Source of the DNA: Rhodoblastus acidophilus
Lineage (GTDB): Bacteria; Pseudomonadota; Alphaproteobacteria; Rhizobiales; Beijerinckiaceae
DNA: 64,000 nucleotides
Direction: 5' to 3'
Assembly: GCF_900187365.1 (NCBI RefSeq)
Contig: NZ_FYDG01000001.1
Location: 62,001 to 126,000 of the forward strand
Shown here: positions 1 to 64,000 of the stretch, piece by piece
Layout: each line of letters starts with the position of its first letter
Numbering within the stretch: position 1 is the stretch's first letter
The notes under the pieces: generated by a model
Told to the model about the DNA's origin: nothing
Seen by the model: only the letters and a program-made list of their open reading frames with translations
The model's database searches: none
Made by a program: the position numbers and the translations under genes

Positions 1-640
1 CGCCCAGCGCGTTGCGCAACGGCCGCAGCGCCTCGCCCTGCCCCGGATCGAGCCCGATCCGCGCATAGGCGACGAGATCGCGCAGCAGGCCGGCGAGCAG
101 GCGCTCCAGGCCGCGCTCCGCCGTGGGGCGCACCAGCGCGGCGGAGACGAAGGCCGAGCAGACGATGCCGAGCGAAACCACGGCGACGCGGCGCGTGACC
201 ACCAGGAAAATGCTGTTGGGATCGGAGACGGCGAAGGGCAGGATCAGCGCCACCGTATAGCCCGCCAGAACCGCGCCATAGGAGCGGAAGCCGCGCAGCA
301 GCGTCGAGGCCGCGGCGCCGAGGCCGACCCAGACCGCCAGCCCCGCCAGATAGAGCCAGGGCGTCTGCGGCGCCAGCGCCATCAGCACGACCGCCGCCGC
401 GCCGCCGAGCAGCGTGCCGCCGAGCCGCCAGAGGCTTTTGGCGAGGATCGAGCCCTGCACCGGATGCGACACGATCATCACCGTGACCATGGCCGAATAG
501 GGCGTGTCGAGCTGCAGCGCGAAGGCGAGATAGAGGGCGAGCAGCGCCGCCAGCGTGGTGCGCGCCGCATGGGCGAGCAGCGCCGGCCGCGCCATGAAAT
601 CCCGGACGACGATCAGTTTTTCGAGCACCCACGCGATCAT
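1..640 (-). CDS. FUSC-family aromatic acid/drug exporter, C-terminus beyond window
   Basis: The frame opens with ATG at 638-640 and runs to base 1 with no stop, so only the N-terminal 213 or so residues are present. They are very hydrophobic, with several membrane helices and the segment TPYSAMVTVMIVSHPVQGS near residues 48-66, typical of the first half of FUSC / AaeB-like inner-membrane exporters of aromatic carboxylic acids. The start overlaps the stop of the upstream marR gene as ATGA, which indicates translational coupling and control by that regulator. The substrate cannot be told from sequence. The family call is firm; an AaeB-type role is inference. Confidence 0.75.
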   Translation of the reverse strand, partial: MIAWVLEKLIVVRDFMARPALLAHAARTTLAALLALYLAFALQLDTPYSAMVTVMIVSHPVQGSILAKSLWRLGGTLLGGAAAVVLMALAPQTPWLYLAGLAVWVGLGAAASTLLRGFRSYGAVLAGYTVALILPFAVSDPNSIFLVVTRRVAVVSLGIVCSAFVSAALVRPTAERGLERLLAGLLRDLVAYARIGLDPGQGEALRPLRNALG

Positions 641-1071
641 GCGCCGCGCAGCCTCTCGAAATTAGCGAAGGCGCGGTCGAACACGCGGCGGCAGGCTTCG
701 AGATCCTCCGGCGCCACGCCTTCAAGGATGGCGCGGCGCACCTCGCGCACCAAGGCGTCGGCCTTGAGGTAGATCGCCTTGCCGTGCGGGGTGAGGTGCA
801 GGGTCTTGCCGCGCCGGTCGACCGGGTCTTCGCGGCGCTCGATCAGCCCGCCCGCTTCGAGACGGTCGAGCAGCGCCACCAGCGACGGCCGCTCCAGCTC
901 CAGCGCCTCGGCCAAATCCTTGGCGCGGACGCCGTCGCCGAGCCGCCCCAGAAAATAGAGCGGCCGGGCGGTGGCGCTGGTGAGGCCCAGGCTCTCGACC
1001 TGAGCGTTGATGAGGACGCGGGCGCGGCGCGGCAGCACCAACGCCTGCTCGAAGAACCAGTCGGACGACAT
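637..1071 (-). CDS. MarR-family transcriptional regulator
   Basis: A winged-helix protein of 144 residues if it starts at the ATG at 1069-1071. The central part (AKDLAEALELERPSLVALLD, then a wing with DPVDRRGKTLHLT) is the MarR DNA-binding domain; the flanking helices form the dimer interface. In-frame starts at 1107 (ATG) and 1131 (TTG) are possible, but a perfect inverted repeat at 1073-1103 lies just before the 1071 ATG and looks like the operator and promoter, which favours the short form. The gene overlaps the FUSC exporter by ATGA. MarR regulators next to efflux pumps usually repress them until a phenolic ligand binds. It also lies 70 bases or less after dadA on the same strand. Confidence 0.85.
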   Translation of the reverse strand: MSSDWFFEQALVLPRRARVLINAQVESLGLTSATARPLYFLGRLGDGVRAKDLAEALELERPSLVALLDRLEAGGLIERREDPVDRRGKTLHLTPHGKAIYLKADALVREVRRAILEGVAPEDLEACRRVFDRAFANFERLRGA

Positions 1072-1072
1072 T

Positions 1073-1103
1073 CGTTCGCTTGCTAATAGATAGGATGCGA
1101 ACG
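1073..1103 (-). promoter_or_regulatory. Inverted repeat, probable MarR operator
   Basis: CGTTCGC at 1073-1079 pairs perfectly with GCGAACG at 1097-1103 across a 17-base AT-richer spacer. On the minus strand the spacer contains TATCTATTAG, a possible -10 element ending about 16 bases before the ATG at 1071. Autorepression through such a site is usual for MarR proteins. Binding is inferred. Confidence 0.5.
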
Positions 1104-1143
1104 ACATAGACCGATCCGGTCCGACGATCAACCCCCCTGCCGT

Positions 1144-2400
1144 TCAGGCAGCGTAGCGGTCGACGCCCAGCCCCTCCGACGAGATTTCCGGCGCGCGTCC
1201 CGACACCACGTCGGCGAGGAAGCGCGCGGAGCCGCAGGCCATGGTCCAGCCGAGTGTGCCGTGGCCGGTGTTGAGATAGAGGCCATTGACGCCGGTCGCG
1301 CCGATCACCGGAGAGCCGTCGGGCGTCATCGGCCGCAGCCCGCACCAGAATTCAGCCGTATCGACGTCGCCGCCCTGGGGGAACAGGTCGGAGACGACAT
1401 GGGCGATGGTGGCGCGGCGCTTCTCGCGCAATTCGAGGTCGAAGCCGCAGATCTCGGCCATGCCGGCGACGCGGATGCGGTCGCCGAGCCGGGTGACCGC
1501 CACCTTGTACGCCTCGTCCATCACGGTCGAGACCGGCGCGCCGTCGGGGTTGGTGATCGGCAGGGTCAGCGAATAGCCCTTGACGGGATAGACCGGCAGG
1601 GAAATCCCCAGCGGACGCACCAGATGCGGCGAATAGGAGCCGAGCGCGACCACCACCGCGTCGCCCTTGCGCACGCCCTCGGACGTCTCGACGCCGGTGA
1701 CGCGGCCGCCGTCCACAACCAGCCCGAACACGCTGGCGCCATAGCTGAATTTTACGCCGAGATCCTGCGCCAGCGCCGAAAGCCGCTGGGTGAACAGGAA
1801 ACAATCGCCGGTTTCGTCGCCCGGCAGCAGCAGGCCGCCGAGAATCTTCTCCGACACCAGCCCGAGCGCGGGTTCGTGCGCGACGCAGCCGGCGCGGTCG
1901 AGCATTTCATAGGGCACGCCGAAGGAATCCAGCACCGCCAGATCCTTGGCGAGACCGTCGATCTGCTTCTGGTTGCGGAACACCTCCAGCGTGCCGCGCG
2001 CGCGCTCGTCATAGGCGATGCCGGTTTCGGCCCGCAGCGCCTTCAGCACGTCGCGGCTGTATTCGGCGACGCGCACCATGCGCGCCTTGTTGACCGCATA
2101 GGCCTTGGCGTTGCAATTGCCGAGCATCTGGCCCATCCAGCGCCACATCGCGGGGTCGAGCTTGGGCCGGATCGCCAGCGGCGCATGGGCGGCGAACATC
2201 CACTTGACCGCCTTCCACGGAATGCCCGGCGCCGCCCAGGGCGCGCTATAGCCGGGCGAAATCTCACCGGCGTTGGCGTAGCTGGTTTCAAGCGCCGAGG
2301 CCGGCTGGCGGTCGATCACCTCGACCTCATGGCCCGCCCTGGCGAGATAATAGGCGGTGGTGGTTCCCACCACGCCGCTGCCGAGAACCAGGATTTTCAT
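1144..2400 (-). CDS. dadA: D-amino acid dehydrogenase small subunit
   Basis: A 418-residue FAD flavoprotein that oxidises D-amino acids, chiefly D-alanine, to the 2-oxo acid plus ammonia and passes electrons to the respiratory chain at the inner membrane. The N-terminal Rossmann motif GSGVVG lies at residues 7-12, followed by an acidic residue after the second strand (VIDRQ). The C-terminal part carries the DadA-type segments [17 protein letters not shown] and [15 protein letters not shown]. Length and order match the family throughout. Its start overlaps the stop of alr by ATGA, so alanine racemase and dehydrogenase are made together: the classic L-alanine to D-alanine to pyruvate route. Confidence 0.93.
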
Positions 2401-3575
2401 GCGAGTCGTCCTTCGTTGCTGGAGAAATGGCGGCGCTGCAGCCGCGCGCCGAGCGCGGTGAGAATTTCGTAGCCGATGGTTCCGGCGGCCCGGGCGAGCG
2501 CATCGACGCCATCAGCGTCGCCGCCGATCACGTCGACGAAATCGCCCTCGCGCAGCCGCCCTTCCGGCAGCGCGGTGGCGTCCGCCGTGATCATGTCCAT
2601 GGAGACATTGCCGACGATCGGCAGTTTCTGGCCGGCGAAACCGGCGTTGGCGCGGGCGTTGCCCAGCGCGCGGAAAAAGCCGTCGGCATAGCCGAGCGAC
2701 AGCGTGGCGATGCGGCTCGGCGCCGTCGTGACATGGCGCCCGTTATAGCCGACCGCAGTGTGCGCCGGCAGCGTGTCCACCCGCAGCACCCGCGCCGACA
2801 GTTTGACGACCGGCGCCAGCGGATTCGGCTCGCCGACGCGCGGCGCGATTCCGTAGAGCGCCGCGCCGGGGCGCAGCAGGTCGAAATGATAGCCGGCGCC
2901 GAGAAACACGCCGGAGGAATTGGCCAGCGAGGCCGGCGCCGCCGGCAGACGCTTGCGCAGGATTTCAAATCTTTCTCGCTGCGCCTCATTGGACGGATTG
3001 TCCTTTTCCTCGGCGGCGGCGAGGTGGCTGATCACCAGCCGCAGATCGAGGCCCGCAAGCAAGGACGGATCGGCCGCGAGCGCGTCGACCTCGACTTCCG
3101 ACAGGCCGAGCCGCGCCATGCCGGTGTCGACATGCAGCGCCGCCGGCAGCGCCTTGCCGCGCCGCGCCGCGCGCTCGCGCCACAGGGAGATCTGCGCGAG
3201 CGTGGAGATTACGGGGATCAGGCCATAGGCGCACATCGCGCCCTCGGCGCCGGGCGCGACGCCATGCAGCACGAAAATCGAAGCGGTGGGAACGGCGGCG
3301 CGCAGCGCCACGCCCTCCTCGATATGCGCGACGAAAAAGTTGCGGCAGCCATCAGCAGACAGCGCGGCGGCGACCGCCTGCGCGCCAAGCCCGTAAGCGT
3401 CGGCCTTGACCACCGCGGCGCTGTCCACGCCCCCGGCCCGCGCGATCAGCAGGCGGCGGTTGGCGACGATGGCGTCGAGATCAATGTCGAGCGCGGCGCC
3501 CACGCCGGCGCGAACGGCTTCTTTGGCCGGCGCGGTCCGGCGCGTTGCGGAAAATATCGAGGTGATCTGGTTCAT
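2397..3575 (-). CDS. alr: Alanine racemase (catabolic type)
   Basis: A 392-residue fold type III PLP enzyme interconverting L- and D-alanine. The PLP lysine is Lys57 in the motif [12 protein letters not shown], and the second catalytic region contains the VSMDMI segment near residue 325. The N-terminus is about 25 residues longer than usual, but the ATG at 3573-3575 has a good GGAAGG ribosome site. It is first in an operon with dadA (4-base overlap), which points to the catabolic DadX role rather than only cell-wall supply. A 197-base AT-rich gap upstream (3576-3772) must hold the promoter. In this island it could recycle alanine made by pyruvate-dependent amine transaminases. Confidence 0.92.
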
Positions 3576-3772
3576 CGGCCTTCCCTGCGGCTGTGTCGGG
3601 ACCCACGTCGCAGGAAGCGTGCCGGAAAAATTGTTGTTTTAATTCAGATAGTTAGAAAAACCCGACACGGCAGGGGCGCCAACGGTTTGGAACGGCTTTC
3701 CACATCAACGAAAAAGATCGTTTAATTACATAGCCTTATAGTATGTATCAAATTAATTACACTGTAACAGTT

Positions 3773-5251
3773 TCATAACACCAGATGACGCCGCAGCACC
3801 TCGGCCAGCCGCGAAAACGCCGGCCCGATCGCCTCCTCTTTCACGCCGGCATAGCCCAGCAGCAGACCGGACGGCGCCGTGTGCGGATCGGCGAAATAGC
3901 GGCTCAGCGGCCGCGTGGACAACCCGGCGGCGAGGATTTCGGCGGCGATGCGTCGGTCGTCGGCGCCGTCGGGCAGGCGCAGGATCAGGTGCAGCCCGGC
4001 GTTGTCGCCGCTGGCCTGCAAGGCGCCGCCAAACTCCTTCTCGATGGCGTCGCGCAGAATTTGCCGGCGCGACCCGTAAAGCCCGCGCATCCGCCGGATA
4101 TGCGCGCCAAAATGGCCCTCGCGGATGAAATCGGCCAGCACGGCCTGGGTGATCTGCTGGCCCTCGCGGTAAAGCTCCGCCGAGCCGTCGGCCAGCGCCT
4201 CGGCCAAAGCGGGGGGCGCCACCAGATAGCCGACGCGCAGGCCCGGAAACAGGGTTTTGGAGAAGCTGCCGACATAGATCACGCGGCCGCCGCGATCGAG
4301 GCCCTGCAAACAGGGAATCGGCCGGGTTCCATAGCGGAACTCGCTGTCGTAATCGTCCTCGACGATGACGGCGCCCCAGCGCCGCGCCCGCTCCAGCAGC
4401 GTTTGCCGACGCGCCAGACTCATCACCGAGCCCAGCGGATATTGATGCGACGGCGTGACGATCACCATGCGCGGCGGCGGCAGATGTTCGGCCAGGGCGC
4501 AATTCAGCCCCTCGCCATCGACCGGCGCCGCGCGCAGGTCGAGATCGAGCGATTGCAGCCCGCTGCGCAGGCCCCAGTAGCACGGGTCTTCCAGCCAGAC
4601 GCAATCACCGGGATCGAGCAACATGCGCGCGGCGAGATCGACCGACTGGTGGCTGCCGGTGGTGATCACCACCTGTTCCGGCGCGCAATTGAGCGAGCGC
4701 GCGTCGCGCAAATGCGCGGCGATGGCGGCGCGCAATTCGAGCAATCCGCCGGGCGGCGCATAGGTCATGCGCTCGGGCGGCGGGCGGCGCCAGGCGCGGC
4801 TGAGCAGCCGCCCCCAAACCTGCGCCGGAAACTCGCTGACATCGGGAACGCCGGGCATGAAGGCGCCCCATTGATGCGGCGAAAACCCCGCCCCCTCTCG
4901 CAACAATTTTCCGCGCTGCGACAGGGCGGGCGGCGCCTCCGACTCGACGGAGGCGGCGACCTCCGGCTCCGGCATCCGGTCGCCCGCGAGATCGGCGACA
5001 TAGGTGCCGCTGCCGCCGCGCCCGTGCAGGCATCCTTCCGCGATCAGCGTCTCATAAACTTCCGTGACGGTGTTGCGCCCTATGCCAAGCTCGCGCGCCA
5101 AAACCCGCGACGACGGCATTTTCGCGCCGGCCGGCAACCGCCCCTGCATCGCCGCCTGCAGCAGCAGATCGCGCAATTGCCGGTACAGCGGCTGGTCGCT
5201 CGCGCGGTCGAGCCCCTGCTGCAACCAATCCGATAACGCCCCTCCGCTCAT
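3773..5251 (-). CDS. MocR/GabR-type regulator (GntR wHTH fused to aminotransferase domain)
   Basis: A 492-residue chimeric regulator. Residues about 15-85 form a GntR winged helix (PLYRQLRDLLLQAAMQGRL, ARELGIGRNTVTEVYETL). After a linker, residues about 130-490 are a fold type I aminotransferase-like effector domain with the PLP-lysine motif SFSKTLFPGLRVGY. Such proteins sense an amino acid-PLP adduct. It is divergent from gabT-gabD across a 136-base gap with AGTGGC repeats, exactly the GabR arrangement, where GABA and PLP trigger activation of gabTD. PdxR is the alternative identity, but no pyridoxal synthesis genes are near. Confidence 0.88.
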   Translation of the reverse strand: MSGGALSDWLQQGLDRASDQPLYRQLRDLLLQAAMQGRLPAGAKMPSSRVLARELGIGRNTVTEVYETLIAEGCLHGRGGSGTYVADLAGDRMPEPEVAASVESEAPPALSQRGKLLREGAGFSPHQWGAFMPGVPDVSEFPAQVWGRLLSRAWRRPPPERMTYAPPGGLLELRAAIAAHLRDARSLNCAPEQVVITTGSHQSVDLAARMLLDPGDCVWLEDPCYWGLRSGLQSLDLDLRAAPVDGEGLNCALAEHLPPPRMVIVTPSHQYPLGSVMSLARRQTLLERARRWGAVIVEDDYDSEFRYGTRPIPCLQGLDRGGRVIYVGSFSKTLFPGLRVGYLVAPPALAEALADGSAELYREGQQITQAVLADFIREGHFGAHIRRMRGLYGSRRQILRDAIEKEFGGALQASGDNAGLHLILRLPDGADDRRIAAEILAAGLSTRPLSRYFADPHTAPSGLLLGYAGVKEEAIGPAFSRLAEVLRRHLVL

Positions 5252-5277
5252 CGTCTTTCCCTTTTGAGCGGCACAAT

Positions 5278-5326
5278 AGTGGCGCCATCTTATTTCAACA
5301 AGTGGCCCTTCGAGACAGGACCACTT
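5278..5326. promoter_or_regulatory. AGTGGC direct and inverted repeats, probable GabR-type operator
   Basis: AGTGGC occurs at 5278-5283 and again at 5301-5306, a direct repeat with 23-base spacing. AAGTGG at 5300-5305 is also mirrored by CCACTT at 5321-5326. Two helical turns between direct repeats fits the known bipartite sites of MocR/GabR regulators. The cluster lies midway between the divergent regulator gene and gabT. Function is inferred. Confidence 0.5.
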
Positions 5327-5387
5327 TGCGCTAGATTCGACTCATGCCGCGACTTGCGGCCCTGTCCTCCATTCACATGAGCTGATT

Positions 5388-6689
5388 ATGCCCCAGTCTT
5401 CCGCCCTGCGCGCCGCCGCCCCCGCTGAAACCAATGCGGACTGGGAGGCCCGCCGCCTCGCCGCCACCCCGCGCGGCGTGTCCGTCCTCGGCGACTTCTA
5501 CATCGACCGCGCCGAAAACGCCGAAATCTGGGACATCGAAGGCAAGCGCTACATCGACTTCGCCGCCGGCATCGCCGTGCTGAACGTCGGCCATCGCCAC
5601 CCCCGCGTGGTCGCGGCGATCAAGGCGCAGATCGATCAGTTCCTGCACACCTGCTACCAGGTCGCGCCCTATTCCTCCTATGTGTCGCTGGCGGAGAAAA
5701 TCGCCGCGCGCGCGCCGGGCGCCCACGCCAAGAAGACCATTTTCCTCACCACCGGCGCCGAGGCGGTCGAGAATGCGGTGAAGATCGCCCGCTTCGCCAC
5801 GGGCCGTCCGGGCGTGATCGCCTTCGGCGGCGCCTTCCACGGCCGGACCTCGCTGACCATGGCCCTCACCGGCAAGGTGGCGCCCTACAAGATCGGCTTC
5901 GGCCCCTTCCCCGGCGACATTTACCACGCCGCCTATCCCGACGCGATGCACGGCGTGAGCGTCGCGGATTCGCTGGCGAGCCTGAAAAAGCTGTTCAAGA
6001 ACGACATCGACCCGCAGCGCGTCGCCGCGATCATTTTCGAGCCGGTGCAGGGCGAAGGCGGTTTTGTGCCGGCGTCGAAGGAATTCGTCGAGGGCCTGCG
6101 CGCCATCGCCGATGAGCATGGCATCCTCTTGATCGCGGACGAAGTGCAGAGCGGCTTCGCCCGCACCGGCAAGTTCTTCGCCGTCGAGCATTTCGGCGTG
6201 CCGGTCGATCTGATGACCTTCGCCAAGAGCCTCGCGGCGGGCATGCCGCTGTCGGGCGTGGTCGGCCGCGCCGAAATCATGGACGCGCCCGGCCCGGGCG
6301 GCCTCGGCGGCACCTATGCCGGCAACCCGCTCGCCGTCGCCGCCGCCCATGCGGTGATCGACATCATCGATGAGGAAAAACTGGTCGCCCGCGCCAATGA
6401 GCTGGGCGAGCGCCTCAAGAGCGCGGTGCGCGCGGCGGCGCATCCGGCGGTCGGCGACGTGCGCGGCCTCGGCTCTATGGTGGCGGTCGAATTCGTCGAC
6501 CCCAAGACCCATGAGCCGGCTCCGGCGATCGCCAAGAAGGTGCAGGCCGCCGCGCTGAAGAGCGGGCTGATCCTGCTGACCTGCGGCACGTACGGCAATG
6601 TCATCCGCTTCCTCTATCCGCTGACCACGCCCGACGCGGTGTTCACGGAAGCGCTGGACATTCTGACCACCGCGCTGGCGCAGGCCTGA
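5388..6689 (+). CDS. gabT: 4-aminobutyrate aminotransferase
   Basis: A 433-residue class III PLP aminotransferase transferring the amino group of GABA (and usually 5-aminovalerate) to 2-oxoglutarate, giving succinate (or glutarate) semialdehyde. Visible landmarks are TTGAEAVENAVK (residues 121-132), FHGRTSLTMALTGK (150-163), the EPVQGEGGF segment (218-226), DEVQSGFARTGKF (251-263) and the PLP lysine Lys280 in FAKSLAAGMPLSG. Length is normal. The ATG has a poor ribosome site. It is transcribed away from the GabR-like regulator and followed by gabD after a 77-base gap that contains a hairpin. Confidence 0.94.
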   Translation: MPQSSALRAAAPAETNADWEARRLAATPRGVSVLGDFYIDRAENAEIWDIEGKRYIDFAAGIAVLNVGHRHPRVVAAIKAQIDQFLHTCYQVAPYSSYVSLAEKIAARAPGAHAKKTIFLTTGAEAVENAVKIARFATGRPGVIAFGGAFHGRTSLTMALTGKVAPYKIGFGPFPGDIYHAAYPDAMHGVSVADSLASLKKLFKNDIDPQRVAAIIFEPVQGEGGFVPASKEFVEGLRAIADEHGILLIADEVQSGFARTGKFFAVEHFGVPVDLMTFAKSLAAGMPLSGVVGRAEIMDAPGPGGLGGTYAGNPLAVAAAHAVIDIIDEEKLVARANELGERLKSAVRAAAHPAVGDVRGLGSMVAVEFVDPKTHEPAPAIAKKVQAAALKSGLILLTCGTYGNVIRFLYPLTTPDAVFTEALDILTTALAQA

Positions 6690-6696
6690 CAATTTG

Positions 6697-6728
6697 GGCG
6701 CCCTCATGCCGAAAGGCGCGAGGGCGCC
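6697..6728 (+). terminator. Hairpin between gabT and gabD, no U-run
   Basis: GGCGCCCTC at 6697-6705 pairs perfectly with GAGGGCGCC at 6720-6728 around a 14-base loop. The following bases are TATATAGCTAATTC, with no U-tract, so it may be an RNA processing or attenuation element that lowers gabD relative to gabT rather than a full terminator. Confidence 0.4.
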
Positions 6729-6766
6729 TATATAGCTAATTCTCGAACAAAACCGCCGAGCGCATC

Positions 6767-8236
6767 ATGAACTCACCCGTCACGCCTCCCCTCGCCTTGC
6801 GCGACCCCACTCTGCTGCGCGAAGCCGCCTATGTCGCCGGCGCCTGGATTCAGGGCGCCGAGCGTTTCGCCGTGCATAATCCGGCGACCGGCGCTCTGAT
6901 CGGCCACGTTCCGCTGCTGGGCGCCGCCGAAACGAAACAGGCCATTGATTCGGCCGAAGCCGCCTTCCCCGACTGGCGCAAACGCGCCGCCAAGGAGCGC
7001 GCCGCCCTGCTGCTGCGCTGGCGCGACCTGATGCTGGAAAACGCCGAGGATCTCGCCCAGATCATGACGGCGGAACAGGGCAAGCCGCTGGCGGAAGCGC
7101 GCGGCGAAGTTTCCTACGCCGCCTCGTTCCTCGACTGGTTCGCCGAGGAGGCCAAGCGCGTCTATGGCGAGACCATTCCCTCCCCGACCAATGACCGTCG
7201 CCTGATCGCGCTGCGCGAGCCGATCGGCGTGTGCGCCGCGATCACGCCGTGGAATTTCCCGCTGGCGATGATCACGCGAAAAGTCGGACCGGCGCTGGCC
7301 GTAGGCTGCCCGATGATCGTCAAGCCGGCGGAAGCCACGCCGTTTTCCGCGCTGGCGCTGGCTGTGCTGGCCGAGCGCGCGGGCATTCCCGGCGCCCTGT
7401 TCCAGGTCGTCACCGGCGATCCCAAGAGCATCGGCGGCGAACTCACTTCCAATCCCACCGTGCGCAAACTCAGCTTTACGGGCTCGACGCAGACCGGCAA
7501 ACTTTTGTACGCTCAGTGCGCGCCGACGGTGAAAAAGCTGTCGCTGGAGTTGGGCGGCAACGCGCCGTTTATCGTGTTCGACGACGCCGATCTCGACGCC
7601 GCCGTGACCGGGGCGCTCGCGTCGAAATTCCGCAATTCCGGCCAGACCTGCGTCTGCGCCAACCGGTTCTATGTGCAGGATAAAATCTACGACGCCTTCG
7701 TCGAGAAATTCGCGGAGGCCGTGGGCAAGCTTGTGGTTGGCGAAGGCGCAAAACCCAACGTCACCCAGGGGCCGCTGATCAATGCGGCGGCGATCGCCAA
7801 GGTGACGGCGCTGGTCGCCGACGCCCGCGACAAGGGTGGCCGCGTCGTGACCGGCGGCGCGCCGCATCCGGCCGGCGCCAATTTCTTCGCGCCGACCGTG
7901 ATCGCCGACGCCAAGGCCGACATGCGCTTCGCCAAGGAGGAGATTTTCGGCCCGGTGGCGCCGGTGTTCCGCTTCTCCGACGAAGCCGAGGTGATCCGCC
8001 TCGCCAATGACACGGAGTACGGCCTCGCCGCCTATTTCTTCGCCCGCGACATCGGGCGGGTCTGGCGGGTGGCGGAGGCGCTGGATTACGGCATGGTCGC
8101 CATCAACACCGGCGCCTTCTCCAACGAAGTCGCGCCGTTCGGCGGCGTCAAGCAGTCCGGCTTCGGCCGCGAAGGCTCGCGGCTCGGCGTGGAGGAATAT
8201 CTCGTCGTGAAAATGCTGGCGATGGCCGGGCTGTAA
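6767..8236 (+). CDS. gabD: Succinate-semialdehyde dehydrogenase (NADP+)
   Basis: A 489-residue aldehyde dehydrogenase that oxidises succinate semialdehyde from GabT to succinate; GabD enzymes often also accept glutarate semialdehyde. The general base Glu261 is in SLELGGNAPF and the nucleophile Cys295 in RNSGQTCVCANRF, the extra Cys two residues later being characteristic of GabD. ITPWNFPLAMITRK (159-172) is the cofactor-binding segment. The C-terminal GGVKQSGFGREGS motif is complete. It follows gabT on the same strand and completes the GABA shunt to the TCA cycle. A GC-rich hairpin follows its stop. Confidence 0.94.
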   Translation: MNSPVTPPLALRDPTLLREAAYVAGAWIQGAERFAVHNPATGALIGHVPLLGAAETKQAIDSAEAAFPDWRKRAAKERAALLLRWRDLMLENAEDLAQIMTAEQGKPLAEARGEVSYAASFLDWFAEEAKRVYGETIPSPTNDRRLIALREPIGVCAAITPWNFPLAMITRKVGPALAVGCPMIVKPAEATPFSALALAVLAERAGIPGALFQVVTGDPKSIGGELTSNPTVRKLSFTGSTQTGKLLYAQCAPTVKKLSLELGGNAPFIVFDDADLDAAVTGALASKFRNSGQTCVCANRFYVQDKIYDAFVEKFAEAVGKLVVGEGAKPNVTQGPLINAAAIAKVTALVADARDKGGRVVTGGAPHPAGANFFAPTVIADAKADMRFAKEEIFGPVAPVFRFSDEAEVIRLANDTEYGLAAYFFARDIGRVWRVAEALDYGMVAINTGAFSNEVAPFGGVKQSGFGREGSRLGVEEYLVVKMLAMAGL

Positions 8237-8252
8237 CGCACGAAACGCTTCG

Positions 8253-8275
8253 AGGCGGCGCCCTGCGCGCCGCCT
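8253..8275 (+). terminator. Terminator-like hairpin after gabD
   Basis: AGGCGGCGC (8253-8261) pairs with GCGCCGCCT (8267-8275) around a 5-base loop, 17 bases after the gabD stop. Only two T residues are near, so intrinsic termination would be weak. Confidence 0.4.
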
Positions 8276-8303
8276 TGACATTCCCACGACACATTTCCAG
8301 CGC

Positions 8304-8423
8304 ATAGCGAGCGAAGTGAAGCAATCCACTCATCGGCGCTCCCGAAGCCGACAGTCGGTGGCCGCGAAGTCCTGAGGATGTCGCGCGCTATCGCAGGGTG
8401 GATTGCTTCGCTTCGCTCGCTAT
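8304..8423. repeat. Long inverted repeat, dispersed-repeat type
   Basis: Bases 8304-8329 and 8398-8423 are inverted copies matching at 25 of 26 positions (core GAAGCAATCCAC against GTGGATTGCTTC), separated by 68 bases. The rest of the gene-free stretch 8237-8552 holds only the gabD hairpin; I see no open frame worth calling. Elements with the GGATTGCTTCGCTTCGCTCG core are commonly scattered through intergenic regions of alphaproteobacterial genomes. Confidence 0.7.
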
Positions 8424-8552
8424 CACGGGCGTGGGTCCGCGACGCCGAATCCATCCAGGCGTTTCCGTCTGACGCATCGCCGCCCAAAAACACGCCATCG
8501 CCGCCTGAGAGAATTCTGGACGGAATCGCTGCGCTGGCGAGGGCGGGCGCGC

Positions 8553-9275
8553 TCAATCGGCGCGCTGGCCCTTTCGCAAAAACGCCGCGAACCCCTTGGC
8601 GATGTCGGCGGAATCGGTCTGCGCGCCGGGCGCGTCGAGCGTCGCCAGCGCCTGATCCGCCAAACCTTCCGAAAGCGTCACGCCGCGCAGCGTGGTCAGC
8701 AGCGACCGCTCGAACTCCATGGTGAATTCCGGGTGGGCCTGCACGCTCACCGCCCAATCGTCATAGGCCAGCGCAGCCACCGGGCAATCGACGCCAGTGG
8801 CGAATTTTCGCGCGCCCTCGGGCGCCACCACCACCTGATCCTGATGAATGGCGTTGATGCGCAGAACTTTGGCTCCGTTCAGCCAGTCCGGCGCGCCATA
8901 GAGCGCGTAGGAGTTGAGGCCGAGACGCCAGCCGGCGGCGGCTTTTTCCACCCGGCCGCCTAGCGCCTTGGCGAGAATCTGATGGCCGAAGCAAATGCCG
9001 ATCACACGGCGGCGCGCGGCCTGAGCGCGACGCAAAAAGTCCTCCAGCGCCAACATCCACGGCGCCTCGTCCAGCACCGAACAGCGCGAGCCCGTGATGA
9101 CATAGGCGTCGCAGGCTTCAAGCGCGGGCAGCGGCTCCTCTTGCAGCCAATAACGGCTGAAGCGGATGTCGCTTTCTCCCGCGAACAGCCGCGTGACCAT
9201 ATCGACATAATCGCCATGCGCCGCAACGAGCTGCGGCGCGGGGCGCCCGGTTTCCAATACGCCAATGTGCATCAT
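8553..9275 (-). CDS. Class I glutamine amidotransferase-like protein (PuuD-associated type)
   Basis: A 240-residue class I GATase domain. The nucleophile is Cys95 in GICFGHQILAKALGG, and the other triad residues are His181 and Glu183 in QAHPEF. It resembles stand-alone GMP-synthase-like amidotransferases that sit beside glutamine-synthetase-like ligases. Its start overlaps the stop of the PuuA-like gene by ATGA, so the two are co-translated. The natural role would be hydrolysis of gamma-glutamyl-GABA to GABA and glutamate. True PuuD proteins belong to a somewhat different GATase branch, so the substrate is inferred from context. Confidence 0.75.
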   Translation of the reverse strand: MMHIGVLETGRPAPQLVAAHGDYVDMVTRLFAGESDIRFSRYWLQEEPLPALEACDAYVITGSRCSVLDEAPWMLALEDFLRRAQAARRRVIGICFGHQILAKALGGRVEKAAAGWRLGLNSYALYGAPDWLNGAKVLRINAIHQDQVVVAPEGARKFATGVDCPVAALAYDDWAVSVQAHPEFTMEFERSLLTTLRGVTLSEGLADQALATLDAPGAQTDSADIAKGFAAFLRKGQRAD

Positions 9276-10660
9276 AGAAAGCCCAGATAGGTCTGATATT
9301 CGACGTCGGTGACGCGGCGGCGCAATTCTTCCATCTCCTGCCGCTTCACCGCCCCAAACGCGCGCATAAACGCCTCGCCGAAATATTTGCGCAGGATCTT
9401 GCCCTGCTCGAACGCCTCGACCGCCGTTTCAAATGTGGTCGGCAGCGGCAGCGCGGCGGCGCCGTCGGCATAGCCGTTGCCGGCGACCGGCGCGGGCGGA
9501 TTCGCCTTGGTTTCGATGCCGTGCAGCGCGCCCGCGAGAATCGCCGCGAGAACCAGATAGGGATTGGCGTCGGCGCCGGCGACGCGATGCTCGAAGCGGC
9601 GCGCCTTCGGCCCGCTGGCGGGGATGCGCAGCGCCGAGGTGCGATTCTCATAGGCCCAGGAGGCCGCGACCGGCGCGTGCTGGCCCGGCAGCAGGCGACG
9701 ATAGGAATTGAGATTCGGCGCCAGCATCAGCATGGCCTCGGGCATGGTCTCGATCATGCCCGCGATGGCGTGGCGCAGCAGGTCGGTCCCGGCGTCGCCG
9801 CCGTCGTCGAACACGTTGCGGCCGTCCTTGTCGAGCAGGCTGCAATGCACATGCAGGCCGCTGCCGGCGGAATCGCCATACGGCTTGGCCATGAACGTGC
9901 CGTGCAAATCATGGGCGCGGGCGACGCCGCGCACGAGGCGGCGCAACATCACCGCATGGTCGCCAGCGATCAAGGGATCGGCGACATGCAGCAGGTTGAC
10001 CTCGAACTGGCCGCGTCCGTTCTCGACGCTGATCGCCTCGCTCGGCAGGTTCTGCGCGGCGCAGGCGTCGCGAATCGCGGTGAGCACGACGTCGAATTCA
10101 TCGAGTTCGTCGAGCGCATACACGCGGGGCGCGTCGAGCGCATAGCCGGATTTTGGCGCGGCGGGGGGGCGCGGCTGGCCGCCGCCGGCGCTGTCGCCGG
10201 CCATCAGATAAAATTCCAGCTCGCTCGCCACCACCGGGGTCAGGCCGAGCGCGTGAAAACGCTTCACGATGGCGGCCAGCGCCTGGCGCGGATCGCAAGA
10301 GAACGGCGTGCCGTCGAGATTCTGCATCATGGTGAGCAGTTGCAGGCGCGGCCTCGGGCTCCAGGGCACGGGAACCAGACCTTCGCCGCAGGGCTTGCAA
10401 GAACCGTCGCCGTCGCCCGACTCCCAGACGAGGCCGTTGTCGTGGGCGTCATGGCCCCATATGTCCAGGCACAACACCGAGCGCGGCATTTTCAGCCCGT
10501 CCGAGAAAATCTTGCCGAGCGCCTCGCGCGGGATGCGCTTGCCGCGCAAAATGCCGTTGAGGTCGCAGGCGAGCAGATCGATTTCGGCCGCTTGCGGATG
10601 GCGGTCGAGCTCCCGAAGGGCGCTTTCCAGCGTCAGGGGGGCGGACGGGGACTGGGACAT
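9272..10660 (-). CDS. Glutamine synthetase-like gamma-glutamyl-amine ligase (PuuA type)
   Basis: A 462-residue GS-fold enzyme. Starting at the ATG at 10658-10660 gives an AGAGAGG ribosome site; the frame is open 26 codons further but with no sign of conservation. Landmarks are the N-terminal LLACDLNGILRGKRIPRE, the metal site SELEFYL, ENGRGQFEVNL and GSGLHVHCSLLD. The lack of a GlnA adenylylation loop and the catabolic context point to gamma-glutamylation of putrescine or a related amine by ATP and glutamate rather than ammonia assimilation. It is first in a two-gene operon with the amidotransferase. A TTTGATCACA site lies 130 bases upstream, facing the divergent GntR gene. Confidence 0.82.
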   Translation of the reverse strand: MSQSPSAPLTLESALRELDRHPQAAEIDLLACDLNGILRGKRIPREALGKIFSDGLKMPRSVLCLDIWGHDAHDNGLVWESGDGDGSCKPCGEGLVPVPWSPRPRLQLLTMMQNLDGTPFSCDPRQALAAIVKRFHALGLTPVVASELEFYLMAGDSAGGGQPRPPAAPKSGYALDAPRVYALDELDEFDVVLTAIRDACAAQNLPSEAISVENGRGQFEVNLLHVADPLIAGDHAVMLRRLVRGVARAHDLHGTFMAKPYGDSAGSGLHVHCSLLDKDGRNVFDDGGDAGTDLLRHAIAGMIETMPEAMLMLAPNLNSYRRLLPGQHAPVAASWAYENRTSALRIPASGPKARRFEHRVAGADANPYLVLAAILAGALHGIETKANPPAPVAGNGYADGAAALPLPTTFETAVEAFEQGKILRKYFGEAFMRAFGAVKRQEMEELRRRVTDVEYQTYLGFL

Positions 10661-10790
10661 TCGGACCTCTCTCGCACGGCTTGCGGCGCACGCGCGCCAT
10701 CGGCGAGCCGATGGGCCGTTGGCAAGGGCTGGGGACACGGGGCTTGAGTCCAGCGCAATTTCGTGTTGCGTTGGTCAAGAACGAGATTAT

Positions 10791-10800
10791 TTTGATCACA
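10791..10800. promoter_or_regulatory. TGTGATCACA-like operator upstream of puuA-like gene
   Basis: TTTGATCACA differs by one base from the perfect palindrome found twice before the aldehyde dehydrogenase gene. It lies in the divergent gap between the ligase gene (start 10660) and the GntR gene (start 10941), so it could control either. Inferred as a binding site for the GntR/FCD protein. Confidence 0.45.
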
Positions 10801-10830
10801 TTCTTGCGGCAGCGTCAACGCTTCGACCTT

Positions 10831-10930
10831 CGCAAGCGCGCCCATGGCGCGAAAAGCATCAGAAAGCGCGCCCATGGCGCGAAAAACGTCAGGAACAGCG
10901 CCGATGGCGCGAAAAGCGTCACAAAGCGCA
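10831..10930. repeat. 30-bp tandem repeat upstream of gntR
   Basis: Three units with an exact 30-base period (10831-10860, 10861-10890, 10891-10920) and a fourth partial one. Each contains an AAGCGCGCCCATGGCGCGAA-type core, itself a palindrome around CCATGG; the third unit has CGATGG instead. The array sits just 10-100 bases before the GntR start codon and so lies in its leader or promoter. It is not needed for coding. Confidence 0.85.
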
Positions 10931-10940
10931 AGGAGACGAC

Positions 10941-11654
10941 ATGGCCGCCGCAGCTTCGCTCAAACTGCCCGCGCTGGAAAGATTGCCCAAGGAAACAACC
11001 AACCAGTGGGTCTATCGCAGCCTGCGGCAGGCGGTGATGCTCGGTCTGGTGCCGCCCGGCCGTCCCGTCACCATCCGCGACGTCGCCAATATTCTGGAGG
11101 TCAGCACCACGCCGGTGCGCGAGGCGCTGCGCCGGCTGTCGTCGGAACAGGCGCTGGAGGAACTGGACAACCGCCGCATCCTCGTGCCCAACATGACGGC
11201 GGCGCGCTTCCGCGAATTGTGCGAACTGCGCATCGCGCTGGAATGTCACGCCGCCGAGCGCGCCATGCCCTATATGCACGGCGCCAAGCTGGACGAACTC
11301 GCGGCGATCGACAAGCGGCTCGACGACGCCAACGACGCCGGCGACCGCGAACGAATCATCGCGCTGAACCAACAGTTTCATCGCTTCATCTATGAGGCCA
11401 ACCCCCACCAGACGGTGATGCCGCTGGTGGAGAGCGTGTGGCTGCAACTCGGCCCCTTTGTGCGACTCGCCCTGTCGCGGCTCAAGGATTTTTATCAGGT
11501 CGACCGCCATTCCGAGGCGATGGCGGCGCTGCGGCGGCAGGATCCGCTCGGCCTGCGCATCGCCATGGAGGCCGACATTCGCGACGCCCTGACCCATGTC
11601 GGCACCAATGAATTGCTGAAGGCCTATGTCGAAAGCCCCGACAGCATCGCATGA
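10941..11654 (+). CDS. GntR-family regulator with FCD effector domain
   Basis: A 237-residue FadR/VanR-subfamily repressor. The N-terminal winged helix spans about residues 15-80 (TNQWVYRSLRQAVMLGLV, then STTPVREALRRLSSEQAL); the all-helical FCD domain with its metal-binding acidic and His residues (NQQFHRFIYEAN, DRHSEAMAALRR) fills the rest. The ATG at 10941 has an AGGAGA ribosome site; the frame is open far upstream across the 30-bp tandem array, but that part is not protein-like. It lies between the PuuA-like/GATase operon and the aldehyde dehydrogenase-potFGHI operon. TGTGATCACA palindromes beside both suit a regulator of this subfamily, so it probably controls diamine catabolism. Confidence 0.88.
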   Translation: MAAAASLKLPALERLPKETTNQWVYRSLRQAVMLGLVPPGRPVTIRDVANILEVSTTPVREALRRLSSEQALEELDNRRILVPNMTAARFRELCELRIALECHAAERAMPYMHGAKLDELAAIDKRLDDANDAGDRERIIALNQQFHRFIYEANPHQTVMPLVESVWLQLGPFVRLALSRLKDFYQVDRHSEAMAALRRQDPLGLRIAMEADIRDALTHVGTNELLKAYVESPDSIA

Positions 11655-11767
11655 ACCGCGCGCCCGCTGATTGAAGTTTGTGCGGGCGTTGCTGAAATTT
11701 GCGTCAAGACGATGACGATTCGGACGGCCTGACGCAAGGCCAGCGTCAGAGGCGCCGGCGCCACCCC

Positions 11768-11792
11768 CAGGAGAATCCGCACTATTCTCCTG
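11768..11792 (+). terminator. Hairpin downstream of gntR
   Basis: CAGGAGAAT (11768-11776) pairs perfectly with ATTCTCCTG (11784-11792) around a 7-base loop, about 115 bases after the gntR stop. No U-run follows, so it could be a weak terminator or a structured leader of the next operon. The stem contains AGGAG, a ribosome-site-like sequence. Confidence 0.35.
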
Positions 11793-11889
11793 AAATCACG
11801 AAAGAATCGCAGCATCAGCGCCCGATGCGGCGCGGCGCCCGGCGCCAGGGCGCGCGGCCTCGGCCCGCCGGTTGACAGCCCTTCGGCCG

Positions 11890-11918
11890 TGTGATCACAT
11901 TTCGGTAATGTGATCACA
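11890..11918. promoter_or_regulatory. Tandem perfect TGTGATCACA operators
   Basis: Two identical 10-base palindromes TGTGATCACA lie at 11890-11899 and 11909-11918, centres 19 bases apart, ending 14 bases before the aldehyde dehydrogenase ATG and touching its ribosome site (AGGAGGGAG). Paired palindromes about two helical turns apart are typical of cooperative repressor sites, and this position would block transcription or translation start. The likely binder is the adjacent GntR/FCD protein. Confidence 0.7.
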
Positions 11919-11932
11919 AAAGGAGGGAGATC

Positions 11933-13432
11933 ATGCCGCCTTTTCTCAGCCGCGCCGAAGTGGTCGAAAAAGCCGCCGCGCTCAAATTTCCCAGCCTCGC
12001 CGTGATCGACGGCGCGCATGTCAATGCCGCCGACGGCGCGACGATGGATTGCGTCAGCCCGGTCGATGGCGCGAAGCTGGCGGAGATCGCCGCCTGCGGC
12101 GCCGCCGACATCGACCGCGCCGTGGCCGCCGCCCACCGCGCCTTCGAGGACGGCCGCTGGCGCGCCCTGCCCCCGGCGCATCGCAAGCAGACCCTGCTGC
12201 GCTTCGCCGACCTGATCGAGCAGAACGAGCATGAACTGGCGCTGCTCGAAACGCTCGACATGGGCAAGCCGATTTCCGACGCGCTCGCCATCGACGTCGG
12301 CGCCACCGCGCGCTGCCTGCGCTGGTACGCCGAGGCGATCGACAAGGTTTACGGCGAGGTGGCGCCGACCGCCGCCAACGTGCTCGCCACCGTCACGCGC
12401 GAACCGCTCGGCGTGGTCGCGGTGGTGACGCCGTGGAACTTCCCGATGATCATGGCGGCGTGGAAGATCGCCCCCGCGCTCGCAAGCGGCAACAGCGTGA
12501 TCCTGAAACCGGCCGAGCAAAGCTCGCTCACCGCTTTGCGCCTTGGCGAACTGGCGCTGGAGGCGGGCCTGCCGGCGGGCGTGCTCAACGTCACGCCGGG
12601 CGTCGGCCAGGTCGCCGGCGCCGCGCTCGGGATGCACAAGAATGTGGACGGCGTGTTCTTCACCGGCTCCACCGAAGTCGGCAAACTGTTCCTGACCTAT
12701 TCCGGCGCCTCCAACATGAAGCGCGTCGGGCTGGAATGCGGCGGCAAGAGCGGCCACATTATCCTCGCCTCCTGCCGCCAGCTCGACCGCGCGGCGGCGG
12801 CGGCGGCGGGCGCCATTTTCTTCAACCAGGGCGAAATGTGCACGGCGGGATCACGGCTGATCGTCGAGCGCGGCGTGCATGACCAGGTGGTCGAGCGGCT
12901 GGTCGCCCTGGCGCGGGACTATCAGCCCGGCGACCCGCTCGATCCGGCGACGCGCATGGGCGCACTGGTGGAGGAAAACCATCTCGCCCGCGTGCTGAAC
13001 TATGTCGAGATCGGCCGCTCCGAGGGGGCGACTTTGCTGACCGGCGGCGCGCGCGCAAGACAGGAAACCGGCGGCGCCTATATGACGCCCGCCATTTTCG
13101 ACGGCGTCTCCAATTCCATGCGCATCGCCCGCGAAGAGATTTTCGGCCCGGTGCTGTCGATCATCACGGTGGACAGCCCGGCGGAGGCGGCGGCCGTCGC
13201 CAACGACAGCGATTTCGGCCTCGCTGCGGGCGTGTGGAGCGACGACGTGCGCGAACTGCACACCACCGCGGCAAAGCTGCGGGCCGGCATGATCTACGCC
13301 AATTGCTACGACGCCGACGACATGACGGTGCCGTTCGGCGGTTTCAAACAATCCGGCATCGGCCGCGACAAGTCGCTGCACGCGCTGGAAAAATACACCG
13401 AGCTGAAGACAACCTGGCTGCGCGTCTCCTGA
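11933..13432 (+). CDS. Aldehyde dehydrogenase (PuuC-like, gamma-glutamyl-aminobutyraldehyde type)
   Basis: A 499-residue NAD(P)-dependent aldehyde dehydrogenase. TPWNFPMIMAAWKIAPAL (166-183) is the cofactor and catalytic Asn region; the general base is Glu268 in GLECGGKSGH, the nucleophile Cys303 in NQGEMCTAGSR. The C-terminal PFGGFKQSGIGRDKS segment is complete. The ECGGKS and NQGE-C forms are seen in PuuC and other amino-aldehyde dehydrogenases. It starts the operon with the aminotransferase and putrescine importer and has a strong AGGAGGGAG ribosome site overlapping tandem operators. It would oxidise the aldehyde left after removal of one amino group from a diamine, giving GABA or its glutamyl form. 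Confidence 0.88.
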   Translation: MPPFLSRAEVVEKAAALKFPSLAVIDGAHVNAADGATMDCVSPVDGAKLAEIAACGAADIDRAVAAAHRAFEDGRWRALPPAHRKQTLLRFADLIEQNEHELALLETLDMGKPISDALAIDVGATARCLRWYAEAIDKVYGEVAPTAANVLATVTREPLGVVAVVTPWNFPMIMAAWKIAPALASGNSVILKPAEQSSLTALRLGELALEAGLPAGVLNVTPGVGQVAGAALGMHKNVDGVFFTGSTEVGKLFLTYSGASNMKRVGLECGGKSGHIILASCRQLDRAAAAAAGAIFFNQGEMCTAGSRLIVERGVHDQVVERLVALARDYQPGDPLDPATRMGALVEENHLARVLNYVEIGRSEGATLLTGGARARQETGGAYMTPAIFDGVSNSMRIAREEIFGPVLSIITVDSPAEAAAVANDSDFGLAAGVWSDDVRELHTTAAKLRAGMIYANCYDADDMTVPFGGFKQSGIGRDKSLHALEKYTELKTTWLRVS

Positions 13433-13457
13433 CGCGCGCGAACATAAGGTGAGGACG

Positions 13458-14843
13458 ATGAATCACATCGACAAGGGCGCTCCCAACAGTCAGGCCATCT
13501 GGCAGGACCTCGACCGGCGCCATCATCTGCATCCGTTCACGGACACCAAGGCGCTCAACGCCAAGGGCGCGCGCATCATCACGCGCGGCGAGGGCTGCCA
13601 CATCGTGGACGCCGAAGGCAAGAAGCTGCTCGACGGCATGGCCGGCCTGTGGTGCGTCAACCTGGGCTATAACCGCAAGGAGCTGGTCGAGGCCGCCGCC
13701 AACCAACTGAGCGCGCTGCCCTATTACAACAACTTCTTCAGCACCGCGAACACGCCCAGCGTCGAGCTGGCGGCGCGGATCGCGGAGGTGACGCCCGAGG
13801 GCCTCGACCACATCTTCTTCGCCAATTCCGGCTCGGAGGCCATCGACACCGCCATGCGCATGGCGCGGTTCTTCTGGCAGGCGGCGGGCAAGCCGGAAAA
13901 GACCTGGCTGATCGCGCGCGACAATTCCTATCACGGCTCGACCATCGCCGGGACTTCGCTTGGCGGCCAGAAGGAAATGCGCAAGCAGGGCGGCCCGCTG
14001 CTCGGCGACATCGCCCATGTGCCGCAGCCCTATTGGTACGGCGAGGGCGACGGCATGAGCGAGGACGAGTTCGGCCTCGCCCGGGCGCGGCTGATCGAAG
14101 AAAAGATCCTGGAGCTTGGGCCGGACCGCGTCGCCGCCGTGTTCGGCGAGCCGATCCAGGGCGCCGGCGGCGTGATCGTGCCGCCCAAAACCTACTGGCC
14201 GGAAGTCGAGCGCATCTGCCGCAAATATGACGTGCTGCTGGTGGCCGACGAAGTGATCTGCGGCTTCGGCCGCACCGGCTCGTGGTTCGGCTGCCAGACT
14301 TTTGGGTTCACGCCCGACATGATGACCATGGCCAAGGGCATGTCGTCCGGCTACCTGCCGATTTCCGCCGTGGCCGTCGGCACTCGGGTCGCCGACATGC
14401 TGATCGAGAACGGCGGCGAATTCTACCACGGCTTCACCTATTCCGGTCATCCGGCCTCGGCGGCGGTGGCGGTGGCGACGCTCGACATCATGCAGAATGA
14501 AAAACTGGTGGAGCGCGTGCGCGACGACATCGGGCCGTACTTCCAGAACGGCCTGCGCACGCTGCTCGATCATCCGCTGGTCGGGCGTATCGACGGCGTC
14601 GGCCTGATCGCCGGCATCGCGCTGGTGAAGAGCAAGGCGCCCAAAACCTTCTTCGACAGCGCCGCCAAGGCCGGCATGCGCGTGCGCGATCATTCCATCG
14701 CCAATGGCTTCATGATGCGCGCGGTCGGCGACCGCATGGCGCTGTCGCCGCCGCTGGTCATTTCGCATGAGGAAGTGGACGACCTCGTGCGCATCGTGCG
14801 CCAGGCGCTCGATCTCACGCTCGCCGAAATCGGCGGGGTCTGA
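13458..14843 (+). CDS. spuC: Class III diamine aminotransferase (putrescine-pyruvate type)
   Basis: A 461-residue class III PLP aminotransferase starting at the ATG at 13458 with an AAGGTGAGG ribosome site. It has the long N-terminus of the omega-amine:pyruvate transaminases (LDRRHHLHPFTD, residues 18-29), FANSGSEAIDTAMRMAR (121-137), SYHGSTIAGTSLGG (157-170), DEVICGFGRTGSWFG (264-278) and PLP lysine Lys293 in TMAKGMSSGYLPIS. These features match SpuC, which transaminates putrescine and cadaverine to pyruvate, producing alanine. It lies 25 bases after the aldehyde dehydrogenase and before the putrescine importer. Alanine production explains the alr-dadA pair nearby. Substrate range is inferred. 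Confidence 0.85.
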   Translation: MNHIDKGAPNSQAIWQDLDRRHHLHPFTDTKALNAKGARIITRGEGCHIVDAEGKKLLDGMAGLWCVNLGYNRKELVEAAANQLSALPYYNNFFSTANTPSVELAARIAEVTPEGLDHIFFANSGSEAIDTAMRMARFFWQAAGKPEKTWLIARDNSYHGSTIAGTSLGGQKEMRKQGGPLLGDIAHVPQPYWYGEGDGMSEDEFGLARARLIEEKILELGPDRVAAVFGEPIQGAGGVIVPPKTYWPEVERICRKYDVLLVADEVICGFGRTGSWFGCQTFGFTPDMMTMAKGMSSGYLPISAVAVGTRVADMLIENGGEFYHGFTYSGHPASAAVAVATLDIMQNEKLVERVRDDIGPYFQNGLRTLLDHPLVGRIDGVGLIAGIALVKSKAPKTFFDSAAKAGMRVRDHSIANGFMMRAVGDRMALSPPLVISHEEVDDLVRIVRQALDLTLAEIGGV

Positions 14844-15003
14844 CGCGGCTTCACGCCATCCACAGGCGCGCGGGCCGGTTTGCCGGCCTGCGACCACAAA
14901 GCCAAAAAATCGCGCTCGCGGCACGGTCGGCTATCCCTTAAGTTGGGAGCTGAAACGGAGGCGTTCGCCGGAATCATTCCAGAAGATGAAACGAGGTCGG
15001 ATC

Positions 15004-16107
15004 ATGAAATCGAACACATTCCGCCAGATGCTTCTTGCCGGCGCCGCCCTGCTGATCGGCGCTGCGCCGGTCGCGGCCGCCGACACGACGCTGAACATCT
15101 ATAACTGGAACGACTATATCGCGCCCGACACCGTGCCCGCTTTTGAAAAGGCGACGGGCATCAAGGTCACCTACGATCTTTACGACGCCAATGAGACGCT
15201 GGAAGGCAAGCTGTCCGCCGGCGGCTCCGGCTATGACATCGTGGTGCCGACGCTGATTCCCTTCGCGGCGCGCCAGATCAAGGGCGGATTTTACCAGAAG
15301 CTCGACAAGTCCAAGCTGAAGAACTACGCCCATCTCGACAAGAACCTGCTGGCGCGCATGGCGACGCAGGACGAGGGCAATTCCTATCTCGTGCCGTGGA
15401 TGTCGGGCACGGTGGTGATGGCCTACAACGTGGACATGATCAAGAAGATCATGCCCGACGCGCCCGTCGACAGCCTGAAGATGCTGTTCGATCCGGCGGT
15501 GGCCGCCAAATTCAAGGGCTGCGGCATTTCCATCATGGATTCGCCGACCGAGGTGTTCCCGCCCGCCCTGATCTCGCTCGGCCTCAACCCCGATTCCAAG
15601 AAGCCCGAGGATCTGAAGAAGGCGGCGGCCTTGCTGATGAAGACGCGCCCGTCGGTGCGCCGCTATGACAGCGCCGAATATATCAACGCGCTGGCCAATG
15701 GCGACATCTGCATCGCCTGGGGCTATTCGTCGGACATGCAGGTGGCCAAGCACCGCGCGCAGGAGGCCGGCAAGGGCGTCGCCATCAATGTCGTCATCCC
15801 GAAGGAAGGCGCGCAACGCTACATCGACGTGCTGGCGATTCCGAAGGACGCGCCGCACGCCGAGGCCGCGCTGAAATTCATCGATTTCGTGATGCAGCCC
15901 GAGGAAATCGCCAAGACCTCCTCGAAAATCTACGTGATGAGCGGCAACGCCGACGCCAAGCCGTTCGTCGCGCCGGAAGTCGCGTCCGATCCCACCATCT
16001 TCCCGCCGCCGGAAGTGGAAAAGACCATTTACACCATCACCGGTTCGGACGCCGCCACCGACCGACTGCGCACCCGACTGTGGACGGAAATCAAGACCGG
16101 CCATTGA
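15004..16107 (+). CDS. potF: Putrescine/spermidine-binding periplasmic protein
   Basis: A 367-residue solute-binding protein. Residues 1-26 are a signal peptide (KSNTFRQMLLAGAALLIGAA, cut after PVAAA). The mature start TTLNIYNWNDYIAPDTVPAFEKATGIKV is the PotF/PotD signature, with the polyamine-binding aromatic and acidic residues of the NWNDYI segment. It is the receptor of the ABC importer encoded by the next three genes. A 160-base gap before it could hold an internal promoter, and an intrinsic terminator after it probably raises its level above the membrane parts. Putrescine rather than spermidine preference is inferred from the catabolic genes. Confidence 0.92.
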   Translation: MKSNTFRQMLLAGAALLIGAAPVAAADTTLNIYNWNDYIAPDTVPAFEKATGIKVTYDLYDANETLEGKLSAGGSGYDIVVPTLIPFAARQIKGGFYQKLDKSKLKNYAHLDKNLLARMATQDEGNSYLVPWMSGTVVMAYNVDMIKKIMPDAPVDSLKMLFDPAVAAKFKGCGISIMDSPTEVFPPALISLGLNPDSKKPEDLKKAAALLMKTRPSVRRYDSAEYINALANGDICIAWGYSSDMQVAKHRAQEAGKGVAINVVIPKEGAQRYIDVLAIPKDAPHAEAALKFIDFVMQPEEIAKTSSKIYVMSGNADAKPFVAPEVASDPTIFPPPEVEKTIYTITGSDAATDRLRTRLWTEIKTGH

Positions 16108-16114
16108 GGTTCCG

Positions 16115-16139
16115 GGGCTGCGCCCGCGCGGCCCTTTTT
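16115..16139 (+). terminator. Intrinsic terminator between potF and potG
   Basis: GGGCTGC (16115-16121) pairs with GCGGCCC (16128-16134, one G-U pair) and is followed directly by five T residues. It lies 8 bases after the potF stop. Partial read-through would keep the binding protein in excess over the transporter subunits, a common pattern in ABC importer operons. Confidence 0.7.
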
Positions 16140-16167
16140 CTTCCCCGATCTTAGACGAGGCTTAATC

Positions 16168-17301
16168 GTGAACGTGTTGTTGCGTGAAGACGGTCTGCAG
16201 CCCTGGGCCGACAAGAAAGTGGCGCCGCAACTGTGCATAAGGAACGTCGTCAAGACGTTCGACGGCTTCACCGCCGTCAACGACGTCAGCCTCGACATCT
16301 ATCGCGGCGAATTTTTCTCGCTGCTCGGCGGCTCCGGTTGCGGCAAGACCACGCTGCTGCGCATGTTGGCGGGCTTTGAGTTTCCCGACCGGGGCGGCAT
16401 TTCGGTCGACGGCCTCGATCTGCTGAAGCTGCAGCCCTACGAGCGCCCGCTCAACATGATGTTCCAGAACTACGCTTTGTTCCCGCACATGAACGTCGCG
16501 AAGAACATCGCTTTCGGCCTGCGCAACGAGGGGCTGGGTCCCGACGAAATCGAGAAGCGCGTCAAGAAATCGCTGGAGCTGGTGCAACTGGAGGCGTTCG
16601 CCGAGCGCAAGCCCAACCAGCTGTCCGGCGGCCAGCGCCAGCGCGTGGCGCTCGCCCGCGCCCTGGTCAAGCGCCCGACCGTGCTGCTGCTCGACGAGCC
16701 GCTGTCGGCGCTCGACAAGAAACTGCGCGAGGCCACCCAGTTCGAACTGATCAACATTCAGAAGCAGGTCGGCGTCACCTTCATCATGGTCACGCATGAC
16801 CAGGACGAAGCCATGGCCATGTCCACCCGCATCGCGGTGATGGACAAGGGCCGCGTGATCCAGGTCGGCGAGCCGCGCGAAATCTACGAATATCCGCGCT
16901 CCCGCTTCATCGCCACCTTCATCGGCTCGATCAACCTGTTGGAAGGGCCGGTGGTCGATTGCGGCGCCGACGGCTCGCGGGTCGATTGCGCGCAATGGGG
17001 CGGCCCGGTTCGCGTCGCGCAGGATTTGACCGCCCTGTCCGGCCACCACGTCGCCATCGGCGTGCGGCCCGAAAAGATCCGCCTGGCGCGGGCCGACGAG
17101 TTCGCCTTCACCGCCGACAATATTGCGGACGGCGTGGTGAAGGAGATCGCCTATCTCGGCGATTCCATGCTCTATCGCGTGCAATTGCCGAGCGGCCTGC
17201 TGGTCAAGGTCGCGGCGCAGAATCTCGGCGTGTGGTTCTCGGCGGACGAGCCGGTGCGCATCGGCTTCGACGCTTCCGCTGGCGTGGCGATCGACAAATG
17301 A
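16168..17301 (+). CDS. potG: Putrescine ABC transporter ATP-binding protein
   Basis: A 377-residue importer ATPase. Walker A is GGSGCGKTT (54-62), the signature LSGGQRQR (152-159), Walker B LLLLDEP (172-178), and the H-loop histidine is in IMVTHDQDEA. The C-terminal about 100 residues form the TOBE/OB regulatory domain (IGVRPEKIRLAR). It starts with GTG preceded by ACGAGG. The stop overlaps the start of potH as ATGA. It powers polyamine uptake with PotF, PotH and PotI. Confidence 0.93.
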   Translation: MNVLLREDGLQPWADKKVAPQLCIRNVVKTFDGFTAVNDVSLDIYRGEFFSLLGGSGCGKTTLLRMLAGFEFPDRGGISVDGLDLLKLQPYERPLNMMFQNYALFPHMNVAKNIAFGLRNEGLGPDEIEKRVKKSLELVQLEAFAERKPNQLSGGQRQRVALARALVKRPTVLLLDEPLSALDKKLREATQFELINIQKQVGVTFIMVTHDQDEAMAMSTRIAVMDKGRVIQVGEPREIYEYPRSRFIATFIGSINLLEGPVVDCGADGSRVDCAQWGGPVRVAQDLTALSGHHVAIGVRPEKIRLARADEFAFTADNIADGVVKEIAYLGDSMLYRVQLPSGLLVKVAAQNLGVWFSADEPVRIGFDASAGVAIDK

Positions 17302-18212
17302 GCGGCGAGCCGATTTTCTCCAACGCGCAGACGCGCAGTTTCGGCCGCTTTCTCACGGTCGCCATTCCCTACGCCTGGTTCATCACCTTCTTCCTGGCGC
17401 CGTTCCTGATCGTCGCCAAGATCAGCCTGTCCACGGCGGCGACGGCCATTCCGCCCTACGAGCCGCTGGTCGGCTGGGCCGATGACGGCGCGCTGGTGCT
17501 GACGCTGCACATCGCCAATTACAAGCTGATCTTCAGCGATTCCGTCTATCTGATCGCCTACGCCTCCTCGCTGCGCAATGCGGCGGTGACGGTGATCTTC
17601 ACCCTGCTGCTCGGCTATCCCCTGGCCTATTTCATCGCCTCGCGCAGCGCCAAATGGCGCGCGCCGCTGCTGATGCTGGTGATGATGCCGTTCTGGACCT
17701 CGTTCCTGATCCGCGTCTACGCCTGGATCGGCATCCTGAAGCCCAACGGCGTCATCAATTCGACGCTGATCTGGCTGGGCGTGATCGACAAGCCGCTGGA
17801 AATCCTCAATAACCAGTTCTCCGTCTATCTTGGCATGGTTTACGCCTACCTGCCGTTCATGGTGCTGCCGCTCTATTCGCATCTGGAAAAGATGGACTGG
17901 TCGCTGCTCGAAGCCGCCAACGATCTCGGCGCGCGGCCGGCGCGGGTGTTCCGCGAGGTGACGCTGCCGCTGTCGATGCCGGGCATTGTCGCGGGCAGCC
18001 TGCTGGTGTTCATCCCGGCGGTCGGCGAATATATCATCCCGACGCTGCTCGGCGGTCCCGACACGCTGACCATCGGCGCGGCGCTTTGGAACGAATTCTT
18101 CAGCAACCATGACTGGCCGGTGGCCTCGACGGTCGCGGTGGCGCTGGTGGTGCTGCTGGTCGGACCGCTCATGATCTTGCAACGTCAACAGGGCACGGGG
18201 GGGCATCCATGA
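17298..18212 (+). CDS. potH: Putrescine ABC transporter permease, first subunit
   Basis: A 304-residue inner-membrane permease with six predicted helices, the first at about residues 18-42. The coupling EAA loop is EAANDLGARPARVFREVTLPLS, recognised by the PotG ATPase. VYAWIGILKPNGVIN near the middle is typical of PotB/PotH. ATGA overlaps at both ends tie it to potG and potI. Confidence 0.92.
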   Translation: MSGEPIFSNAQTRSFGRFLTVAIPYAWFITFFLAPFLIVAKISLSTAATAIPPYEPLVGWADDGALVLTLHIANYKLIFSDSVYLIAYASSLRNAAVTVIFTLLLGYPLAYFIASRSAKWRAPLLMLVMMPFWTSFLIRVYAWIGILKPNGVINSTLIWLGVIDKPLEILNNQFSVYLGMVYAYLPFMVLPLYSHLEKMDWSLLEAANDLGARPARVFREVTLPLSMPGIVAGSLLVFIPAVGEYIIPTLLGGPDTLTIGAALWNEFFSNHDWPVASTVAVALVVLLVGPLMILQRQQGTGGHP

Positions 18213-19042
18213 ACGCCGCGCAAAGCCGGTTCCTGCTGGTGGCGATGTCGGTGCTGGCGCTGCTGTTTCTCTACGCGCCCATCGTCTCCATCGTCATCTA
18301 TTCCTTCAACGAATCGCAACTCGTCACGGTTTGGTCGCGGTTTTCGACCAAATGGTACGCCGCGCTGCTGCACGACGACCAGATTCTTCGCGCCGCGCGC
18401 ATCTCCATCGAAGTCGCGCTGTTGAGCGCAACGGGGGCCACCGTGCTCGGCACCTTCGCCGGCTACATCCTGTCGCGGTTCGGGCGCTTTCCCGGCCGCA
18501 CGCTGTTCTCCGGCCTGGTGATGGCGCCTTTGGTGATGCCGGAAATCATCATGGGCATTTCCACCCTGCTGCTGTTCGTGGCGCTCGAAGCCGCCATCGG
18601 CTGGCCGCACCGCGACATCCAGACCATCGTGATGGCGCATATCACCTTCGCCACCGCCTTCGTCGCCGTCGTGGTGCAGAGCCGGCTGTCCGAGATCGAC
18701 GTTTCGATCGAGGAAGCGGCGGCCGATCTGGGCGCGCGGCCGTTGCAGGTGTTCTTCCTCGTCACGCTGCCGCTGATCGCGCCGGCTTTGATGTCGGGTT
18801 TCTTGCTCGCGTTTTCGCTCAGCCTCGACGATCTCGTCATCACCTCCTTCGTCTCCGGCCCGAGTTCGACCACGCTGCCGATGGTGATCTTCTCCAAGGT
18901 GCGCCTGGGTCTCAATCCCGAGATCAACGCGTTGGGCGCGCTGATCATCCTGTTCGTCGGCGTCATCGCCACAATCGCCACCTTCCGCACCATTTTCGCC
19001 GACTGGCGCGGCAAGCGGAAGGTGGAGACGGCGACGGCCTGA
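18209..19042 (+). CDS. potI: Putrescine ABC transporter permease, second subunit
   Basis: A 277-residue permease with six predicted helices; the first runs about residues 8-30 (LLVAMSVLALLFLYAPIVSI). The EAA loop is EEAAADLGARPLQVFFLVTLPLI. SFSLSLDDLVITSFVSGP is the conserved PotC/PotI segment. It overlaps potH by ATGA and is followed after 24 bases by the TyrR-like regulator gene, so all may lie on one transcript. Confidence 0.92.
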   Translation: MNAAQSRFLLVAMSVLALLFLYAPIVSIVIYSFNESQLVTVWSRFSTKWYAALLHDDQILRAARISIEVALLSATGATVLGTFAGYILSRFGRFPGRTLFSGLVMAPLVMPEIIMGISTLLLFVALEAAIGWPHRDIQTIVMAHITFATAFVAVVVQSRLSEIDVSIEEAAADLGARPLQVFFLVTLPLIAPALMSGFLLAFSLSLDDLVITSFVSGPSSTTLPMVIFSKVRLGLNPEINALGALIILFVGVIATIATFRTIFADWRGKRKVETATA

Positions 19043-19066
19043 GTCCCGCGCTGCGGAGGGCGGCTC

Positions 19067-20596
<1,530 letters not shown>

Positions 20597-20627
20597 TCAT
20601 AAAATGCTGCGCTGCGGCGCGCCTGCT

Positions 20628-20834
20628 CCCTCTCCCCGCGCGCGGGGAGAGGGTTAGGGTGAGGGGGATTCTGGCGTTAGCCCCGGTGTGTGAAATGGCT
20701 TTCCTGACGACGTTGAAGCCAGCGCCCCTCCCTCACTCCTGCCCTCTCCCCCCAACGAAGTCGGCTTTTGCCGACTTCGTCCTCATAAAGTGGCGCAAAT
20801 CGGGTAAACCCGATTTGCGCGCGGGGAGAGGGAG
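20628..20834. repeat. Compound palindromic repeat element with nested hairpins
   Basis: A perfect 26-base palindrome (CCCTCTCCCCGCG and its complement) fills 20628-20653. Further on, outer arms at 20742-20751 and 20823-20832 (CCCTCTCCCC / GGGGAGAGGG) enclose two perfect hairpins: ACGAAGTCGGC-TTTT-GCCGACTTCGT (20755-20780) and a 12-bp stem GCGCAAATCGGG with loop TAAA (20793-20820). This fills most of the gene-free stretch 20597-21067. The GGGGAGAGGG-AGGGTGAGGGG theme is a common intergenic repeat in proteobacteria. It may also stop transcription after the TyrR-like gene. Confidence 0.75.
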
Positions 20835-20943
20835 AGGCGTCCGGCCCTTCATTTCAAGCCCCTCTGCCCAAGAACAAGGCTGCGTCCGCCGCTTCTTTGA
20901 GCAGAGTTGATCTCAAATTGCCCTTGGCAGATTCAAAGGCAAA

Positions 20944-20953
20944 TGTGATCATA
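20944..20953. promoter_or_regulatory. TGTGATCATA operator-like site upstream of second ligase gene
   Basis: It matches TGTGATCACA at 9 of 10 bases and lies 115 bases before the ATG at 21068, inside the only sizeable AT-rich stretch of this gap (AAATGTGATCATATTTTC). This is a plausible promoter position and would add this ligase to the same regulon. Confidence 0.5.
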
Positions 20954-21067
20954 TTTTCAACGCAAGAACGCTTTACGGTTCCTGCGCCGGGCTCGCCGCC
21001 GCGCCAATGCGCTTAAGCCGTCGCGCTCAAGAGTCGCCCCCGCGCGACCTCTCAACCCTGGTGGATA

Positions 21068-22450
21068 ATGATCGTTGACCAAAAACTTTCCATCGCTCCG
21101 AGCCTGACGCAATGGCCTGAGATCGAAGTTCTCGAAGCCTTTGTCATCGACGTGAACGGCGTCGCCCGCGGCAAGTGGATCCCGCGCGACCGCGCCGCCG
21201 AAGTTCTGCAAAAGGGCATGGCCCTGCCCCGCTCCGCGCTCGCCCTGGACATCTGGGGCCGCGACGTCGATGAAGCCGGCCTCGCCACCGGCACCGGCGA
21301 CCCCGACGGCCTGTGCATGCCGGTCGAAGGCACGCTCGCCCCGGCCACCTGGCTCGACCGCCCCACCGCCCAAATCCTGATGACCATGCGCGATTCGCGC
21401 GGCCAGCCCTTCTACGCCGACCCGCGCGGCGTGTTGTCCCGCATCTGCGATCGCTTCGCCGCACTCGACCTGCGGCCGGTCGTCGCCGCCGAACTGGAAT
21501 TTTACCTGATCGACGCGACGAGATCGGCCACGGATCCGGTGCGGCCGCCAAAATCGCGCGCGGGCCGATGGCAGGGCTGGCAGACCCAGGTGCTATCTGT
21601 GTCGGAATTGCACGAGTTCGAGGGCTTGCTGTCCGAGATCACCCGCTGCGCCCGACTGCAAGGCATTCCGGTCGACGCCACCCTGCGCGAGAACGGCCCC
21701 GGCCAGTATGAGATCAACCTGAAGCATGTCGCCGACCCGCTGAAGGCGGCTGACCACGCCGTGCTGCTCAAGCGCGTGGTCAAGGGCGTCGCGCATCGCA
21801 ACGGGCTCGACGCCACCTTCATGGCCAAGCCCTATGGCGATTGCGAGGGTTCGGGCATGCACGTGCATATCTCCATGCTCGACAAGGCCGGCCGCAACAT
21901 TTTCGCCAGCGAGGACGGCAAGGGCAGCGCCGCCATGCTGCATGCGGTCGGCGGCCTCGTCTCCACCATGGGCGAGTCGATGGCGGTGTTCGCGCCGCAC
22001 GCCAACAGCTATCGCCGGCTCACGCCCGGCGCCCACGCCCCGCTCTATGCGTCGTGGGACTACGACAACCGCACGGCGGCGGTGCGCCTGATCACCGCCA
22101 GCAAGTCCGCGTCGCGCATCGAGCACCGGGTCTGCGGCGCCGACGTCAATCCCTATCTGGCCATCGCCGCCATTCTCGCCGGCATGCACCACGGGTTTGC
22201 GAACGAACTGGCGCCGCCGCCGATTCCCGCCGCCAAGAGCGGCCTGCCCGAGGATCTCGAAGACGTGTTCGAGCGGCTGTCGAGCAATTGGGACGACGGC
22301 ATCGAGGCGTTCGAGGAGTCCGACTTCATCGCCAACTATTTCGGCGCCGACTACCAGCGGCTTTACGCCGCCTGCAAGAAGCAGGAACTCGACGAGTTCC
22401 GCCAGCGCGTGACCGACGTCGAATACGACGCCTATTTGCGCAACGCGTAA
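21068..22450 (+). CDS. Glutamine synthetase-like gamma-glutamyl-amine ligase, second copy
   Basis: A 460-residue GS-fold protein related to the ligase at 9272-10660. It has the N-terminal FVIDVNGVARGKWIPRD, the metal site AAELEFYLID, RENGPGQYEINLKH, GSGMHVHISMLD and the substrate-loop region HAPLYASWDYDNRTAAVR. The residues expected for ATP, metal and glutamate binding are present in order. Context argues for ligating glutamate to putrescine or another amine. Two copies may serve different amines. It is alone on its strand, with an operator-like site upstream; its last 19 bases overlap the convergent lysR gene. Confidence 0.85.
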   Translation: MIVDQKLSIAPSLTQWPEIEVLEAFVIDVNGVARGKWIPRDRAAEVLQKGMALPRSALALDIWGRDVDEAGLATGTGDPDGLCMPVEGTLAPATWLDRPTAQILMTMRDSRGQPFYADPRGVLSRICDRFAALDLRPVVAAELEFYLIDATRSATDPVRPPKSRAGRWQGWQTQVLSVSELHEFEGLLSEITRCARLQGIPVDATLRENGPGQYEINLKHVADPLKAADHAVLLKRVVKGVAHRNGLDATFMAKPYGDCEGSGMHVHISMLDKAGRNIFASEDGKGSAAMLHAVGGLVSTMGESMAVFAPHANSYRRLTPGAHAPLYASWDYDNRTAAVRLITASKSASRIEHRVCGADVNPYLAIAAILAGMHHGFANELAPPPIPAAKSGLPEDLEDVFERLSSNWDDGIEAFEESDFIANYFGADYQRLYAACKKQELDEFRQRVTDVEYDAYLRNA

Positions 22451-23358
22451 GAATTCGGCCCGCGCGGCGCCTCCGCGCGGGCCTCCTCCAGAAGCCAGTC
22501 GCGCAGGCGCGCCAGCGGCTCCGATGCGGCGCTGTGCTCCGGCACGATCAGGTGATACGCCTTGTCGTCGCGATGCGCGTGCGCATTGGCGATCGCCAGC
22601 CGCCCCTCGCGCAATTCCTCCTCGATCAGCATGGCGGGAATCAGCGCGACTCCCGTTCCCAACATCGCCGCCTGCGCCGACATGGAGAACAGCTCCATTC
22701 TCATGCCCATCATGTCGCGCGGGACCAACAGCCCCCGTGCGGAAAACCAGTCGCGCCAGGCGTAGGGGCGCGTGGCCTGCTGGATCAGCGGCAGTTCGGC
22801 GATCTGCTCGGGCGTCAGGCTCTTGCGCCGCTTCAACAGCGACGGGCAGCAGACCGGATAAGAGTCCTCGTGCATCAACAGATGCGCCTGGGTGCCGGGC
22901 CAGCCCGCCAAGCCGAAATAGAGCGCGGCGTCAAAACCGCTGCCGTCGAACAGGAAGGGCCGCGTCTGGGTCGAGAGGTTGAGGCTGATGTCGGGATTTT
23001 GCGCGTAAAACCGGGCGAGGCGCGGCAGCAGCCAGCGCGTCGCGAAGGTCGGCATCACCGCCAGCTCCAGCGTGACGCCGCGCGAGGGTTGCGACATCAA
23101 CGCGAGCGTGTCGCGCTCGATCTCGTCAAGGCGCAGGGCGATGCGCCGGCTGTAGGACTCGCCGGCCTCCGACAATTTGACGCCGCGCGGCAGGCGCACG
23201 AACAGCGGCACGCCGAGATGATCTTCGAGCTGCGCGATGCGCCGGCACACCGCGCCCTGCGTCAGGCCCAACTCCTCCGCCGCCTTGGTGAAACTGTCGT
23301 GGCGGGCGGCGCTTTCGAACGCCATAAGCGCGCCCAGGTTTGGAATTTTCCGTCGCAT
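22432..23358 (-). CDS. LysR-family regulator of the glutarate operon
   Basis: A 308-residue LysR protein. The HTH covers residues about 5-65 (FESAARHDSFTKAAEELGLTQGAVCRRIAQLEDHLGVPLFVR) and the rest is a periplasmic-binding-fold effector domain. The ATG at 23356-23358 has a GGGAGGGGG ribosome site; the frame extends 15 codons upstream without it. It diverges from the MFS-gcdH-CoA transferase operon over 138 bases containing a perfect 8-bp inverted repeat, the arrangement of GcdR-type activators beside glutaryl-CoA dehydrogenase genes. Glutarate or a derivative is the inferred ligand. Confidence 0.88.
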   Translation of the reverse strand: MRRKIPNLGALMAFESAARHDSFTKAAEELGLTQGAVCRRIAQLEDHLGVPLFVRLPRGVKLSEAGESYSRRIALRLDEIERDTLALMSQPSRGVTLELAVMPTFATRWLLPRLARFYAQNPDISLNLSTQTRPFLFDGSGFDAALYFGLAGWPGTQAHLLMHEDSYPVCCPSLLKRRKSLTPEQIAELPLIQQATRPYAWRDWFSARGLLVPRDMMGMRMELFSMSAQAAMLGTGVALIPAMLIEEELREGRLAIANAHAHRDDKAYHLIVPEHSAASEPLARLRDWLLEEARAEAPRGPNSYALRK

Positions 23359-23405
23359 GCCCCCTCCCGCGCCCAACGTAAGCGAGGCCGCGATCTGTGA
23401 CAATC

Positions 23406-23440
23406 GCGCACAAGTCAGTGTCGATTTGTCGTTTGTGCGC
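23406..23440. promoter_or_regulatory. Inverted repeat in lysR-MFS divergent promoter
   Basis: GCGCACAA at 23406-23413 is mirrored perfectly by TTGTGCGC at 23433-23440 across 19 bases. It lies 48-82 bases from the lysR start and 57-91 from the MFS start, as expected for a LysR recognition site. Binding is inferred. Confidence 0.5.
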
Positions 23441-23496
23441 GGGGGAGCGGCGCTCTAATCGGGATCTGACAATAAAAAGCCTGGGGAGGAGAGGAC

Positions 23497-24810
23497 ATGG
23501 TTGCGACGGAGGCCGCGCGTCCACAAACGCAATCGGATCGAAAATACCGGATGCGATTGCAGTCGATCTTTCGGGGTTCGATCGGCAATCTCGTCGAATA
23601 TTTCGACTGGTATGTTTATTCGGCGTTCCTGCTGTATTTCGCGCCGAAATTCTTTCCATCCGGCGATACGACCGCGCAATTGATGAACGGCGCGGCGATC
23701 TTCGCCGTCGGCTTCCTGGTGCGCCCGCTCGGCGGCTATCTGCTCGGCTCCTACGCCGACCGCAAGGGGCGACGCGCGGCGCTGATGCTGTCGGTCTGGC
23801 TGATGTGCGGCGGGTCGCTGGTGATCGCCTGCACGCCGACTTATGAAACCATCGGCGTCGCCGCGCCCATCGTGCTGCTGCTGGCGCGCCTGCTGCAAGG
23901 GATCAGCCTCGGCGGCGAATATGGCTCGTCCGCGACCTATCTGAGCGAAATGGCCACGCCGGGCCGGCGCGGTTTTTATTCGAGCTTTCAATATGTCACG
24001 ATCATCATGGGCCAGTTGCTCGCCCTGCTGATCCTCGTGACCCTGCAGCGCGTGCTGCTGACCCCGGCGCAACTGGACGCCTGGGGCTGGCGCATTCCGT
24101 TCTTCGTCGGCGCGCTGATCGCCGCCGGCGCGATCTGGCTGCGGCGCGGCATGGCCGAAACCGACTCCTTCACCGACCACACGTCGAGTTCGCCAAAACG
24201 GTCGAACATTCGCGAATTGGCGCGGCATCCGCGCGAGGTCGGCGTCGTGCTCGCCCTGACCGCCGGCGGCACTGTGTCGTTCTACACGTTCACCACCTAT
24301 ATGCAGAAATATCTCGTCAACACGACGGGGTTTTCCAAAGACGACGCCACGCTGATCTCGACCTTCGCGCTGCTGTTCTTCATGGTCATACAGCCGCTGG
24401 CGGGGATGTTGTCGGATTTCATCGGCCGCCGCGCCATGCTGATCGGCTTTGGCGCGCTGGGCGCGACCTGCACGGTTCCCCTGCTGACGGCGCTGGCGGA
24501 AAAGCAGAGCTTTGGCTCGGCGCTGATCTGGTATGGCTGCGCGCTGCTGATCACCACCGGCTACACGTCGATCAACGCCATCTTCAAGGCGGAATTGTTT
24601 CCGGTCCACATTCGCGCGCTCGGCGTCGGCTTTCCCTTCGCTGTGGGCGTGTCGCTGTTCGGCGGCACGGCGGAATATCTCGCGCTCTGGCTCAAGAGCA
24701 TCGGCCACGAGGTCTGGTTCTATTATTACGTCAGCGCCTGCGCCGGGCTGTCGCTCATCGTGTCCCTCTTCATGAAGGACCCGATGGCCGTGTCGAAAAT
24801 CGAAAAATAA
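23497..24810 (+). CDS. MFS dicarboxylate-type transporter (probable glutarate uptake)
   Basis: A 437-residue MFS carrier of the metabolite:H+ symporter branch (KgtP/ProP type), with twelve predicted helices. Typical pieces are [22 protein letters not shown] near residues 22-43, [21 protein letters not shown] (loop 2-3 motif) and [22 protein letters not shown]. The ribosome site GGGGAGGAGAGG is very strong. It is followed after 16 bases by gcdH and then a CoA-transferase, so glutarate (or another C5 dicarboxylate) is the likely substrate. Confidence 0.85.
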
Positions 24811-24826
24811 CTTTGGAGAACGCCCC

Positions 24827-26014
24827 ATGTCGTCCACCCGCGTCCCCTTCAATGCGCAGGATCCGTTCGCGCTCGATGCGCAACTCACCGCCGACGAGCG
24901 TCTGATCCGCGACACCGCGCAACGCTACGCCACGGACAAACTGGCGCCGCGCGTGCAAAACGCCTTTCGCCATGAGCAGACCGATGTAGCGATCTTCCGC
25001 GAAATGGGCGAACTCGGCCTGCTCGGCCCGACCATTCCCGAGGAATTCGGCGGCGCCGGCCTCGGCTATGTCTCCTACGGCCTGGTGGCCCGCGAGATCG
25101 AGCGGATCGATTCCGGCTATCGCTCGATGATGTCGGTGCAATCCTCGCTGGTGATGGTTCCGATCTGCGAGTTCGGCTCGGAGGAACAGAAGCGCAAATA
25201 TCTGCCGAAACTGGCGAGCGGCGAATGGATCGGCTGTTTCGGCCTGACCGAGCCGAACCATGGCTCCGACCCCGCCTCGATGGCGACGCGGGCGCGAAAA
25301 GTGCCCGGCGGATTCTCGTTGTCCGGCTCGAAAATGTGGATCACCAATTCACCCATCGCCGACGTCTTCGTGGTCTGGGCCAAGGACGACGCGGGCGACA
25401 TTCGCGGTTTCGTTCTTGAGAAGGGGATGAAAGGCCTGTCCGCCCCGGCGATCCATGGCAAGGTCGGCCTGCGCGCCTCGATCACCGGCGAGATCGTGAT
25501 GGACGAGGTTTTTGTGCCGGAAGACGCGATGCTGCCCAAGGTCAAGGGGCTGAAAGGCCCGTTCACCTGCCTCAACTCCGCCCGGTTCGGCATCGGTTGG
25601 GGCGCGCTCGGCGCCGCCGAAGCGTGTTACGAGACGGCGCGCTCCTATACGATCGACAGAAAGCAGTTCGGCCGTCCGCTCGCCGCCAACCAGCTGATCC
25701 AGAAGAAGCTGGCCGACATGATCACGGAGATTTCGCTCGGCCTGCAGCTCTGCCTGCGGCTGGGCCGGCTGAAGGAGGAGGGCGACGCCCCGGTTGAGCT
25801 GACCTCCATCGTCAAGCGCAATTCCTGCGGCAAGGCGCTGGACATCGCCCGCGCCGCGCGCGACATGCTCGGCGGCAACGGCATTTCCGACGAATTCTGC
25901 GTGGCGCGGCATCTGGTCAATCTGGAGGTCGTCAACACCTATGAAGGCACCCACGACATTCACGCCCTGATCATCGGCCGCGCCGTCACCGGCCTCGCGG
26001 CCTTCGCGAACTAG
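24827..26014 (+). CDS. gcdH: Glutaryl-CoA dehydrogenase
   Basis: A 395-residue acyl-CoA dehydrogenase that oxidises and decarboxylates glutaryl-CoA to crotonyl-CoA, with electrons to ETF. The catalytic base is Glu373 in [17 protein letters not shown], which together with [15 protein letters not shown] (FAD/substrate loop) and the [12 protein letters not shown] segment is diagnostic of GcdH. Length is normal. It lies between the carrier and the CoA-transferase, four bases before the latter, completing a glutarate to crotonyl-CoA route used in lysine, tryptophan and cadaverine breakdown. Confidence 0.93.
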
Positions 26015-26018
26015 CCCG

Positions 26019-27251
<1,233 letters not shown>

Positions 27252-27287
27252 GCCGGCTTCATGGGCGGAGCCGGACGGTTTGACCGC

Positions 27288-27307
27288 CGCCCGCGCTCAG
27301 GCGCGGG
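27288..27307. terminator. Hairpin between convergent CoA-transferase and ssb genes
   Basis: GCCCGCGC (27288-27295) pairs with GCGCGGGC (27300-27307), loop TCAG. It lies between the converging stops at 27251 and 27334 and could serve both directions, though no U-run is present. Confidence 0.4.
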
Positions 27308-27333
27308 CGCGACAAAGCCGGTCGCGCCGCTGA

Positions 27334-27855
27334 TTAGAACGGAATGTCGTCGTCCAGCGTATCCGAGGTGCGGCCGGCGCCCGAACCGCCGCCAAAACCG
27401 CCGCCCTGACCGCCGCCTTGGCCGCCCGACGGGCCGCGCTGCATCGGCGAGGAGCGGCCAAAGCTTTCGCCGCCGCCATAGGAGCCTTCCTCACCGCCGC
27501 GTCCCCGGCTGTCGAGCAGGGTCAGCTCGCCACGGAAGCGCTGCAACACCACCTCCGTGGTCTTGCGCTGGTTGCCTTCCTTGTCGGTGAATTCGCGGGT
27601 CTGCAACTGGCCTTCCAGGTAGATCTTCGCGCCCTTCTTGCAATATTGCTCGGCGATCTTGCCCAGGTTCTCGTTGAAGATCACCACATTGTGCCATTCG
27701 GTGCGGTCGCGGCGCTCGCCCGTGGCCTTGTCGCGCCAGCTTTCGGTGGTGGCGAGCGAAAAGGTCACAACGGGATCGCCATTGCCGGTGCGGCGCGTTT
27801 CGGGATCGCGGCCGAGATTGCCGATGAGAATGACCTTGTTGACGCTTCCCGACAT
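27334..27855 (-). CDS. ssb: Single-stranded DNA-binding protein
   Basis: A 173-residue SSB. The OB fold occupies about residues 1-115 ([44 protein letters not shown]), then a Gly/Gln-rich linker with [14 protein letters not shown] runs, ending in the acidic tip DDDIPF that recruits repair and replication proteins. AAGGGAAG precedes the ATG. It is divergent from uvrA with an SOS box between them, so damage induction of one or both is likely. Confidence 0.97.
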
Positions 27856-27951
27856 ATGTTCTTCCCTTACTTACTGGCGGCGCATCTTATATGGATCGCG
27901 CGCCTGACGCGCGTCCGGTTTTTGCTTTTCCACAGATGCTCTCAGGCCGAC

Positions 27952-27966
27952 GTTCTTTTTCTGTTC
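27952..27966. promoter_or_regulatory. LexA (SOS) box, alphaproteobacterial type
   Basis: GTTC at 27952-27955 and GTTC at 27963-27966 are separated by exactly 7 bases, the direct-repeat LexA box of alphaproteobacteria (GTTC-N7-GTTC). It lies in the 248-base gap between divergent ssb and uvrA, both known SOS genes in this class. Confidence 0.85.
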
Positions 27967-28103
27967 TAGCAAGACGGCGCGAAATGTGCAAGAACGCGCC
28001 ACAGGACGCCGCGCCGCGCTTGAGGCGAAAACCGGACGCCGCCTCCGGATCGGACTGGCGAAAGCGCGGGCGCGGGTTAAATAGTCGGAGAAATCCGCCG
28101 GAC

Positions 28104-31049
28104 ATGACCATGGATCAGAAAACGAAAACGCCCGCCCGCAAGCCCCGGACGTCCGCCCCCGCCGCGGCCGAAACGCCGGAACAGATCGCGCTGCGCGTCG
28201 GCGAAGGCCGGGTGATCGCGCTGCGCGGCGCGCGCGAGCACAATCTCAAAAACGTCGACCTGACCATTCCCCGCGACAAGCTGGTGGTGTTCACGGGCCT
28301 GTCGGGCTCCGGCAAGAGTTCGCTCGCCTTCGACACGATCTACGCCGAAGGGCAGCGCCGCTATGTCGAAAGCCTGTCGGCTTACGCGCGGCAGTTTCTG
28401 GAAATGATGCAGAAGCCGGACGTGGACCATATCGAGGGCCTGTCCCCGGCGATTTCCATCGAACAGAAGACCACGTCGAAGAATCCGCGCTCGACCGTCG
28501 GCACGGTGACGGAAATCCACGATTACATGCGCCTTTTGTGGGCGCGCGCCGGCATTCCCTATTCGCCGGCCACGGGACTGCCGATCGAGAGCCAGACGGT
28601 CAGCCAGATGGTGGACCGCGTGCTCGCCCTGCCCGAACGCGCCCGCCTCTACCTGCTGGCGCCGGTAGTGCGCGGGCGAAAAGGCGAATATCGCAAGGAA
28701 ATCGCCGAATTTTTGAAGCGCGGCTTTCAGCGCGTGAAGATCGACGGCGCGTTTTACGACATCGCCGACGTCCCCACGCTCGACAAGAAGCTCAAGCACG
28801 ACATTGACGTGGTGGTGGACCGCATCGTGGTGCGCGCCGACATTTCCGCGCGGCTGGCGGAAAGTTTTGAGACGGCGCTCGAACTGGCCGACGGCATCGC
28901 CGTGGTGGAGTTCGCGGACAGCGAAGGCAAGGAGCCGATTGTCTTTTCGTCGAAATTTTCCTGCCCGGTGTCCGGCTTTTCCATTCCCGAGATCGAGCCG
29001 CGCCTGTTTTCGTTCAACAATCCGTTCGGCGCCTGCCCAAAATGCAGCGGCATCGGTTTTGAACAGAAGGTGGACGCCGACCTGATCGTTCCCAATCCCG
29101 AACTGACGCTGAAAAAAGGCGCCATCGCGCCCTGGGCTAAGTCGCCCTCGCCCTATTACGGCCAGACGCTGGAGGCTTTGGGCCGCGCCTTCAAGTTCCG
29201 GGTCGAGGACCGCTGGTCCAAACTGTCGCCCGTCGCCAAGGAGATGATCCTCTACGGCACCGGCGAGCAGGACATTCTGTTTCAATATTCCGACGGCAAC
29301 CGCTCCTATGAGGTGAAAAAGCCGTTCGAAGGCGTGATCCGCAATCTGGAGCGGCGCATCGTCGAGACGGAAAGCGATTGGGTGCGCGAGGAAATCGGCC
29401 GCTACATGACGGCCAAGCCCTGCAAGGCCTGTTCCGGCTTCCGGCTCAAGCCGGAAGCGCTGGCGGTCAAGGTCGATCACAAACACATTGGCGAGGTGTC
29501 CGAGCTTTCGGTGCGCGATGCGCAAAAATTCTTCGCCGCGCTGCCCGAAAAGCTCGATTCCAAGCGCAACGAGATCGCCGGCCGCATTTTGCGCGAAATC
29601 GACGAGCGTCTGCGCTTTCTGGTCGATGTCGGCCTCGATTATCTCACGCTGTCGCGCAATTCCGGCACCTTGTCGGGCGGCGAGAGCCAGCGCATCCGGC
29701 TGGCGTCGCAGATCGGCTCGGGGCTGACCGGCGTGCTCTATGTGCTGGACGAGCCGTCGATCGGTCTGCACCAGCGCGACAACGCCCGGCTGCTGGAGAC
29801 GCTGAAGCGGCTGCGCGACCTCGGCAATTCCGTGATCGTGGTCGAGCATGACGAGGACGCCATCCGGCTCGCCGATTACGTGGTCGACGTCGGCCCCGGC
29901 GCCGGCGTGCATGGCGGCCGGATCGTGTCGCAGGGCACGCCGGCGCATATCATGGCCGATCCTAATTCGCTGACCGGCGACTATCTCACCGGGCGCAAGG
30001 AGGTGGCGACGCCGAAAACGCGGCGCAAGCCAGACCCCGAACGCATGTTGGGCCTGTTCGGGGCGCGCGGAAACAACCTGCGCAATGTCGACGTCGAGAT
30101 CCCCCTGGGGCTGTTCACCTGCATCACCGGCGTGTCGGGGGGCGGCAAGTCCACCCTGGTCATCGACACGCTCTACAAGGCGGTGGCGCGGCGGCTCAAT
30201 GGCGCGCTGGAGCAGCCCGCGCCGTTCGACCGGCTGGAAGGGCTGGATCACATCGACAAGGTGATCGACATCGACCAGTCGCCGATTGGACGGACGCCGC
30301 GCTCGAACCCGGCCACCTATATCGGCGCCTTCACCCCCATCCGCGACTGGTTCGCCAATCTGCCGGAGGCCAAGACGCGCGGCTACGGCCCCGGCCGCTT
30401 CTCCTTCAACGTCAAGGGCGGACGCTGCGAGGCCTGCCAGGGCGACGGCGTCATCAAGATCGAGATGCACTTTTTGCCCGACGTGTACGTCACCTGCGAC
30501 GTCTGCAAGGGCAAGCGCTATGACCGGGAGACGCTGGAAGTTCGCTACAAGGACAAGAGCATAGCCGACGTTCTTGACATGACCGTCGAAGAGGCCGGCG
30601 AGCTGTTCAAGGCGGTGCCGTCGATCCGCGACAAGATGAAGACGCTGTCGCGGGTCGGGCTGGGTTACGTCAAGGTCGGCCAGCAGGCGACCACTCTGTC
30701 GGGCGGCGAGGCGCAGCGCGTCAAGCTGTCGAAAGAATTGTCCCGGCGCGCCACCGGGCGGACTCTTTACATCCTGGATGAGCCGACAACTGGCTTGCAT
30801 TTCCACGATGTAAAGAAGCTTCTTGAAGTTTTGGATGAACTTGTCGAGCAGGGCAACAGCGTGGTGGTGATCGAGCACAATCTCGATGTGGTGAAGACGG
30901 CGGATTGGGTGATCGACCTCGGCCCCGAGGGCGGCGACGGCGGCGGAACCATTGTCGCGGAGGGGCCGCCGGAGACGATCATGAAGACCAAGGCCTCGCA
31001 CACCGGCCGCTTCCTGAAGGAGGCGCAGCAGCGCCGGCCGGCGTCATAA
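28104..31049 (+). CDS. uvrA: Excinuclease ABC subunit A
   Basis: A 981-residue DNA damage sensor of nucleotide excision repair. It has two ABC modules: Walker [10 protein letters not shown] near residue 68 and GVSGGGKST near residue 680, each with an LSGGESQR or LSGGEAQR signature and a DEPSIGLH or DEPTTGLH Walker B. Zinc modules are CPKCSGIGF and CEACQGDG...CDVCKGKR. I place the start at 28104 (MTMDQ); the frame is open 71 codons further into the SOS-box region but that part is not UvrA-like. The start at 28110 is an equal alternative. LexA control is expected. Confidence 0.97.
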
Positions 31050-31189
31050 ATTCGTCCGCAAGGCGGCCTAGGGGATGGGCCGCGTCAACGCTCATGCGCG
31101 TCGCGCGCGAAGTTTTCATGCGCGAGACGCAGTCCTGCAATGCAAAATTGTGGGTTTCAAAATAGTTCACGTCCGATCAATATGGTCCT

Positions 31190-31295
31190 TACGGAAGATT
31201 TGACGTTCCGGAACAGTTTCCCAGCGAACGGGTGTGGACATCCCCCGTTCGCAGATACGCCCGCCGGTTCCTCCCCCCGGCGGGCGTTGTCTTTT
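31190..31295 (+). ncRNA. Candidate small RNA with three hairpins
   Basis: Between uvrA and the convergent Mla operon lie three successive stems: CGGAA/TTCCG (31192-31196 with 31206-31210), a 9-bp stem GCGAACGGG/CCCGTTCGC (31224-31232 with 31244-31252), and an 11-bp stem (31257-31267 with 31277-31287) followed by TGTCTTTT. The terminal loop TTCCTCCCC carries an anti-Shine-Dalgarno CCTCC, as in rhizobial trans-acting sRNAs of the alpha-r14 kind. No open frame fits. It could also be the 3' end of the uvrA message, but uvrA stops 140 bases earlier. The 5' end is a guess. Confidence 0.45.
31257..31295 (+). terminator. Rho-independent terminator
   Basis: Arms 31257-31267 (ACGCCCGCCGG) and 31277-31287 (CCGGCGGGCGT) are perfect, with a 9-base loop and TGTCTTTT after the stem. 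This is the clearest intrinsic terminator in the window, ending the small RNA or uvrA transcript. Confidence 0.8.
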
Positions 31296-31330
31296 CAGGA
31301 TATCTTTAATCCGCCGGCTGGCGTTTCCGG

Positions 31331-31852
31331 TCAGACGTTGGAAACGGTCCAGCGGGCGAGATCGCCAAGCACACGGCTGAAGGCGCGGTCGAGCGCCTGG
31401 GCCGGCTCCGCGCCCGTGATTTCGCCGACGCCCTCGCGCGCGGAAAACACCCGCGCCGGGCCGCTGTTGATCTGGACCGCCAATTCGACCACAGCCTCGC
31501 GCCGCACGGAATCGACCTCGAACCGCCGCACGGAGACGCGCAGCCGCACGGCGGCGGCTTCCGCGACGCGCCAACCGGCGTTCTGCAGGCTTTCCGTCAC
31601 GCGGCTCTGCGCCAGGCGCGGCAGGATTTCCGCCCAATGCGCGCCGCCGAGCCGCTCCAGCCCATCCGCCGTGCGGACCACGATGAGATCGCCGTCGAGC
31701 GGCGGTTCGGCGGTGAGATCGACCGCCAGCGTCCCGCGCGCGTGCAGCGCCGGGGCGGCGGCGCTCAAGTCATAGGTCCGCGGGGCGGTCGTCGCCGCGC
31801 AACCCGCGAGGGCCAGCGCGAAAGCCAGCAGGAAAGACAGCCGCGTCGCCAT
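31331..31852 (-). CDS. ABC-type transport auxiliary lipoprotein (PqiC/YmbA-like)
   Basis: A 173-residue lipoprotein. The signal peptide ATRLSFLLAFALALAGC ends in the lipobox LAGC with Cys18 to be lipidated. The rest (TYDLSAAAPALHARGTLAVDL, then a beta-rich domain) fits the LolB-like auxiliary lipoprotein family that works with MCE transporters. It is last in the mlaE-mlaF-mce operon, one base after the MCE gene, and would sit at the periplasmic face of the outer membrane as a partner of the MCE ring. Confidence 0.82.
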   Translation of the reverse strand: MATRLSFLLAFALALAGCAATTAPRTYDLSAAAPALHARGTLAVDLTAEPPLDGDLIVVRTADGLERLGGAHWAEILPRLAQSRVTESLQNAGWRVAEAAAVRLRVSVRRFEVDSVRREAVVELAVQINSGPARVFSAREGVGEITGAEPAQALDRAFSRVLGDLARWTVSNV

Positions 31853-31853
31853 C

Positions 31854-32750
31854 TCAGCGCCCCTGATATTCCGGCAGCGGCTGTTTCGGGCCGAACAGCA
31901 GGCTTTGCGGGTCCTTGTCGAGATGGCGCACCGCGCGATCCACGGTGTCCAGCGTGCGCCGGCCGTCAATGGCGAGATTTTCATATTGTTTCAGGCCGGT
32001 TTTGGAAAATTCCGTCAGACTGTCCGCCAGTTTCTTGATCGAGCGCGCCGCCTCCGACATATCGGACAGCACCGTCTTGCCGCCGCCCGACCCCAACATG
32101 CCGTTGAGCTTGATGACGGCGGAATCGGCGTTGCCGAGGATGGAGCGCACCTTGTCGGGGTCGATGGCGTCTAGCGCCTTGCGCACGCCCTGGGCGGCCT
32201 CGGCCAGGGTGCCGGTGAGAACCTCGATGTTTTTCGCGGTCGCGGTCAGCGTGCCGGAATTGGCGTCGATCAGCTTGGTGGCCCGGTCGAGGAACTCGTC
32301 GGCCTTGCCCGCGAGCCGCTGCGCCGCGAGCATCAGATCCTGGAACTGCGACGGCGCGGCGTCGATCACGGCGCCCTCCGGCAGGTTCTCCGCCCCCTTG
32401 GTGCCGCCGAGCAGCGCCAGCGCGGCGACGCCGGTGAGGCCGCCCATCTCCAGCTGCGCCTTGGTGTCCACCTTGACCGGCGTGCGCGCGTCGATCTCGA
32501 TCCGCGCGTAAACCTTGGTGGGATCGTCGGGCCGCAAGCCGAGATCGCGCACCTCGCCCACCCGCAGGCCGTTGAACAACACGTAGCCGCCGACCGAGAG
32601 GCCGGACACCGAGCCGGAGAAATTCACCTGATAGGCCCTCTGCGCCGTGGTCTTCCCCACGGAGGAGAACCACCAGGCGAAGGCGAAGCCGCCGAGGATC
32701 ACGACAAGCGTGAACAGGCCGATCAGCGCATAATTGGCGCGCGTTTCCAT
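31854..32750 (-). CDS. mlaD: MCE-domain lipid transport protein (MlaD-like)
   Basis: A 298-residue protein with one N-terminal membrane helix (YALIGLFTLVVILGGFAFAWW) and the MCE domain at about residues 35-115 (YQVNFSGSVSGLSVGGYVLFNG, VGEVRDLGL). A long helical region follows (about 150-285). It is the periplasmic substrate-binding ring of a phospholipid ABC system. I use the ATG at 32748-32750 because the helix follows directly; upstream codons overlap the mlaF tail. Confidence 0.9.
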   Translation of the reverse strand: METRANYALIGLFTLVVILGGFAFAWWFSSVGKTTAQRAYQVNFSGSVSGLSVGGYVLFNGLRVGEVRDLGLRPDDPTKVYARIEIDARTPVKVDTKAQLEMGGLTGVAALALLGGTKGAENLPEGAVIDAAPSQFQDLMLAAQRLAGKADEFLDRATKLIDANSGTLTATAKNIEVLTGTLAEAAQGVRKALDAIDPDKVRSILGNADSAVIKLNGMLGSGGGKTVLSDMSEAARSIKKLADSLTEFSKTGLKQYENLAIDGRRTLDTVDRAVRHLDKDPQSLLFGPKQPLPEYQGR

Positions 32751-32772
32751 GCGCTTGTGCTCCCGTGGCCGT

Positions 32773-33585
32773 TCATGCCGGCGCTGACGCGTCGGAAGCC
32801 GCCGACGCCTCAATCCCCACCGCGTCGGGCCGGCGAATCGCCCGCGCCCTTTTGCCATGGAAATAGGCGCGCAACCAAGGATGATCCGAGGCGAGCATAA
32901 GATCGAGCGGACCGTGGGCGATCACCTTGCCGTCGGCCAAGGCTGCGATGGTGTCGCATATCGAATAGAGGCTGTCGAGGTCATGGGTGACCATGAACAC
33001 CGTCAGGCCCAATGTTTTCTGGAGTGTTGCGATCAGGTCATCAAATTCGGCGGCGCCGATCGGATCGAGGCCGGAGGTCGGCTCGTCCAGAAACAGCAAT
33101 TCGGGATCGAGCGCCAGCGCCCGCGCCAGCGCGGCGCGCTTGATCATGCCGCCCGACAGTTGCGACGGATATTTCTCCGCCGCGTCCGGCGGCAGGCCGA
33201 CAAGCTTCAGCTTCAGGCTGGCCAGCTCGTCCATCAGCCCTTGCGACAGTTTGAGATATTCCCGCATCGGCGCCTGGATGTTCTGCCGCACGGTCAGGCT
33301 GGAAAACAGCGCGCCGCCCTGGAACATCACGCCCCAGCGCCGCTCCAGCGCGCGATGGCGCCTCGGCGTCAGCCGGTCGATATCCTCGCCGAACAGCCGG
33401 ATTTTCCCGGCCTGCTTGGGATTGAGGCCGAGAATGGCGCGCGTCAGCACCGACTTGCCCTGACCGGAGCCGCCGACGAAGCCCAGCACCTCGCCGGGCG
33501 CCACATCGAGATCGAGCCCGCGCAGCACCTTGCGCGCGCCGAACGCAACATCGAGGCCGCGCACGCTGATGACCGGCTCGTTCAT
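32773..33585 (-). CDS. mlaF: Phospholipid ABC transporter ATP-binding protein (MlaF-like)
   Basis: A 270-residue ATPase: Walker A GGSGQGKS, signature LSGGMIKRAALARAL (the LSGGM form is typical of MlaF), Walker B LLFLDEPTSGLDP and H-loop MVTHDLDS. The C-terminal tail of about 25 residues is Ala/Asp-rich. It lies between the permease and MCE genes and energises lipid movement across the inner membrane. Confidence 0.93.
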   Translation of the reverse strand: MNEPVISVRGLDVAFGARKVLRGLDLDVAPGEVLGFVGGSGQGKSVLTRAILGLNPKQAGKIRLFGEDIDRLTPRRHRALERRWGVMFQGGALFSSLTVRQNIQAPMREYLKLSQGLMDELASLKLKLVGLPPDAAEKYPSQLSGGMIKRAALARALALDPELLFLDEPTSGLDPIGAAEFDDLIATLQKTLGLTVFMVTHDLDSLYSICDTIAALADGKVIAHGPLDLMLASDHPWLRAYFHGKRARAIRRPDAVGIEASAASDASAPA

Positions 33586-33604
33586 GATCGCTGCGCCCCC
33601 GCCG

Positions 33605-34750
33605 TCAGTAATTGATGGAAGCGAAAAAGATGGCGAAGAGACCATCGAGAAAGATCACCATGAAAATCGAATTGACCACCGAGGCCGTCACCCTGCGCCC
33701 CAAGGATTCCGCCGAACCTTCCACCTTGAACCCTTCGATCGCCGCGATCATGCCGATCACCAGCGCCATGAAGGGCGCCTTGATCAGACCGACGAGATAG
33801 GTGTTCATGCCGATCGCCAATTGCAACCGTTCGGCGAACACCTGCGGGCTGACGCCATTATAGAAATAGGACGTGACCATGCCGCCGAACAGGGCGGCGA
33901 AGTCGCCGATCACCGTCAGCATGGGCAGCGCCAGCACCAGCGCCATCAGGCGCGGCAGCACCAGCGCCTCCATCGGCGAAATGCCCATCACGCGCAGCGC
34001 GTCCACCTCCTCGCGCATTTTCATCGAGCCGAGTTCGGCGGTGATGGCCGAGCCGGAACGGCCGGCGATCATGATCGCGGTGAGCAGCACGCCCAATTCG
34101 CGCAGCACCAGCACGCCGACCATGTCGATGGCGTAGGTCGAGGCGCCGAAACGGCGCAACTGGAAAATGCCCTGCTGCGCCACGATGCAGCCGACCAGAA
34201 AATTAATGGTGGCGATGATCGGCACGGCGCGCAGCGCGAAATTCTCCAGATGGAAAACCATCGAGGTCGGCCGCATCGCCTTGGGCCGCGCCACCACGCG
34301 CACGGCGTTGAAGGCGAGTTCGCCGAGAAAGGACACGCCGCGCAGGATCTCCTCGCCCATGCCGACCGTCCAGCCGCCCAGCGCGACCAGCAGGGCCGTC
34401 AGCGGATTTTCCCGCCCCGCCCGCTCGGGCTGCGGCGGCGCATAGGCCGCCTCGCGCAGCAGGATCGCGTCCCCGGCGCTGGCGCCGGCGAAACGCGCGG
34501 CGACGCCCGCGGCCGCCATCTGCTGGCGCGCCTTGTCGATCAGCCAGGCGCCGGCGGTGTCGAGCCGGGTCACGCCGGCGAAATCGAGTTCGGCGCTCTG
34601 CGCGCCATTGGCGGCGGCGGCGAGTTTTTGCGCCGCGCGCTCCAGCGCGCGCGAAGCCGCAATGGTCCACGCCCCGCGCAAGAGAACGCGGGCGCTCGAC
34701 CCATCCCGTTCGACCGAGAAGTCGGGGAGATTTTCCGCCGGCTTTGACAT
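33605..34750 (-). CDS. mlaE: STAS-MlaE fusion permease
   Basis: A 381-residue protein. Residues about 8-100 form a STAS/MlaB-like domain (ARVLLRGAWTIAASRALERAAQ, LDFAGVTRLDTAGAWLI); residues about 130-381 are the MlaE permease with five or six helices and the conserved GRSGSAITAELGSMKMREEVDALRVMGI region (GxxGxA..ELG). In Escherichia coli MlaB is separate; here it is fused, as in many alphaproteobacteria. First gene of the operon; the ATG is at 34748-34750, with 89 bases to the divergent epimerase gene. Confidence 0.92.
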   Translation of the reverse strand: MSKPAENLPDFSVERDGSSARVLLRGAWTIAASRALERAAQKLAAAANGAQSAELDFAGVTRLDTAGAWLIDKARQQMAAAGVAARFAGASAGDAILLREAAYAPPQPERAGRENPLTALLVALGGWTVGMGEEILRGVSFLGELAFNAVRVVARPKAMRPTSMVFHLENFALRAVPIIATINFLVGCIVAQQGIFQLRRFGASTYAIDMVGVLVLRELGVLLTAIMIAGRSGSAITAELGSMKMREEVDALRVMGISPMEALVLPRLMALVLALPMLTVIGDFAALFGGMVTSYFYNGVSPQVFAERLQLAIGMNTYLVGLIKAPFMALVIGMIAAIEGFKVEGSAESLGRRVTASVVNSIFMVIFLDGLFAIFFASINY

Positions 34751-34839
34751 TTGCCGCGACTCTGATTTGCTGGCCCGCACAAGAGATACATCAAGCCGCC
34801 GCCGTTTGGCAAAGTCGCCGGAATGAAAGTTCGCATAAC

Positions 34840-35832
34840 GTGACGTCAACCGCCCCCCGCCGCCTGTCCGCCGCCGCGCAGAGTTTCGCGCTCGCCAAAC
34901 CTTTCGTCATTTCGCGCGGCGCCAAGACCGAGGCGCGCGTGGTCGTGGCCGAATTGAGCGACGGCCCGGCGCGCGGGCGCGGCGAATGCACGCCTTACGC
35001 CCGTTACGGCGAGAGCGTCGAAAGCGTGCTGGCGCAAATCGAGACGGTTCGGGCGGCGCTGGAGGCCGGGGCCGACCGCTTCGCCTTGCAAGATCTGCTG
35101 CCGCCGGGCGCGGCGCGCAACGCGCTGGACTGCGCCCTGTGGGATCTCGAAGCCAAGCTGACCGGCGTGCCGGCGTGGCAGGTGGCCGGGCTGGCGCGGC
35201 TGTCGCCTTGCGTCACCGCCTTCACGCTGTCGGTGGGGACGCCGGAGGAAATGGCGCGCGCGGCGGCGGAAGCCGCCGACCGTCCCGTGTTAAAAGTCAA
35301 GCTGGCGGGCGCGGGCGATCCGGCGCGGCTGTTCGCGGTGCGCGCGGCGGCGCCGGAGGCGGAACTGATCGCCGACGCCAACGAGGCGTGGCGGCCGGAG
35401 GATCTGCCGGAATTCTTCGACGCCTGCGAACAGGCCGGCGTCGCCTTGATCGAGCAGCCCCTGCCCGCCGGCGCCGATTCCGCGCTGGCCGGGCCGCGTA
35501 AAATTCCGGTCTGCGCCGACGAGAGCGTCCACGACCGCGCCGGCCTCGCCGCCCTGCGCGACCGCTATGACCTCGTCAACATCAAGCTCGACAAGACCGG
35601 CGGCCTCACCGAGGCGCTGGCGCTGGCGGATGAGGCGGAAAAGCTCGGCTTCGGCCTGTTCGTCGGCTGCATGGTGGCGTCCTCGCTGGCCATGGCCCCC
35701 GCCCTGCTGCTGGCGGGGCGCGCCCGGTTCGTCGATCTCGACGGGCCGCTGCTGCTGGCCGAGGACCGGCCGGAGGGCTTGCGCTGCGACGGCTCGGTGC
35801 TCTATCCGCCCGACGCGCGTTTGTGGGGATGA
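34840..35832 (+). CDS. Dipeptide epimerase (L-Ala-D/L-Glu type, enolase superfamily)
   Basis: A 330-residue enolase-superfamily protein. The KxK catalytic motif is in VLKVKLAG, metal ligands are Asp in IADANEAW, Glu in LIEQPLP and Asp in VCADESVH, and the second catalytic lysine is in LVNIKLDKTGG. This set matches Ala-Glu epimerases used in murein peptide recycling. The frame is open from inside mlaE, but conserved sequence starts at the GTG at 34840. That GTG overlaps the TGA of a six-codon ATG frame at 34823 (reading MKVRIT), which may be a coupling leader. Confidence 0.85.
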   Translation: MTSTAPRRLSAAAQSFALAKPFVISRGAKTEARVVVAELSDGPARGRGECTPYARYGESVESVLAQIETVRAALEAGADRFALQDLLPPGAARNALDCALWDLEAKLTGVPAWQVAGLARLSPCVTAFTLSVGTPEEMARAAAEAADRPVLKVKLAGAGDPARLFAVRAAAPEAELIADANEAWRPEDLPEFFDACEQAGVALIEQPLPAGADSALAGPRKIPVCADESVHDRAGLAALRDRYDLVNIKLDKTGGLTEALALADEAEKLGFGLFVGCMVASSLAMAPALLLAGRARFVDLDGPLLLAEDRPEGLRCDGSVLYPPDARLWG

Positions 35833-35857
35833 GGCCGCGACGGACGGGAGAGAAGGA

Positions 35858-36346
35858 ATGCGCGTATTGGTTTGCCTGCTGGCGCTGGCCGCTTTCGCTA
35901 TTCCCGCCCACGCCGCGCCGGCCGCCGTTTTTCCCGCCGTCTTCATCAATTCCTCGCCGCAGCCGACCTCGCCCGAGGAAACCGAACGCGTCAAACGGAT
36001 GGATGCGGCGCTGGCCAAGGCCCTGGCGGAGTCGGGCGCGTTCCAGCCCGTCGATCTCGCGCCCGTCGCCGCCGATCTCGCGGGGGTGCGCGACATCCAC
36101 GATTGCAACGGCTGCGAGGTCGATCTGGCGAAAAAGCTCGGCGCCCGCTACGCCGTCGTCGCCTGGACGCAAAAGGTCAGCAGCCTGATCCTCAACCTCA
36201 ACGTCCGCATCGCCGATGTCGAGACCGGACAGGCGGTCAAGGCGGGCAGCGTCGATATTCGCGGCGACACCGACGAGGCGTGGCGGCGCGGCCTGGCCTA
36301 TCTGCTCAAGGAATATGTTTTGCCCGCGAAACCTCAGCTGAGATAG
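35858..36346 (+). CDS. Exported DUF2380/DUF3280-like protein
   Basis: A 162-residue protein with an N-terminal signal peptide (RVLVCLLALAAFAIPAHA) and a mature domain AVFPAVFINSSP...ARYAVVAWTQKVSSLILNLNVRIADVETGQ. This resembles periplasmic DUF2380/DUF3280 proteins of methylotrophic and rhizobial bacteria, function unknown. DCNGCE contains a Cys pair. AGAAGGA precedes the ATG, 25 bases after the epimerase stop, so they may be co-transcribed. Its end overlaps the convergent protease gene by 13 bases. Confidence 0.65.
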   Translation: MRVLVCLLALAAFAIPAHAAPAAVFPAVFINSSPQPTSPEETERVKRMDAALAKALAESGAFQPVDLAPVAADLAGVRDIHDCNGCEVDLAKKLGARYAVVAWTQKVSSLILNLNVRIADVETGQAVKAGSVDIRGDTDEAWRRGLAYLLKEYVLPAKPQLR

Positions 36347-37206
36347 GCGATCCGCTCCCAGGTTTCGGGATGGCTGTTGAGCGCGCTGCCGGCATGGGCG
36401 CCCATCGGCTGCGGCGCACGCCCGGTGTGGAACAGTTCGAGCTTGCACAGGGCGTCGGCCAGCGCGCCGGGGCGCTCGATCAGGTCGAGCGCGCGCAGGT
36501 CGGCGGCGAGTTCGCGCACCCGCGACAGCGCCGAAATCAGCAGACGCGCCAGCATTGGCGCATGGGCGAGCAGCGTGTTGCCGTCGTCGCGGGGCGCCAG
36601 TTCGGCGATGGCCTGCCGCACCAGTTCCGCCCAATTCAGGGAATCGCCGTCGCAATGCAGGATATGCGCGACCTCATGCGCGAAAATGCCGGCGATCTCC
36701 TCGCGCGACAGGCCGCGCAGCAGATCCCGCGTCACCGAGATGCAGGCGTTGCGCGGATTGCCTAGCGCATAGGCGTTCATGCCGGAAAAAGGCAGCAGAT
36801 AAAGCTCGGGAATGCGCGACAGGCCGGCGCGGCGGCAGATGACCAGCAGAATAGCGTAAAGATCGGGCGCCTCGGCGCAACGCAGCGGACGGGCGCCGAA
36901 ATCGCGCAGCGCGTCAGCGGGGCGACGCGCCGCCGCCTGCAAGGTTCGCGTCAGATTGACGAGGGCGGGCGCGCAGCCGGCGCGGGGCTGGCTGGCGCAC
37001 AAAGCCAGCAGGCCGGCGAGCCCCGCCTTGATCTGATCGCTCTGATGGGAATGTTTGAGATGCAGCAGGGCGCGGCGGATGAGCGCCGCCTCGTCGCGCG
37101 GGCGGGAGGGCCGCGCCAGCGGCCGCTTCCCAGGGTCGCCCGCGCCGCGCGCAGCGAGAAAAACCGACTGCGCATCGAGGGCCGGCGCGCCTACGCCTTG
37201 GAGCAT
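36334..37206 (-). CDS. M48-family zinc metalloprotease, apparently soluble
   Basis: A 290-residue protease. The zinc motif HEVAH is at residues 177-181, the third ligand Glu232 in the SRVRELAADLRALDLI helix (HtpX/Ste24-type ExxxD). PELYLLPFSGMNAYALGNPRNACISVT before it matches the M48 edge strand. HtpX proteins carry two membrane helices between HExxH and the third ligand and two at the N-terminus; here those parts are short and charged, so the enzyme looks cytosolic. A GGAGGTG ribosome site and a promoter with a palindrome lie just upstream. It is downstream of the 164-residue and Gln/Gly-rich genes on the same strand. Confidence 0.82.
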   Translation of the reverse strand: MLQGVGAPALDAQSVFLAARGAGDPGKRPLARPSRPRDEAALIRRALLHLKHSHQSDQIKAGLAGLLALCASQPRAGCAPALVNLTRTLQAAARRPADALRDFGARPLRCAEAPDLYAILLVICRRAGLSRIPELYLLPFSGMNAYALGNPRNACISVTRDLLRGLSREEIAGIFAHEVAHILHCDGDSLNWAELVRQAIAELAPRDDGNTLLAHAPMLARLLISALSRVRELAADLRALDLIERPGALADALCKLELFHTGRAPQPMGAHAGSALNSHPETWERIAYLS

Positions 37207-37222
37207 GCTTCACCTCCAGTCA

Positions 37223-37256
37223 CTGTATTGTTATACAGCAACTGAAAGTTCAGCAA
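37223..37256 (-). promoter_or_regulatory. Promoter with palindromic operator upstream of M48 gene
   Basis: On the minus strand TTGCTG (37251-37256) and TATAAC (37230-37235) are possible -35 and -10 boxes with a 15-base spacer. The -10 overlaps a perfect palindrome CTGTAT-TGTT-ATACAG at 37223-37238. This is one of the few AT-rich spots here and suggests that the protease has its own repressible promoter. Confidence 0.4.
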
Positions 37257-37317
37257 GCGTCATGCCACCATCAGGCAAGCTACGGAGTTAAAAGCTCAAT
37301 TTTTTGTGAGCCGTGTG

Positions 37318-37812
37318 TCAATGCTGTGACACCCGGTCCTCGTCCTGCGGCGGCCGCGCGGCGTCGATGGCGAGGCGCGACGGCACGGACGCCGGGGCCG
37401 GCAGGCGGTGATCCTCCAGCCGCTGAATCGTGATGGCGCGATAGACATGGAACAGCAGGGTGAACGCCTGCGCGTAGTCGCGCGCCGCCAGCGCGCGCGC
37501 CGCCCCCGCCAGCAGGGGCGCGCAATTTTCGAGGTCGGAAAATTCTTCGGAATGGGCGTCCAGATAGGCCGTCAGCCGGCGCAGACTGTCGGCGCCGAGA
37601 TCGCTGACCAGCGCGACGGCGGCGAGCGTTTCGACCGAGGATTGGCCGTAAACCCCGAGCGCGGCCGCCTGGGGCGAGCGGTTCTGGATGCGCTCCAGAA
37701 TCGGCATGATTTCCTGCAGCACGGCCGTGAGTTCGCGCAGATCCTCATGCGCGTTTTCCATCGGGCGCGACGGCGTCTGTTGCGAACCGGATTCGACGTT
37801 GGAACGAGACAT
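37318..37812 (-). CDS. Uncharacterised 164-residue helical protein of the Gln/Gly-rich cluster
   Basis: Not recognised. No signal peptide or membrane helix. Residues 25-45 (LRELTAVLQEIMPILERIQ) form an amphipathic helix that resembles the 17-residue motif repeated in the neighbouring Gln/Gly-rich protein. The middle (AALGVYGQSSVETLAAVALVSDLGADSLRRLTAYLDAHSEEF, ALAARDYAQAFTLLFHVYRAITIQRLEDHR) is all helical; the ends are disordered. An excellent AAAGGAGC ribosome site precedes the ATG. It may be an adaptor binding its neighbour; that is inference. Confidence 0.75.
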   Translation of the reverse strand: MSRSNVESGSQQTPSRPMENAHEDLRELTAVLQEIMPILERIQNRSPQAAALGVYGQSSVETLAAVALVSDLGADSLRRLTAYLDAHSEEFSDLENCAPLLAGAARALAARDYAQAFTLLFHVYRAITIQRLEDHRLPAPASVPSRLAIDAARPPQDEDRVSQH

Positions 37813-37845
37813 CTATAGCTCCTTTCACACCGCTTGAGTTCGGGA

Positions 37846-37869
37846 GCGGACGGGACGCATCCCGTCCGC
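37846..37869 (-). terminator. Hairpin between Gln/Gly-rich gene and 164-residue gene
   Basis: GCGGACGGGA (37846-37855) pairs perfectly with TCCCGTCCGC (37860-37869), loop of four. No U-run on the minus strand, so it may attenuate or protect mRNA ends rather than terminate, and would set the ratio of the two proteins. Confidence 0.45.
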
Positions 37870-37890
37870 CCGCGCCGCCTGAAGCGCGGC

Positions 37891-38586
37891 TTAGAACAGC
37901 CGCTGCTGGCCGGACTGGCCGGCCTGGCCGCCCGAGAGAGCTTCGCTGACCTGCCGGACGATCTCCTGCACGTCCTGCTGGGTGACCTGCTGGCCCCCGC
38001 GCTGCTGCTGCTGCCATCCGGTCTGCTGGAAGGGAGACTGCTGCTGCGCGTTGGCGTTGCCATAGGCGCCGAGGCCGGCGCCGCCGGACCAGCCCTGCTG
38101 GCCGCCCAGCGAATTCTGCTGGGTGGACTGCAGGATCACCGGCAGAATCTGCCGCACGATCTCGTTGACGTCCTGGGGCGACAGGGTGCGTTGCTGGCCG
38201 AAACCGCCGCCGAACGCGGCCAGCGGCTGAACCTGTCCCTGTTGCGCCTGGGCGATGAGTTGCGGCAGGACCGGCGCGATCTGCTGCAGGATGGCGCTCA
38301 CGTCCTGCTGGCTGAGCTGGCGCTGCTGGCCCCAACCCTGCTGGCCCGAGCCGCCCTGGCCAAATCCGCCTTGGCCAAATCCGCCTTGGCCGTACACGCC
38401 CTGGCCGTACGCGCCTTGTCCCAAACTTCCTTGCCCCACGCCGCCTTGGCCCTGGCCAACGGCCCCGAAGCCCTGCGGGTTCTGGGACTGCTGCGCCAAC
38501 GCCTGCGCTATACTTTGCAAAAGCTGTGGGTTCTGCTGTATCGGGTTCTGGAATGCGTTCGATTGCGAGTGTTCGGAATGTATCAT
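37891..38586 (-). CDS. Gln/Gly-rich low-complexity protein with three 17-residue motif repeats
   Basis: Not recognised. A 231-residue protein without signal peptide, extremely rich in Gln and Gly. Residues 44-88 are about nine GQGGF/GQGxY-like pentapeptides. A motif of the form LSxQDVxxIxxQIxPVL occurs at 91-107, 135-151 and 201-217, separated by disordered G/Q/N linkers. The motif is an amphipathic helix; the whole looks like a self-associating, prion-like or condensate-forming scaffold. The ATG at 38584-38586 has AGAGGAAAG upstream. A 13-base palindrome AACAAA-T-TTTGTT (38685-38697) lies in its upstream region. Base use follows the neighbours, so recent transfer is not indicated. Confidence 0.8.
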   Translation of the reverse strand: MIHSEHSQSNAFQNPIQQNPQLLQSIAQALAQQSQNPQGFGAVGQGQGGVGQGSLGQGAYGQGVYGQGGFGQGGFGQGGSGQQGWGQQRQLSQQDVSAILQQIAPVLPQLIAQAQQGQVQPLAAFGGGFGQQRTLSPQDVNEIVRQILPVILQSTQQNSLGGQQGWSGGAGLGAYGNANAQQQSPFQQTGWQQQQRGGQQVTQQDVQEIVRQVSEALSGGQAGQSGQQRLF

Positions 38587-38742
38587 GACGATCTTTCCTC
38601 TCTTCTCGACGCCGCCAACGGCGGGACGCATGAAATAGAGAGAGAAAGTGTCCGAAAGGTGATTGTCACGCTTGTCCGCGAATCAACAAATTTTGTTCTG
38701 ACGACCCCATTTTTTACTTCTTGGTCCAGTTTTCGGCGCGAA

Positions 38743-39399
38743 TCATGGCTGCGGCGTCATGCGCATATATGACTTTTTTGCGACAAAGCCTTTCGGGAAC
38801 ATCTTGCCGGCTTCCTCGTCCGATACGCTGTTCTGGATGATGACGTCGTCGCCGGGACGCCAGTCCGCCGGCGTGGCCACTTTGTGAGAATCGCTGAGTT
38901 GCAGCGCATCGATGGCGCGCAGGATTTCATCGAAATTGCGGCCGACCGCCATCGGATAGATGAGCACCAGCCGGATTCTCATTTGCGGGTCGATGATGAA
39001 CACGTTGCGCACGGTCTGGTTGTCGGCCGGCGTGCGGCGCGCGGGATCGCCTGAAATGGTGGCCGGCAGCATGTCGTAGAGCTTCGCCACCTTGGCGTCG
39101 GCGTCGGCGAGAATGGGAAAGTCGGGCGCCGCGCCCTGGGTTTCGGCGATGTCGGCGGCCCAACGGGCGTGATCGTCGAGCGGATCGACCGAGAGGCCGA
39201 GAACCTTGACGCCGCGCTCGGCGAAGCGTTGCGAAAATCGGGCGACGGCGCCGAGTTCGGTGGTGCAGACCGGCGTGAAATCCTTGGGATGGGAAAACAG
39301 CACCACCCAGGCGCCCGCGGCCCAGTCGTGGAAATGGATGGGTCCTTGCGTGGAGTCCTGCGTGAAGTCCGGTGCGATCTCGTTGATATTCAGAGCCAT
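38743..39399 (-). CDS. 1-Cys peroxiredoxin (Prx6 class)
   Basis: A 218-residue thiol peroxidase. The peroxidatic Cys45 is in SHPKDFTPVCTTELG, with Thr42 and Pro43 of the Prx active site; no resolving Cys is obvious, and the long C-terminal domain (MRIRLVLIYPMAVGRNFDEILRAIDALQL, ATPADWRPGDDVII) marks the Prx6 class. AGGAGGC sits 5 bases before the ATG. It lies upstream of the Gln/Gly-rich cluster on the same strand, 156 bases away, so co-transcription is possible but not certain. Confidence 0.93.
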   Translation of the reverse strand: MALNINEIAPDFTQDSTQGPIHFHDWAAGAWVVLFSHPKDFTPVCTTELGAVARFSQRFAERGVKVLGLSVDPLDDHARWAADIAETQGAAPDFPILADADAKVAKLYDMLPATISGDPARRTPADNQTVRNVFIIDPQMRIRLVLIYPMAVGRNFDEILRAIDALQLSDSHKVATPADWRPGDDVIIQNSVSDEEAGKMFPKGFVAKKSYMRMTPQP

Positions 39400-39480
39400 A
39401 GCCGCCTCCTCCGCCCCATCTGGCGGCGGCGGAGGACGTTGCAAAGCTGCGCCGCGATCAACTCTTGTTGAAGCCGCCGC

Positions 39481-40221
39481 TCACATCCGGGCTTCGCCCT
39501 CGAACGCCCGCGCCCACATGGCGCAAAGGCCGGAGCGGACGATGTCGTCGAGGGTGAATTCGATCACCGGCACCGGCAGGCCATGGCTGCGGATCAGTTC
39601 GATCATCTTGCGCAGGCCGGAGGCTTCGCGGATGTCGGACTGGCTGACGTCGCCGTTGACCACCGAGATGCAATCCTCGCCGATGCGGGTGAGGAAGGTC
39701 TTGATCTCCATGACCGAGGTGTTCTGCGCCTCGTCGAGCAGCACGAAGGCGTTCTTCCAGGTGCGCCCGCGCATCACCTCGAACGGCACCATTTCAATGT
39801 CGCCGCGCTTGACGGCGACGTCGAAGGCGCCCTCGCCGATCCGCTCCTTGATCGCCTCGGCGATCGGAACGGCCCAGGGCGCGAATTTTTCCTGCAATGT
39901 GCCGGGGAAGAAGCCGAGCGAGCGGCCGCAGGGGACGTTGGGACGGGTGAGCACGATGCGCTCGATGCGGCCCTGACGGAACAGATCGGCGGCGTAAGTG
40001 GCGGCGATCCAGGTCTTGCCGGCCCCGGCGGGGCCAAGAACGACGATTTGCTGCGAATGTGTCAGTGCGGCCAGATAGTCGGCCTGGGTGGAATTGAGAG
40101 CCTTGATCGGCGGCGGGTTACGGTCGTGATGAAATTTTGACCCCTTGAACTCGATGATTTCAGCGTCCCTTTGTTGAACCCGGGAGCCTCGGCTCCGCTT
40201 TCGAGCAAGTTGCTTACCCAC
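39481..40221 (-). CDS. PhoH-like ATPase
   Basis: A 246-residue PhoH-family protein. Walker A is GPAGAGKT (63-70), Walker B VLLDEAQN, with PNVPCGRSLGFFPGTLQEKFAPW and NGDVSQSD as family motifs. I choose the GTG at 40219-40221 because GAGGAGACA precedes it by five bases; the frame extends 24 codons more but without a ribosome site. The N-terminus is basic and carries EIIEFKGSKF. PhoH proteins are linked to RNA metabolism and stress. A 323-base gap to the next gene (40222-40544) shows no further gene. Confidence 0.88.
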   Translation of the reverse strand: MGKQLARKRSRGSRVQQRDAEIIEFKGSKFHHDRNPPPIKALNSTQADYLAALTHSQQIVVLGPAGAGKTWIAATYAADLFRQGRIERIVLTRPNVPCGRSLGFFPGTLQEKFAPWAVPIAEAIKERIGEGAFDVAVKRGDIEMVPFEVMRGRTWKNAFVLLDEAQNTSVMEIKTFLTRIGEDCISVVNGDVSQSDIREASGLRKMIELIRSHGLPVPVIEFTLDDIVRSGLCAMWARAFEGEARM

Positions 40222-40544
40222 GCGCTGTCTCCTCAAGATGAGAGTTTCGCGCGCCCGCCGCCCTTCGGCGGAGAACCTTTGGGCGGAGAGCACGACGGAG
40301 GCTTACGCAAAATGAAGGGAATCGCGGGGAGAGCTTTGACTTGGCCTTTGCCAGACTTGCATGTCATGAGCCGCTCCTCGCTGACCTTGAAGATATGCGA
40401 TTCTCGATGAACCGAAAGGAAATATTTTCGGCGACCGAACGGGTTGGGCGCCTGCGGGCAAGGTTCGCGCAAAAAAATAGGGGCCGCGTCAAATAGGCGA
40501 ACCTGCCTTAACGTGACGCAAGTTTTTGAGATCGCGGGGAGTTC
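40222..40544. other. Gene-free divergent region between phoH-like and PLP-enzyme genes
   Basis: No convincing open frame or RNA. It should contain the promoters of both divergent genes; I cannot fix -35/-10 elements with confidence. The last bases (CGGGGAG) are the ribosome site of the PLP enzyme. Confidence 0.6.
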
Positions 40545-42011
40545 ATGAGCCAGCCCAACACTAGCCCTTCAGGCCGCCCGGCGACTCTCGCGCCTCTTTT
40601 CAAGGCGTCGGCGGGCGATCCGCTGCTGGCGATGATGCTGGCGAGCGGCGGCGACGAGCGCATCGCCGCCGGCCCCGACGGCCGCAACCGCTACGGCGCC
40701 TCGGCGCGGCCGGAGGCGGGCGAAATCTGGTTTTCCTCCTCGACCGCCTCGGGCGTGTCGCGGCGCGGCTGGCAGGCGGCCAGCGCCGCCCTGCCCTTCG
40801 CCTTCAGCGCCGGCGAGAGCGAGGACTGGTTTTCCGACCTGCGCCGCCGTCTGCTCAACCTGCTCGCGCCCCCCGGCGCGCAGGCGGTGTTCTGCGCCTC
40901 GGGCACCCAGGCCGAATACGCCGCCCTGGCGCTCGCCGGCGCGCGCGCCCGTCCCGGCCAGAAAATCGTCAACATCCTGGTCGGGCCGGAGGAGACCGGA
41001 CGCGGCGCGCCCCTCGCCGCCTCGGGCCGGCATTTCCTCAACAGCGCGCCGTTCGGCTCGGGCCGCGCCGGCTTCGCGCTCGACGGCTGGGAAGGCGCGG
41101 CGGCGCTGGCGGCGCTGCCGCTGCGCAATGGCGCGGGCGCGCCGCTGCCCGCCGACGAGATCGACGCGCGGGTCTGCGCCCTGGTGCGCGTGGCGCGCGC
41201 GCGCGGCGCCCATGCGCTGGTGCATCTGCTCGACAGCTCCAAGACCGGCCTTTCGGCCATATCGCGCGATTGCGCCACGAAGCTGCTGCGAGACAACCCC
41301 GACGACGTGACGGTCGTGGTGGACGCGTGCCAGTTGCGCTGCGCCCCCGCCCAGGTGCGCGCCGATCTCGACGCCGGCTTTCTGGTGATGGTTTCCGGCT
41401 CGAAATTCCTCGGCGGCCCGGCCTTTTCCGGCGCGCTGCTGGTTCCCGGCGGCTTCGCCGAGTCGCTGGCCGCGCGCGATCAGGACATTCCCTGGCCCGA
41501 GGGACTCGCCGATCATTTCGCCTATTTCGACTGGCCGCCGCTGCTGCGCGACCGGATCGCCGGCCCATTCGGCGCCCGCTGCAATTCCGGGCTCGGCTTG
41601 CGCTGGACGGCGGCGCTCGCCGAACTCGAAGCCTATTGCGCCCTCGACCCCGCGCTGATCGAAATGGCCAAGGCCTGTTTTCAGGGCGAGGCGCGCCGCC
41701 AGATCCTGATGACGCCGGGCCTGGAGATGGACGAGAGCGGCGGCGAGCCCACGCTGATCCCGATCATGATGCGCGGGGCCGAAAAGGGCGCGGCCGACGC
41801 CGCGCTGCGCAAGTTGCGCCGCCGCGGCCTGCACCTTGGCCAGACCGTGCCGATCGGCGGACGCGAGGCGCTGCGTCTTTGCCTGTCCGCGCCGCAAATC
41901 GTCGACTTCGCCTGGCGCTACCGCGAGATCGGCGACCAGAATTTCGCGTTCGGGCCGCTGCGGGCCGATCTGGAGAAATTGTTCACGGCCTGGGGCGCTC
42001 TGCTGGGCTGA
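40545..42011 (+). CDS. Orphan fold type I PLP-dependent enzyme
   Basis: A 488-residue protein with the aminotransferase/cysteine-desulfurase-like fold: CASGTQAEYAALALAGARA (117-135) in the cofactor-binding turn, Asp260 in TVVVDACQLRCAP for the PLP ring nitrogen, and PLP lysine Lys287 in VMVSGSKFLGGPAFSG. STASGVSRRGW (66-76) resembles the substrate loop of class V relatives. I do not recognise the reaction; it is longer than the usual about 400 residues and has no enzyme partner nearby. Good GGGGAG ribosome site. Divergent from the PhoH-like gene. Confidence 0.75.
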   Translation: MSQPNTSPSGRPATLAPLFKASAGDPLLAMMLASGGDERIAAGPDGRNRYGASARPEAGEIWFSSSTASGVSRRGWQAASAALPFAFSAGESEDWFSDLRRRLLNLLAPPGAQAVFCASGTQAEYAALALAGARARPGQKIVNILVGPEETGRGAPLAASGRHFLNSAPFGSGRAGFALDGWEGAAALAALPLRNGAGAPLPADEIDARVCALVRVARARGAHALVHLLDSSKTGLSAISRDCATKLLRDNPDDVTVVVDACQLRCAPAQVRADLDAGFLVMVSGSKFLGGPAFSGALLVPGGFAESLAARDQDIPWPEGLADHFAYFDWPPLLRDRIAGPFGARCNSGLGLRWTAALAELEAYCALDPALIEMAKACFQGEARRQILMTPGLEMDESGGEPTLIPIMMRGAEKGAADAALRKLRRRGLHLGQTVPIGGREALRLCLSAPQIVDFAWRYREIGDQNFAFGPLRADLEKLFTAWGALLG

Positions 42012-42174
42012 AGCGCGCACAAAGCTTTGCGTGACGCGCCCTATTCGCCATGCCAGCGGTTTATACTGACAAGCCCGAGCCGTTTTCTGCATTTGTGGCA
42101 GGAAATTCGGAACGGTTGCCCCCGCATTGCGGTTGCCCCTCTCGGGAATGGCCACGCGCGATGCGGAGACAAGC

Positions 42175-42300
42175 ATGGCGATGACGATGAAAAGCATCGC
42201 CCCGGCGCCGTGGCCGCTCCTCGCGGCGGGCTCGGCGGCGGACCAGCGGGTCCGGCCCAAGCCTGGAACAAAGCCGAACAGCCCCAACCCGTCGCGATAG
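42175..42300 (+). CDS. Possible 41-residue exported peptide
   Basis: In the 327-base gap 42012-42338 an ATG at 42175 follows GCGGAGACAAGC and opens 41 codons (MAMTMKSIAPAPWPLLAAGS then a Pro-rich tail). A TATACT element is at 42062 or so. The peptide has a short hydrophobic stretch like that of the next gene, but no homology I can name. It may equally be leader RNA of that gene. Confidence 0.25.
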   Translation: MAMTMKSIAPAPWPLLAAGSAADQRVRPKPGTKPNSPNPSR

Positions 42301-42338
42301 ACCGACCGGCCTTCCCAAGGCCTTTGCAGGAGAGTCTC

Positions 42339-42641
42339 ATGGCGATCAAACGATACAAGAGCGTCGCTCTTGCCGCCGGCGTGCTGCTGGCGGCGGCGGC
42401 TCAGACCGCAAGCGCCCAAGGCGAGGGCGGCGGCGGCAGCGCGGCCGATCCACGCGTCGGCGGCGGCGGCGCGCGCACCGGCGGCCCGGACACGGGCTCG
42501 GGCGCCGGCCCCGGCGAGGCGTCGCGGCGCGGCGTAGGCGGCGCCGATCTCGGCACGGAAGGCGGCGGGCGCCCGGTTGCGCCGCCTGTCGCGCCTCCCG
42601 GCGGGCCGGCGGAGCCGCCGCCGCCGCCGCCGCCGCGCTGA
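42339..42641 (+). CDS. Small Gly/Pro-rich exported protein
   Basis: A 100-residue protein. Residues 1-26 are a clear signal peptide (YKSVALAAGVLLAAAAQ, cut after TASAQ). The mature part is Gly-rich (GEGGGGSAADPRVGGGG) and ends in a polyproline run, so it is disordered. AGGAGAG precedes the ATG. Function unknown; the similar small exported protein at 62273-62530 suggests a loose family of periplasmic or surface peptides. Confidence 0.65.
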   Translation: MAIKRYKSVALAAGVLLAAAAQTASAQGEGGGGSAADPRVGGGGARTGGPDTGSGAGPGEASRRGVGGADLGTEGGGRPVAPPVAPPGGPAEPPPPPPPR

Positions 42642-42650
42642 CGTCAAGAC

Positions 42651-43805
42651 TCAGCGGCCGAGGAACGTCTTCAGCCGCCGCATCGCCTCGATCATGTCCA
42701 CTTCGACGCCGGCGTAGGAGAAGCGCAGGGCGCGACGCCCCTGGCTCGGATCGAAATCCACGCCGGGCGTCGCGGCCACCCCGGCCCGCTCCAGCAAGTT
42801 CTTGCAGAATTCCAGGGAATTGTCGGAGAACCGGCTGAGATCGGCATAGACATAGAAGGCGCCGTCGGCGGGCGCGAGGCCGAACCCCATGCCGGTCAGC
42901 GCGTCGAGCAGAATACGCCGGTTGCGGGCGTAGCCGGCCTTGACCGCCTCCAGCTCCTCGGTGGCGTCGAACGCCGCTTCCGCCGCGATTTGCGACAGGG
43001 TCGGCGGCGAAATCGCCAGCGATTGCTGCAACCGTTCGATCACGCGGGAAAAGCCGGGCGGCACCACCAGCCAGCCGACGCGCCAGCCGGTCATGCAGTA
43101 ATATTTGGAGAAGGAGTTGACGACCACCGCCGCCTGCGAAAAGGCCAGCGCGGTCTGCGCCGGGCGCTCGTAGGTGAGGCCGTGGTAGATCTCGTCGGAA
43201 ATGAACTTGATGCCGCGCTTTTCGCAAATCTGCGCGATTTTGCGCATCGACTCGTCGCTTTGCAGCGCGCCGGTCGGATTGGACGGGTTCATCAGCAGCA
43301 GGCCGTCGAGTTTCCGCGCGTCGTCGGCGGCCTCGACCTGTTCGGGCGTGACGCCCTCCACGCCGCGCAACTCCACCGTCTCGACCCCGAAGGCGCCGAG
43401 AATGTTGCGGTAGCAGGGATAGGACGGGCAGTTGATCGCGACGCGCGCGCCCGCGTCGAACAGGGCGAGAAAGGCCATGATGAAGCCGCCCGACGATCCC
43501 GTGGTGACCGCCACCCGCTCGGGGTCGATCTCGACGCCATAGGTTTCGCGATAATGCCGGGCGATTCGCTGCCGCAGCGAAGTCTGGCCCAGCGCGTCGG
43601 TATAGCCGATGGCGCGGCCGTCCAACGCGGCCATCACCGCCTCGCGGGCGCGGCGCGGCGGTCCGGCGCAGGGCGCGCCGACCTCCATCTGGATGATGTC
43701 GCGGCCGCCCGCGCGCAATTGCGCGGCCTCGCGCATCACGTCCATGGCGAGGAAAGGGGCGATGGCCGCGCGGCGCGCGGGGGTGAGAAACGGCGAATCC
43801 GACAT
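42651..43805 (-). CDS. Class I aminotransferase (aspartate/aromatic type)
   Basis: A 384-residue fold type I aminotransferase. It has QMEVGAPCAGPPRRAREA near the start, VTTGSSGGFIMAFLAL, LLLMNPSNPTGA (Asn-Pro contacts to PLP), FISDEIYHGLTYE and the PLP lysine in VNSFSKYYCMTGWRVGWLVVP. The frame is open some 200 codons upstream through the dsbA-like gene, but the conserved start is the ATG at 43803-43805. Substrate is not clear; neighbours do not help. Divergent from the DsbA-like gene. Confidence 0.88.
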   Translation of the reverse strand: MSDSPFLTPARRAAIAPFLAMDVMREAAQLRAGGRDIIQMEVGAPCAGPPRRAREAVMAALDGRAIGYTDALGQTSLRQRIARHYRETYGVEIDPERVAVTTGSSGGFIMAFLALFDAGARVAINCPSYPCYRNILGAFGVETVELRGVEGVTPEQVEAADDARKLDGLLLMNPSNPTGALQSDESMRKIAQICEKRGIKFISDEIYHGLTYERPAQTALAFSQAAVVVNSFSKYYCMTGWRVGWLVVPPGFSRVIERLQQSLAISPPTLSQIAAEAAFDATEELEAVKAGYARNRRILLDALTGMGFGLAPADGAFYVYADLSRFSDNSLEFCKNLLERAGVAATPGVDFDPSQGRRALRFSYAGVEVDMIEAMRRLKTFLGR

Positions 43806-43877
43806 GAAAAGAGACCCAAGTCGACCCGAAAGCGGGAATAGGCTATGGAGGGTTAGTTCCTTCCCCTGGAGTTGTCC

Positions 43878-44633
43878 ATGTCGCATCCGCGCAAGACCTT
43901 TTTGGCGGCGGCCCTCGCCGTCCTGGCCGTCACGGCCCTCGCCACGCCGCTGCGCGCGGCGGAATTTTCCCCGGCGCAGAAGAGTGAGATCGAGGGCATC
44001 GTCAAGGACTACCTGATCTCCCATCCCGACATCCTGCGCGACATGGCGACCGAGCTTGAGCGCAAGCAGAAGGTGGAGGAGACCGACGCGCGCCGCGCCG
44101 TGATCGCCCATGCCGCCAAGGACATTTTCAATTCCGATTTCCAGGCCGTGATCGGCAATCCCAACGGCAAGGTCACGCTGGTCGAATTTTTCGATTACAA
44201 TTGCGGCTATTGCAAACGGGCGCTCGGCGATCTCTCCAATCTGATGAAGGCCAACCCGGACCTGCGCATCGTGCTCAAGGATTTCCCGGTGCTCGGCGCC
44301 GATTCGGTCGAAGCGGCGCAAATCGCCTCCGCCGCGCGCAACCAGATTTCCGGCGAGAAATTCTGGGAGTTCCATCAGAAGCTGCTGACCGCCAAGGGCC
44401 ATATCGGCAAGGATCAGGCTTTGGCGACGGCCAAGGAGATGGGCCTCGACATGGCCAAGCTGCAGAAGGACGCCGCCGATCCCGAGATCAAGGACAAGCT
44501 CGCCGGCGTGCTGAAGCTCGGCGACGCCCTGGCGATCAACGGCACGCCCTCCTATGTCGTCGGCGACGAAGTGGTGGTCGGGGCCGTGGGCTACGACGAA
44601 CTGAAGGCCAAGCTCGACGCGCTGCGCAAATAA
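43878..44633 (+). CDS. DsbA-family thiol:disulfide oxidoreductase
   Basis: A 251-residue periplasmic thioredoxin-fold protein. Signal peptide at residues 1-28 (TFLAAALAVLAVTALATPLRAA). An N-terminal helical extension (about 30-85) precedes the catalytic motif Cys109-Gly-Tyr-Cys112 in EFFDYNCGYCKRAL; the cis-proline is in INGTPSYVVG. The extended form is typical of the Com1/DsbD-gamma-like DsbA group that acts in disulfide bond formation or isomerisation. The ATG at 43878 is used; a TTG two codons upstream is less likely. Confidence 0.9.
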   Translation: MSHPRKTFLAAALAVLAVTALATPLRAAEFSPAQKSEIEGIVKDYLISHPDILRDMATELERKQKVEETDARRAVIAHAAKDIFNSDFQAVIGNPNGKVTLVEFFDYNCGYCKRALGDLSNLMKANPDLRIVLKDFPVLGADSVEAAQIASAARNQISGEKFWEFHQKLLTAKGHIGKDQALATAKEMGLDMAKLQKDAADPEIKDKLAGVLKLGDALAINGTPSYVVGDEVVVGAVGYDELKAKLDALRK

Positions 44634-44649
44634 ACGGCGCCCCGCTGGT

Positions 44650-44676
44650 GCGCGCGCCGATTGAAGCGGCGCGCGC
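44650..44676 (+). terminator. Hairpin after dsbA-like gene
   Basis: GCGCGCGCCG (44650-44659) pairs perfectly with CGGCGCGCGC (44667-44676), loop of seven, followed by CTTGGCTTAACTT. It lies 17 bases after the stop and probably limits read-through into the next gene. Confidence 0.5.
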
Positions 44677-44695
44677 CTTGGCTTAACTTGCGGGC

Positions 44696-45301
44696 ATGAC
44701 GAAGCTTGCTCGGCTGATGGCCGCGAAAGAACTTAACGATCGGACGCTCGCCGAAATGGTGAGCGCCCCCGAACTGGAAATCTGGCGTTTGCGCAAAGGG
44801 CCGCTCAACCGCGGGCAGCCGATGACTCTCGCCTGGGCGCAACGGCTGGCGCCGGCGCTGGACATCGATTGGAGCGATCTGCTCGACGACGAGCCGGACA
44901 CGGCGACGTCCGAGGTTTTCGCCGCCGAAAAGCCGCCCGCCCCCGAACCCGCCGCCCGCGCCCAACCCGGCCCGCGGCCGGATGCAGGGCGTGGGGATTC
45001 GGGACGCCAAGATTTGGGGCGCCAAGATTTGGGGCGCCAAGATTCGGGCCGACAAGATTCGGGGCGCGTCGCGATCTACGAACGGGCGCAAGAGCCGCTC
45101 AGCCGCGACGATCTGCGAATCATCCACGGCATCGTCAGCGCCTGCGCCCTCAATTACGCGCCCAATGTGCGGATATCGCCGGAGGCGTTCCGCGATCTGG
45201 TGCAGCGCGCCATCGAGAACGCCGCTTATGGCCCGGACGATCTCGCCGCGCTGGCGGACCGGATCGCGACCTGGCTGGCGCCAGGCGCAGCGGACGTTTG
45301 A
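44696..45301 (+). CDS. HTH-like protein with DSGRQ pentapeptide repeats
   Basis: A 201-residue protein. Residues about 1-65 (AKELNDRTLAEMVSAPELEIWRLRKG, MTLAWAQRLAPALDIDWSDLL) look like a divergent Cro/C1-type helix-turn-helix. A Pro/Ala linker and five D(S/L)GRQ repeats (about 101-125) lead to a C-terminal helical domain (LSRDDLRIIHGIVSACALNY, PEAFRDLVQRAIENAAYG). The repeat is encoded by an in-frame 15-bp tandem array and so may vary in copy number. The last 76 bases overlap the convergent amidase gene. Function unknown; DNA binding is inferred. Confidence 0.65.
   Translation: MTKLARLMAAKELNDRTLAEMVSAPELEIWRLRKGPLNRGQPMTLAWAQRLAPALDIDWSDLLDDEPDTATSEVFAAEKPPAPEPAARAQPGPRPDAGRGDSGRQDLGRQDLGRQDSGRQDSGRVAIYERAQEPLSRDDLRIIHGIVSACALNYAPNVRISPEAFRDLVQRAIENAAYGPDDLAALADRIATWLAPGAADV
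44996..45066. repeat. 15-bp tandem repeat inside HTH-like gene
   Basis: Units GATTCGGGACGCCAA, GATTTGGGGCGCCAA (twice identical), GATTCGGGCCGACAA and a partial fifth copy follow each other from 44996 with an exact 15-base period, keeping the reading frame (five residues per unit). Confidence 0.9.
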
Positions 45302-46083
45302 AGCGAATCGCGCGCGCGCAAAACCGCCTGCAAGGTCTCGACCGTCGAGGCGTCCGCCCGTCCGTCCACCAGCGCCGGCCGGAAATGGCGCTGGAAGGCG
45401 GCGACGACATTGCGGGTCGCCTCGTCGTAAACGCCGGTGATGTCAACGCCATAGCCATAGGCCGCCAACATCTGCTGCAAGGCCGCCGCTGGCGGTCCCA
45501 GCGCGCCCGGCTCCAGACACGGGCCGGGGCGAATGGCGGCGGGTTCGACCCACAAGCCGACGCCCGATTCGGCCAGCCGCGCCCAGGGAAAAGTCTCGCC
45601 GGGGTCGACCTTGCGCGCCGGCGCGATGTCGGAATGGGCGAGAACCCGCTGCGGCGCGATGTGGCGGCGCTGGCAAATCTCCTGGCACAGCGCGGCCACC
45701 GCCGCGATCTGGCGTTCGGGAAAGGGCGCGCAGCCGCCGAAGGTCGCGTAGGGCGGCGCGCTTAAATTGGGGTGGCCGGGATGGACGATTTCAATGCCGA
45801 TGGAGCGGGAGTTGAGATCGGTTTCGCCGGCCCAAAAGCTCTTGCCGGCGTGCCAGGCGCGGCGGTCTTCCGCCACCAGTCGCCAGATGCGGCCATCCTC
45901 CCAGACAAAGTAATGGCAGGACACGCCGCCCCGCTCGGTGGCCAGCAGTTCCAGCGCCGCCTCGGCGGTCGGCATGCCCGTGTAATGCAGGATCAGCGTG
46001 TCGGTCGGGCCGACCAGACGCGCGCCGTGATTAGGCGAGGGATGGAATTTTTCGGCGAGCGGACTGTCGGGATGAGGCGTCAT
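45226..46083 (-). CDS. N-acetylmuramoyl-L-alanine amidase (AmpD/AmiD type) with peptidoglycan-binding domain
   Basis: A 285-residue amidase_2 protein. Zinc ligands are in LILHYTGM and VLAHSDIAP(A)RKVDPG, with the catalytic Glu in SIGIEIVHPG. The C-terminal part (about 190-260, LQQMLAAYGYGVDITGVYDEATRNVVAAFQRHFRP) is a peptidoglycan-binding domain_1. No clear signal peptide, so it may act in the cytosol on recycled anhydro-muropeptides. The last 76 bases run antisense to the HTH-like gene, an unusually long overlap. Confidence 0.9.
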   Translation of the reverse strand: MTPHPDSPLAEKFHPSPNHGARLVGPTDTLILHYTGMPTAEAALELLATERGGVSCHYFVWEDGRIWRLVAEDRRAWHAGKSFWAGETDLNSRSIGIEIVHPGHPNLSAPPYATFGGCAPFPERQIAAVAALCQEICQRRHIAPQRVLAHSDIAPARKVDPGETFPWARLAESGVGLWVEPAAIRPGPCLEPGALGPPAAALQQMLAAYGYGVDITGVYDEATRNVVAAFQRHFRPALVDGRADASTVETLQAVLRARDSLQTSAAPGASQVAIRSASAARSSGP

Positions 46084-46146
46084 GGCGACCGGAACAGCGC
46101 CTCTCCCTTTGCGGCCGGGAGAGACGAGCGTGTGCAGGCAGGCGAG

Positions 46147-46164
46147 CGGCCCCTTGCGGGGCCG
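46147..46164 (-). terminator. Hairpin after glycine-zipper lipoprotein gene
   Basis: CGGCCCC (46147-46153) and GGGGCCG (46158-46164), loop of four, lie just beyond the stop at 46171. No U-run; likely a weak terminator or mRNA end. Confidence 0.4.
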
Positions 46165-46170
46165 TTCGGA

Positions 46171-46467
46171 TCAATCGTACCAGCCGATGCAGTGACGGCG
46201 GCCGTAGTAATCTTCTTCCCACTCGGCGCAACGGCGACGCGGCGGCGGGGGATTGCTGTTGGCGCCGATAATGCCGCCCGCGGCGCCGCCCAGCAGCGCG
46301 CCGGCCACCGCGCCGCCCGCGCTATGGCTGGCGAGGCCGCCGATCACCGCGCCGGACGCCGCGCCGACCGCCGCGCCGTTCACGGTGCGCTCGTCACGTG
46401 TGTGGCCGCAACCGCCAAGCGTCAGCGCGCCGGCGAAGACGACGCCCAGCAGAAACACTTTCTTCAT
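46171..46467 (-). CDS. Small glycine-zipper lipoprotein
   Basis: A 98-residue protein with a lipoprotein signal peptide (KKVFLLGVVFAGALTLGGC, Cys20 in the LGGC lipobox). Residues about 30-70 are Gly/Ala-rich with GxxxG spacing (AAVGAASGAVIGG, GGAVAGALLGGAAGG), the glycine-zipper pattern of membrane-inserting helices; the C-terminus is charged with two Cys. Such proteins are common in the outer membrane; the function is unknown. Confidence 0.8.
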   Translation of the reverse strand: MKKVFLLGVVFAGALTLGGCGHTRDERTVNGAAVGAASGAVIGGLASHSAGGAVAGALLGGAAGGIIGANSNPPPPRRRCAEWEEDYYGRRHCIGWYD

Positions 46468-46562
46468 TCAGACCTCCGCATCGGACGTGTGGCGCGCCCG
46501 GCCCGGGCCGCGCGAGTCCTCACAAAAACGTGTAACGGTTAACGGCGGCGAATCCAAGACCC

Positions 46563-46622
46563 GCCCAAGCTTTGAACGCCCAAGCCTTGAGCGCCCAAGC
46601 CTTGAGCAGCCAAACTTTAGGC
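46563..46622. repeat. 15-bp tandem repeat before TlpA-like stop
   Basis: GCCCAAGCTTTGAAC (46563-46577), GCCCAAGCCTTGAGC twice (46578-46607) and AGCCAAACTTTAGGC (46608-46622) form four units with an exact 15-base period. They begin in non-coding sequence and end at the stop codon of the TlpA-like gene on the minus strand. Confidence 0.85.
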
Positions 46623-47168
46623 GCCCGCCCGCAGGGCCGGCGGGACTTTCGCCTGCAACTCGGCCAGGGTGATCGGGCCGAAATGCTGGAACGCGATGCG
46701 CGGCGCCGGCGCCAGCACGAAACTCGCGGGCACGCCGCGCGCGCCCAGCGCCCGGTTGAGCCAGCCGTTGCGATCAACCCCGACCCGCGTGAACGGATTG
46801 CCGTGGGCGCGCAGGAATTCCAGCGTGTTGGCGGGATCGTCGAGGGCGGCGACGCCATAAATGATCGCCCCGGAGCGGGCGAAATCGAGCAGCGCCTGAT
46901 GCTCCTCGCGGCATTGCGGGCACCACGAGGCGAACGTGTTGAGAAACAAAGCCTTGCCCGCGATGTCGGCGGCGGAAAAGCCGGAAATTGGCTGTCCCGT
47001 CGCGTCGGTCAAGCCGGGAACCGGCGGCAGGCCGAAGCGATCGGCCGTCAGCGGATTGAACAGCCGGCCGCCCAAGTCGTAGCGCCGCCAGGCCAGCGCG
47101 CCGGCCGCCGCGACGCCCAGAGTCGCGCCGGCGAGCAGGGACCGTCGGGAAAGAAGGACGTTGGTCAT
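46617..47168 (-). CDS. TlpA-like thioredoxin-fold protein
   Basis: A 183-residue membrane-anchored or exported thioredoxin-like protein. The N-terminus has a twin-arginine-like SRRSLLAGATLGVAAAGALA. The catalytic CxxC is Cys83-Pro-Gln-Cys86 in NTFASWCPQCREEH; the cis-proline is in RGVPASFV. This is the DsbE/CcmG/TlpA branch, usually reducing apocytochrome c thiols. No ccm genes are near. I use the ATG at 47166-47168. Confidence 0.87.
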   Translation of the reverse strand: MTNVLLSRRSLLAGATLGVAAAGALAWRRYDLGGRLFNPLTADRFGLPPVPGLTDATGQPISGFSAADIAGKALFLNTFASWCPQCREEHQALLDFARSGAIIYGVAALDDPANTLEFLRAHGNPFTRVGVDRNGWLNRALGARGVPASFVLAPAPRIAFQHFGPITLAELQAKVPPALRAGA

Positions 47169-47297
47169 GGCGCCATCAACGCGCAAAAGCCGCCCCGGCG
47201 CAAGTGCGGGATCCGCGCGGCGTTAACGCGGCGGTCTTGAACTCCCATTGGCAAAGCTCCTACATTGCGGCTCAAGGAAAATTCGGGACGAGACGCC

Positions 47298-48551
47298 ATG
47301 AGCGAGACGATACCCCATCAATGCGACGTGCTGGTCGCCGGCGCCGGCGCCGCCGGACTCGCCGCCGCCCACGCTTTCGCCGCGCAGGGCCGCAAGGTGA
47401 TTGTGGTCGGCAAGGTCGAAACCCACCTCGCGGGGCGCACCGTCGCGCTGTTCGAGGGCAGCCTGCGGTTCTTCCGCGCGTTAAAACTTTGGAAGGCTTG
47501 CGAAAAACACGCCTCACCGATGGAGGGCATTCGCCTGATCGACGACACCGGCTCGATCTTCCCGACCCAGCCCAAGGAATTCCGCGCGCGCGAGATCGAC
47601 CTCGACGCATTCGGCCAGAACATCGAAAACAACGTCCTGGTGGCGGAACTGGCGGAAGCGGCCCGCAAACATCCGCGCATCACGCTGATCGAGGGGCTGC
47701 TCGACGGGTTCGAGCTGAACTATTCCGGCGCGCGGGCGCGGCTTGGGACCGGCGAATGGATCGACGCCAAATTCATCGTCGCCGGCGAGGGCCGCAATTC
47801 GCAGGCGCGGCAGGTCGCGGGCATCACGGTGAAAACCTGGACCTATCCGCAGGTCGCGCTTACCGTGCTGCTCAAGCACGAGAAGCCGCACCATAATATT
47901 TCGACCGAATGGCACAAGCGTTCGGGGCCCTTCACCTTCGTGCCGCTGCAGGGCCGCGAGGGCGCGCCGCACCGCTCCAGCATGGTCTGGCTGGTGGCGC
48001 CGCGCGAGGCCGTGCGGCTTCAGGCCCTGGCGCCGGAGGAGCTGGCGTCCGAAATCCAGGACCAGTCGCACGACCGTTTCGGCCACATCGAACTCGACGG
48101 CCCGGTCGGCGCCTTCCCGATGGGGGCGCTCAAGACCGACAAGGTGACGGGGCTGCGGCTGGCGCTGATCGGCGAGTCGGCGCATCTGTTCCCGCCGATC
48201 GGCGCGCAGGGGCTCAACCTCACCTTGCGCGATATCGCCAGCCTGGTCGATTGCCTGGAAAATGTCGATCTCGACGAGGCCGACGTGATTTCGCGGGCGC
48301 TGGCCTCCTATGAGCGCGACCGCGCCCGCGACATCGGCTTCCGCGTCAACGGCATCGACGTGCTCAACCGCTCGCTGCTGATTCACGCGCTGCCGGTGGA
48401 TTTCGCCCGCGCCTTCGCGCTGAATTTCTTCTCGGCCTTCGGGCCGCTGCGCCGCGCGCTGATGCGCGAGGGCGTGACGCCGCACGGGCCGACGCCGAAA
48501 CTGATGCGCCAACGGCCGCCGGTTCGGCGTCCGACGCCGGCGCAGTCCTGA
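47298..48551 (+). CDS. FAD-dependent UbiH/UbiF-like monooxygenase
   Basis: A 417-residue flavoprotein hydroxylase. The dinucleotide motif GAGAAG (GxGxxG) is at about residues 15-20; the second FAD motif is LALIGESAHLFPPIGAQGLNLTLRDIASL near residues 290-318, typical of the ubiquinone ring hydroxylases. Ubiquinone biosynthesis is the natural role, though only one such gene is seen here. The frame is open a few codons upstream, but the ATG at 47298 starts the conserved sequence. Two bases after its stop lies xthA. Confidence 0.88.
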   Translation: MSETIPHQCDVLVAGAGAAGLAAAHAFAAQGRKVIVVGKVETHLAGRTVALFEGSLRFFRALKLWKACEKHASPMEGIRLIDDTGSIFPTQPKEFRAREIDLDAFGQNIENNVLVAELAEAARKHPRITLIEGLLDGFELNYSGARARLGTGEWIDAKFIVAGEGRNSQARQVAGITVKTWTYPQVALTVLLKHEKPHHNISTEWHKRSGPFTFVPLQGREGAPHRSSMVWLVAPREAVRLQALAPEELASEIQDQSHDRFGHIELDGPVGAFPMGALKTDKVTGLRLALIGESAHLFPPIGAQGLNLTLRDIASLVDCLENVDLDEADVISRALASYERDRARDIGFRVNGIDVLNRSLLIHALPVDFARAFALNFFSAFGPLRRALMREGVTPHGPTPKLMRQRPPVRRPTPAQS

Positions 48552-48552
48552 C

Positions 48553-49332
48553 ATGCGGATCGCGACCTGGAACATCAATTCGGTCCGGCTGCGGGTCGAG
48601 CATGTGCTGGCCTATCTGCGCGACGTCGCGCCGGACGTGCTGTGCCTGCAGGAGATCAAGTGTCAGGACGAGGCGTTTCCGCGCGGCGAGTTCGAGACCG
48701 CCGGCTATAATGTCGCCGTCCACGGCCAGAAAAGCTACAACGGCGTCGCCATACTCTCCAAGGCGCCGATGGAATGGACCGCCCGGCTGCCGGGCGACGA
48801 GGCCGACGAACAGGCGCGCTACCTTGAAGCGGTGATCCCGTTTGGCGCCGGCTCGGCGCGGGTCGGCTGTCTCTATCTGCCCAACGGCAATCCGCTCGGC
48901 ACGGAGAAATATACGTACAAGCTGGCCTGGATGGACCGGCTGATTCTTCATGCGCGCGAGATGCTGAAGAATGAGGAAGTCTTTGTTCTGGCCGGCGATT
49001 ACAATGTGATCCCCGACGCGCGCGACGTTTACGATCCCGCGCTGTGGACCGGCGACGCGCTCTATGCCCTGCCGACGCGGCAAAAGTTCCGCGAGCTGCT
49101 GGCGCTCGGCTTCACCGACGCCTTGCGCGCCACCACGGACGAGGCCAAGCAATATACGTTCTGGGATTATCAGGCGGGGTGCTGGCCGAAGAATCAGGGC
49201 CTGCGCATCGACCATCTGCTGCTGTCGCCGCAAGCCGCCGATCGCCTCGTCGGCGTGAAGATCGACCGCGACATGAGGGCGAAGGACAAGCCGTCGGACC
49301 ATACGCCGGTGCGGGTGGAGTTGCGGGACTGA
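48553..49332 (+). CDS. xthA: Exodeoxyribonuclease III
   Basis: A 259-residue AP endonuclease/3'-exonuclease of base excision repair. The EEP-fold motifs are all present: TWNINSVRLR, LQEIKCQDE (metal Glu), GDYNVIPD (catalytic Asp/Asn), FWDYQAGCWPKNQGLRIDH (the Asp-His end). Length is normal. It starts one base after the UbiH-like stop, so they are co-transcribed. Confidence 0.95.
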   Translation: MRIATWNINSVRLRVEHVLAYLRDVAPDVLCLQEIKCQDEAFPRGEFETAGYNVAVHGQKSYNGVAILSKAPMEWTARLPGDEADEQARYLEAVIPFGAGSARVGCLYLPNGNPLGTEKYTYKLAWMDRLILHAREMLKNEEVFVLAGDYNVIPDARDVYDPALWTGDALYALPTRQKFRELLALGFTDALRATTDEAKQYTFWDYQAGCWPKNQGLRIDHLLLSPQAADRLVGVKIDRDMRAKDKPSDHTPVRVELRD

Positions 49333-49370
49333 ATCCCGGCGAGGCGAAAAAGGGTTGGATCGAGGTTTTC

Positions 49371-50867
49371 ATGAATCATCTATTCGACCTGATCGCCGGC
49401 AGGATTGTCGATCCCGACAAGATTTTCATCGAGACCGAGCGCGGCGAAACCATCTCCTACGGCCAAATGCTCTCGGCCAGCGCCCGCTACGCCAACGCCT
49501 TGGTCGCGGCGGGCGTGGCGCCGGGCGACCGCGTCGCCGTGCAGATGGAGAAATCGCCGGCCGTCCTGTTCATCTATCTGGCGTGCATCCGGGCCGGGGC
49601 GGTGTTCCTGCCGCTCAACACCGCCTATACGCCGCATGAGGTCGGCTATTTCCTGTCCGACGCGCGCCCAAAAGTGTTCGTGTGCGATCCCGCTGCGGCG
49701 GAGGCCCATGCGCCCGCCGCGCGCAAGGCGGGCGCGCTGGCGCTGACCCATGGCGCGGGCATGGACGGCGAGCTGTTCGAACGCGCCAAGGCCTGCGCGG
49801 ACGGCTTCGCCAATGTGGCGCGCGAAAAAGGCGATCTCGCCGCGCTGCTCTACACGTCGGGAACGACGGGGCGCTCCAAGGGCGCCATGCTCACTCATGG
49901 CAATCTGGCGTCCAATGCGCTGACTCTGGTGGATGACTGGCGCTTCACGCCCGAGGACGTGTTGATCCACGCGCTGCCCGTCTATCACACCCACGGCCTG
50001 TTCGTGGCGACGCATTGCGCGCTGCTGTCGTTCGCCCGCATGATCTTCCTGCCGAAATTTTCCGCCGAAAAGATTCTGGAGGCCCTGCCGCGCGCGACCG
50101 TGCTGATGGGCGTGCCGACTTTTTACACCCGCCTGCTGGAGCAGCCCGGTTTGACCCGCGAGGCTTGCGCGGCCATGCGGCTGTTCGTGTCCGGCTCCGC
50201 GCCGCTGCTGGCGGAAACGCATCGCGCCTTTCGGGAACGCACCGGCCACGCGATTCTCGAACGCTATGGCATGACCGAAACCAACATGAGCACGTCCAAC
50301 CCCTATGACGGCGACCGCATCGCCGGCACGGTGGGCCTGCCCCTGCCCGACGTGGAATTGCGCGTGGTCGATCCCGACACCGGCGAAGATCTCGAGGCCG
50401 GCGACATCGGCATGATCGAGGTGCGCGGGCCGAACGTGTTTCGCGGCTATTGGCAGATGCCGGACAAGACGGCGGCCGAGTTCCGCGCCGACGGCTTCTT
50501 CATCACCGGCGATCTCGGCCGCATCGACGCCAACGGCTATGTGCAGATCGTCGGGCGCGGCAAGGATTTGATCATTTCCGGCGGGCTGAACGTCTATCCC
50601 AAGGAAGTGGAAGGCGAGATCGACGCCCTGCCCGGCGTGGTCGAAAGCGCGGTGATCGGCGTGCCCGACGCCGATTTCGGCGAAGCCGTGGTGGCCGTGG
50701 TGGTGCGCGAAAAAAGGGCAACGCTGGGCGAAGACGAGATTCGCGCCGCGCTGGCGGACCGACTCGCCAAATTCAAGCAGCCCAAGCGCGTGCATTTCGT
50801 CGACGCCCTGCCCCGCAACGCCATGGGCAAGGTGCAAAAGAATATTTTACGCGACAGCTACGCCTAG
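49371..50867 (+). CDS. matB: Malonyl-CoA synthetase
   Basis: A 498-residue acyl-adenylate-forming ligase. The P-loop LLYTSGTTGRSKGAMLTH is near residue 160-177, followed by HALPVYHTHGLFVATHCALL, which is characteristic of MatB, then GMTETNMSTSNPYDGDRIAGTVG and the C-terminal KDLIISGGLNVYPKEVE and PRNAMGKVQKN with the catalytic lysine. It makes malonyl-CoA from malonate, CoA and ATP. No matA or transporter adjoins it. Four-base convergent overlap with the epimerase gene. Confidence 0.9.
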   Translation: MNHLFDLIAGRIVDPDKIFIETERGETISYGQMLSASARYANALVAAGVAPGDRVAVQMEKSPAVLFIYLACIRAGAVFLPLNTAYTPHEVGYFLSDARPKVFVCDPAAAEAHAPAARKAGALALTHGAGMDGELFERAKACADGFANVAREKGDLAALLYTSGTTGRSKGAMLTHGNLASNALTLVDDWRFTPEDVLIHALPVYHTHGLFVATHCALLSFARMIFLPKFSAEKILEALPRATVLMGVPTFYTRLLEQPGLTREACAAMRLFVSGSAPLLAETHRAFRERTGHAILERYGMTETNMSTSNPYDGDRIAGTVGLPLPDVELRVVDPDTGEDLEAGDIGMIEVRGPNVFRGYWQMPDKTAAEFRADGFFITGDLGRIDANGYVQIVGRGKDLIISGGLNVYPKEVEGEIDALPGVVESAVIGVPDADFGEAVVAVVVREKRATLGEDEIRAALADRLAKFKQPKRVHFVDALPRNAMGKVQKNILRDSYA

Positions 50868-51730
50868 AGCTTGAGCGTGACGTCCATCATGAAGCGGCGC
50901 TGTTCGCCCGGCGCCAGCACGACCACGCCGGGACGCTCGGAAAAGTCGCCGTCATAGCCGACCGGCGCGGCGAAACCCTGCCACGGCTCCAGACACAGAT
51001 AGGGCGCGCCCGGCTTGGTCCAGAGCGCGAAATGCGGCAGGCCGGGGAAGGACACCGCGACTTCCGGCCCGCCGGGCGGGCCGAACGCCACGCGGCGGCT
51101 GTCGAGCTTGTCGAAGATAAGCGCGCCCGCGTCGAACAGGCCGGGCTTCAGCGCCAGCGTTCCGCTCGCGGCGGGGTTGGGAAATTCGCGCGGGTCGATC
51201 AGGCCATCGGCGAGGCGGCGGATCGGCGCCGGCTCCGGCCGCTCGAACCGGACCTCATGCGCGCCCTTGCCGCCCGGCAGCGGCCAGCGGAACGCCGGAT
51301 GGAAGCCGAACGCGCACGGCAGCGGCTTTGCGTCTTCATTGACCACCGTGGCGACCACGTTCAGCGTGGCGGCGTCCAGCGCATAGGCGAGATCGAGGCG
51401 GAAGGCGAAGGGGTAGCCGCGCCGGGTGTTTTCGCTGTCAGCGAGCCGCAACAGCGCGCGCTGCGGGGCGGCTTCGACCACATCGAACAGCGAGCGCCGC
51501 GCGAAACCGTGCTGCGGCAAGTCGTAAGCCTCGCCCTCGACGCGGATGCGGTCGCCGGTCGCGCGCCCCACCATCGGAAACAGAAGCGGCGAACGGCCGT
51601 TCCACCAGACGGGATCGCCGTCATGCAGCCAGTCGGCGCCGGTCGCGTCCTGCAGGCGCACCAGTTCGGCGCCGAGCGGGGCGATCTCGGCGCGCAGGAC
51701 GTCATTGCTGAGGATGAGGTTGCTGTTCAT
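50864..51730 (-). CDS. Aldose 1-epimerase family protein
   Basis: A 288-residue galactose-mutarotase-fold protein. DNDVLRAEIAPLGAELVRLQDATGADWLHDGDP-like start (split here for length) marks the family; the catalytic His is in AFGFHPAFRWPLPGG and the Glu near the C-terminus in YLCLEPWQGFAAPVG. The YeaD/LacX-like branch is likely. It overlaps the upstream antiporter gene by 29 bases on the same strand. Confidence 0.87.
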   Translation of the reverse strand: MNSNLILSNDVLRAEIAPLGAELVRLQDATGADWLHDGDPVWWNGRSPLLFPMVGRATGDRIRVEGEAYDLPQHGFARRSLFDVVEAAPQRALLRLADSENTRRGYPFAFRLDLAYALDAATLNVVATVVNEDAKPLPCAFGFHPAFRWPLPGGKGAHEVRFERPEPAPIRRLADGLIDPREFPNPAASGTLALKPGLFDAGALIFDKLDSRRVAFGPPGGPEVAVSFPGLPHFALWTKPGAPYLCLEPWQGFAAPVGYDGDFSERPGVVVLAPGEQRRFMMDVTLKL

Positions 51731-52931
51731 GGCGCGCTCCCAGGAAGCCCAGCTTGCGCAGCACGGGCGGCATGGTCAACCCCTGAACGACGATCGAGAA
51801 GGCGACGCAGAAGAAAGTCACCAGCACGATCTCGTCGCGCAGCGGCACGCGGCTCGGCAGCGACAGCACCAGCGCCAGCGCCAGCGCGCCGCGCAAGCCG
51901 CCCCACCACAAAACGAACTGCTCGCCCTGCGAGATCCGCCAGCGCGAGCGCGAGAACAGCGCCGCCAGCGGATAGACGGAGACGGCGCGGGCCGCGAGCG
52001 TGATGGCGAGGACGCCGGCGTAGACCTTCCAGGAATGTTGCTCGTAGGGGGAGGCCGCGACCCGCGCCCCGATCAGCAGGAAAACCAGCGAATTGGCCAG
52101 GAAGGCCGCGAAATCCCAGAAGTCGATCAGGAACTCCCGGCCCTTTTCGGTGAGGAAATCGCCCCTTTGCTCGGTCGGGCGGTAATTGCCGATGATCAGG
52201 CCGGCGGTGACCGTGGCCAGCACGCCGGAATCATGGAAATGCTCCGCCAGCAGGAACGAGCCGAAGGCGCCGATGGCGGTGAGCGTCAACTCGACCAGAT
52301 GTTCCGTGGTGCCGCGCGCGGCCAGGATCACCGCGAAGCCGAACCCCGCGCCGATCAGGGCGCCGCCGCCGACGATCCGCACCAGCTCCCACAACATATG
52401 CGCCCCGGTCAGGCGCCCGCCCGCGAGCGCGAAGGCCAGCGCCAGCGCGAACAGCACCGCCGCGGCGGCGTCGTTGAGCAGGCTTTCGGACTCCACCAGC
52501 AGGCGCAGGCGGCCATGCACGCCATTGTCCTTGAACATGGCGATGATGGCGACGGGATCGGTGGCGGAGATCAGCGCGGCGAACACCAGCGCCGAGGCGA
52601 CGGGCCAATCCATCAGCCAGACCAGCGCGACGGCGACGACGGCCATGGCCGCGACGGTTCCGAGCACCGCCAGCGACAGCACCGGCGCCAGATCGCGTTT
52701 CAAATCCTTCCAGCGCAGCGTCAGCGACGCTTCGAACAGCAAGGGCGGAAGAATGAGATAGTAAAGCAATTCCGACGTCAGCGGCGGCAGGCGCCGGGCG
52801 CCCGACCAGGCCAGAAGGCCGCCGACCAGAACAAGCCCGATCGTATAGGGCAGACGCAGCCGGCGCGCGAGCATGGCGACCAGCATGGCGATGGCCAACA
52901 CGCCCATGACTTGTTGCAGTGTTTCGCTCAT
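51702..52931 (-). CDS. CPA1-family Na+/H+ antiporter
   Basis: A 409-residue membrane protein with about 12 helices. FAALISATDPVAIIAMFKD and LVESESLLNDAAAAVLFALAL contain the ND pair and conserved acidic residues of CPA1 exchangers. LRGALALALVLSLPS near the C-terminus matches the conserved arginine helix. I use the ATG at 52929-52931; the next gene overlaps its end by 29 bases. It likely exports Na+ in exchange for H+. Confidence 0.9.
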   Translation of the reverse strand: MSETLQQVMGVLAIAMLVAMLARRLRLPYTIGLVLVGGLLAWSGARRLPPLTSELLYYLILPPLLFEASLTLRWKDLKRDLAPVLSLAVLGTVAAMAVVAVALVWLMDWPVASALVFAALISATDPVAIIAMFKDNGVHGRLRLLVESESLLNDAAAAVLFALALAFALAGGRLTGAHMLWELVRIVGGGALIGAGFGFAVILAARGTTEHLVELTLTAIGAFGSFLLAEHFHDSGVLATVTAGLIIGNYRPTEQRGDFLTEKGREFLIDFWDFAAFLANSLVFLLIGARVAASPYEQHSWKVYAGVLAITLAARAVSVYPLAALFSRSRWRISQGEQFVLWWGGLRGALALALVLSLPSRVPLRDEIVLVTFFCVAFSIVVQGLTMPPVLRKLGFLGARHEQQPHPQQ

Positions 52932-53009
52932 GCGCGCCTTTTCGCACGCCAGAGCGCCGATCTCAATGTCGTCGGCCAAGCTTTCCGATCGAATTTGCCG
53001 TCTCTTCTG

Positions 53010-53037
53010 TTGTCCTCTCTTGTCTTGTCCTCTCTTG
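53010..53037. repeat. 13-bp direct repeat with 15-bp period
   Basis: TTGTCCTCTCTTG occurs at 53010-53022 and at 53025-53037, and a degenerate half copy precedes it. It lies in the promoter region between the antiporter and the GntP-type permease genes. Confidence 0.75.
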
Positions 53038-53132
53038 GTCGCATCCGCGATGCGGCGTTTTTGCGTTAACGTCGTTGCAAGTAACGAAAAATGCGCGCCC
53101 CAGCGTCAGGGGCGCGCGCGGGGAGGAAATCC

Positions 53133-54524
53133 ATGAGCTTTGCGGTCGCCGTCGCGGCGCTGATCTTTTTGATGTTCGTCGCCTATCGCGGCTTTTCCGT
53201 CATCCTGTTCGCGCCGGTGGCGGCCATGGCCGCCGTGCTGCTGACCGATCCGGCCGCCGTGCCCTCGGCCTTTTCCGGCGTGTTCATGGAGCGCATGGTC
53301 GGGTTCATCCGCGATTATTTCCCGGTGTTCCTGCTGGGGGCGGTGTTCGGCAAGCTGATCGAGATTTCCGGCTTTTCCAAAAGCATCGTCTCGGCGGTGA
53401 CAACGCTGCTCGGCCCGAAATTCACCATCGCCTCGATCGTGCTGGTCGGCGCCATCCTCACTTATGGCGGCGTGTCGCTGTTCGTGGTGGTGTTCGCGGT
53501 CTATCCGTTCGCGGCGGAAATGTTTCGCCAGCACAATATTCCCAAGCGGCTGATTCCCGGAACCATCGCGCTCGGCGCTTTCTCGTTCACCATGGATTCG
53601 CTGCCGGGCACGCCGCAGATCCAGAACATCATCCCGACCACCTATTTCAAGACCGACGGCTTCGCCGCGCCCGTGCTCGGCTCGCTCGGCGGCCTGTTCA
53701 TCTTCCTGGTCGGCATGGCCTATCTCGAATGGCGGCGCCACGCCGCGCTCAAGGCGGGCGAAGGCTATGGCGAGGGCCATGTCAACGAGCCGCCGCCCCT
53801 GGCGCATGAGAAGCTGGCGCCGGCCTGGCTGGCGCTGCTGCCGCTGGTTCTGGTGTTCGGCCTCAACAAGCTGTTCACCAATCTGATCGCGGCGCATTAC
53901 GGCAAGAGCTACGAACTGAAACTGGCCGCCATGGCCAAGCCGGTGACGGTGGCGGTGGACAAGCTGACGGCGGTCTGGGCGGTGGAGGGCGCGCTGATCG
54001 TCGGCATCCTCGCTGTGGTGGCGCTCGGCTGGCGGCAGGCGTCCAAGGGCTTCGCCGAGGGCGGCAAGGCCGCCGTGTCCGGCGCCCTGCTCGCCTCGAT
54101 GAACACGGCCTCGGAATATGGCTTCGGCGCGGTGATCGCCACGCTGCCCGGCTTTCTGGTCATCCGCGACGCGCTGGCCTCGATCCCCAATCCGCTGGTC
54201 AATGAAGCCGTGACGGTGACGGCGCTGGCGGGGATCACCGGCTCGGCCTCGGGCGGCATGTCGATCGCGCTGGCCGCGATGGCGGACCAATTCGTCGCGA
54301 GCGCCAACGCCGCCGGGATTCCTTTGGAGGTGCTGCACCGCGTCGCCGCGATGGCGTCGGGCGGCATGGACACCCTGCCCCACAATGGCGCGGTGATCAC
54401 CCTGCTGGCGGTCACCGGCCTCACCCATCGCCACAGCTACAAGGATATTTTCGCCGTCACCTGCATCAAGACCGCCGCCGTCTTCGTGGTGATCGCGCTG
54501 TACTATGCGACGGGTCTGGTATGA
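53133..54524 (+). CDS. GntP-family permease
   Basis: A 463-residue carrier with about 12 predicted helices of the gluconate:H+ symporter family. GAFSFTMDSLPGTPQIQN near residues 149-166 and MASGGMDTLPHNGAVITLL near the end are motifs of the branch that includes hydroxybutyrate and citrate-type permeases. AGGAAAT precedes the ATG. The substrate is not fixed; an organic acid such as 3-hydroxybutyrate is plausible. Confidence 0.87.
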   Translation: MSFAVAVAALIFLMFVAYRGFSVILFAPVAAMAAVLLTDPAAVPSAFSGVFMERMVGFIRDYFPVFLLGAVFGKLIEISGFSKSIVSAVTTLLGPKFTIASIVLVGAILTYGGVSLFVVVFAVYPFAAEMFRQHNIPKRLIPGTIALGAFSFTMDSLPGTPQIQNIIPTTYFKTDGFAAPVLGSLGGLFIFLVGMAYLEWRRHAALKAGEGYGEGHVNEPPPLAHEKLAPAWLALLPLVLVFGLNKLFTNLIAAHYGKSYELKLAAMAKPVTVAVDKLTAVWAVEGALIVGILAVVALGWRQASKGFAEGGKAAVSGALLASMNTASEYGFGAVIATLPGFLVIRDALASIPNPLVNEAVTVTALAGITGSASGGMSIALAAMADQFVASANAAGIPLEVLHRVAAMASGGMDTLPHNGAVITLLAVTGLTHRHSYKDIFAVTCIKTAAVFVVIALYYATGLV

Positions 54525-54686
54525 GACCATAAAAATTTGATTCGAAGCCATAAAACAGGATTTTGCCCCCCGGCCCCAAGCCCCGCGAAAGCCTCCGATC
54601 CGAACAAGGGCGCGGCGATGACGCCCGCGCCATGCTTCGCGCCCGCCCCCAGGGCGGCGCGGGCGGCGCGTATCTGGAGACTGCGC

Positions 54687-55508
54687 ATGCGGATGAAGAT
54701 TTATCGTTGCAACCACGTCGCCCCCGAGCGCCCCGATGTCGGGCCGATATTCAAAACATTGATTTCCGGCCTGCCCTCCTGCGCGCAGGGGACGTATGAA
54801 GGCGACCTCGATGGCGTCAACATCGCCAACCAGAACACGCATTCGGAAATGCGCCATCAATTCTACGTCTGGAAGAACCGTCTGGCCGATTACGATTACA
54901 TCGGCTTCGAGCATTACCGCCGCGCGTTCTTCATCGACCCGCTGCCGGACGCGGTGGTGAAGGCGCGCTATCCCGGCGTCCACATGTTGCGCAAGGCGTT
55001 CACCGCCCGGCCGAACAGCCACAATATTCTCGCGGAAAAAACCCTGTTCGACGAATATATGGACATGCGGGCGGCGTTTTCCGAAGAAAACAACGCCGCC
55101 ATTCAGGACTGGATCGGCCATCACGACATCATCGTCCAGCGCGCCCACCCCGATCCGCTCGACGCGCAATGGCGGCAGCATTTCGGCATGAACGTGCTGT
55201 GGAGCCATTTGCTCATCGCCGCCAAGAAGACCAGCTTCTTCGCCAGCCGGGGCGCGACGCCGGAAACGTCGATGCTTGGCACTTACTGCAACATGTACAT
55301 CATGCGCGCGGATCTGTTCGACGAATACATGCAGTTCTGGTCGGAGGCCATGGCCTATCTCGACGCCAAGGTCGAGCCGGGCCAGCGCATCCTCGGCCAT
55401 TTCGCCGAGCGCCTGTTCAGCATGTATCTGTATCAAAAACAGATCGAAACGCCGCTGCTGTCGGTGCGGCGGCTGCCGTTCCTCATCTGCAATCAGAAAA
55501 TCGCGTGA
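54687..55508 (+). CDS. DUF4422 putative glycosyltransferase-like protein
   Basis: A 273-residue cytosolic protein. ADYDYIGFEHYRRAFF (about 71-86) is the DUF4422 signature, which occurs in capsule and LPS gene clusters as a presumed glycosyltransferase. Acidic residues in LDGVNIANQNTHSEMRH precede it. The frame is open 50 codons upstream, but CTGGAGA before the ATG at 54687 marks the start. No other polysaccharide gene lies near, so it is isolated. Confidence 0.75.
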   Translation: MRMKIYRCNHVAPERPDVGPIFKTLISGLPSCAQGTYEGDLDGVNIANQNTHSEMRHQFYVWKNRLADYDYIGFEHYRRAFFIDPLPDAVVKARYPGVHMLRKAFTARPNSHNILAEKTLFDEYMDMRAAFSEENNAAIQDWIGHHDIIVQRAHPDPLDAQWRQHFGMNVLWSHLLIAAKKTSFFASRGATPETSMLGTYCNMYIMRADLFDEYMQFWSEAMAYLDAKVEPGQRILGHFAERLFSMYLYQKQIETPLLSVRRLPFLICNQKIA

Positions 55509-55514
55509 AGCCCA

Positions 55515-55614
55515 GGCGAAGGCTCACGCCTTCGCCTATCTTCCCACGACAAACGCGGCGAAGGCCCCAGCCTTCGCCCATCTTCCCACGACGAGCGCGG
55601 CGAAGGCCCCAGCC
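55515..55614. repeat. 42-bp tandem repeat with hairpins
   Basis: Two near-identical 42-base units (55531-55572 and 55573-55614; only three or so differences) follow a partial copy at 55515-55530. Each contains GCGAAGGC-N4-GCCTTCGC, a perfect stem, and CATCTTCCCACGAC. The array lies between the convergent DUF4422 and DUF2252 genes and probably forms a set of terminators. Confidence 0.85.
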
Positions 55615-55620
55615 TTCGCT

Positions 55621-56955
55621 TCAGGCCCCCGCAACCAGCGCGGCGTGGTCGGCGGCGTTGCGCTTGGCGTAGGAGAGCGCGAAATCGGCGATCGCCTCGT
55701 CGAACGCCTCGCTGTCGCCCATATAGCCGGCGAGCACGGCCGGATCGGCGGAGCGGGCATGGGCGCGCGCCAGCGTGCGGCCGCACAGCCGGGCGTAGTC
55801 GCGCAGGCCTTCGGTCTCCTCGATCTCGCTGACCGAGCCGAGCCGGCGATTCTTCAACATGCGCACGTAATAGTCGCGGCCCGCCGCGTCGTGATCGGTC
55901 CAGCCGAGAAAAATGTCGCTGGCCGCCTGCATCATGCGCTGGCCCTCGACCACCCGCCGCCCTTGCGGGCCGGCATAGGCCAGCTTGGGGTCGAGCGCCT
56001 CCAGCACGGACGGCGCGGCCTCCTTGACCTGCAGGAACAGCGGTTCGCCGTCGCCGCTCTCGAACAGGCCGACATAACAGAAGGTTCCGACCGAGCCGAC
56101 GCCCACCGCCTTGAACACGCAATCCTTGAGCGCGTAACGGTCGAACAGGGCGCGCCGCTCCGGGGTCAGCGCGGCGACATAACGCGCGAAGGCGCCTTTT
56201 GGCTCGAACGCCCGGCCGGCCTCGCTGTCCGGCGTGAAATGGAACAGGCGCGGCGGCTTGTCGACGATGCCCCGCCCGTCGGCCCGCGCCAGCTTGGGGA
56301 AATTGTCGTCGCGGTCAAGGCCCGCGCCGCGCGCGCGGTCGATCACCACTTCCAGCTTGCGGCGCAGGTCGTGGTTCTTGAATTTCTCGGTTTCGCTCTC
56401 GAGATCGACGCGGCTGTGCCAGACTTCGAGCGGCGTCAGATGCGACAGGCCGATGATGCGCTTGCGATAGGCCTTGACCACGGCCGCCGCGATGTCGCGG
56501 CGTTGCGCCTTGTCGGCGCCGTCGGCCTCCGCCGCCACGGCGAAGCTGAGCGCCAGCCGCTTCAGATCGACGGTGAAATCGACGCCCGGCAGGGTTTCGT
56601 CGAAATCATTGATGTCGAACAGAATATTGTCTTCGGGCGTGACGAAGGCGCCGAAATTCATCAGGTGGCAATCGCCGCAGGCCTGCACCGGAATCCCGGC
56701 CATGGCCTGATATTGCAGATCGTGCGCCATCACGGCGGCGGCGCCGCGCAGATAGGCGAAGGGATCGGCGGTCATCAACTGCCGGCGCAGCCCGACCAGC
56801 GAGGACAGCCGGCGCGCGTTCTGCGCGTCGAGCAGAAGGTTGGCGTCGCGCTGGGCCGGCCCGAGCAATTGGGCGTGCAGGGCGCGCGGCGTGCGCTTGC
56901 GCAGGGCCTTGCCGGCGGCGAACCGCGCCGCGCGCGGCTGGTCGGCTGTGATCAT
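55621..56955 (-). CDS. DUF2252 family protein
   Basis: A 444-residue protein. GIPVQACGDCHLMNFGAFVTPEDNILFDINDFDETLPGVDFTVDLKRLA (given here in parts: GDCHLMNFG, FDINDFDE, WDLKRL-like) is the kinase-like catalytic core of DUF2252, which resembles aminoglycoside phosphotransferases; Asp residues in FDINDFDE would bind metal. The ATG at 56953-56955 has GGGAGAG upstream. Function is not established. Confidence 0.82.
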   Translation of the reverse strand: MITADQPRAARFAAGKALRKRTPRALHAQLLGPAQRDANLLLDAQNARRLSSLVGLRRQLMTADPFAYLRGAAAVMAHDLQYQAMAGIPVQACGDCHLMNFGAFVTPEDNILFDINDFDETLPGVDFTVDLKRLALSFAVAAEADGADKAQRRDIAAAVVKAYRKRIIGLSHLTPLEVWHSRVDLESETEKFKNHDLRRKLEVVIDRARGAGLDRDDNFPKLARADGRGIVDKPPRLFHFTPDSEAGRAFEPKGAFARYVAALTPERRALFDRYALKDCVFKAVGVGSVGTFCYVGLFESGDGEPLFLQVKEAAPSVLEALDPKLAYAGPQGRRVVEGQRMMQAASDIFLGWTDHDAAGRDYYVRMLKNRRLGSVSEIEETEGLRDYARLCGRTLARAHARSADPAVLAGYMGDSEAFDEAIADFALSYAKRNAADHAALVAGA

Positions 56956-57019
56956 GGCGCTCTCCCGTGCGATATTTTTCGGCGACATTACCCCGCTGCG
57001 CGGCGGACGCAAGCAAAGT

Positions 57020-57790
57020 TCAAGCGAACAGCGACGGCAGCGGCGCGAGACTTGCGATTTCGGCGAGGCGGCTTTTCAGAACGGCCGCCGTCGCCACGGC
57101 CTGCGGCCCGTCGCCATGAACGCAGATCGAATGAATCGGCGTCGGCAGGGTCTGGCCCGAGCGCGTCCTCAAGCCCCCGGCGGCGAGCATGGCCTCGACA
57201 TGCGCAAGACATTGCTCCGCCTCGTGCAGCACCGCGCCCGGCTGCGCGCGCGGGGTGAGCTGGCCGTCGTCCTCATAGGCGCGGTCGGCGTAGATTTCCA
57301 GCGCCGTAACAAGGTTTTCGCGCGCCCCCGCCGCCGCCAGCGCCGACAGCGCCGGGGCGAGCAGGATCAGCTTTGCGTCATAGGCCCGCGCGGCGCGGGC
57401 GATGGCTTGGGCGAGGTCGGGATCGCGGCAGGCCTGGTTGCTGAGGGCGCCATGCGGCTTGACATGGGTGAGCCGGGTCCCGGCCGCGCGCGCAAAAGCG
57501 TCAAGCGCGCCAAGCTGATAGAGGATAAAGGCCTCGACCTCCTCGTTCGAACATTTTAGCGCGCGACGGCCGAAGCCCTGGAGGTCGGGGTAGGACGGGT
57601 GCGCGCCGAGGCTGACGCCCGCTTCTCGCGCCGCCGCGACGGTGGCGCGCATCACCAGGGGATCGCCGGCGTGAAAACCGCAGGCGATATTGGCGGATTG
57701 CACGAGATTCAGCATCGCGGCGTCGTCGCCCATGCGCCACGCGCCAAAACTTTCGCCGAGGTCGGCGTTGAGGTTGAGCCGGGGTTTCAC
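57020..57790 (-). CDS. pxpA: 5-oxoprolinase subunit A (LamB/YcsF)
   Basis: A 256-residue LamB/YcsF protein. LNADLGESFGAWRMGDD and SANIACGFHAGDP near the start, and THVKPHGALSNQA in the middle, are the PxpA signatures, containing the metal-binding Asp and His residues. Start is GTG at 57788-57790. With PxpB and PxpC it opens 5-oxoproline with ATP to give glutamate. It lies 34 bases after pxpC in the operon order pxpB-pxpC-pxpA. Confidence 0.92.
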   Translation of the reverse strand: MKPRLNLNADLGESFGAWRMGDDAAMLNLVQSANIACGFHAGDPLVMRATVAAAREAGVSLGAHPSYPDLQGFGRRALKCSNEEVEAFILYQLGALDAFARAAGTRLTHVKPHGALSNQACRDPDLAQAIARAARAYDAKLILLAPALSALAAAGARENLVTALEIYADRAYEDDGQLTPRAQPGAVLHEAEQCLAHVEAMLAAGGLRTRSGQTLPTPIHSICVHGDGPQAVATAAVLKSRLAEIASLAPLPSLFA

Positions 57791-57824
57791 GCGAGGGCGG
57801 ACTTTTTGTGCGGAGACGGCGGCG

Positions 57825-58808
57825 TCACTCGCCCAAAATCGCGCCGGTGATGAGGTTCTCGCTCCACAGTTTTTCCTCGTCGAGGCCGCCGACGGGCCGC
57901 AGCATTTGACGCCAGGCCGCGAAAGTCTCGCGCCGCAGGTTTCGCGCCCGCGCCGCCTCCGCCAGATCGACCGGGGCGAAACACACGTCTTCGCCCGGCG
58001 AAACATGGGCCAGACGGTCAAGATCGGCCGAAATCACACAGCCGAGTCTGGCATAGCCGCCGGACGTTTGTCCATCCGCGCGCAAAACGATCGGCTGGCC
58101 GTCGCCAGGAACCTGAATCACGCCGGGCGCGACGCCGGCGCTGACGATATTGGCCCCTTCGGGACCATGGGCGAGGCGCGGGCCGGACAGGCGCAGGCCC
58201 ATGCGGTCGCTTTCGGGACGGACGGTCCAGCGCGCGGCGACAAAGGTTTCAAGGGTTTCCGGCGGAAACGCCTCCGGCCCCGGAATGAAGCGCAGCGGCC
58301 CGGCGCCGACCGCCAGTGGCGGCGCGGCGCGGTCCTCGCCCTCGGCGTCAGCGCAGACCAGCGCATCGCCGCGCGAAACGGCGCGGCCGAGGCCGGCGCG
58401 GGCATAGGTCGCGCGCGCGCCCAGCGCGAGCGGCGCGTCGAGGCCGCCGGAAAACGCGATATAGCCGGGCGCGCGGAAAAGTTTGAGCGCGAGGCGGTCG
58501 CCGGTTTGCAACAGTAGGCCGCGCCAGGATTCGATTGCCCGCGTCTCGCCGTCGCGAACCAGCGTCCCCGAAAAGGCGCCGGCGAGGCCGACGCGCGCCG
58601 GCCCCTGTTCGAACCGCAGGATTGGCGCCGCCAGCAGACATTCCAGCGCCGCCGCCTCTTCCGGCGCGCCGGCCAGAACATTGGCGGCGGCGCGCCAGCC
58701 CTGGTCGAGCGCGCCGGACAGCGGCACGCCGAGCTTGCGCCAGCCGGGGCGGCCCCGGTCCTGAATCGAGACGCCGAGGCCGGGATGTTCGACGATCAGT
58801 CGCGCCAT
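57825..58808 (-). CDS. pxpC: 5-oxoprolinase subunit C
   Basis: A 327-residue protein of the biotin-dependent carboxyltransferase-like family. EHPGLGVSIQDRGRPGWRKLGVPLSGALD is the conserved start and SDRMGLRLSGP the central motif. It forms the ATP-dependent kinase complex with PxpB. Its start overlaps the end of pxpB by 13 bases. Confidence 0.92.
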   Translation of the reverse strand: MARLIVEHPGLGVSIQDRGRPGWRKLGVPLSGALDQGWRAAANVLAGAPEEAAALECLLAAPILRFEQGPARVGLAGAFSGTLVRDGETRAIESWRGLLLQTGDRLALKLFRAPGYIAFSGGLDAPLALGARATYARAGLGRAVSRGDALVCADAEGEDRAAPPLAVGAGPLRFIPGPEAFPPETLETFVAARWTVRPESDRMGLRLSGPRLAHGPEGANIVSAGVAPGVIQVPGDGQPIVLRADGQTSGGYARLGCVISADLDRLAHVSPGEDVCFAPVDLAEAARARNLRRETFAAWRQMLRPVGGLDEEKLWSENLITGAILGE

Positions 58809-59500
58809 TGCCCCTCCAGCTCAAAAAATTCGTCGAGGCCGATCCGCCGCCAGCGCACGCGGTCGCCGGGCGCCAACAAGGTCGGCCGGAGCGCCCGCGC
58901 GTCGAACATTTTGAGCGGCGTGCGGCCGACCAGCCGCCAGCCGCCCGGGCTGGCGAAAGGATAAGCCGCGCACATGCCGTCGGCCACCGCCACCGAACGC
59001 GCCGGCACGGTTTTGCGCGGCGTGGCGAGGCGCGGCGCATCGAGATAGGGCGGCAGGCCGCCGAGATAGGCGAAGCCGGGCAGGAAGCCGAGCATATGGA
59101 CGTCGAAAGTTATGTGCGCGAAAGCGTCGAGCCAGGCGCCGGGCGAGAGGCCGTTGACTTGCGCCACTTCGGCCAGATCCGGCGCAAAATCGCCCTCGGC
59201 GCAGAACGGCAGCTCATGCGATTCGCCCGTCCGGGGCGGCGCCGGCGCCGCGATCAGGCGATGGCACAAATCCTCCAGCGCCGCGAATGGCAGGACGTCC
59301 GGATCATGCCACAGCGTGACCGAGGCGAAGGCGGGCGCCCATTCCAGCAGGCCGGGCGGCGGCGCCGCCGCCAGCGCCGCGCAAAAGGCGTGGGCGCGGG
59401 CGTTGAGCGCGGGGTCGATGGCCGCGCCGAAACATAGCGTCGCCGCCGCGTCGCCCAAGGGGAGAAGTGTTGTAGCCGTCACGCGTTGAACATCTTCCAA
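58796..59500 (-). CDS. pxpB: 5-oxoprolinase subunit B
   Basis: A 234-residue allophanate-hydrolase-subunit-1-like protein. HMLGFLPGFAYLGGLPPYLDAPRLATPRKTVPARSVAVA (typical GFxPGFAYLGGL and PR...VPAGSV pattern) and PFASPGGWRLVGRTPLKMFD are diagnostic. First gene of the pxp operon, 65 bases from the divergent sensor kinase gene. The N-terminus is slightly longer than usual. Confidence 0.92.
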   Translation of the reverse strand: MEDVQRVTATTLLPLGDAAATLCFGAAIDPALNARAHAFCAALAAAPPPGLLEWAPAFASVTLWHDPDVLPFAALEDLCHRLIAAPAPPRTGESHELPFCAEGDFAPDLAEVAQVNGLSPGAWLDAFAHITFDVHMLGFLPGFAYLGGLPPYLDAPRLATPRKTVPARSVAVADGMCAAYPFASPGGWRLVGRTPLKMFDARALRPTLLAPGDRVRWRRIGLDEFFELEGQWRD

Positions 59501-59565
59501 GGTCCGGGTTTTTTCCAGCGGCGATTTGTGCTGCGCTCTGGCTTGGAAACGCGGCGAGGGCGAAA

Positions 59566-60990
59566 ATGGTTGCGCGGAGCGGTTGGGTGGAGACGGCGCG
59601 GACGGCCCTGCTGTTCGCGCTGCCGCTCGCCCTCGCCGCGCTGCTCGGCGCGCAGGCGCTCGACGCCGATTACCTTGTGCTGCGCGACCGGGCGCGGCGC
59701 GACACGGCGCGGGTGGCCGAGGCCTTTTCCGGCGCCGCCGTCAACGAAGTGACCGAACTCGCCGCCTTCGCCCGGCTGCATGTGGACCGGAGCGCGCGCG
59801 ACGCCGCCCCGGAAGCCGCGCTGTGGCGGGTGATCTACACCTATGATCTCGGCCTGCTGGTGCTGAAGCGGCGCGGCGAGCGCCTGCTGTTCCCGCCCGA
59901 AGACCCCCTCGCGATGCCGAAAATGTGGGAGGAGCGGCTGCGGGCGCTGACGGCGGTGGCCGACCTGCTGCGCGAGGGCGATTTCGTCAACGGCTGGTTT
60001 CCCAATATCGCCGGAGAATATTATTTCGAGTGCCGCCGCTCCGGGGCCGGCGCCGAGCGTGAGGAAAACTGCATCGCGCTGGCGAGCCCGCAGATTTTCC
60101 CCACCCTGTTCGGCGTGCTCGACGAATTCGCCGCCGTGACGCCCGGCTGGGCGTTCCGGCTGCGCGATCCGTTCGACCGCATCGTCTGGAGCAAGGGCGA
60201 GGGCGGAACCTTCGAATCCTTCACCCAGGGCGGCGCGCTGCATGGCTGGGTGGTGGAGCTGTCCGGCGCGCCCGACGCGCGGCGCGGCGCGCTGGGGCGG
60301 CTGGCGCTGGCCGCGCCGCTGGCGCTGGTCTGGCTGCTGCTGGTGTTTCAGGCGCGGCGCGCGCAAAACGCCCAAGAGGCGGAAAGCGCGGCGCGCATGA
60401 CGCTGCTGACCCAGCTTTCGCACGATCTGCGCACGCCGCTCGCCAATCTGAAGCTTTACGCCGAACTGATCCGCCGCAAGAGCGAAAGCCCGGATATCGC
60501 GCGCTATTGCGCCGTGCTGACCGACGAGATCGACCGGCTCGACGCGCTGGCCGGCGCGACCCTGTCGCAAGGCGCCGCCGTCGCCGCGTCCCCGCTCGAA
60601 ACCGCCGATCCCGGCGCGCTGGCGCGGGAGATCGCGGCGCGTTACGCCGGCCTGCTCGCGGCCTCCTCCTGCTTTTGCGAGGTGAGCAGCGCGGTCGAAG
60701 GCGAGCGGCGCTTCGCTGTGCAGGCGTTCGAGCGCATTCTGGTCAATCTGCTCGACAACGCCCGCAAACATGCGCCGGGGCGCATCGAGGTCGGCGTGGC
60801 GGAAAGCGGCGGCTTGCTGGTCCTGACCGTGCGCGACCATGGCGGCGCGCCGACGGCGCCCCGGAAGTCGCATGGCGTCGGCCTGTCGATCGTGCGCGAA
60901 CTGGCGCGGGTTCACGGCGGCGGCTTCACCCTGTCCGCCGCCCCTCCCGGCCTGATCGCGCGGGTGACTCTGAGAATGGAAGTCCCATGA
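59566..60990 (+). CDS. Sensor histidine kinase
   Basis: A 474-residue membrane kinase. Helices at about 12-31 and 245-262 frame a periplasmic sensor domain of about 210 residues with two Cys. The phosphorylated His286 is in TQLSHDLRTPLANL, the N box is NLLDNARKHAPG, G1 is VRDHGG and G2 SHGVGLSIVRELARVHGG. The G1 box lacks the last conserved Gly, a small departure. No HAMP is clear. Its stop overlaps the response regulator start as ATGA. It is divergent from the oxoprolinase operon. Confidence 0.9.
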   Translation: MVARSGWVETARTALLFALPLALAALLGAQALDADYLVLRDRARRDTARVAEAFSGAAVNEVTELAAFARLHVDRSARDAAPEAALWRVIYTYDLGLLVLKRRGERLLFPPEDPLAMPKMWEERLRALTAVADLLREGDFVNGWFPNIAGEYYFECRRSGAGAEREENCIALASPQIFPTLFGVLDEFAAVTPGWAFRLRDPFDRIVWSKGEGGTFESFTQGGALHGWVVELSGAPDARRGALGRLALAAPLALVWLLLVFQARRAQNAQEAESAARMTLLTQLSHDLRTPLANLKLYAELIRRKSESPDIARYCAVLTDEIDRLDALAGATLSQGAAVAASPLETADPGALAREIAARYAGLLAASSCFCEVSSAVEGERRFAVQAFERILVNLLDNARKHAPGRIEVGVAESGGLLVLTVRDHGGAPTAPRKSHGVGLSIVRELARVHGGGFTLSAAPPGLIARVTLRMEVP

Positions 60991-61691
60991 AAATCCTCAT
61001 CGCCGAGGACGATCCCAATCTGCGCGCCGGGCTGACCGACCTTCTGGCGCTGGAGGGCCTCGACTGCATCGTCGCGGAGGACGGCGAGGCCGCCTGGGAC
61101 GCCTTTGTCGAACAGGCCCCGGCCCTGTGCCTGTTGGACGTGATGATGCCGCGCCTCGACGGGCTGGCGCTGTGCCGCCGCATCCGCGAGCGCGATCCCG
61201 CCACCCCGATCCTGCTGCTGTCGGCGCGCGGCGCGGAGATCGACCGCGTGGTGGGGCTGGAGATCGGCGCCGACGATTACATTTCCAAGCCGTTTTCCGC
61301 GCGCGAACTGGTGGCGCGGATCAAGGCCGCGCTGCGGCGCGTCCGGCCGCCCGCCGCTCCCGCCGCCATGGACAAGACGTTTCGCATGGGCGACCTGACG
61401 GTCGACCCCGACGCTTTGCGCGCGACGCGCGGGGACGCGGCCGAGAGCGGCGCGGCGCAGATCGACCTCGCGCCGCGCGAGCTGGCGGTGTTGCGGGCGC
61501 TTTATGAGCGCCGGGGCAAGCCGGTGTCGCGCGACGAATTGTTCGATCTGGCCTGGGGGCGCGGCTATATGCCCAACAGCCGCGCGCTCGACCAATATGT
61601 CTCCTCGCTGCGGAAAAAGATCGAGCTGGACCCGGCCCGGCCGCGCATCATCCAGACCGTGCATGGCGTCGGCTATCGCTATGAGGCGTAA
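60987..61691 (+). CDS. OmpR-family response regulator
   Basis: A 234-residue regulator. The receiver domain has Asp8-Asp9, phospho-acceptor Asp51 in LLDVMMPRLDG, Ser79 and Lys101 in DYISKPFSA. The C-terminal winged helix (about 130-234) contains LAPRELAVLRALYERRG and SRALDQYVSSLRKKIE...HGVGYRYEA. Partner of the upstream kinase through an ATGA overlap. Targets are unknown; the divergent pxp operon is one candidate. Confidence 0.94.
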   Translation: MKILIAEDDPNLRAGLTDLLALEGLDCIVAEDGEAAWDAFVEQAPALCLLDVMMPRLDGLALCRRIRERDPATPILLLSARGAEIDRVVGLEIGADDYISKPFSARELVARIKAALRRVRPPAAPAAMDKTFRMGDLTVDPDALRATRGDAAESGAAQIDLAPRELAVLRALYERRGKPVSRDELFDLAWGRGYMPNSRALDQYVSSLRKKIELDPARPRIIQTVHGVGYRYEA

Positions 61692-61694
61692 AGC

Positions 61695-62105
61695 CTACCA
61701 GCGGTCGAGGTTGATTTTCTGATCGGGAACCGATCCATGGAACAGCGGGCGCACCAAGCCGGGGGCGAGCCAGCCCGAGGGGCCGTAGAGCGACAGCGCG
61801 CGGTCGCAGGCGCCGCGGAAACGGTTGCTGTCATAGGCGTCGGCGTGCTGACGCGCATAGGCGAAGCCGAAAACCTTGACGTAATGGCCGTCCATGGCGA
61901 TGCGGTGGACGTCGCGAAACAAAGCGAGGGCGGCGGGGTCCATGGCATAGTTCGCGCACATCTCGCTCCAGGCGGTGGCGTCGGCGATGAGGCGAATCAA
62001 GGCGTCGTTATGGGCGGCGTGGACGCGCTTGTGAACGGGCGCTTTCGCCTCGGCGCCGACGCAGCACGCCAGCAAGACGGCCAGGATGACAAGCGTTTTC
62101 CTCAT
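61695..62105 (-). CDS. Small exported protein, function unknown
   Basis: A 136-residue protein with a signal peptide (RKTLVILAVLLACCVGAEA). The mature part has three Cys (MCANYA, FRGACDR) and is mostly helical (ALIRLIADATAWSEMCANYAMD). I do not recognise it. It is convergent with the response regulator, three bases apart. The ATG at 62103-62105 starts the signal peptide; the upstream open frame is GC-driven. Confidence 0.65.
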   Translation of the reverse strand: MRKTLVILAVLLACCVGAEAKAPVHKRVHAAHNDALIRLIADATAWSEMCANYAMDPAALALFRDVHRIAMDGHYVKVFGFAYARQHADAYDSNRFRGACDRALSLYGPSGWLAPGLVRPLFHGSVPDQKINLDRW

Positions 62106-62272
62106 GGGCGACGGCTCCCTTGGCGACGCCGCATTGTCGGGCCGAAAGCGCCGAGGATCAAGCGGGGGCGCGGCGAAAAAGCCGGGGAACTTTCGCCTGC
62201 CGCCGGCGTTGCCGCCCGCAGGCCGGCCCCGACCGGCCGCACTCCCTCCAACATGACCCGAACGAGGCTCGC

Positions 62273-62530
62273 ATGGCCGCACCCTTCACGACCTATGGCG
62301 CGATGGCCGCCGCGATGGTGATCGCAGGCGCCGTTCAAACCCTCCCCGCCCAAGCCCAGACCGCCGCCCCGCCGCGCGACGACGTTGATCCGCCGACCGG
62401 GACGATCACCGGCCCGCGTGGCGCCGCGCCCAGCGCCGAGCCGACCGATCGCGGCGGCGGCCCCGCCTTGAAACGATCGCAGGAGCGCCGGGAAGCTCCC
62501 TCCAGCGGCGACCGCGACGATACCGATTGA
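62273..62530 (+). CDS. Small exported Pro/Asp-rich protein
   Basis: An 85-residue protein. Residues 1-29 form a signal peptide (YGAMAAAMVIAGAVQTLPAQA). The mature part is disordered, rich in Pro, Asp and Arg (APPRDDVDPPTGTITGPRG). It resembles in style the protein at 42339-42641 (signal peptide ending in QTxxAQ followed by a low-complexity tail), with no clear sequence alignment. Function unknown. Confidence 0.5.
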   Translation: MAAPFTTYGAMAAAMVIAGAVQTLPAQAQTAAPPRDDVDPPTGTITGPRGAAPSAEPTDRGGGPALKRSQERREAPSSGDRDDTD

Positions 62531-62539
62531 GGGCGCGCC

Positions 62540-63115
62540 TCAGCCCGGAAACAGGCTCTCCAGCGGGAAACGGTAATAGATCGAGAGAATGTCCGCGCCC
62601 GGATTCGGCTTGTGATAGACGTTGCGCGAGATATTGGCGTTGGAAATGTGGCTGATGGCGACGCCGAAACGCGAGCGGTCGGTGAATTCGTAGGACAGTT
62701 CCAGCGACGTGCGGAACTCCAGCGGATAGTTCAGCCGTTTGCCGTCGCCCGGCAAGTAAAGGCCGGGCTCGAATTTCGGCGTGAAATGCAGCGGGCCGTA
62801 ATTGACGTCATAGGCGACGCCGGCTCCCATCCAGGTCGATGCGCGCGTGGTGATTTCCACGCCCGCCGTCGGATGCAGACGTCCGTAGATTTCCGGCGTC
62901 GGCAGGAAATTGTAGCCGCCCATGATTTCCAGCCGGCCGTCCATCGCCCGATAATGCGGCCGGTTGTAGTCCACCTTGAAAAAGGCGATGCGCGGGTCGA
63001 GGAAGGTTTCGTCGAACTGGCCGAGGCCGACGCCGATCAGGGTGGGGTCGCCCGCCAGGGCTGGCGACGCCGCAGCGAGCATGACGCCCGCCGCCAGAAT
63101 TTCGCGCAAACGCAT
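62540..63115 (-). CDS. PagL-like lipid A 3-O-deacylase
   Basis: A 191-residue outer-membrane barrel protein with a signal peptide (ILAAGVMLAAASPALA). The C-terminal motif HISNANISRN with His156 and Ser158, then NPGADILSIYYRF, is the PagL active-site pattern; the family usually has Glu where Asp175 is found here. Alternating hydrophobic strands fit an eight-stranded barrel. It would remove the 3-O-acyl chain from lipid A. Single gene. Confidence 0.82.
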   Translation of the reverse strand: MRLREILAAGVMLAAASPALAGDPTLIGVGLGQFDETFLDPRIAFFKVDYNRPHYRAMDGRLEIMGGYNFLPTPEIYGRLHPTAGVEITTRASTWMGAGVAYDVNYGPLHFTPKFEPGLYLPGDGKRLNYPLEFRTSLELSYEFTDRSRFGVAISHISNANISRNVYHKPNPGADILSIYYRFPLESLFPG

Positions 63116-63246
63116 CCGCCCTGCTCTCCCCTTAAGCCCGCGCGAGAACGGCCGCGACTCGCACTAGGCCGGCGGGAGCTTAGTGGGCGACGCCCGCCCA
63201 GGCAATGACATTTGCGCCACAGGGCGCGGCAAAGGCGGCGGGCGCG

Positions 63247-63510
63247 TCAGCGATAACCGCCCTGATAACCGCCTTGAGCGCCGCCGCCCTGATAACCGCC
63301 GCCCTGCCGCATCTGCTGCAGGCGTTTCTGCTTGTAGTAATGGCGGGCGGCGATGCAGCCGGCGAGCGCGCCGGTCCAGGTGTGATGCACCGCATGGCCC
63401 GCGATGCCGCCGGCCACGGCGCCGCGGATGCAGCCCTTGGCTTCCGCCTGCCCGGCGAGACCGATGGAGCCGGCAAGCGAAATGACAGCGGCGGCGAAGA
63501 TTTTGTTCAT
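63247..63510 (-). CDS. Small Gly-rich exported protein
   Basis: An 87-residue protein with a signal peptide (KIFAAAVISLAGSIGLAGQAEA). GCIRGAVAGGIAGHAVHHTWTGALAGCIAARHYYKQKR has a glycine-zipper-like pattern with two Cys and several His; the C-terminus repeats GGYQGG. Similar short proteins are common in this bacterial order. The ATG at 63508-63510 fits the signal peptide. Function unknown. Confidence 0.65.
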   Translation of the reverse strand: MNKIFAAAVISLAGSIGLAGQAEAKGCIRGAVAGGIAGHAVHHTWTGALAGCIAARHYYKQKRLQQMRQGGGYQGGGAQGGYQGGYR

Positions 63511-63595
63511 GCCAATCCCCGATGCGTTCGACGCGGCGATGACGCGCTTTCCCAATATAGGGCGCGGCCGCGCGTCGTCGCCATGCTCTTTATGA

Positions 63596-64000
63596 TTACG
63601 CCGGCTTCAACGCGCCCCGGCGCGCCAAGGCCACGACGACCAGGAAGCTCATCGACAGCAGCAGGGCGGACAGGCCATAGGCGAGGCCCGGCTGCTTGCC
63701 GCTGGCGATCTCGAAGGCCAGCAATTGCGTGAACGTGATCGGGCCGATCATGCCGGACACGCCGCGCAGCGACGACACCGCGCCCTGCAGGGTTCCCTGC
63801 TCGGACACGCCGACGAACCGGGTCGCCATCGACTGCATGGCGGGCGCGGCCAAACCCCACAGCGCGATCAGCGGGATCGAGGCGATGAACGCCCAGCCGA
63901 CGGGCGCCACCGCGAAGCCGACGAAGCCGGCGACGCCGAACAACAGGCCCGCCACCGCCGACGGCGTTTCGCCAAAGCGCTTGACCGTCTGCCGCACCAG
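63596..64000 (-). CDS. MFS transporter (TCR/Tet type), N-terminal part beyond window
   Basis: The C-terminal about 135 residues of a 12-helix carrier; the start lies past base 64000. GLLFGVAGFVGFAVAP, ALWGLAAPAMQSMATRFVGVSEQGTLQGAVSSLRGVSGMIGP is the TetA-like second-half pattern (given here split: PAMQSMATRFVGVSEQGTLQG). It would be a drug or metabolite exporter. The stop at 63596 leads to a basic tail RRGALKPA. Confidence 0.75.
   Translation of the reverse strand: MVRQTVKRFGETPSAVAGLLFGVAGFVGFAVAPVGWAFIASIPLIALWGLAAPAMQSMATRFVGVSEQGTLQGAVSSLRGVSGMIGPITFTQLLAFEIASGKQPGLAYGLSALLLSMSFLVVVALARRGALKPA

Follow-up and report, generated by a model that had tools for sequence, protein, structure and literature searches.

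FUS-type low-complexity domains and bacterial condensate scaffolds combine Gln/Gly-rich spacers with spaced aromatic residues, a near-zero charge and short sticker-like elements. HtpX, a membrane protease of the M48 family, carries a HEVAH motif and a third Glu, has several transmembrane helices, and its catalytic domain faces the cytoplasm. Among subtilases (S8), PopC/PopD of Myxococcus reportedly unites an enzyme that has no signal peptide with a dedicated partner. Here we analyse a locus of Rhodoblastus acidophilus that, together with its relatives, resembles each of these systems in part. The window, i.e. the whole stretch of DNA that was analysed (64,000 nucleotides, to which all coordinates refer), holds three genes on the minus strand that encode a Gln/Gly-rich protein (QG), a small protein (P) and an M48 metalloprotease (M48). 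All three were found at the place and on the strand given by an earlier note on this DNA, with genes for a peroxiredoxin and PhoH directly upstream, as that note had reported.

36329..39480, no strand: segment absent from the sister genome G005 (M48, P, QG and peroxiredoxin), an insertion or deletion unit
36334..37206, minus: M48, HtpX-related zinc metalloprotease, no membrane helix predicted
36664..36678, minus: zinc motif HEVAH in M48
37318..37812, minus: P, 164 aa, predicted helical, invariant C-terminal His
37891..38586, minus: QG, Gln/Gly-rich, 231 aa, three helical repeats; orthologs in 28/28 module loci
37936..37986, minus: QG repeat 3, residues 201-217, degenerate, VTQQDVQEIVRQVSEAL
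38134..38184, minus: QG repeat 2, residues 135-151, LSPQDVNEIVRQILPVI
38266..38316, minus: QG repeat 1, residues 91-107, LSQQDVSAILQQIAPVL, with the sequence pattern of a helix
38320..38478, minus: Q/G spacer with spaced Phe/Tyr/Trp (GQGxY/F), QG residues 37-89; 24 G, 13 Q and 6 aromatic residues in 53
38743..39444, minus: peroxiredoxin, inside the segment missing from G005, candidate module member

Results

QG, P and M48 are one module, gained or lost as a block. All three genes were present in each of the 28 loci examined (3 from Rhodoblastus, 25 Bradyrhizobium-type), in two gene orders (M48-QG-P in Bradyrhizobium) and with 15 upstream flank groups; the neighbourhood in related genomes, on which the earlier note had staked its proposal, is thus real. 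The Bradyrhizobium-type set comprises 24 of the 25 P-positive genomes and one MAG locus (L019), while genome G1298, where a QG match adjoins the P match, was left out. P was found in 3/11 Rhodoblastus genomes and in 25 of 265 from the Bradyrhizobium group; in a sample of 97 genomes of that group, compared by hand, QG occurred in nine, exactly the nine that were P-positive. These genome searches scored the best first-look candidates only, and absences are not absolute. Searches of plasmids found neither P nor QG, and viral contigs yielded no confirmed QG relative.

Where the window carries the segment 36329-39480, G005 has 58 bp between a DUF gene and phoH. This empty site could reflect either an insertion or a deletion. 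Together with the changing flanks and the patchy distribution of P, it supports the mobility of the module. The peroxiredoxin gene, which belongs to the segment, is also found near the module in genome G006 and was not found in the 20-kb module locus of G007; PhoH is encoded outside the segment. A promoter and terminator scan gave a signal no greater than that of shuffled sequences. Over 11 pairs, omega was 0.07-0.28 for QG, 0.07-0.40 for P and 0.14-0.42 for M48, and the three ORFs are real genes under purifying selection.

The QG gene starts with the ATG at 38586, which, by reading of the sequence, is preceded by a Shine-Dalgarno-like AGAGGAAAG; the start position is common to the other two Rhodoblastus QG proteins. 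Where the start pattern was not found (L051 and L062), QG was taken to begin at its first residue in the alignment. QG has 62 Q, 44 G and 8 N among its 231 residues; of the window's 315 stop-to-stop frames that reach 100 aa, no other combines Q of at least 20% with G of at least 12%. The description 'prion-like' fits it loosely: the protein is indeed rich in Q, G and aromatic residues, but it is poor in N, and its composition resembles that of a FUS-type spacer more than that of a yeast Q/N prion domain. GQGxx pentapeptides, previously put at nine, number eight when overlaps are allowed and seven when they are not. The three copies of a 17-residue motif that had been noticed are real, although the third is degenerate, and they are conserved. 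They are more than chance, because the motif pattern finds exactly three matches, i.e. three LSxxDV-type helices, in each of the 28 orthologs. The same orthologs have a net charge of -1 to +1, Q of 20-27%, G of 12-21% and aromatics of 6-11%, and all end in QQRxx. QG did not reach the Pfam and NCBIfam cut-offs. Its profile also gave weak matches over short low-complexity parts, in genome G018 and in 7 further genomes among 297 of the order (the latter at E 2e-6 to 9e-4); none of these was counted.

P matched no known family at E<=0.1 and stayed below the Pfam and NCBIfam cut-offs. Its C-terminal His (H164) is invariant in 28/28 rows. AlphaFold models of P were of low confidence (pLDDT 64 and 63), the deeper second run, with an all-helical model, being no better, and the first of them (pLDDT 64) had no PDB fold match at E<=0.001. 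P had been said to contain one helix similar to the QG repeat. Scored with a strict profile of the repeats, the P proteins gave shuffle fractions of 0.05-0.15 for the three from Rhodoblastus and 0.16-0.84 for the three Bradyrhizobium-type ones that were tested. A BLOSUM-smoothed profile had its best site at the N-terminal helix in 28/28 P, at a median shuffle fraction of 0.064. These shuffle fractions make the apparent similarity between P and QG borderline and weaker than claimed.

M48 scores 70.6 bits with Pfam PF01435, above the cut-off of 20.3, and both HEVAH and the third Glu, which the earlier note had recognised, are present in all 28 proteins, the third Glu of the window protein lying in RELAAD. 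It had also been described as lacking the membrane helices of HtpX; in agreement, its hydropathy profile has no peak of membrane-helix height at the Kyte-Doolittle threshold. One weak peak was seen in the G007 ortholog, and Bradyrhizobium-type M48 has one membrane helix predicted from hydropathy. Membership of HtpX itself was rejected: the best NCBIfam scores of the window protein are to HtpX models, at 81 bits against a cut-off of 369, and the hydropathy scan shows none of the several transmembrane helices of that family.

An S8 subtilase is added in 23 of the 25 Bradyrhizobium-type loci. It passes PF00082 (113.5 bits), and its Asp-His-Ser triad is intact in 22/22 readable proteins; that of L019, with an unread residue and the Ser region not in the same frame, was left out of this count. 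The window's own genome gave no match to S8 of this kind. In a distant proteobacterial family, S8 homologues have an adjacent Q/G-rich ORF in 25/27 loci, and in the two misses (L112 and L120) the upstream sequence extends only 524 and 770 bp beyond the match. In 21/21 long-flank loci (20 with extended flanks and L092), a Q/G-rich ORF lies within 2.5 kb upstream of S8, with none farther in 205,668 bp. Most of the S8-linked proteins repeat, by eye, a LAPQGWFGN...GGAIGG...LLPF unit two to four times, and a small I9-like ORF, identified by a narrow pattern, stands between the repeat protein and S8 in 16/21 loci. S8 resembles models of maturation proteases (mycosin, QhpE, PatA), below every cut-off. 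A Q/G-rich protein also adjoins the S8 relative in 2/2 cases on Streptomyces plasmids; both of these homologues have Thr or Ala instead of the catalytic Ser, so the link there cannot be cleavage by an ordinary subtilase. More distant S8 relatives in Paracoccus (L072) and Agrobacterium (L073), at 27-31% identity, have no Q/G-rich ORF nearby, hence the partnership is not general to S8. Considered jointly, the S8-linked and M48-linked loci indicate that the linkage of a Q/G-rich protein to a protease is a recurrent one, involving enzymes of two unrelated families.

The window-type repeat profile did not detect the QG repeat in the Q/G proteins of other lineages (shuffle fractions 0.37 for L106, 0.05 for L117, 0.15 for L098 and 0.74 for L092), of Streptomyces (0.33 and 0.71) or of G1583 (0.19). 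Against the tails of 21 S8 enzymes it gave two low values (L122 and L139, each 0.007), which after 21 tests are only suggestive. In G1583 (L120), the protein encoded upstream of the second copy of S8 seemed by eye to be a bridge, but the profile gave 0.29. The repeats of QG and of the S8-linked proteins are not detectably homologous, and support for the putative wider Q/G-protease theme comes from the homology of S8, from composition and from gene order.

Discussion

The explanation that we consider most likely, while holding it tentatively and at somewhat less than even confidence, is that QG is a multivalent self-associating scaffold and a partner or substrate of the protease, with P co-assembling, the three forming one functional module. 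A scaffold with an enzyme, as already proposed in the earlier note, fits best because the architecture is conserved, QG is under purifying selection and Q/G-rich proteins stand beside protease genes elsewhere; the 'adaptor' role given to P is less secure, as it depends on the borderline helix similarity. We infer self-association, the protease-substrate relation and contact between P and QG. QG would be a cytoplasmic scaffold whose three short capped helices act as stickers, and flexible, nearly uncharged Q/G/aromatic spacers would join them into a multivalent chain able to form a condensate or filament; P would be a small helical protein assembling with it. The co-encoded protease would act on or inside the assembly, either cleaving QG and/or P or being held and controlled by them, and proteolysis would thereby set the amount of scaffold or the timing of its disassembly. 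The enzyme would differ by lineage: a soluble M48 in Rhodoblastus, an M48 with one predicted membrane helix and mostly a subtilase as well in Bradyrhizobium, and a subtilase without M48 in the distant proteobacterial family. As to purpose, the patchy distribution and the mobility of the module would suit a stress response or a conflict with phages or rivals.

QG might instead be a polyprotein precursor that the protease cuts between units, e.g. at QQR junctions before the repeats, into amphipathic-helix (window type) or glycine-zipper (S8 type) peptides acting on membranes or as signals, with P or the small I9-like protein restraining the enzyme. The conserved unit boundaries and QQRxx end agree with this, as do, for the S8-linked loci, the unit repeated by eye in most of the proteins, the below-cut-off resemblance of S8 to maturation proteases and the interposed I9-like ORF. 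We nevertheless find it unlikely: precursors usually vary in repeat copy number, which is fixed at three in 28/28 QG proteins, the window-type helices have approximately zero net charge, and an unsystematic look at the flanks recognised no transporter or immunity gene travelling with the module. It is quite unlikely that the QG/P assembly belongs to a defence or conflict module, sensing infection or stress and releasing or concentrating the protease to cleave cell targets. Assembly-held proteases are a known theme in bacterial immunity, and the patchy distribution, the changing flanks and the empty site in G005 are compatible with such a role; however, no sensor domain was recognised, and the relatives yielded a generic subtilase model (Bradyrhizobium S8) and a weak Cas11e match (E 0.0019, to its QG). 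The three window proteins had no PADLOC match at E<=0.01, and on this ground a known anti-phage system was rejected.

Q/G-rich repeats also resemble structural proteins, and S8 enzymes are often exported, so that QG could be pictured as a secreted or surface protein matured by proteases outside the cytoplasm. We judge this very unlikely, given that in a hydropathy scan QG, P and S8 all lack a hydrophobic segment at the N-terminus, the only internal peaks being weak ones in S8 and one P, from which we infer a probable cytoplasmic site for all three; moreover, the window M48 has no membrane-helix peak, and the catalytic domain of HtpX is cytoplasmic. Export without a signal peptide is possible. 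Finally, M48/HtpX-type proteases are common (1259 plasmid records have some match), and a stress protease might simply lie beside an unconstrained low-complexity protein. This ordinary explanation is disfavoured as extremely improbable in view of the linkage kept in 28/28 loci whose genes stand in one of two orders and whose upstream flanks fall into 15 groups, of the purifying selection acting on QG, and of its identical repeat number and ends; chance neighbourhood is rejected by the linkage and by the exact co-occurrence of QG and P in 97 genomes.

Returning to the scaffold with its protease, it is conceivable, though on balance doubtful, that the module represents a whole class of movable 'scaffold-protease' modules, intracellular and widespread among bacteria, in which a Q/G-rich, repeat-bearing condensate- or filament-former is combined with an interchangeable controlling protease (M48, M48 with S8, S8, or a Ser-less S8 for binding only), the window holding the minimal M48 version. 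Two protein families below the Pfam/NCBIfam cut-offs are tied to a protease gene in 28/28 loci examined, and a set of 'hypothetical proteins' thereby gains a testable partner; in two phyla, genes for proteases or protease-like proteins are repeatedly found next to one for a Q/G-rich protein. These findings suggest a protein assembly that is linked to a protease and is of a kind not described so far. Searches of an open-access library, in which most subscription papers are absent, found no description of the module. If the protease controls assembly, the module would offer a genetically simple bacterial system for proteolysis that governs condensates or filaments.

Compared with the known systems, QG has the spacer, spaced aromatics, near-zero charge and short sticker-like elements of FUS-type domains and condensate scaffolds, but differs from them in its three conserved repeats of fixed number and its linked protease. 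The window M48 shares HEVAH and the third Glu with HtpX, whereas its score is far short of the cut-offs for that family (245-422 bits), its hydropathy shows no membrane-helix peak and its gene is tied to QG and P. Like PopC/PopD, the Bradyrhizobium S8 has no apparent signal peptide and is encoded beside putative partners; here, however, these are a Q/G-rich repeat protein and P, and the window genome has no such S8 match. A further likeness is the cluster of repeat protein, small I9-like ORF and S8 (L092, L094-L140), for which no name was found. Its repeats are mostly glycine-zipper-like and not detectably homologous to those of QG, P is absent, and so is M48 except for one weak match in L133; yet it likewise places a Q/G-rich repeat protein beside a protease, its S8 is homologous to that of Bradyrhizobium, and it has a C-terminal hydrophobic residue followed by His (21/21), as does Bradyrhizobium-type P (25/25).

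Results

Four genes lie in a row on the minus strand of the window, with intergenic gaps of 156, 78 and 111 bp in the transcription order used here:

38743-39444, minus strand, peroxiredoxin
37891-38586, minus strand, QG, Gln/Gly-rich repeat protein
37318-37812, minus strand, P, small predicted-helical protein
36334-37206, minus strand, M48, zinc metalloprotease

The last three are referred to as the module. Of the 231 residues of QG, 62 are Gln and 44 are Gly, and its net charge is -1; a 53-residue spacer (24 Gly, 13 Gln, 6 aromatic) is N-terminal to three 17-residue motifs at residues 91, 135 and 201. All Pfam and NCBIfam matches of QG were under cut-off, and P had none at E<=0.1. The protease matches PF01435; its assignment as HtpX was rejected, the score being far under every HtpX cut-off.

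Of 41 genomes searched, three carried P, all of them among the 11 of the genus Rhodoblastus; in the window's family P occurred in 3 of 397 genomes. QG was present in the same three Rhodoblastus genomes; a fourth candidate (G018) was discarded because of a short, low-complexity match. A class-level sample of 385 genomes contained P only in the window's own genome, and scanning contigs with the alignment of P turned up six loci, in R. acidophilus MO (G006), Bradyrhizobium valentinum, B. algeriense and three MAGs. Within the genus group of B. valentinum (G1063), 25 of 265 genomes carried P. QG occurred in 9 of 97 Bradyrhizobium-group genomes, which, compared by hand, coincided exactly with the P-positive members of that sample; therefore neither occurs alone there.

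We studied 28 module loci: three from Rhodoblastus, 24 from the 25 P-positive Bradyrhizobium-group genomes and one from a MAG. The three-gene neighbourhood, which the earlier note put up for checking in relatives, was seen in every one, in the order QG-P-M48 in Rhodoblastus versus M48-QG-P elsewhere, where an S8 subtilase may come last. This subtilase follows P in 23 of 25 Bradyrhizobium-type loci (loci L058 and L061 lack it), and its triad is complete in 22/22 readable sequences. The window's genome gave no S8 match of the Bradyrhizobium kind; weak S8 matches occurred in 7 of the 11 Rhodoblastus genomes, the window's own not being among them.

The repeated motif claimed earlier for QG is likewise real: a pattern search found three copies in 28/28 orthologs. 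The repeats begin with [LVM][ST]xx[DE], which reads as a helix-capping-like pattern, and the first two have a Pro after the hydrophobic stretch. All 28 QG proteins end in QQRxx, all 28 P proteins in His, and the zinc motif and third Glu are present in every M48 (28/28). In 11 pairs, omega (Nei-Gojobori) was 0.07-0.28 (QG), 0.07-0.40 (P) and 0.14-0.42 (M48); in 8 pairs of S8 it was 0.13-0.39. QG is therefore under constraint at least as strong as the enzymes. In M48 of the Bradyrhizobium type, a single strong hydropathy peak stands some 122-123 residues ahead of HExxH (25/25), and a weaker peak follows the motif in part of the sequences; the window M48 has none and the ortholog of another Rhodoblastus, G007, one weak peak.

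The QG-like helix attributed to P fared less well. A smoothed profile placed it as the best site in 28/28 P proteins, but the resemblance is weak (median shuffle fraction 0.064), and with a strict profile it was not significant. Models of P are all-helical and of low confidence, and the first had no PDB match at E<=0.001.

The 4-kb flanks of the 28 loci formed 15 upstream and 16 downstream groups by blastn; divergence can inflate these counts, and contig ends truncate some of the flanks. In the sister genome G005 a DUF gene and phoH are 58 bp apart, and window positions 36329-39480, holding M48, P, QG and the peroxiredoxin, are missing; PhoH lies outside this segment. The module is acquired or lost en bloc, the G005 site being compatible with insertion in the window or deletion in G005. 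The peroxiredoxin is a possible passenger, since it is inside the missing segment, is also near the module in G006 and was not found within the 20-kb locus of G007. In G006, unlike the window, a pentapeptide-repeat-like gene (L008:10762-11517) separates it from QG. The same contig encodes, near the module, a 1379-aa ORF of short ALSTAQIAAL-like repeats (L008:12362-16501), overlapped by a 1242-aa antisense ORF. Plasmid pCB82_1 of Bradyrhizobium sp. CB82 bears an isolated M48 of the module type (L070:6055-6828), which shares 80% identity over 270 aa with its counterpart in locus L022. It lies among transposase and integrase genes, with QG, P and S8 all absent from the 12.8 kb seen, and is probably a module remnant.

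A tblastn search of plasmids with the Bradyrhizobium S8 gave 17 records, four of which were looked at. The best two, from Streptomyces (37% identity over about 74% of the query), each have a Q-rich protein directly upstream and, judged by their residues, are apparent pseudoproteases:

L069:4839-6425 and L074:5635-7413, S8 homologues; catalytic Ser replaced by Thr and Ala, oxyanion Asn by Asp

For the more distant S8 of Paracoccus and Agrobacterium, some 11 kb in each case contained no Q/G-rich ORF. On an Agrobacterium plasmid, an HtpX-type M48 adjoins a trypsin-like protease (L071:3978-6050); upstream lie three Hsp20 genes and the genes of FtsH and a PsiE-family protein. This proteostasis cluster likewise pairs M48 with a serine protease.

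In a search of 299 genomes from the phylum, the single strong S8 homologue was that of G1562, which adjoins a Q/G-rich repeat protein. The family of G1562, probably betaproteobacterial from EarP-EF-P-like neighbours in locus L092, has S8 in 26 of 145 genomes, and a Q/G-rich ORF adjoins it in 25 of 27 loci. In all 21 long-flank loci such an ORF lies on the same strand within 2.5 kb upstream, with none farther off in 205,668 bp. The unit LAPQGWFGN...GGAIGG...LLPF recurs, by eye, within most of these proteins. A narrow pattern found a small I9-like ORF between repeat protein and S8 in 16/21 loci, and by similarity such an ORF had counterparts in as many as 19 further loci. These S8 loci have no P, and M48 only as one weak match (L133). 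Homology between their repeats and those of QG was not detectable. Bradyrhizobium-type P (25/25) and these repeat proteins (21/21) both end in a hydrophobic residue and His, a likeness that could mark a shared recognition tail or be coincidental.

The S8 proteins of L121-L140 and L092 have long tails ending in Trp in 18/21, and LAPQ/LSPQ-like motifs in some (L123, L125, L131, L132) resemble repeat starts of the adjoining Q/G protein. Genome G1583 has a second S8 copy; the protein upstream of it (L120), truncated where the contig ends, has two units such as ITPQGLLDQLVQTIMPTVLPSI that resemble the repeats of the window QG by eye, a likeness that the profile test did not bear out (shuffle fraction 0.29).

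Discussion

QG may be a multivalent scaffold, as suggested by a repeat number fixed at three, a flexible Q/G spacer with aromatic residues, a net charge close to zero and the strong constraint on its sequence. Given that P and M48 are its constant companions in the 28 loci, and that elsewhere Q/G-rich proteins of other kinds are paired with homologues of the Bradyrhizobium S8, the simplest shared function would be a protease that acts on the Q/G assembly or is held by it. The Streptomyces S8 without Ser hint that binding could outweigh cutting.

A scaffold controlled by a protease is the reading we favour, at somewhat below an even chance. That QG is instead a polyprotein precursor seems unlikely, and a conflict module less likely again; an exported structure is improbable and an ordinary explanation very much so. 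The remaining probability belongs to some explanation we have not thought of.

To our knowledge, no system of QG-P-protease make-up has been described, and searches of an open-access library, at the level of listings and opening parts of abstracts, gave none.
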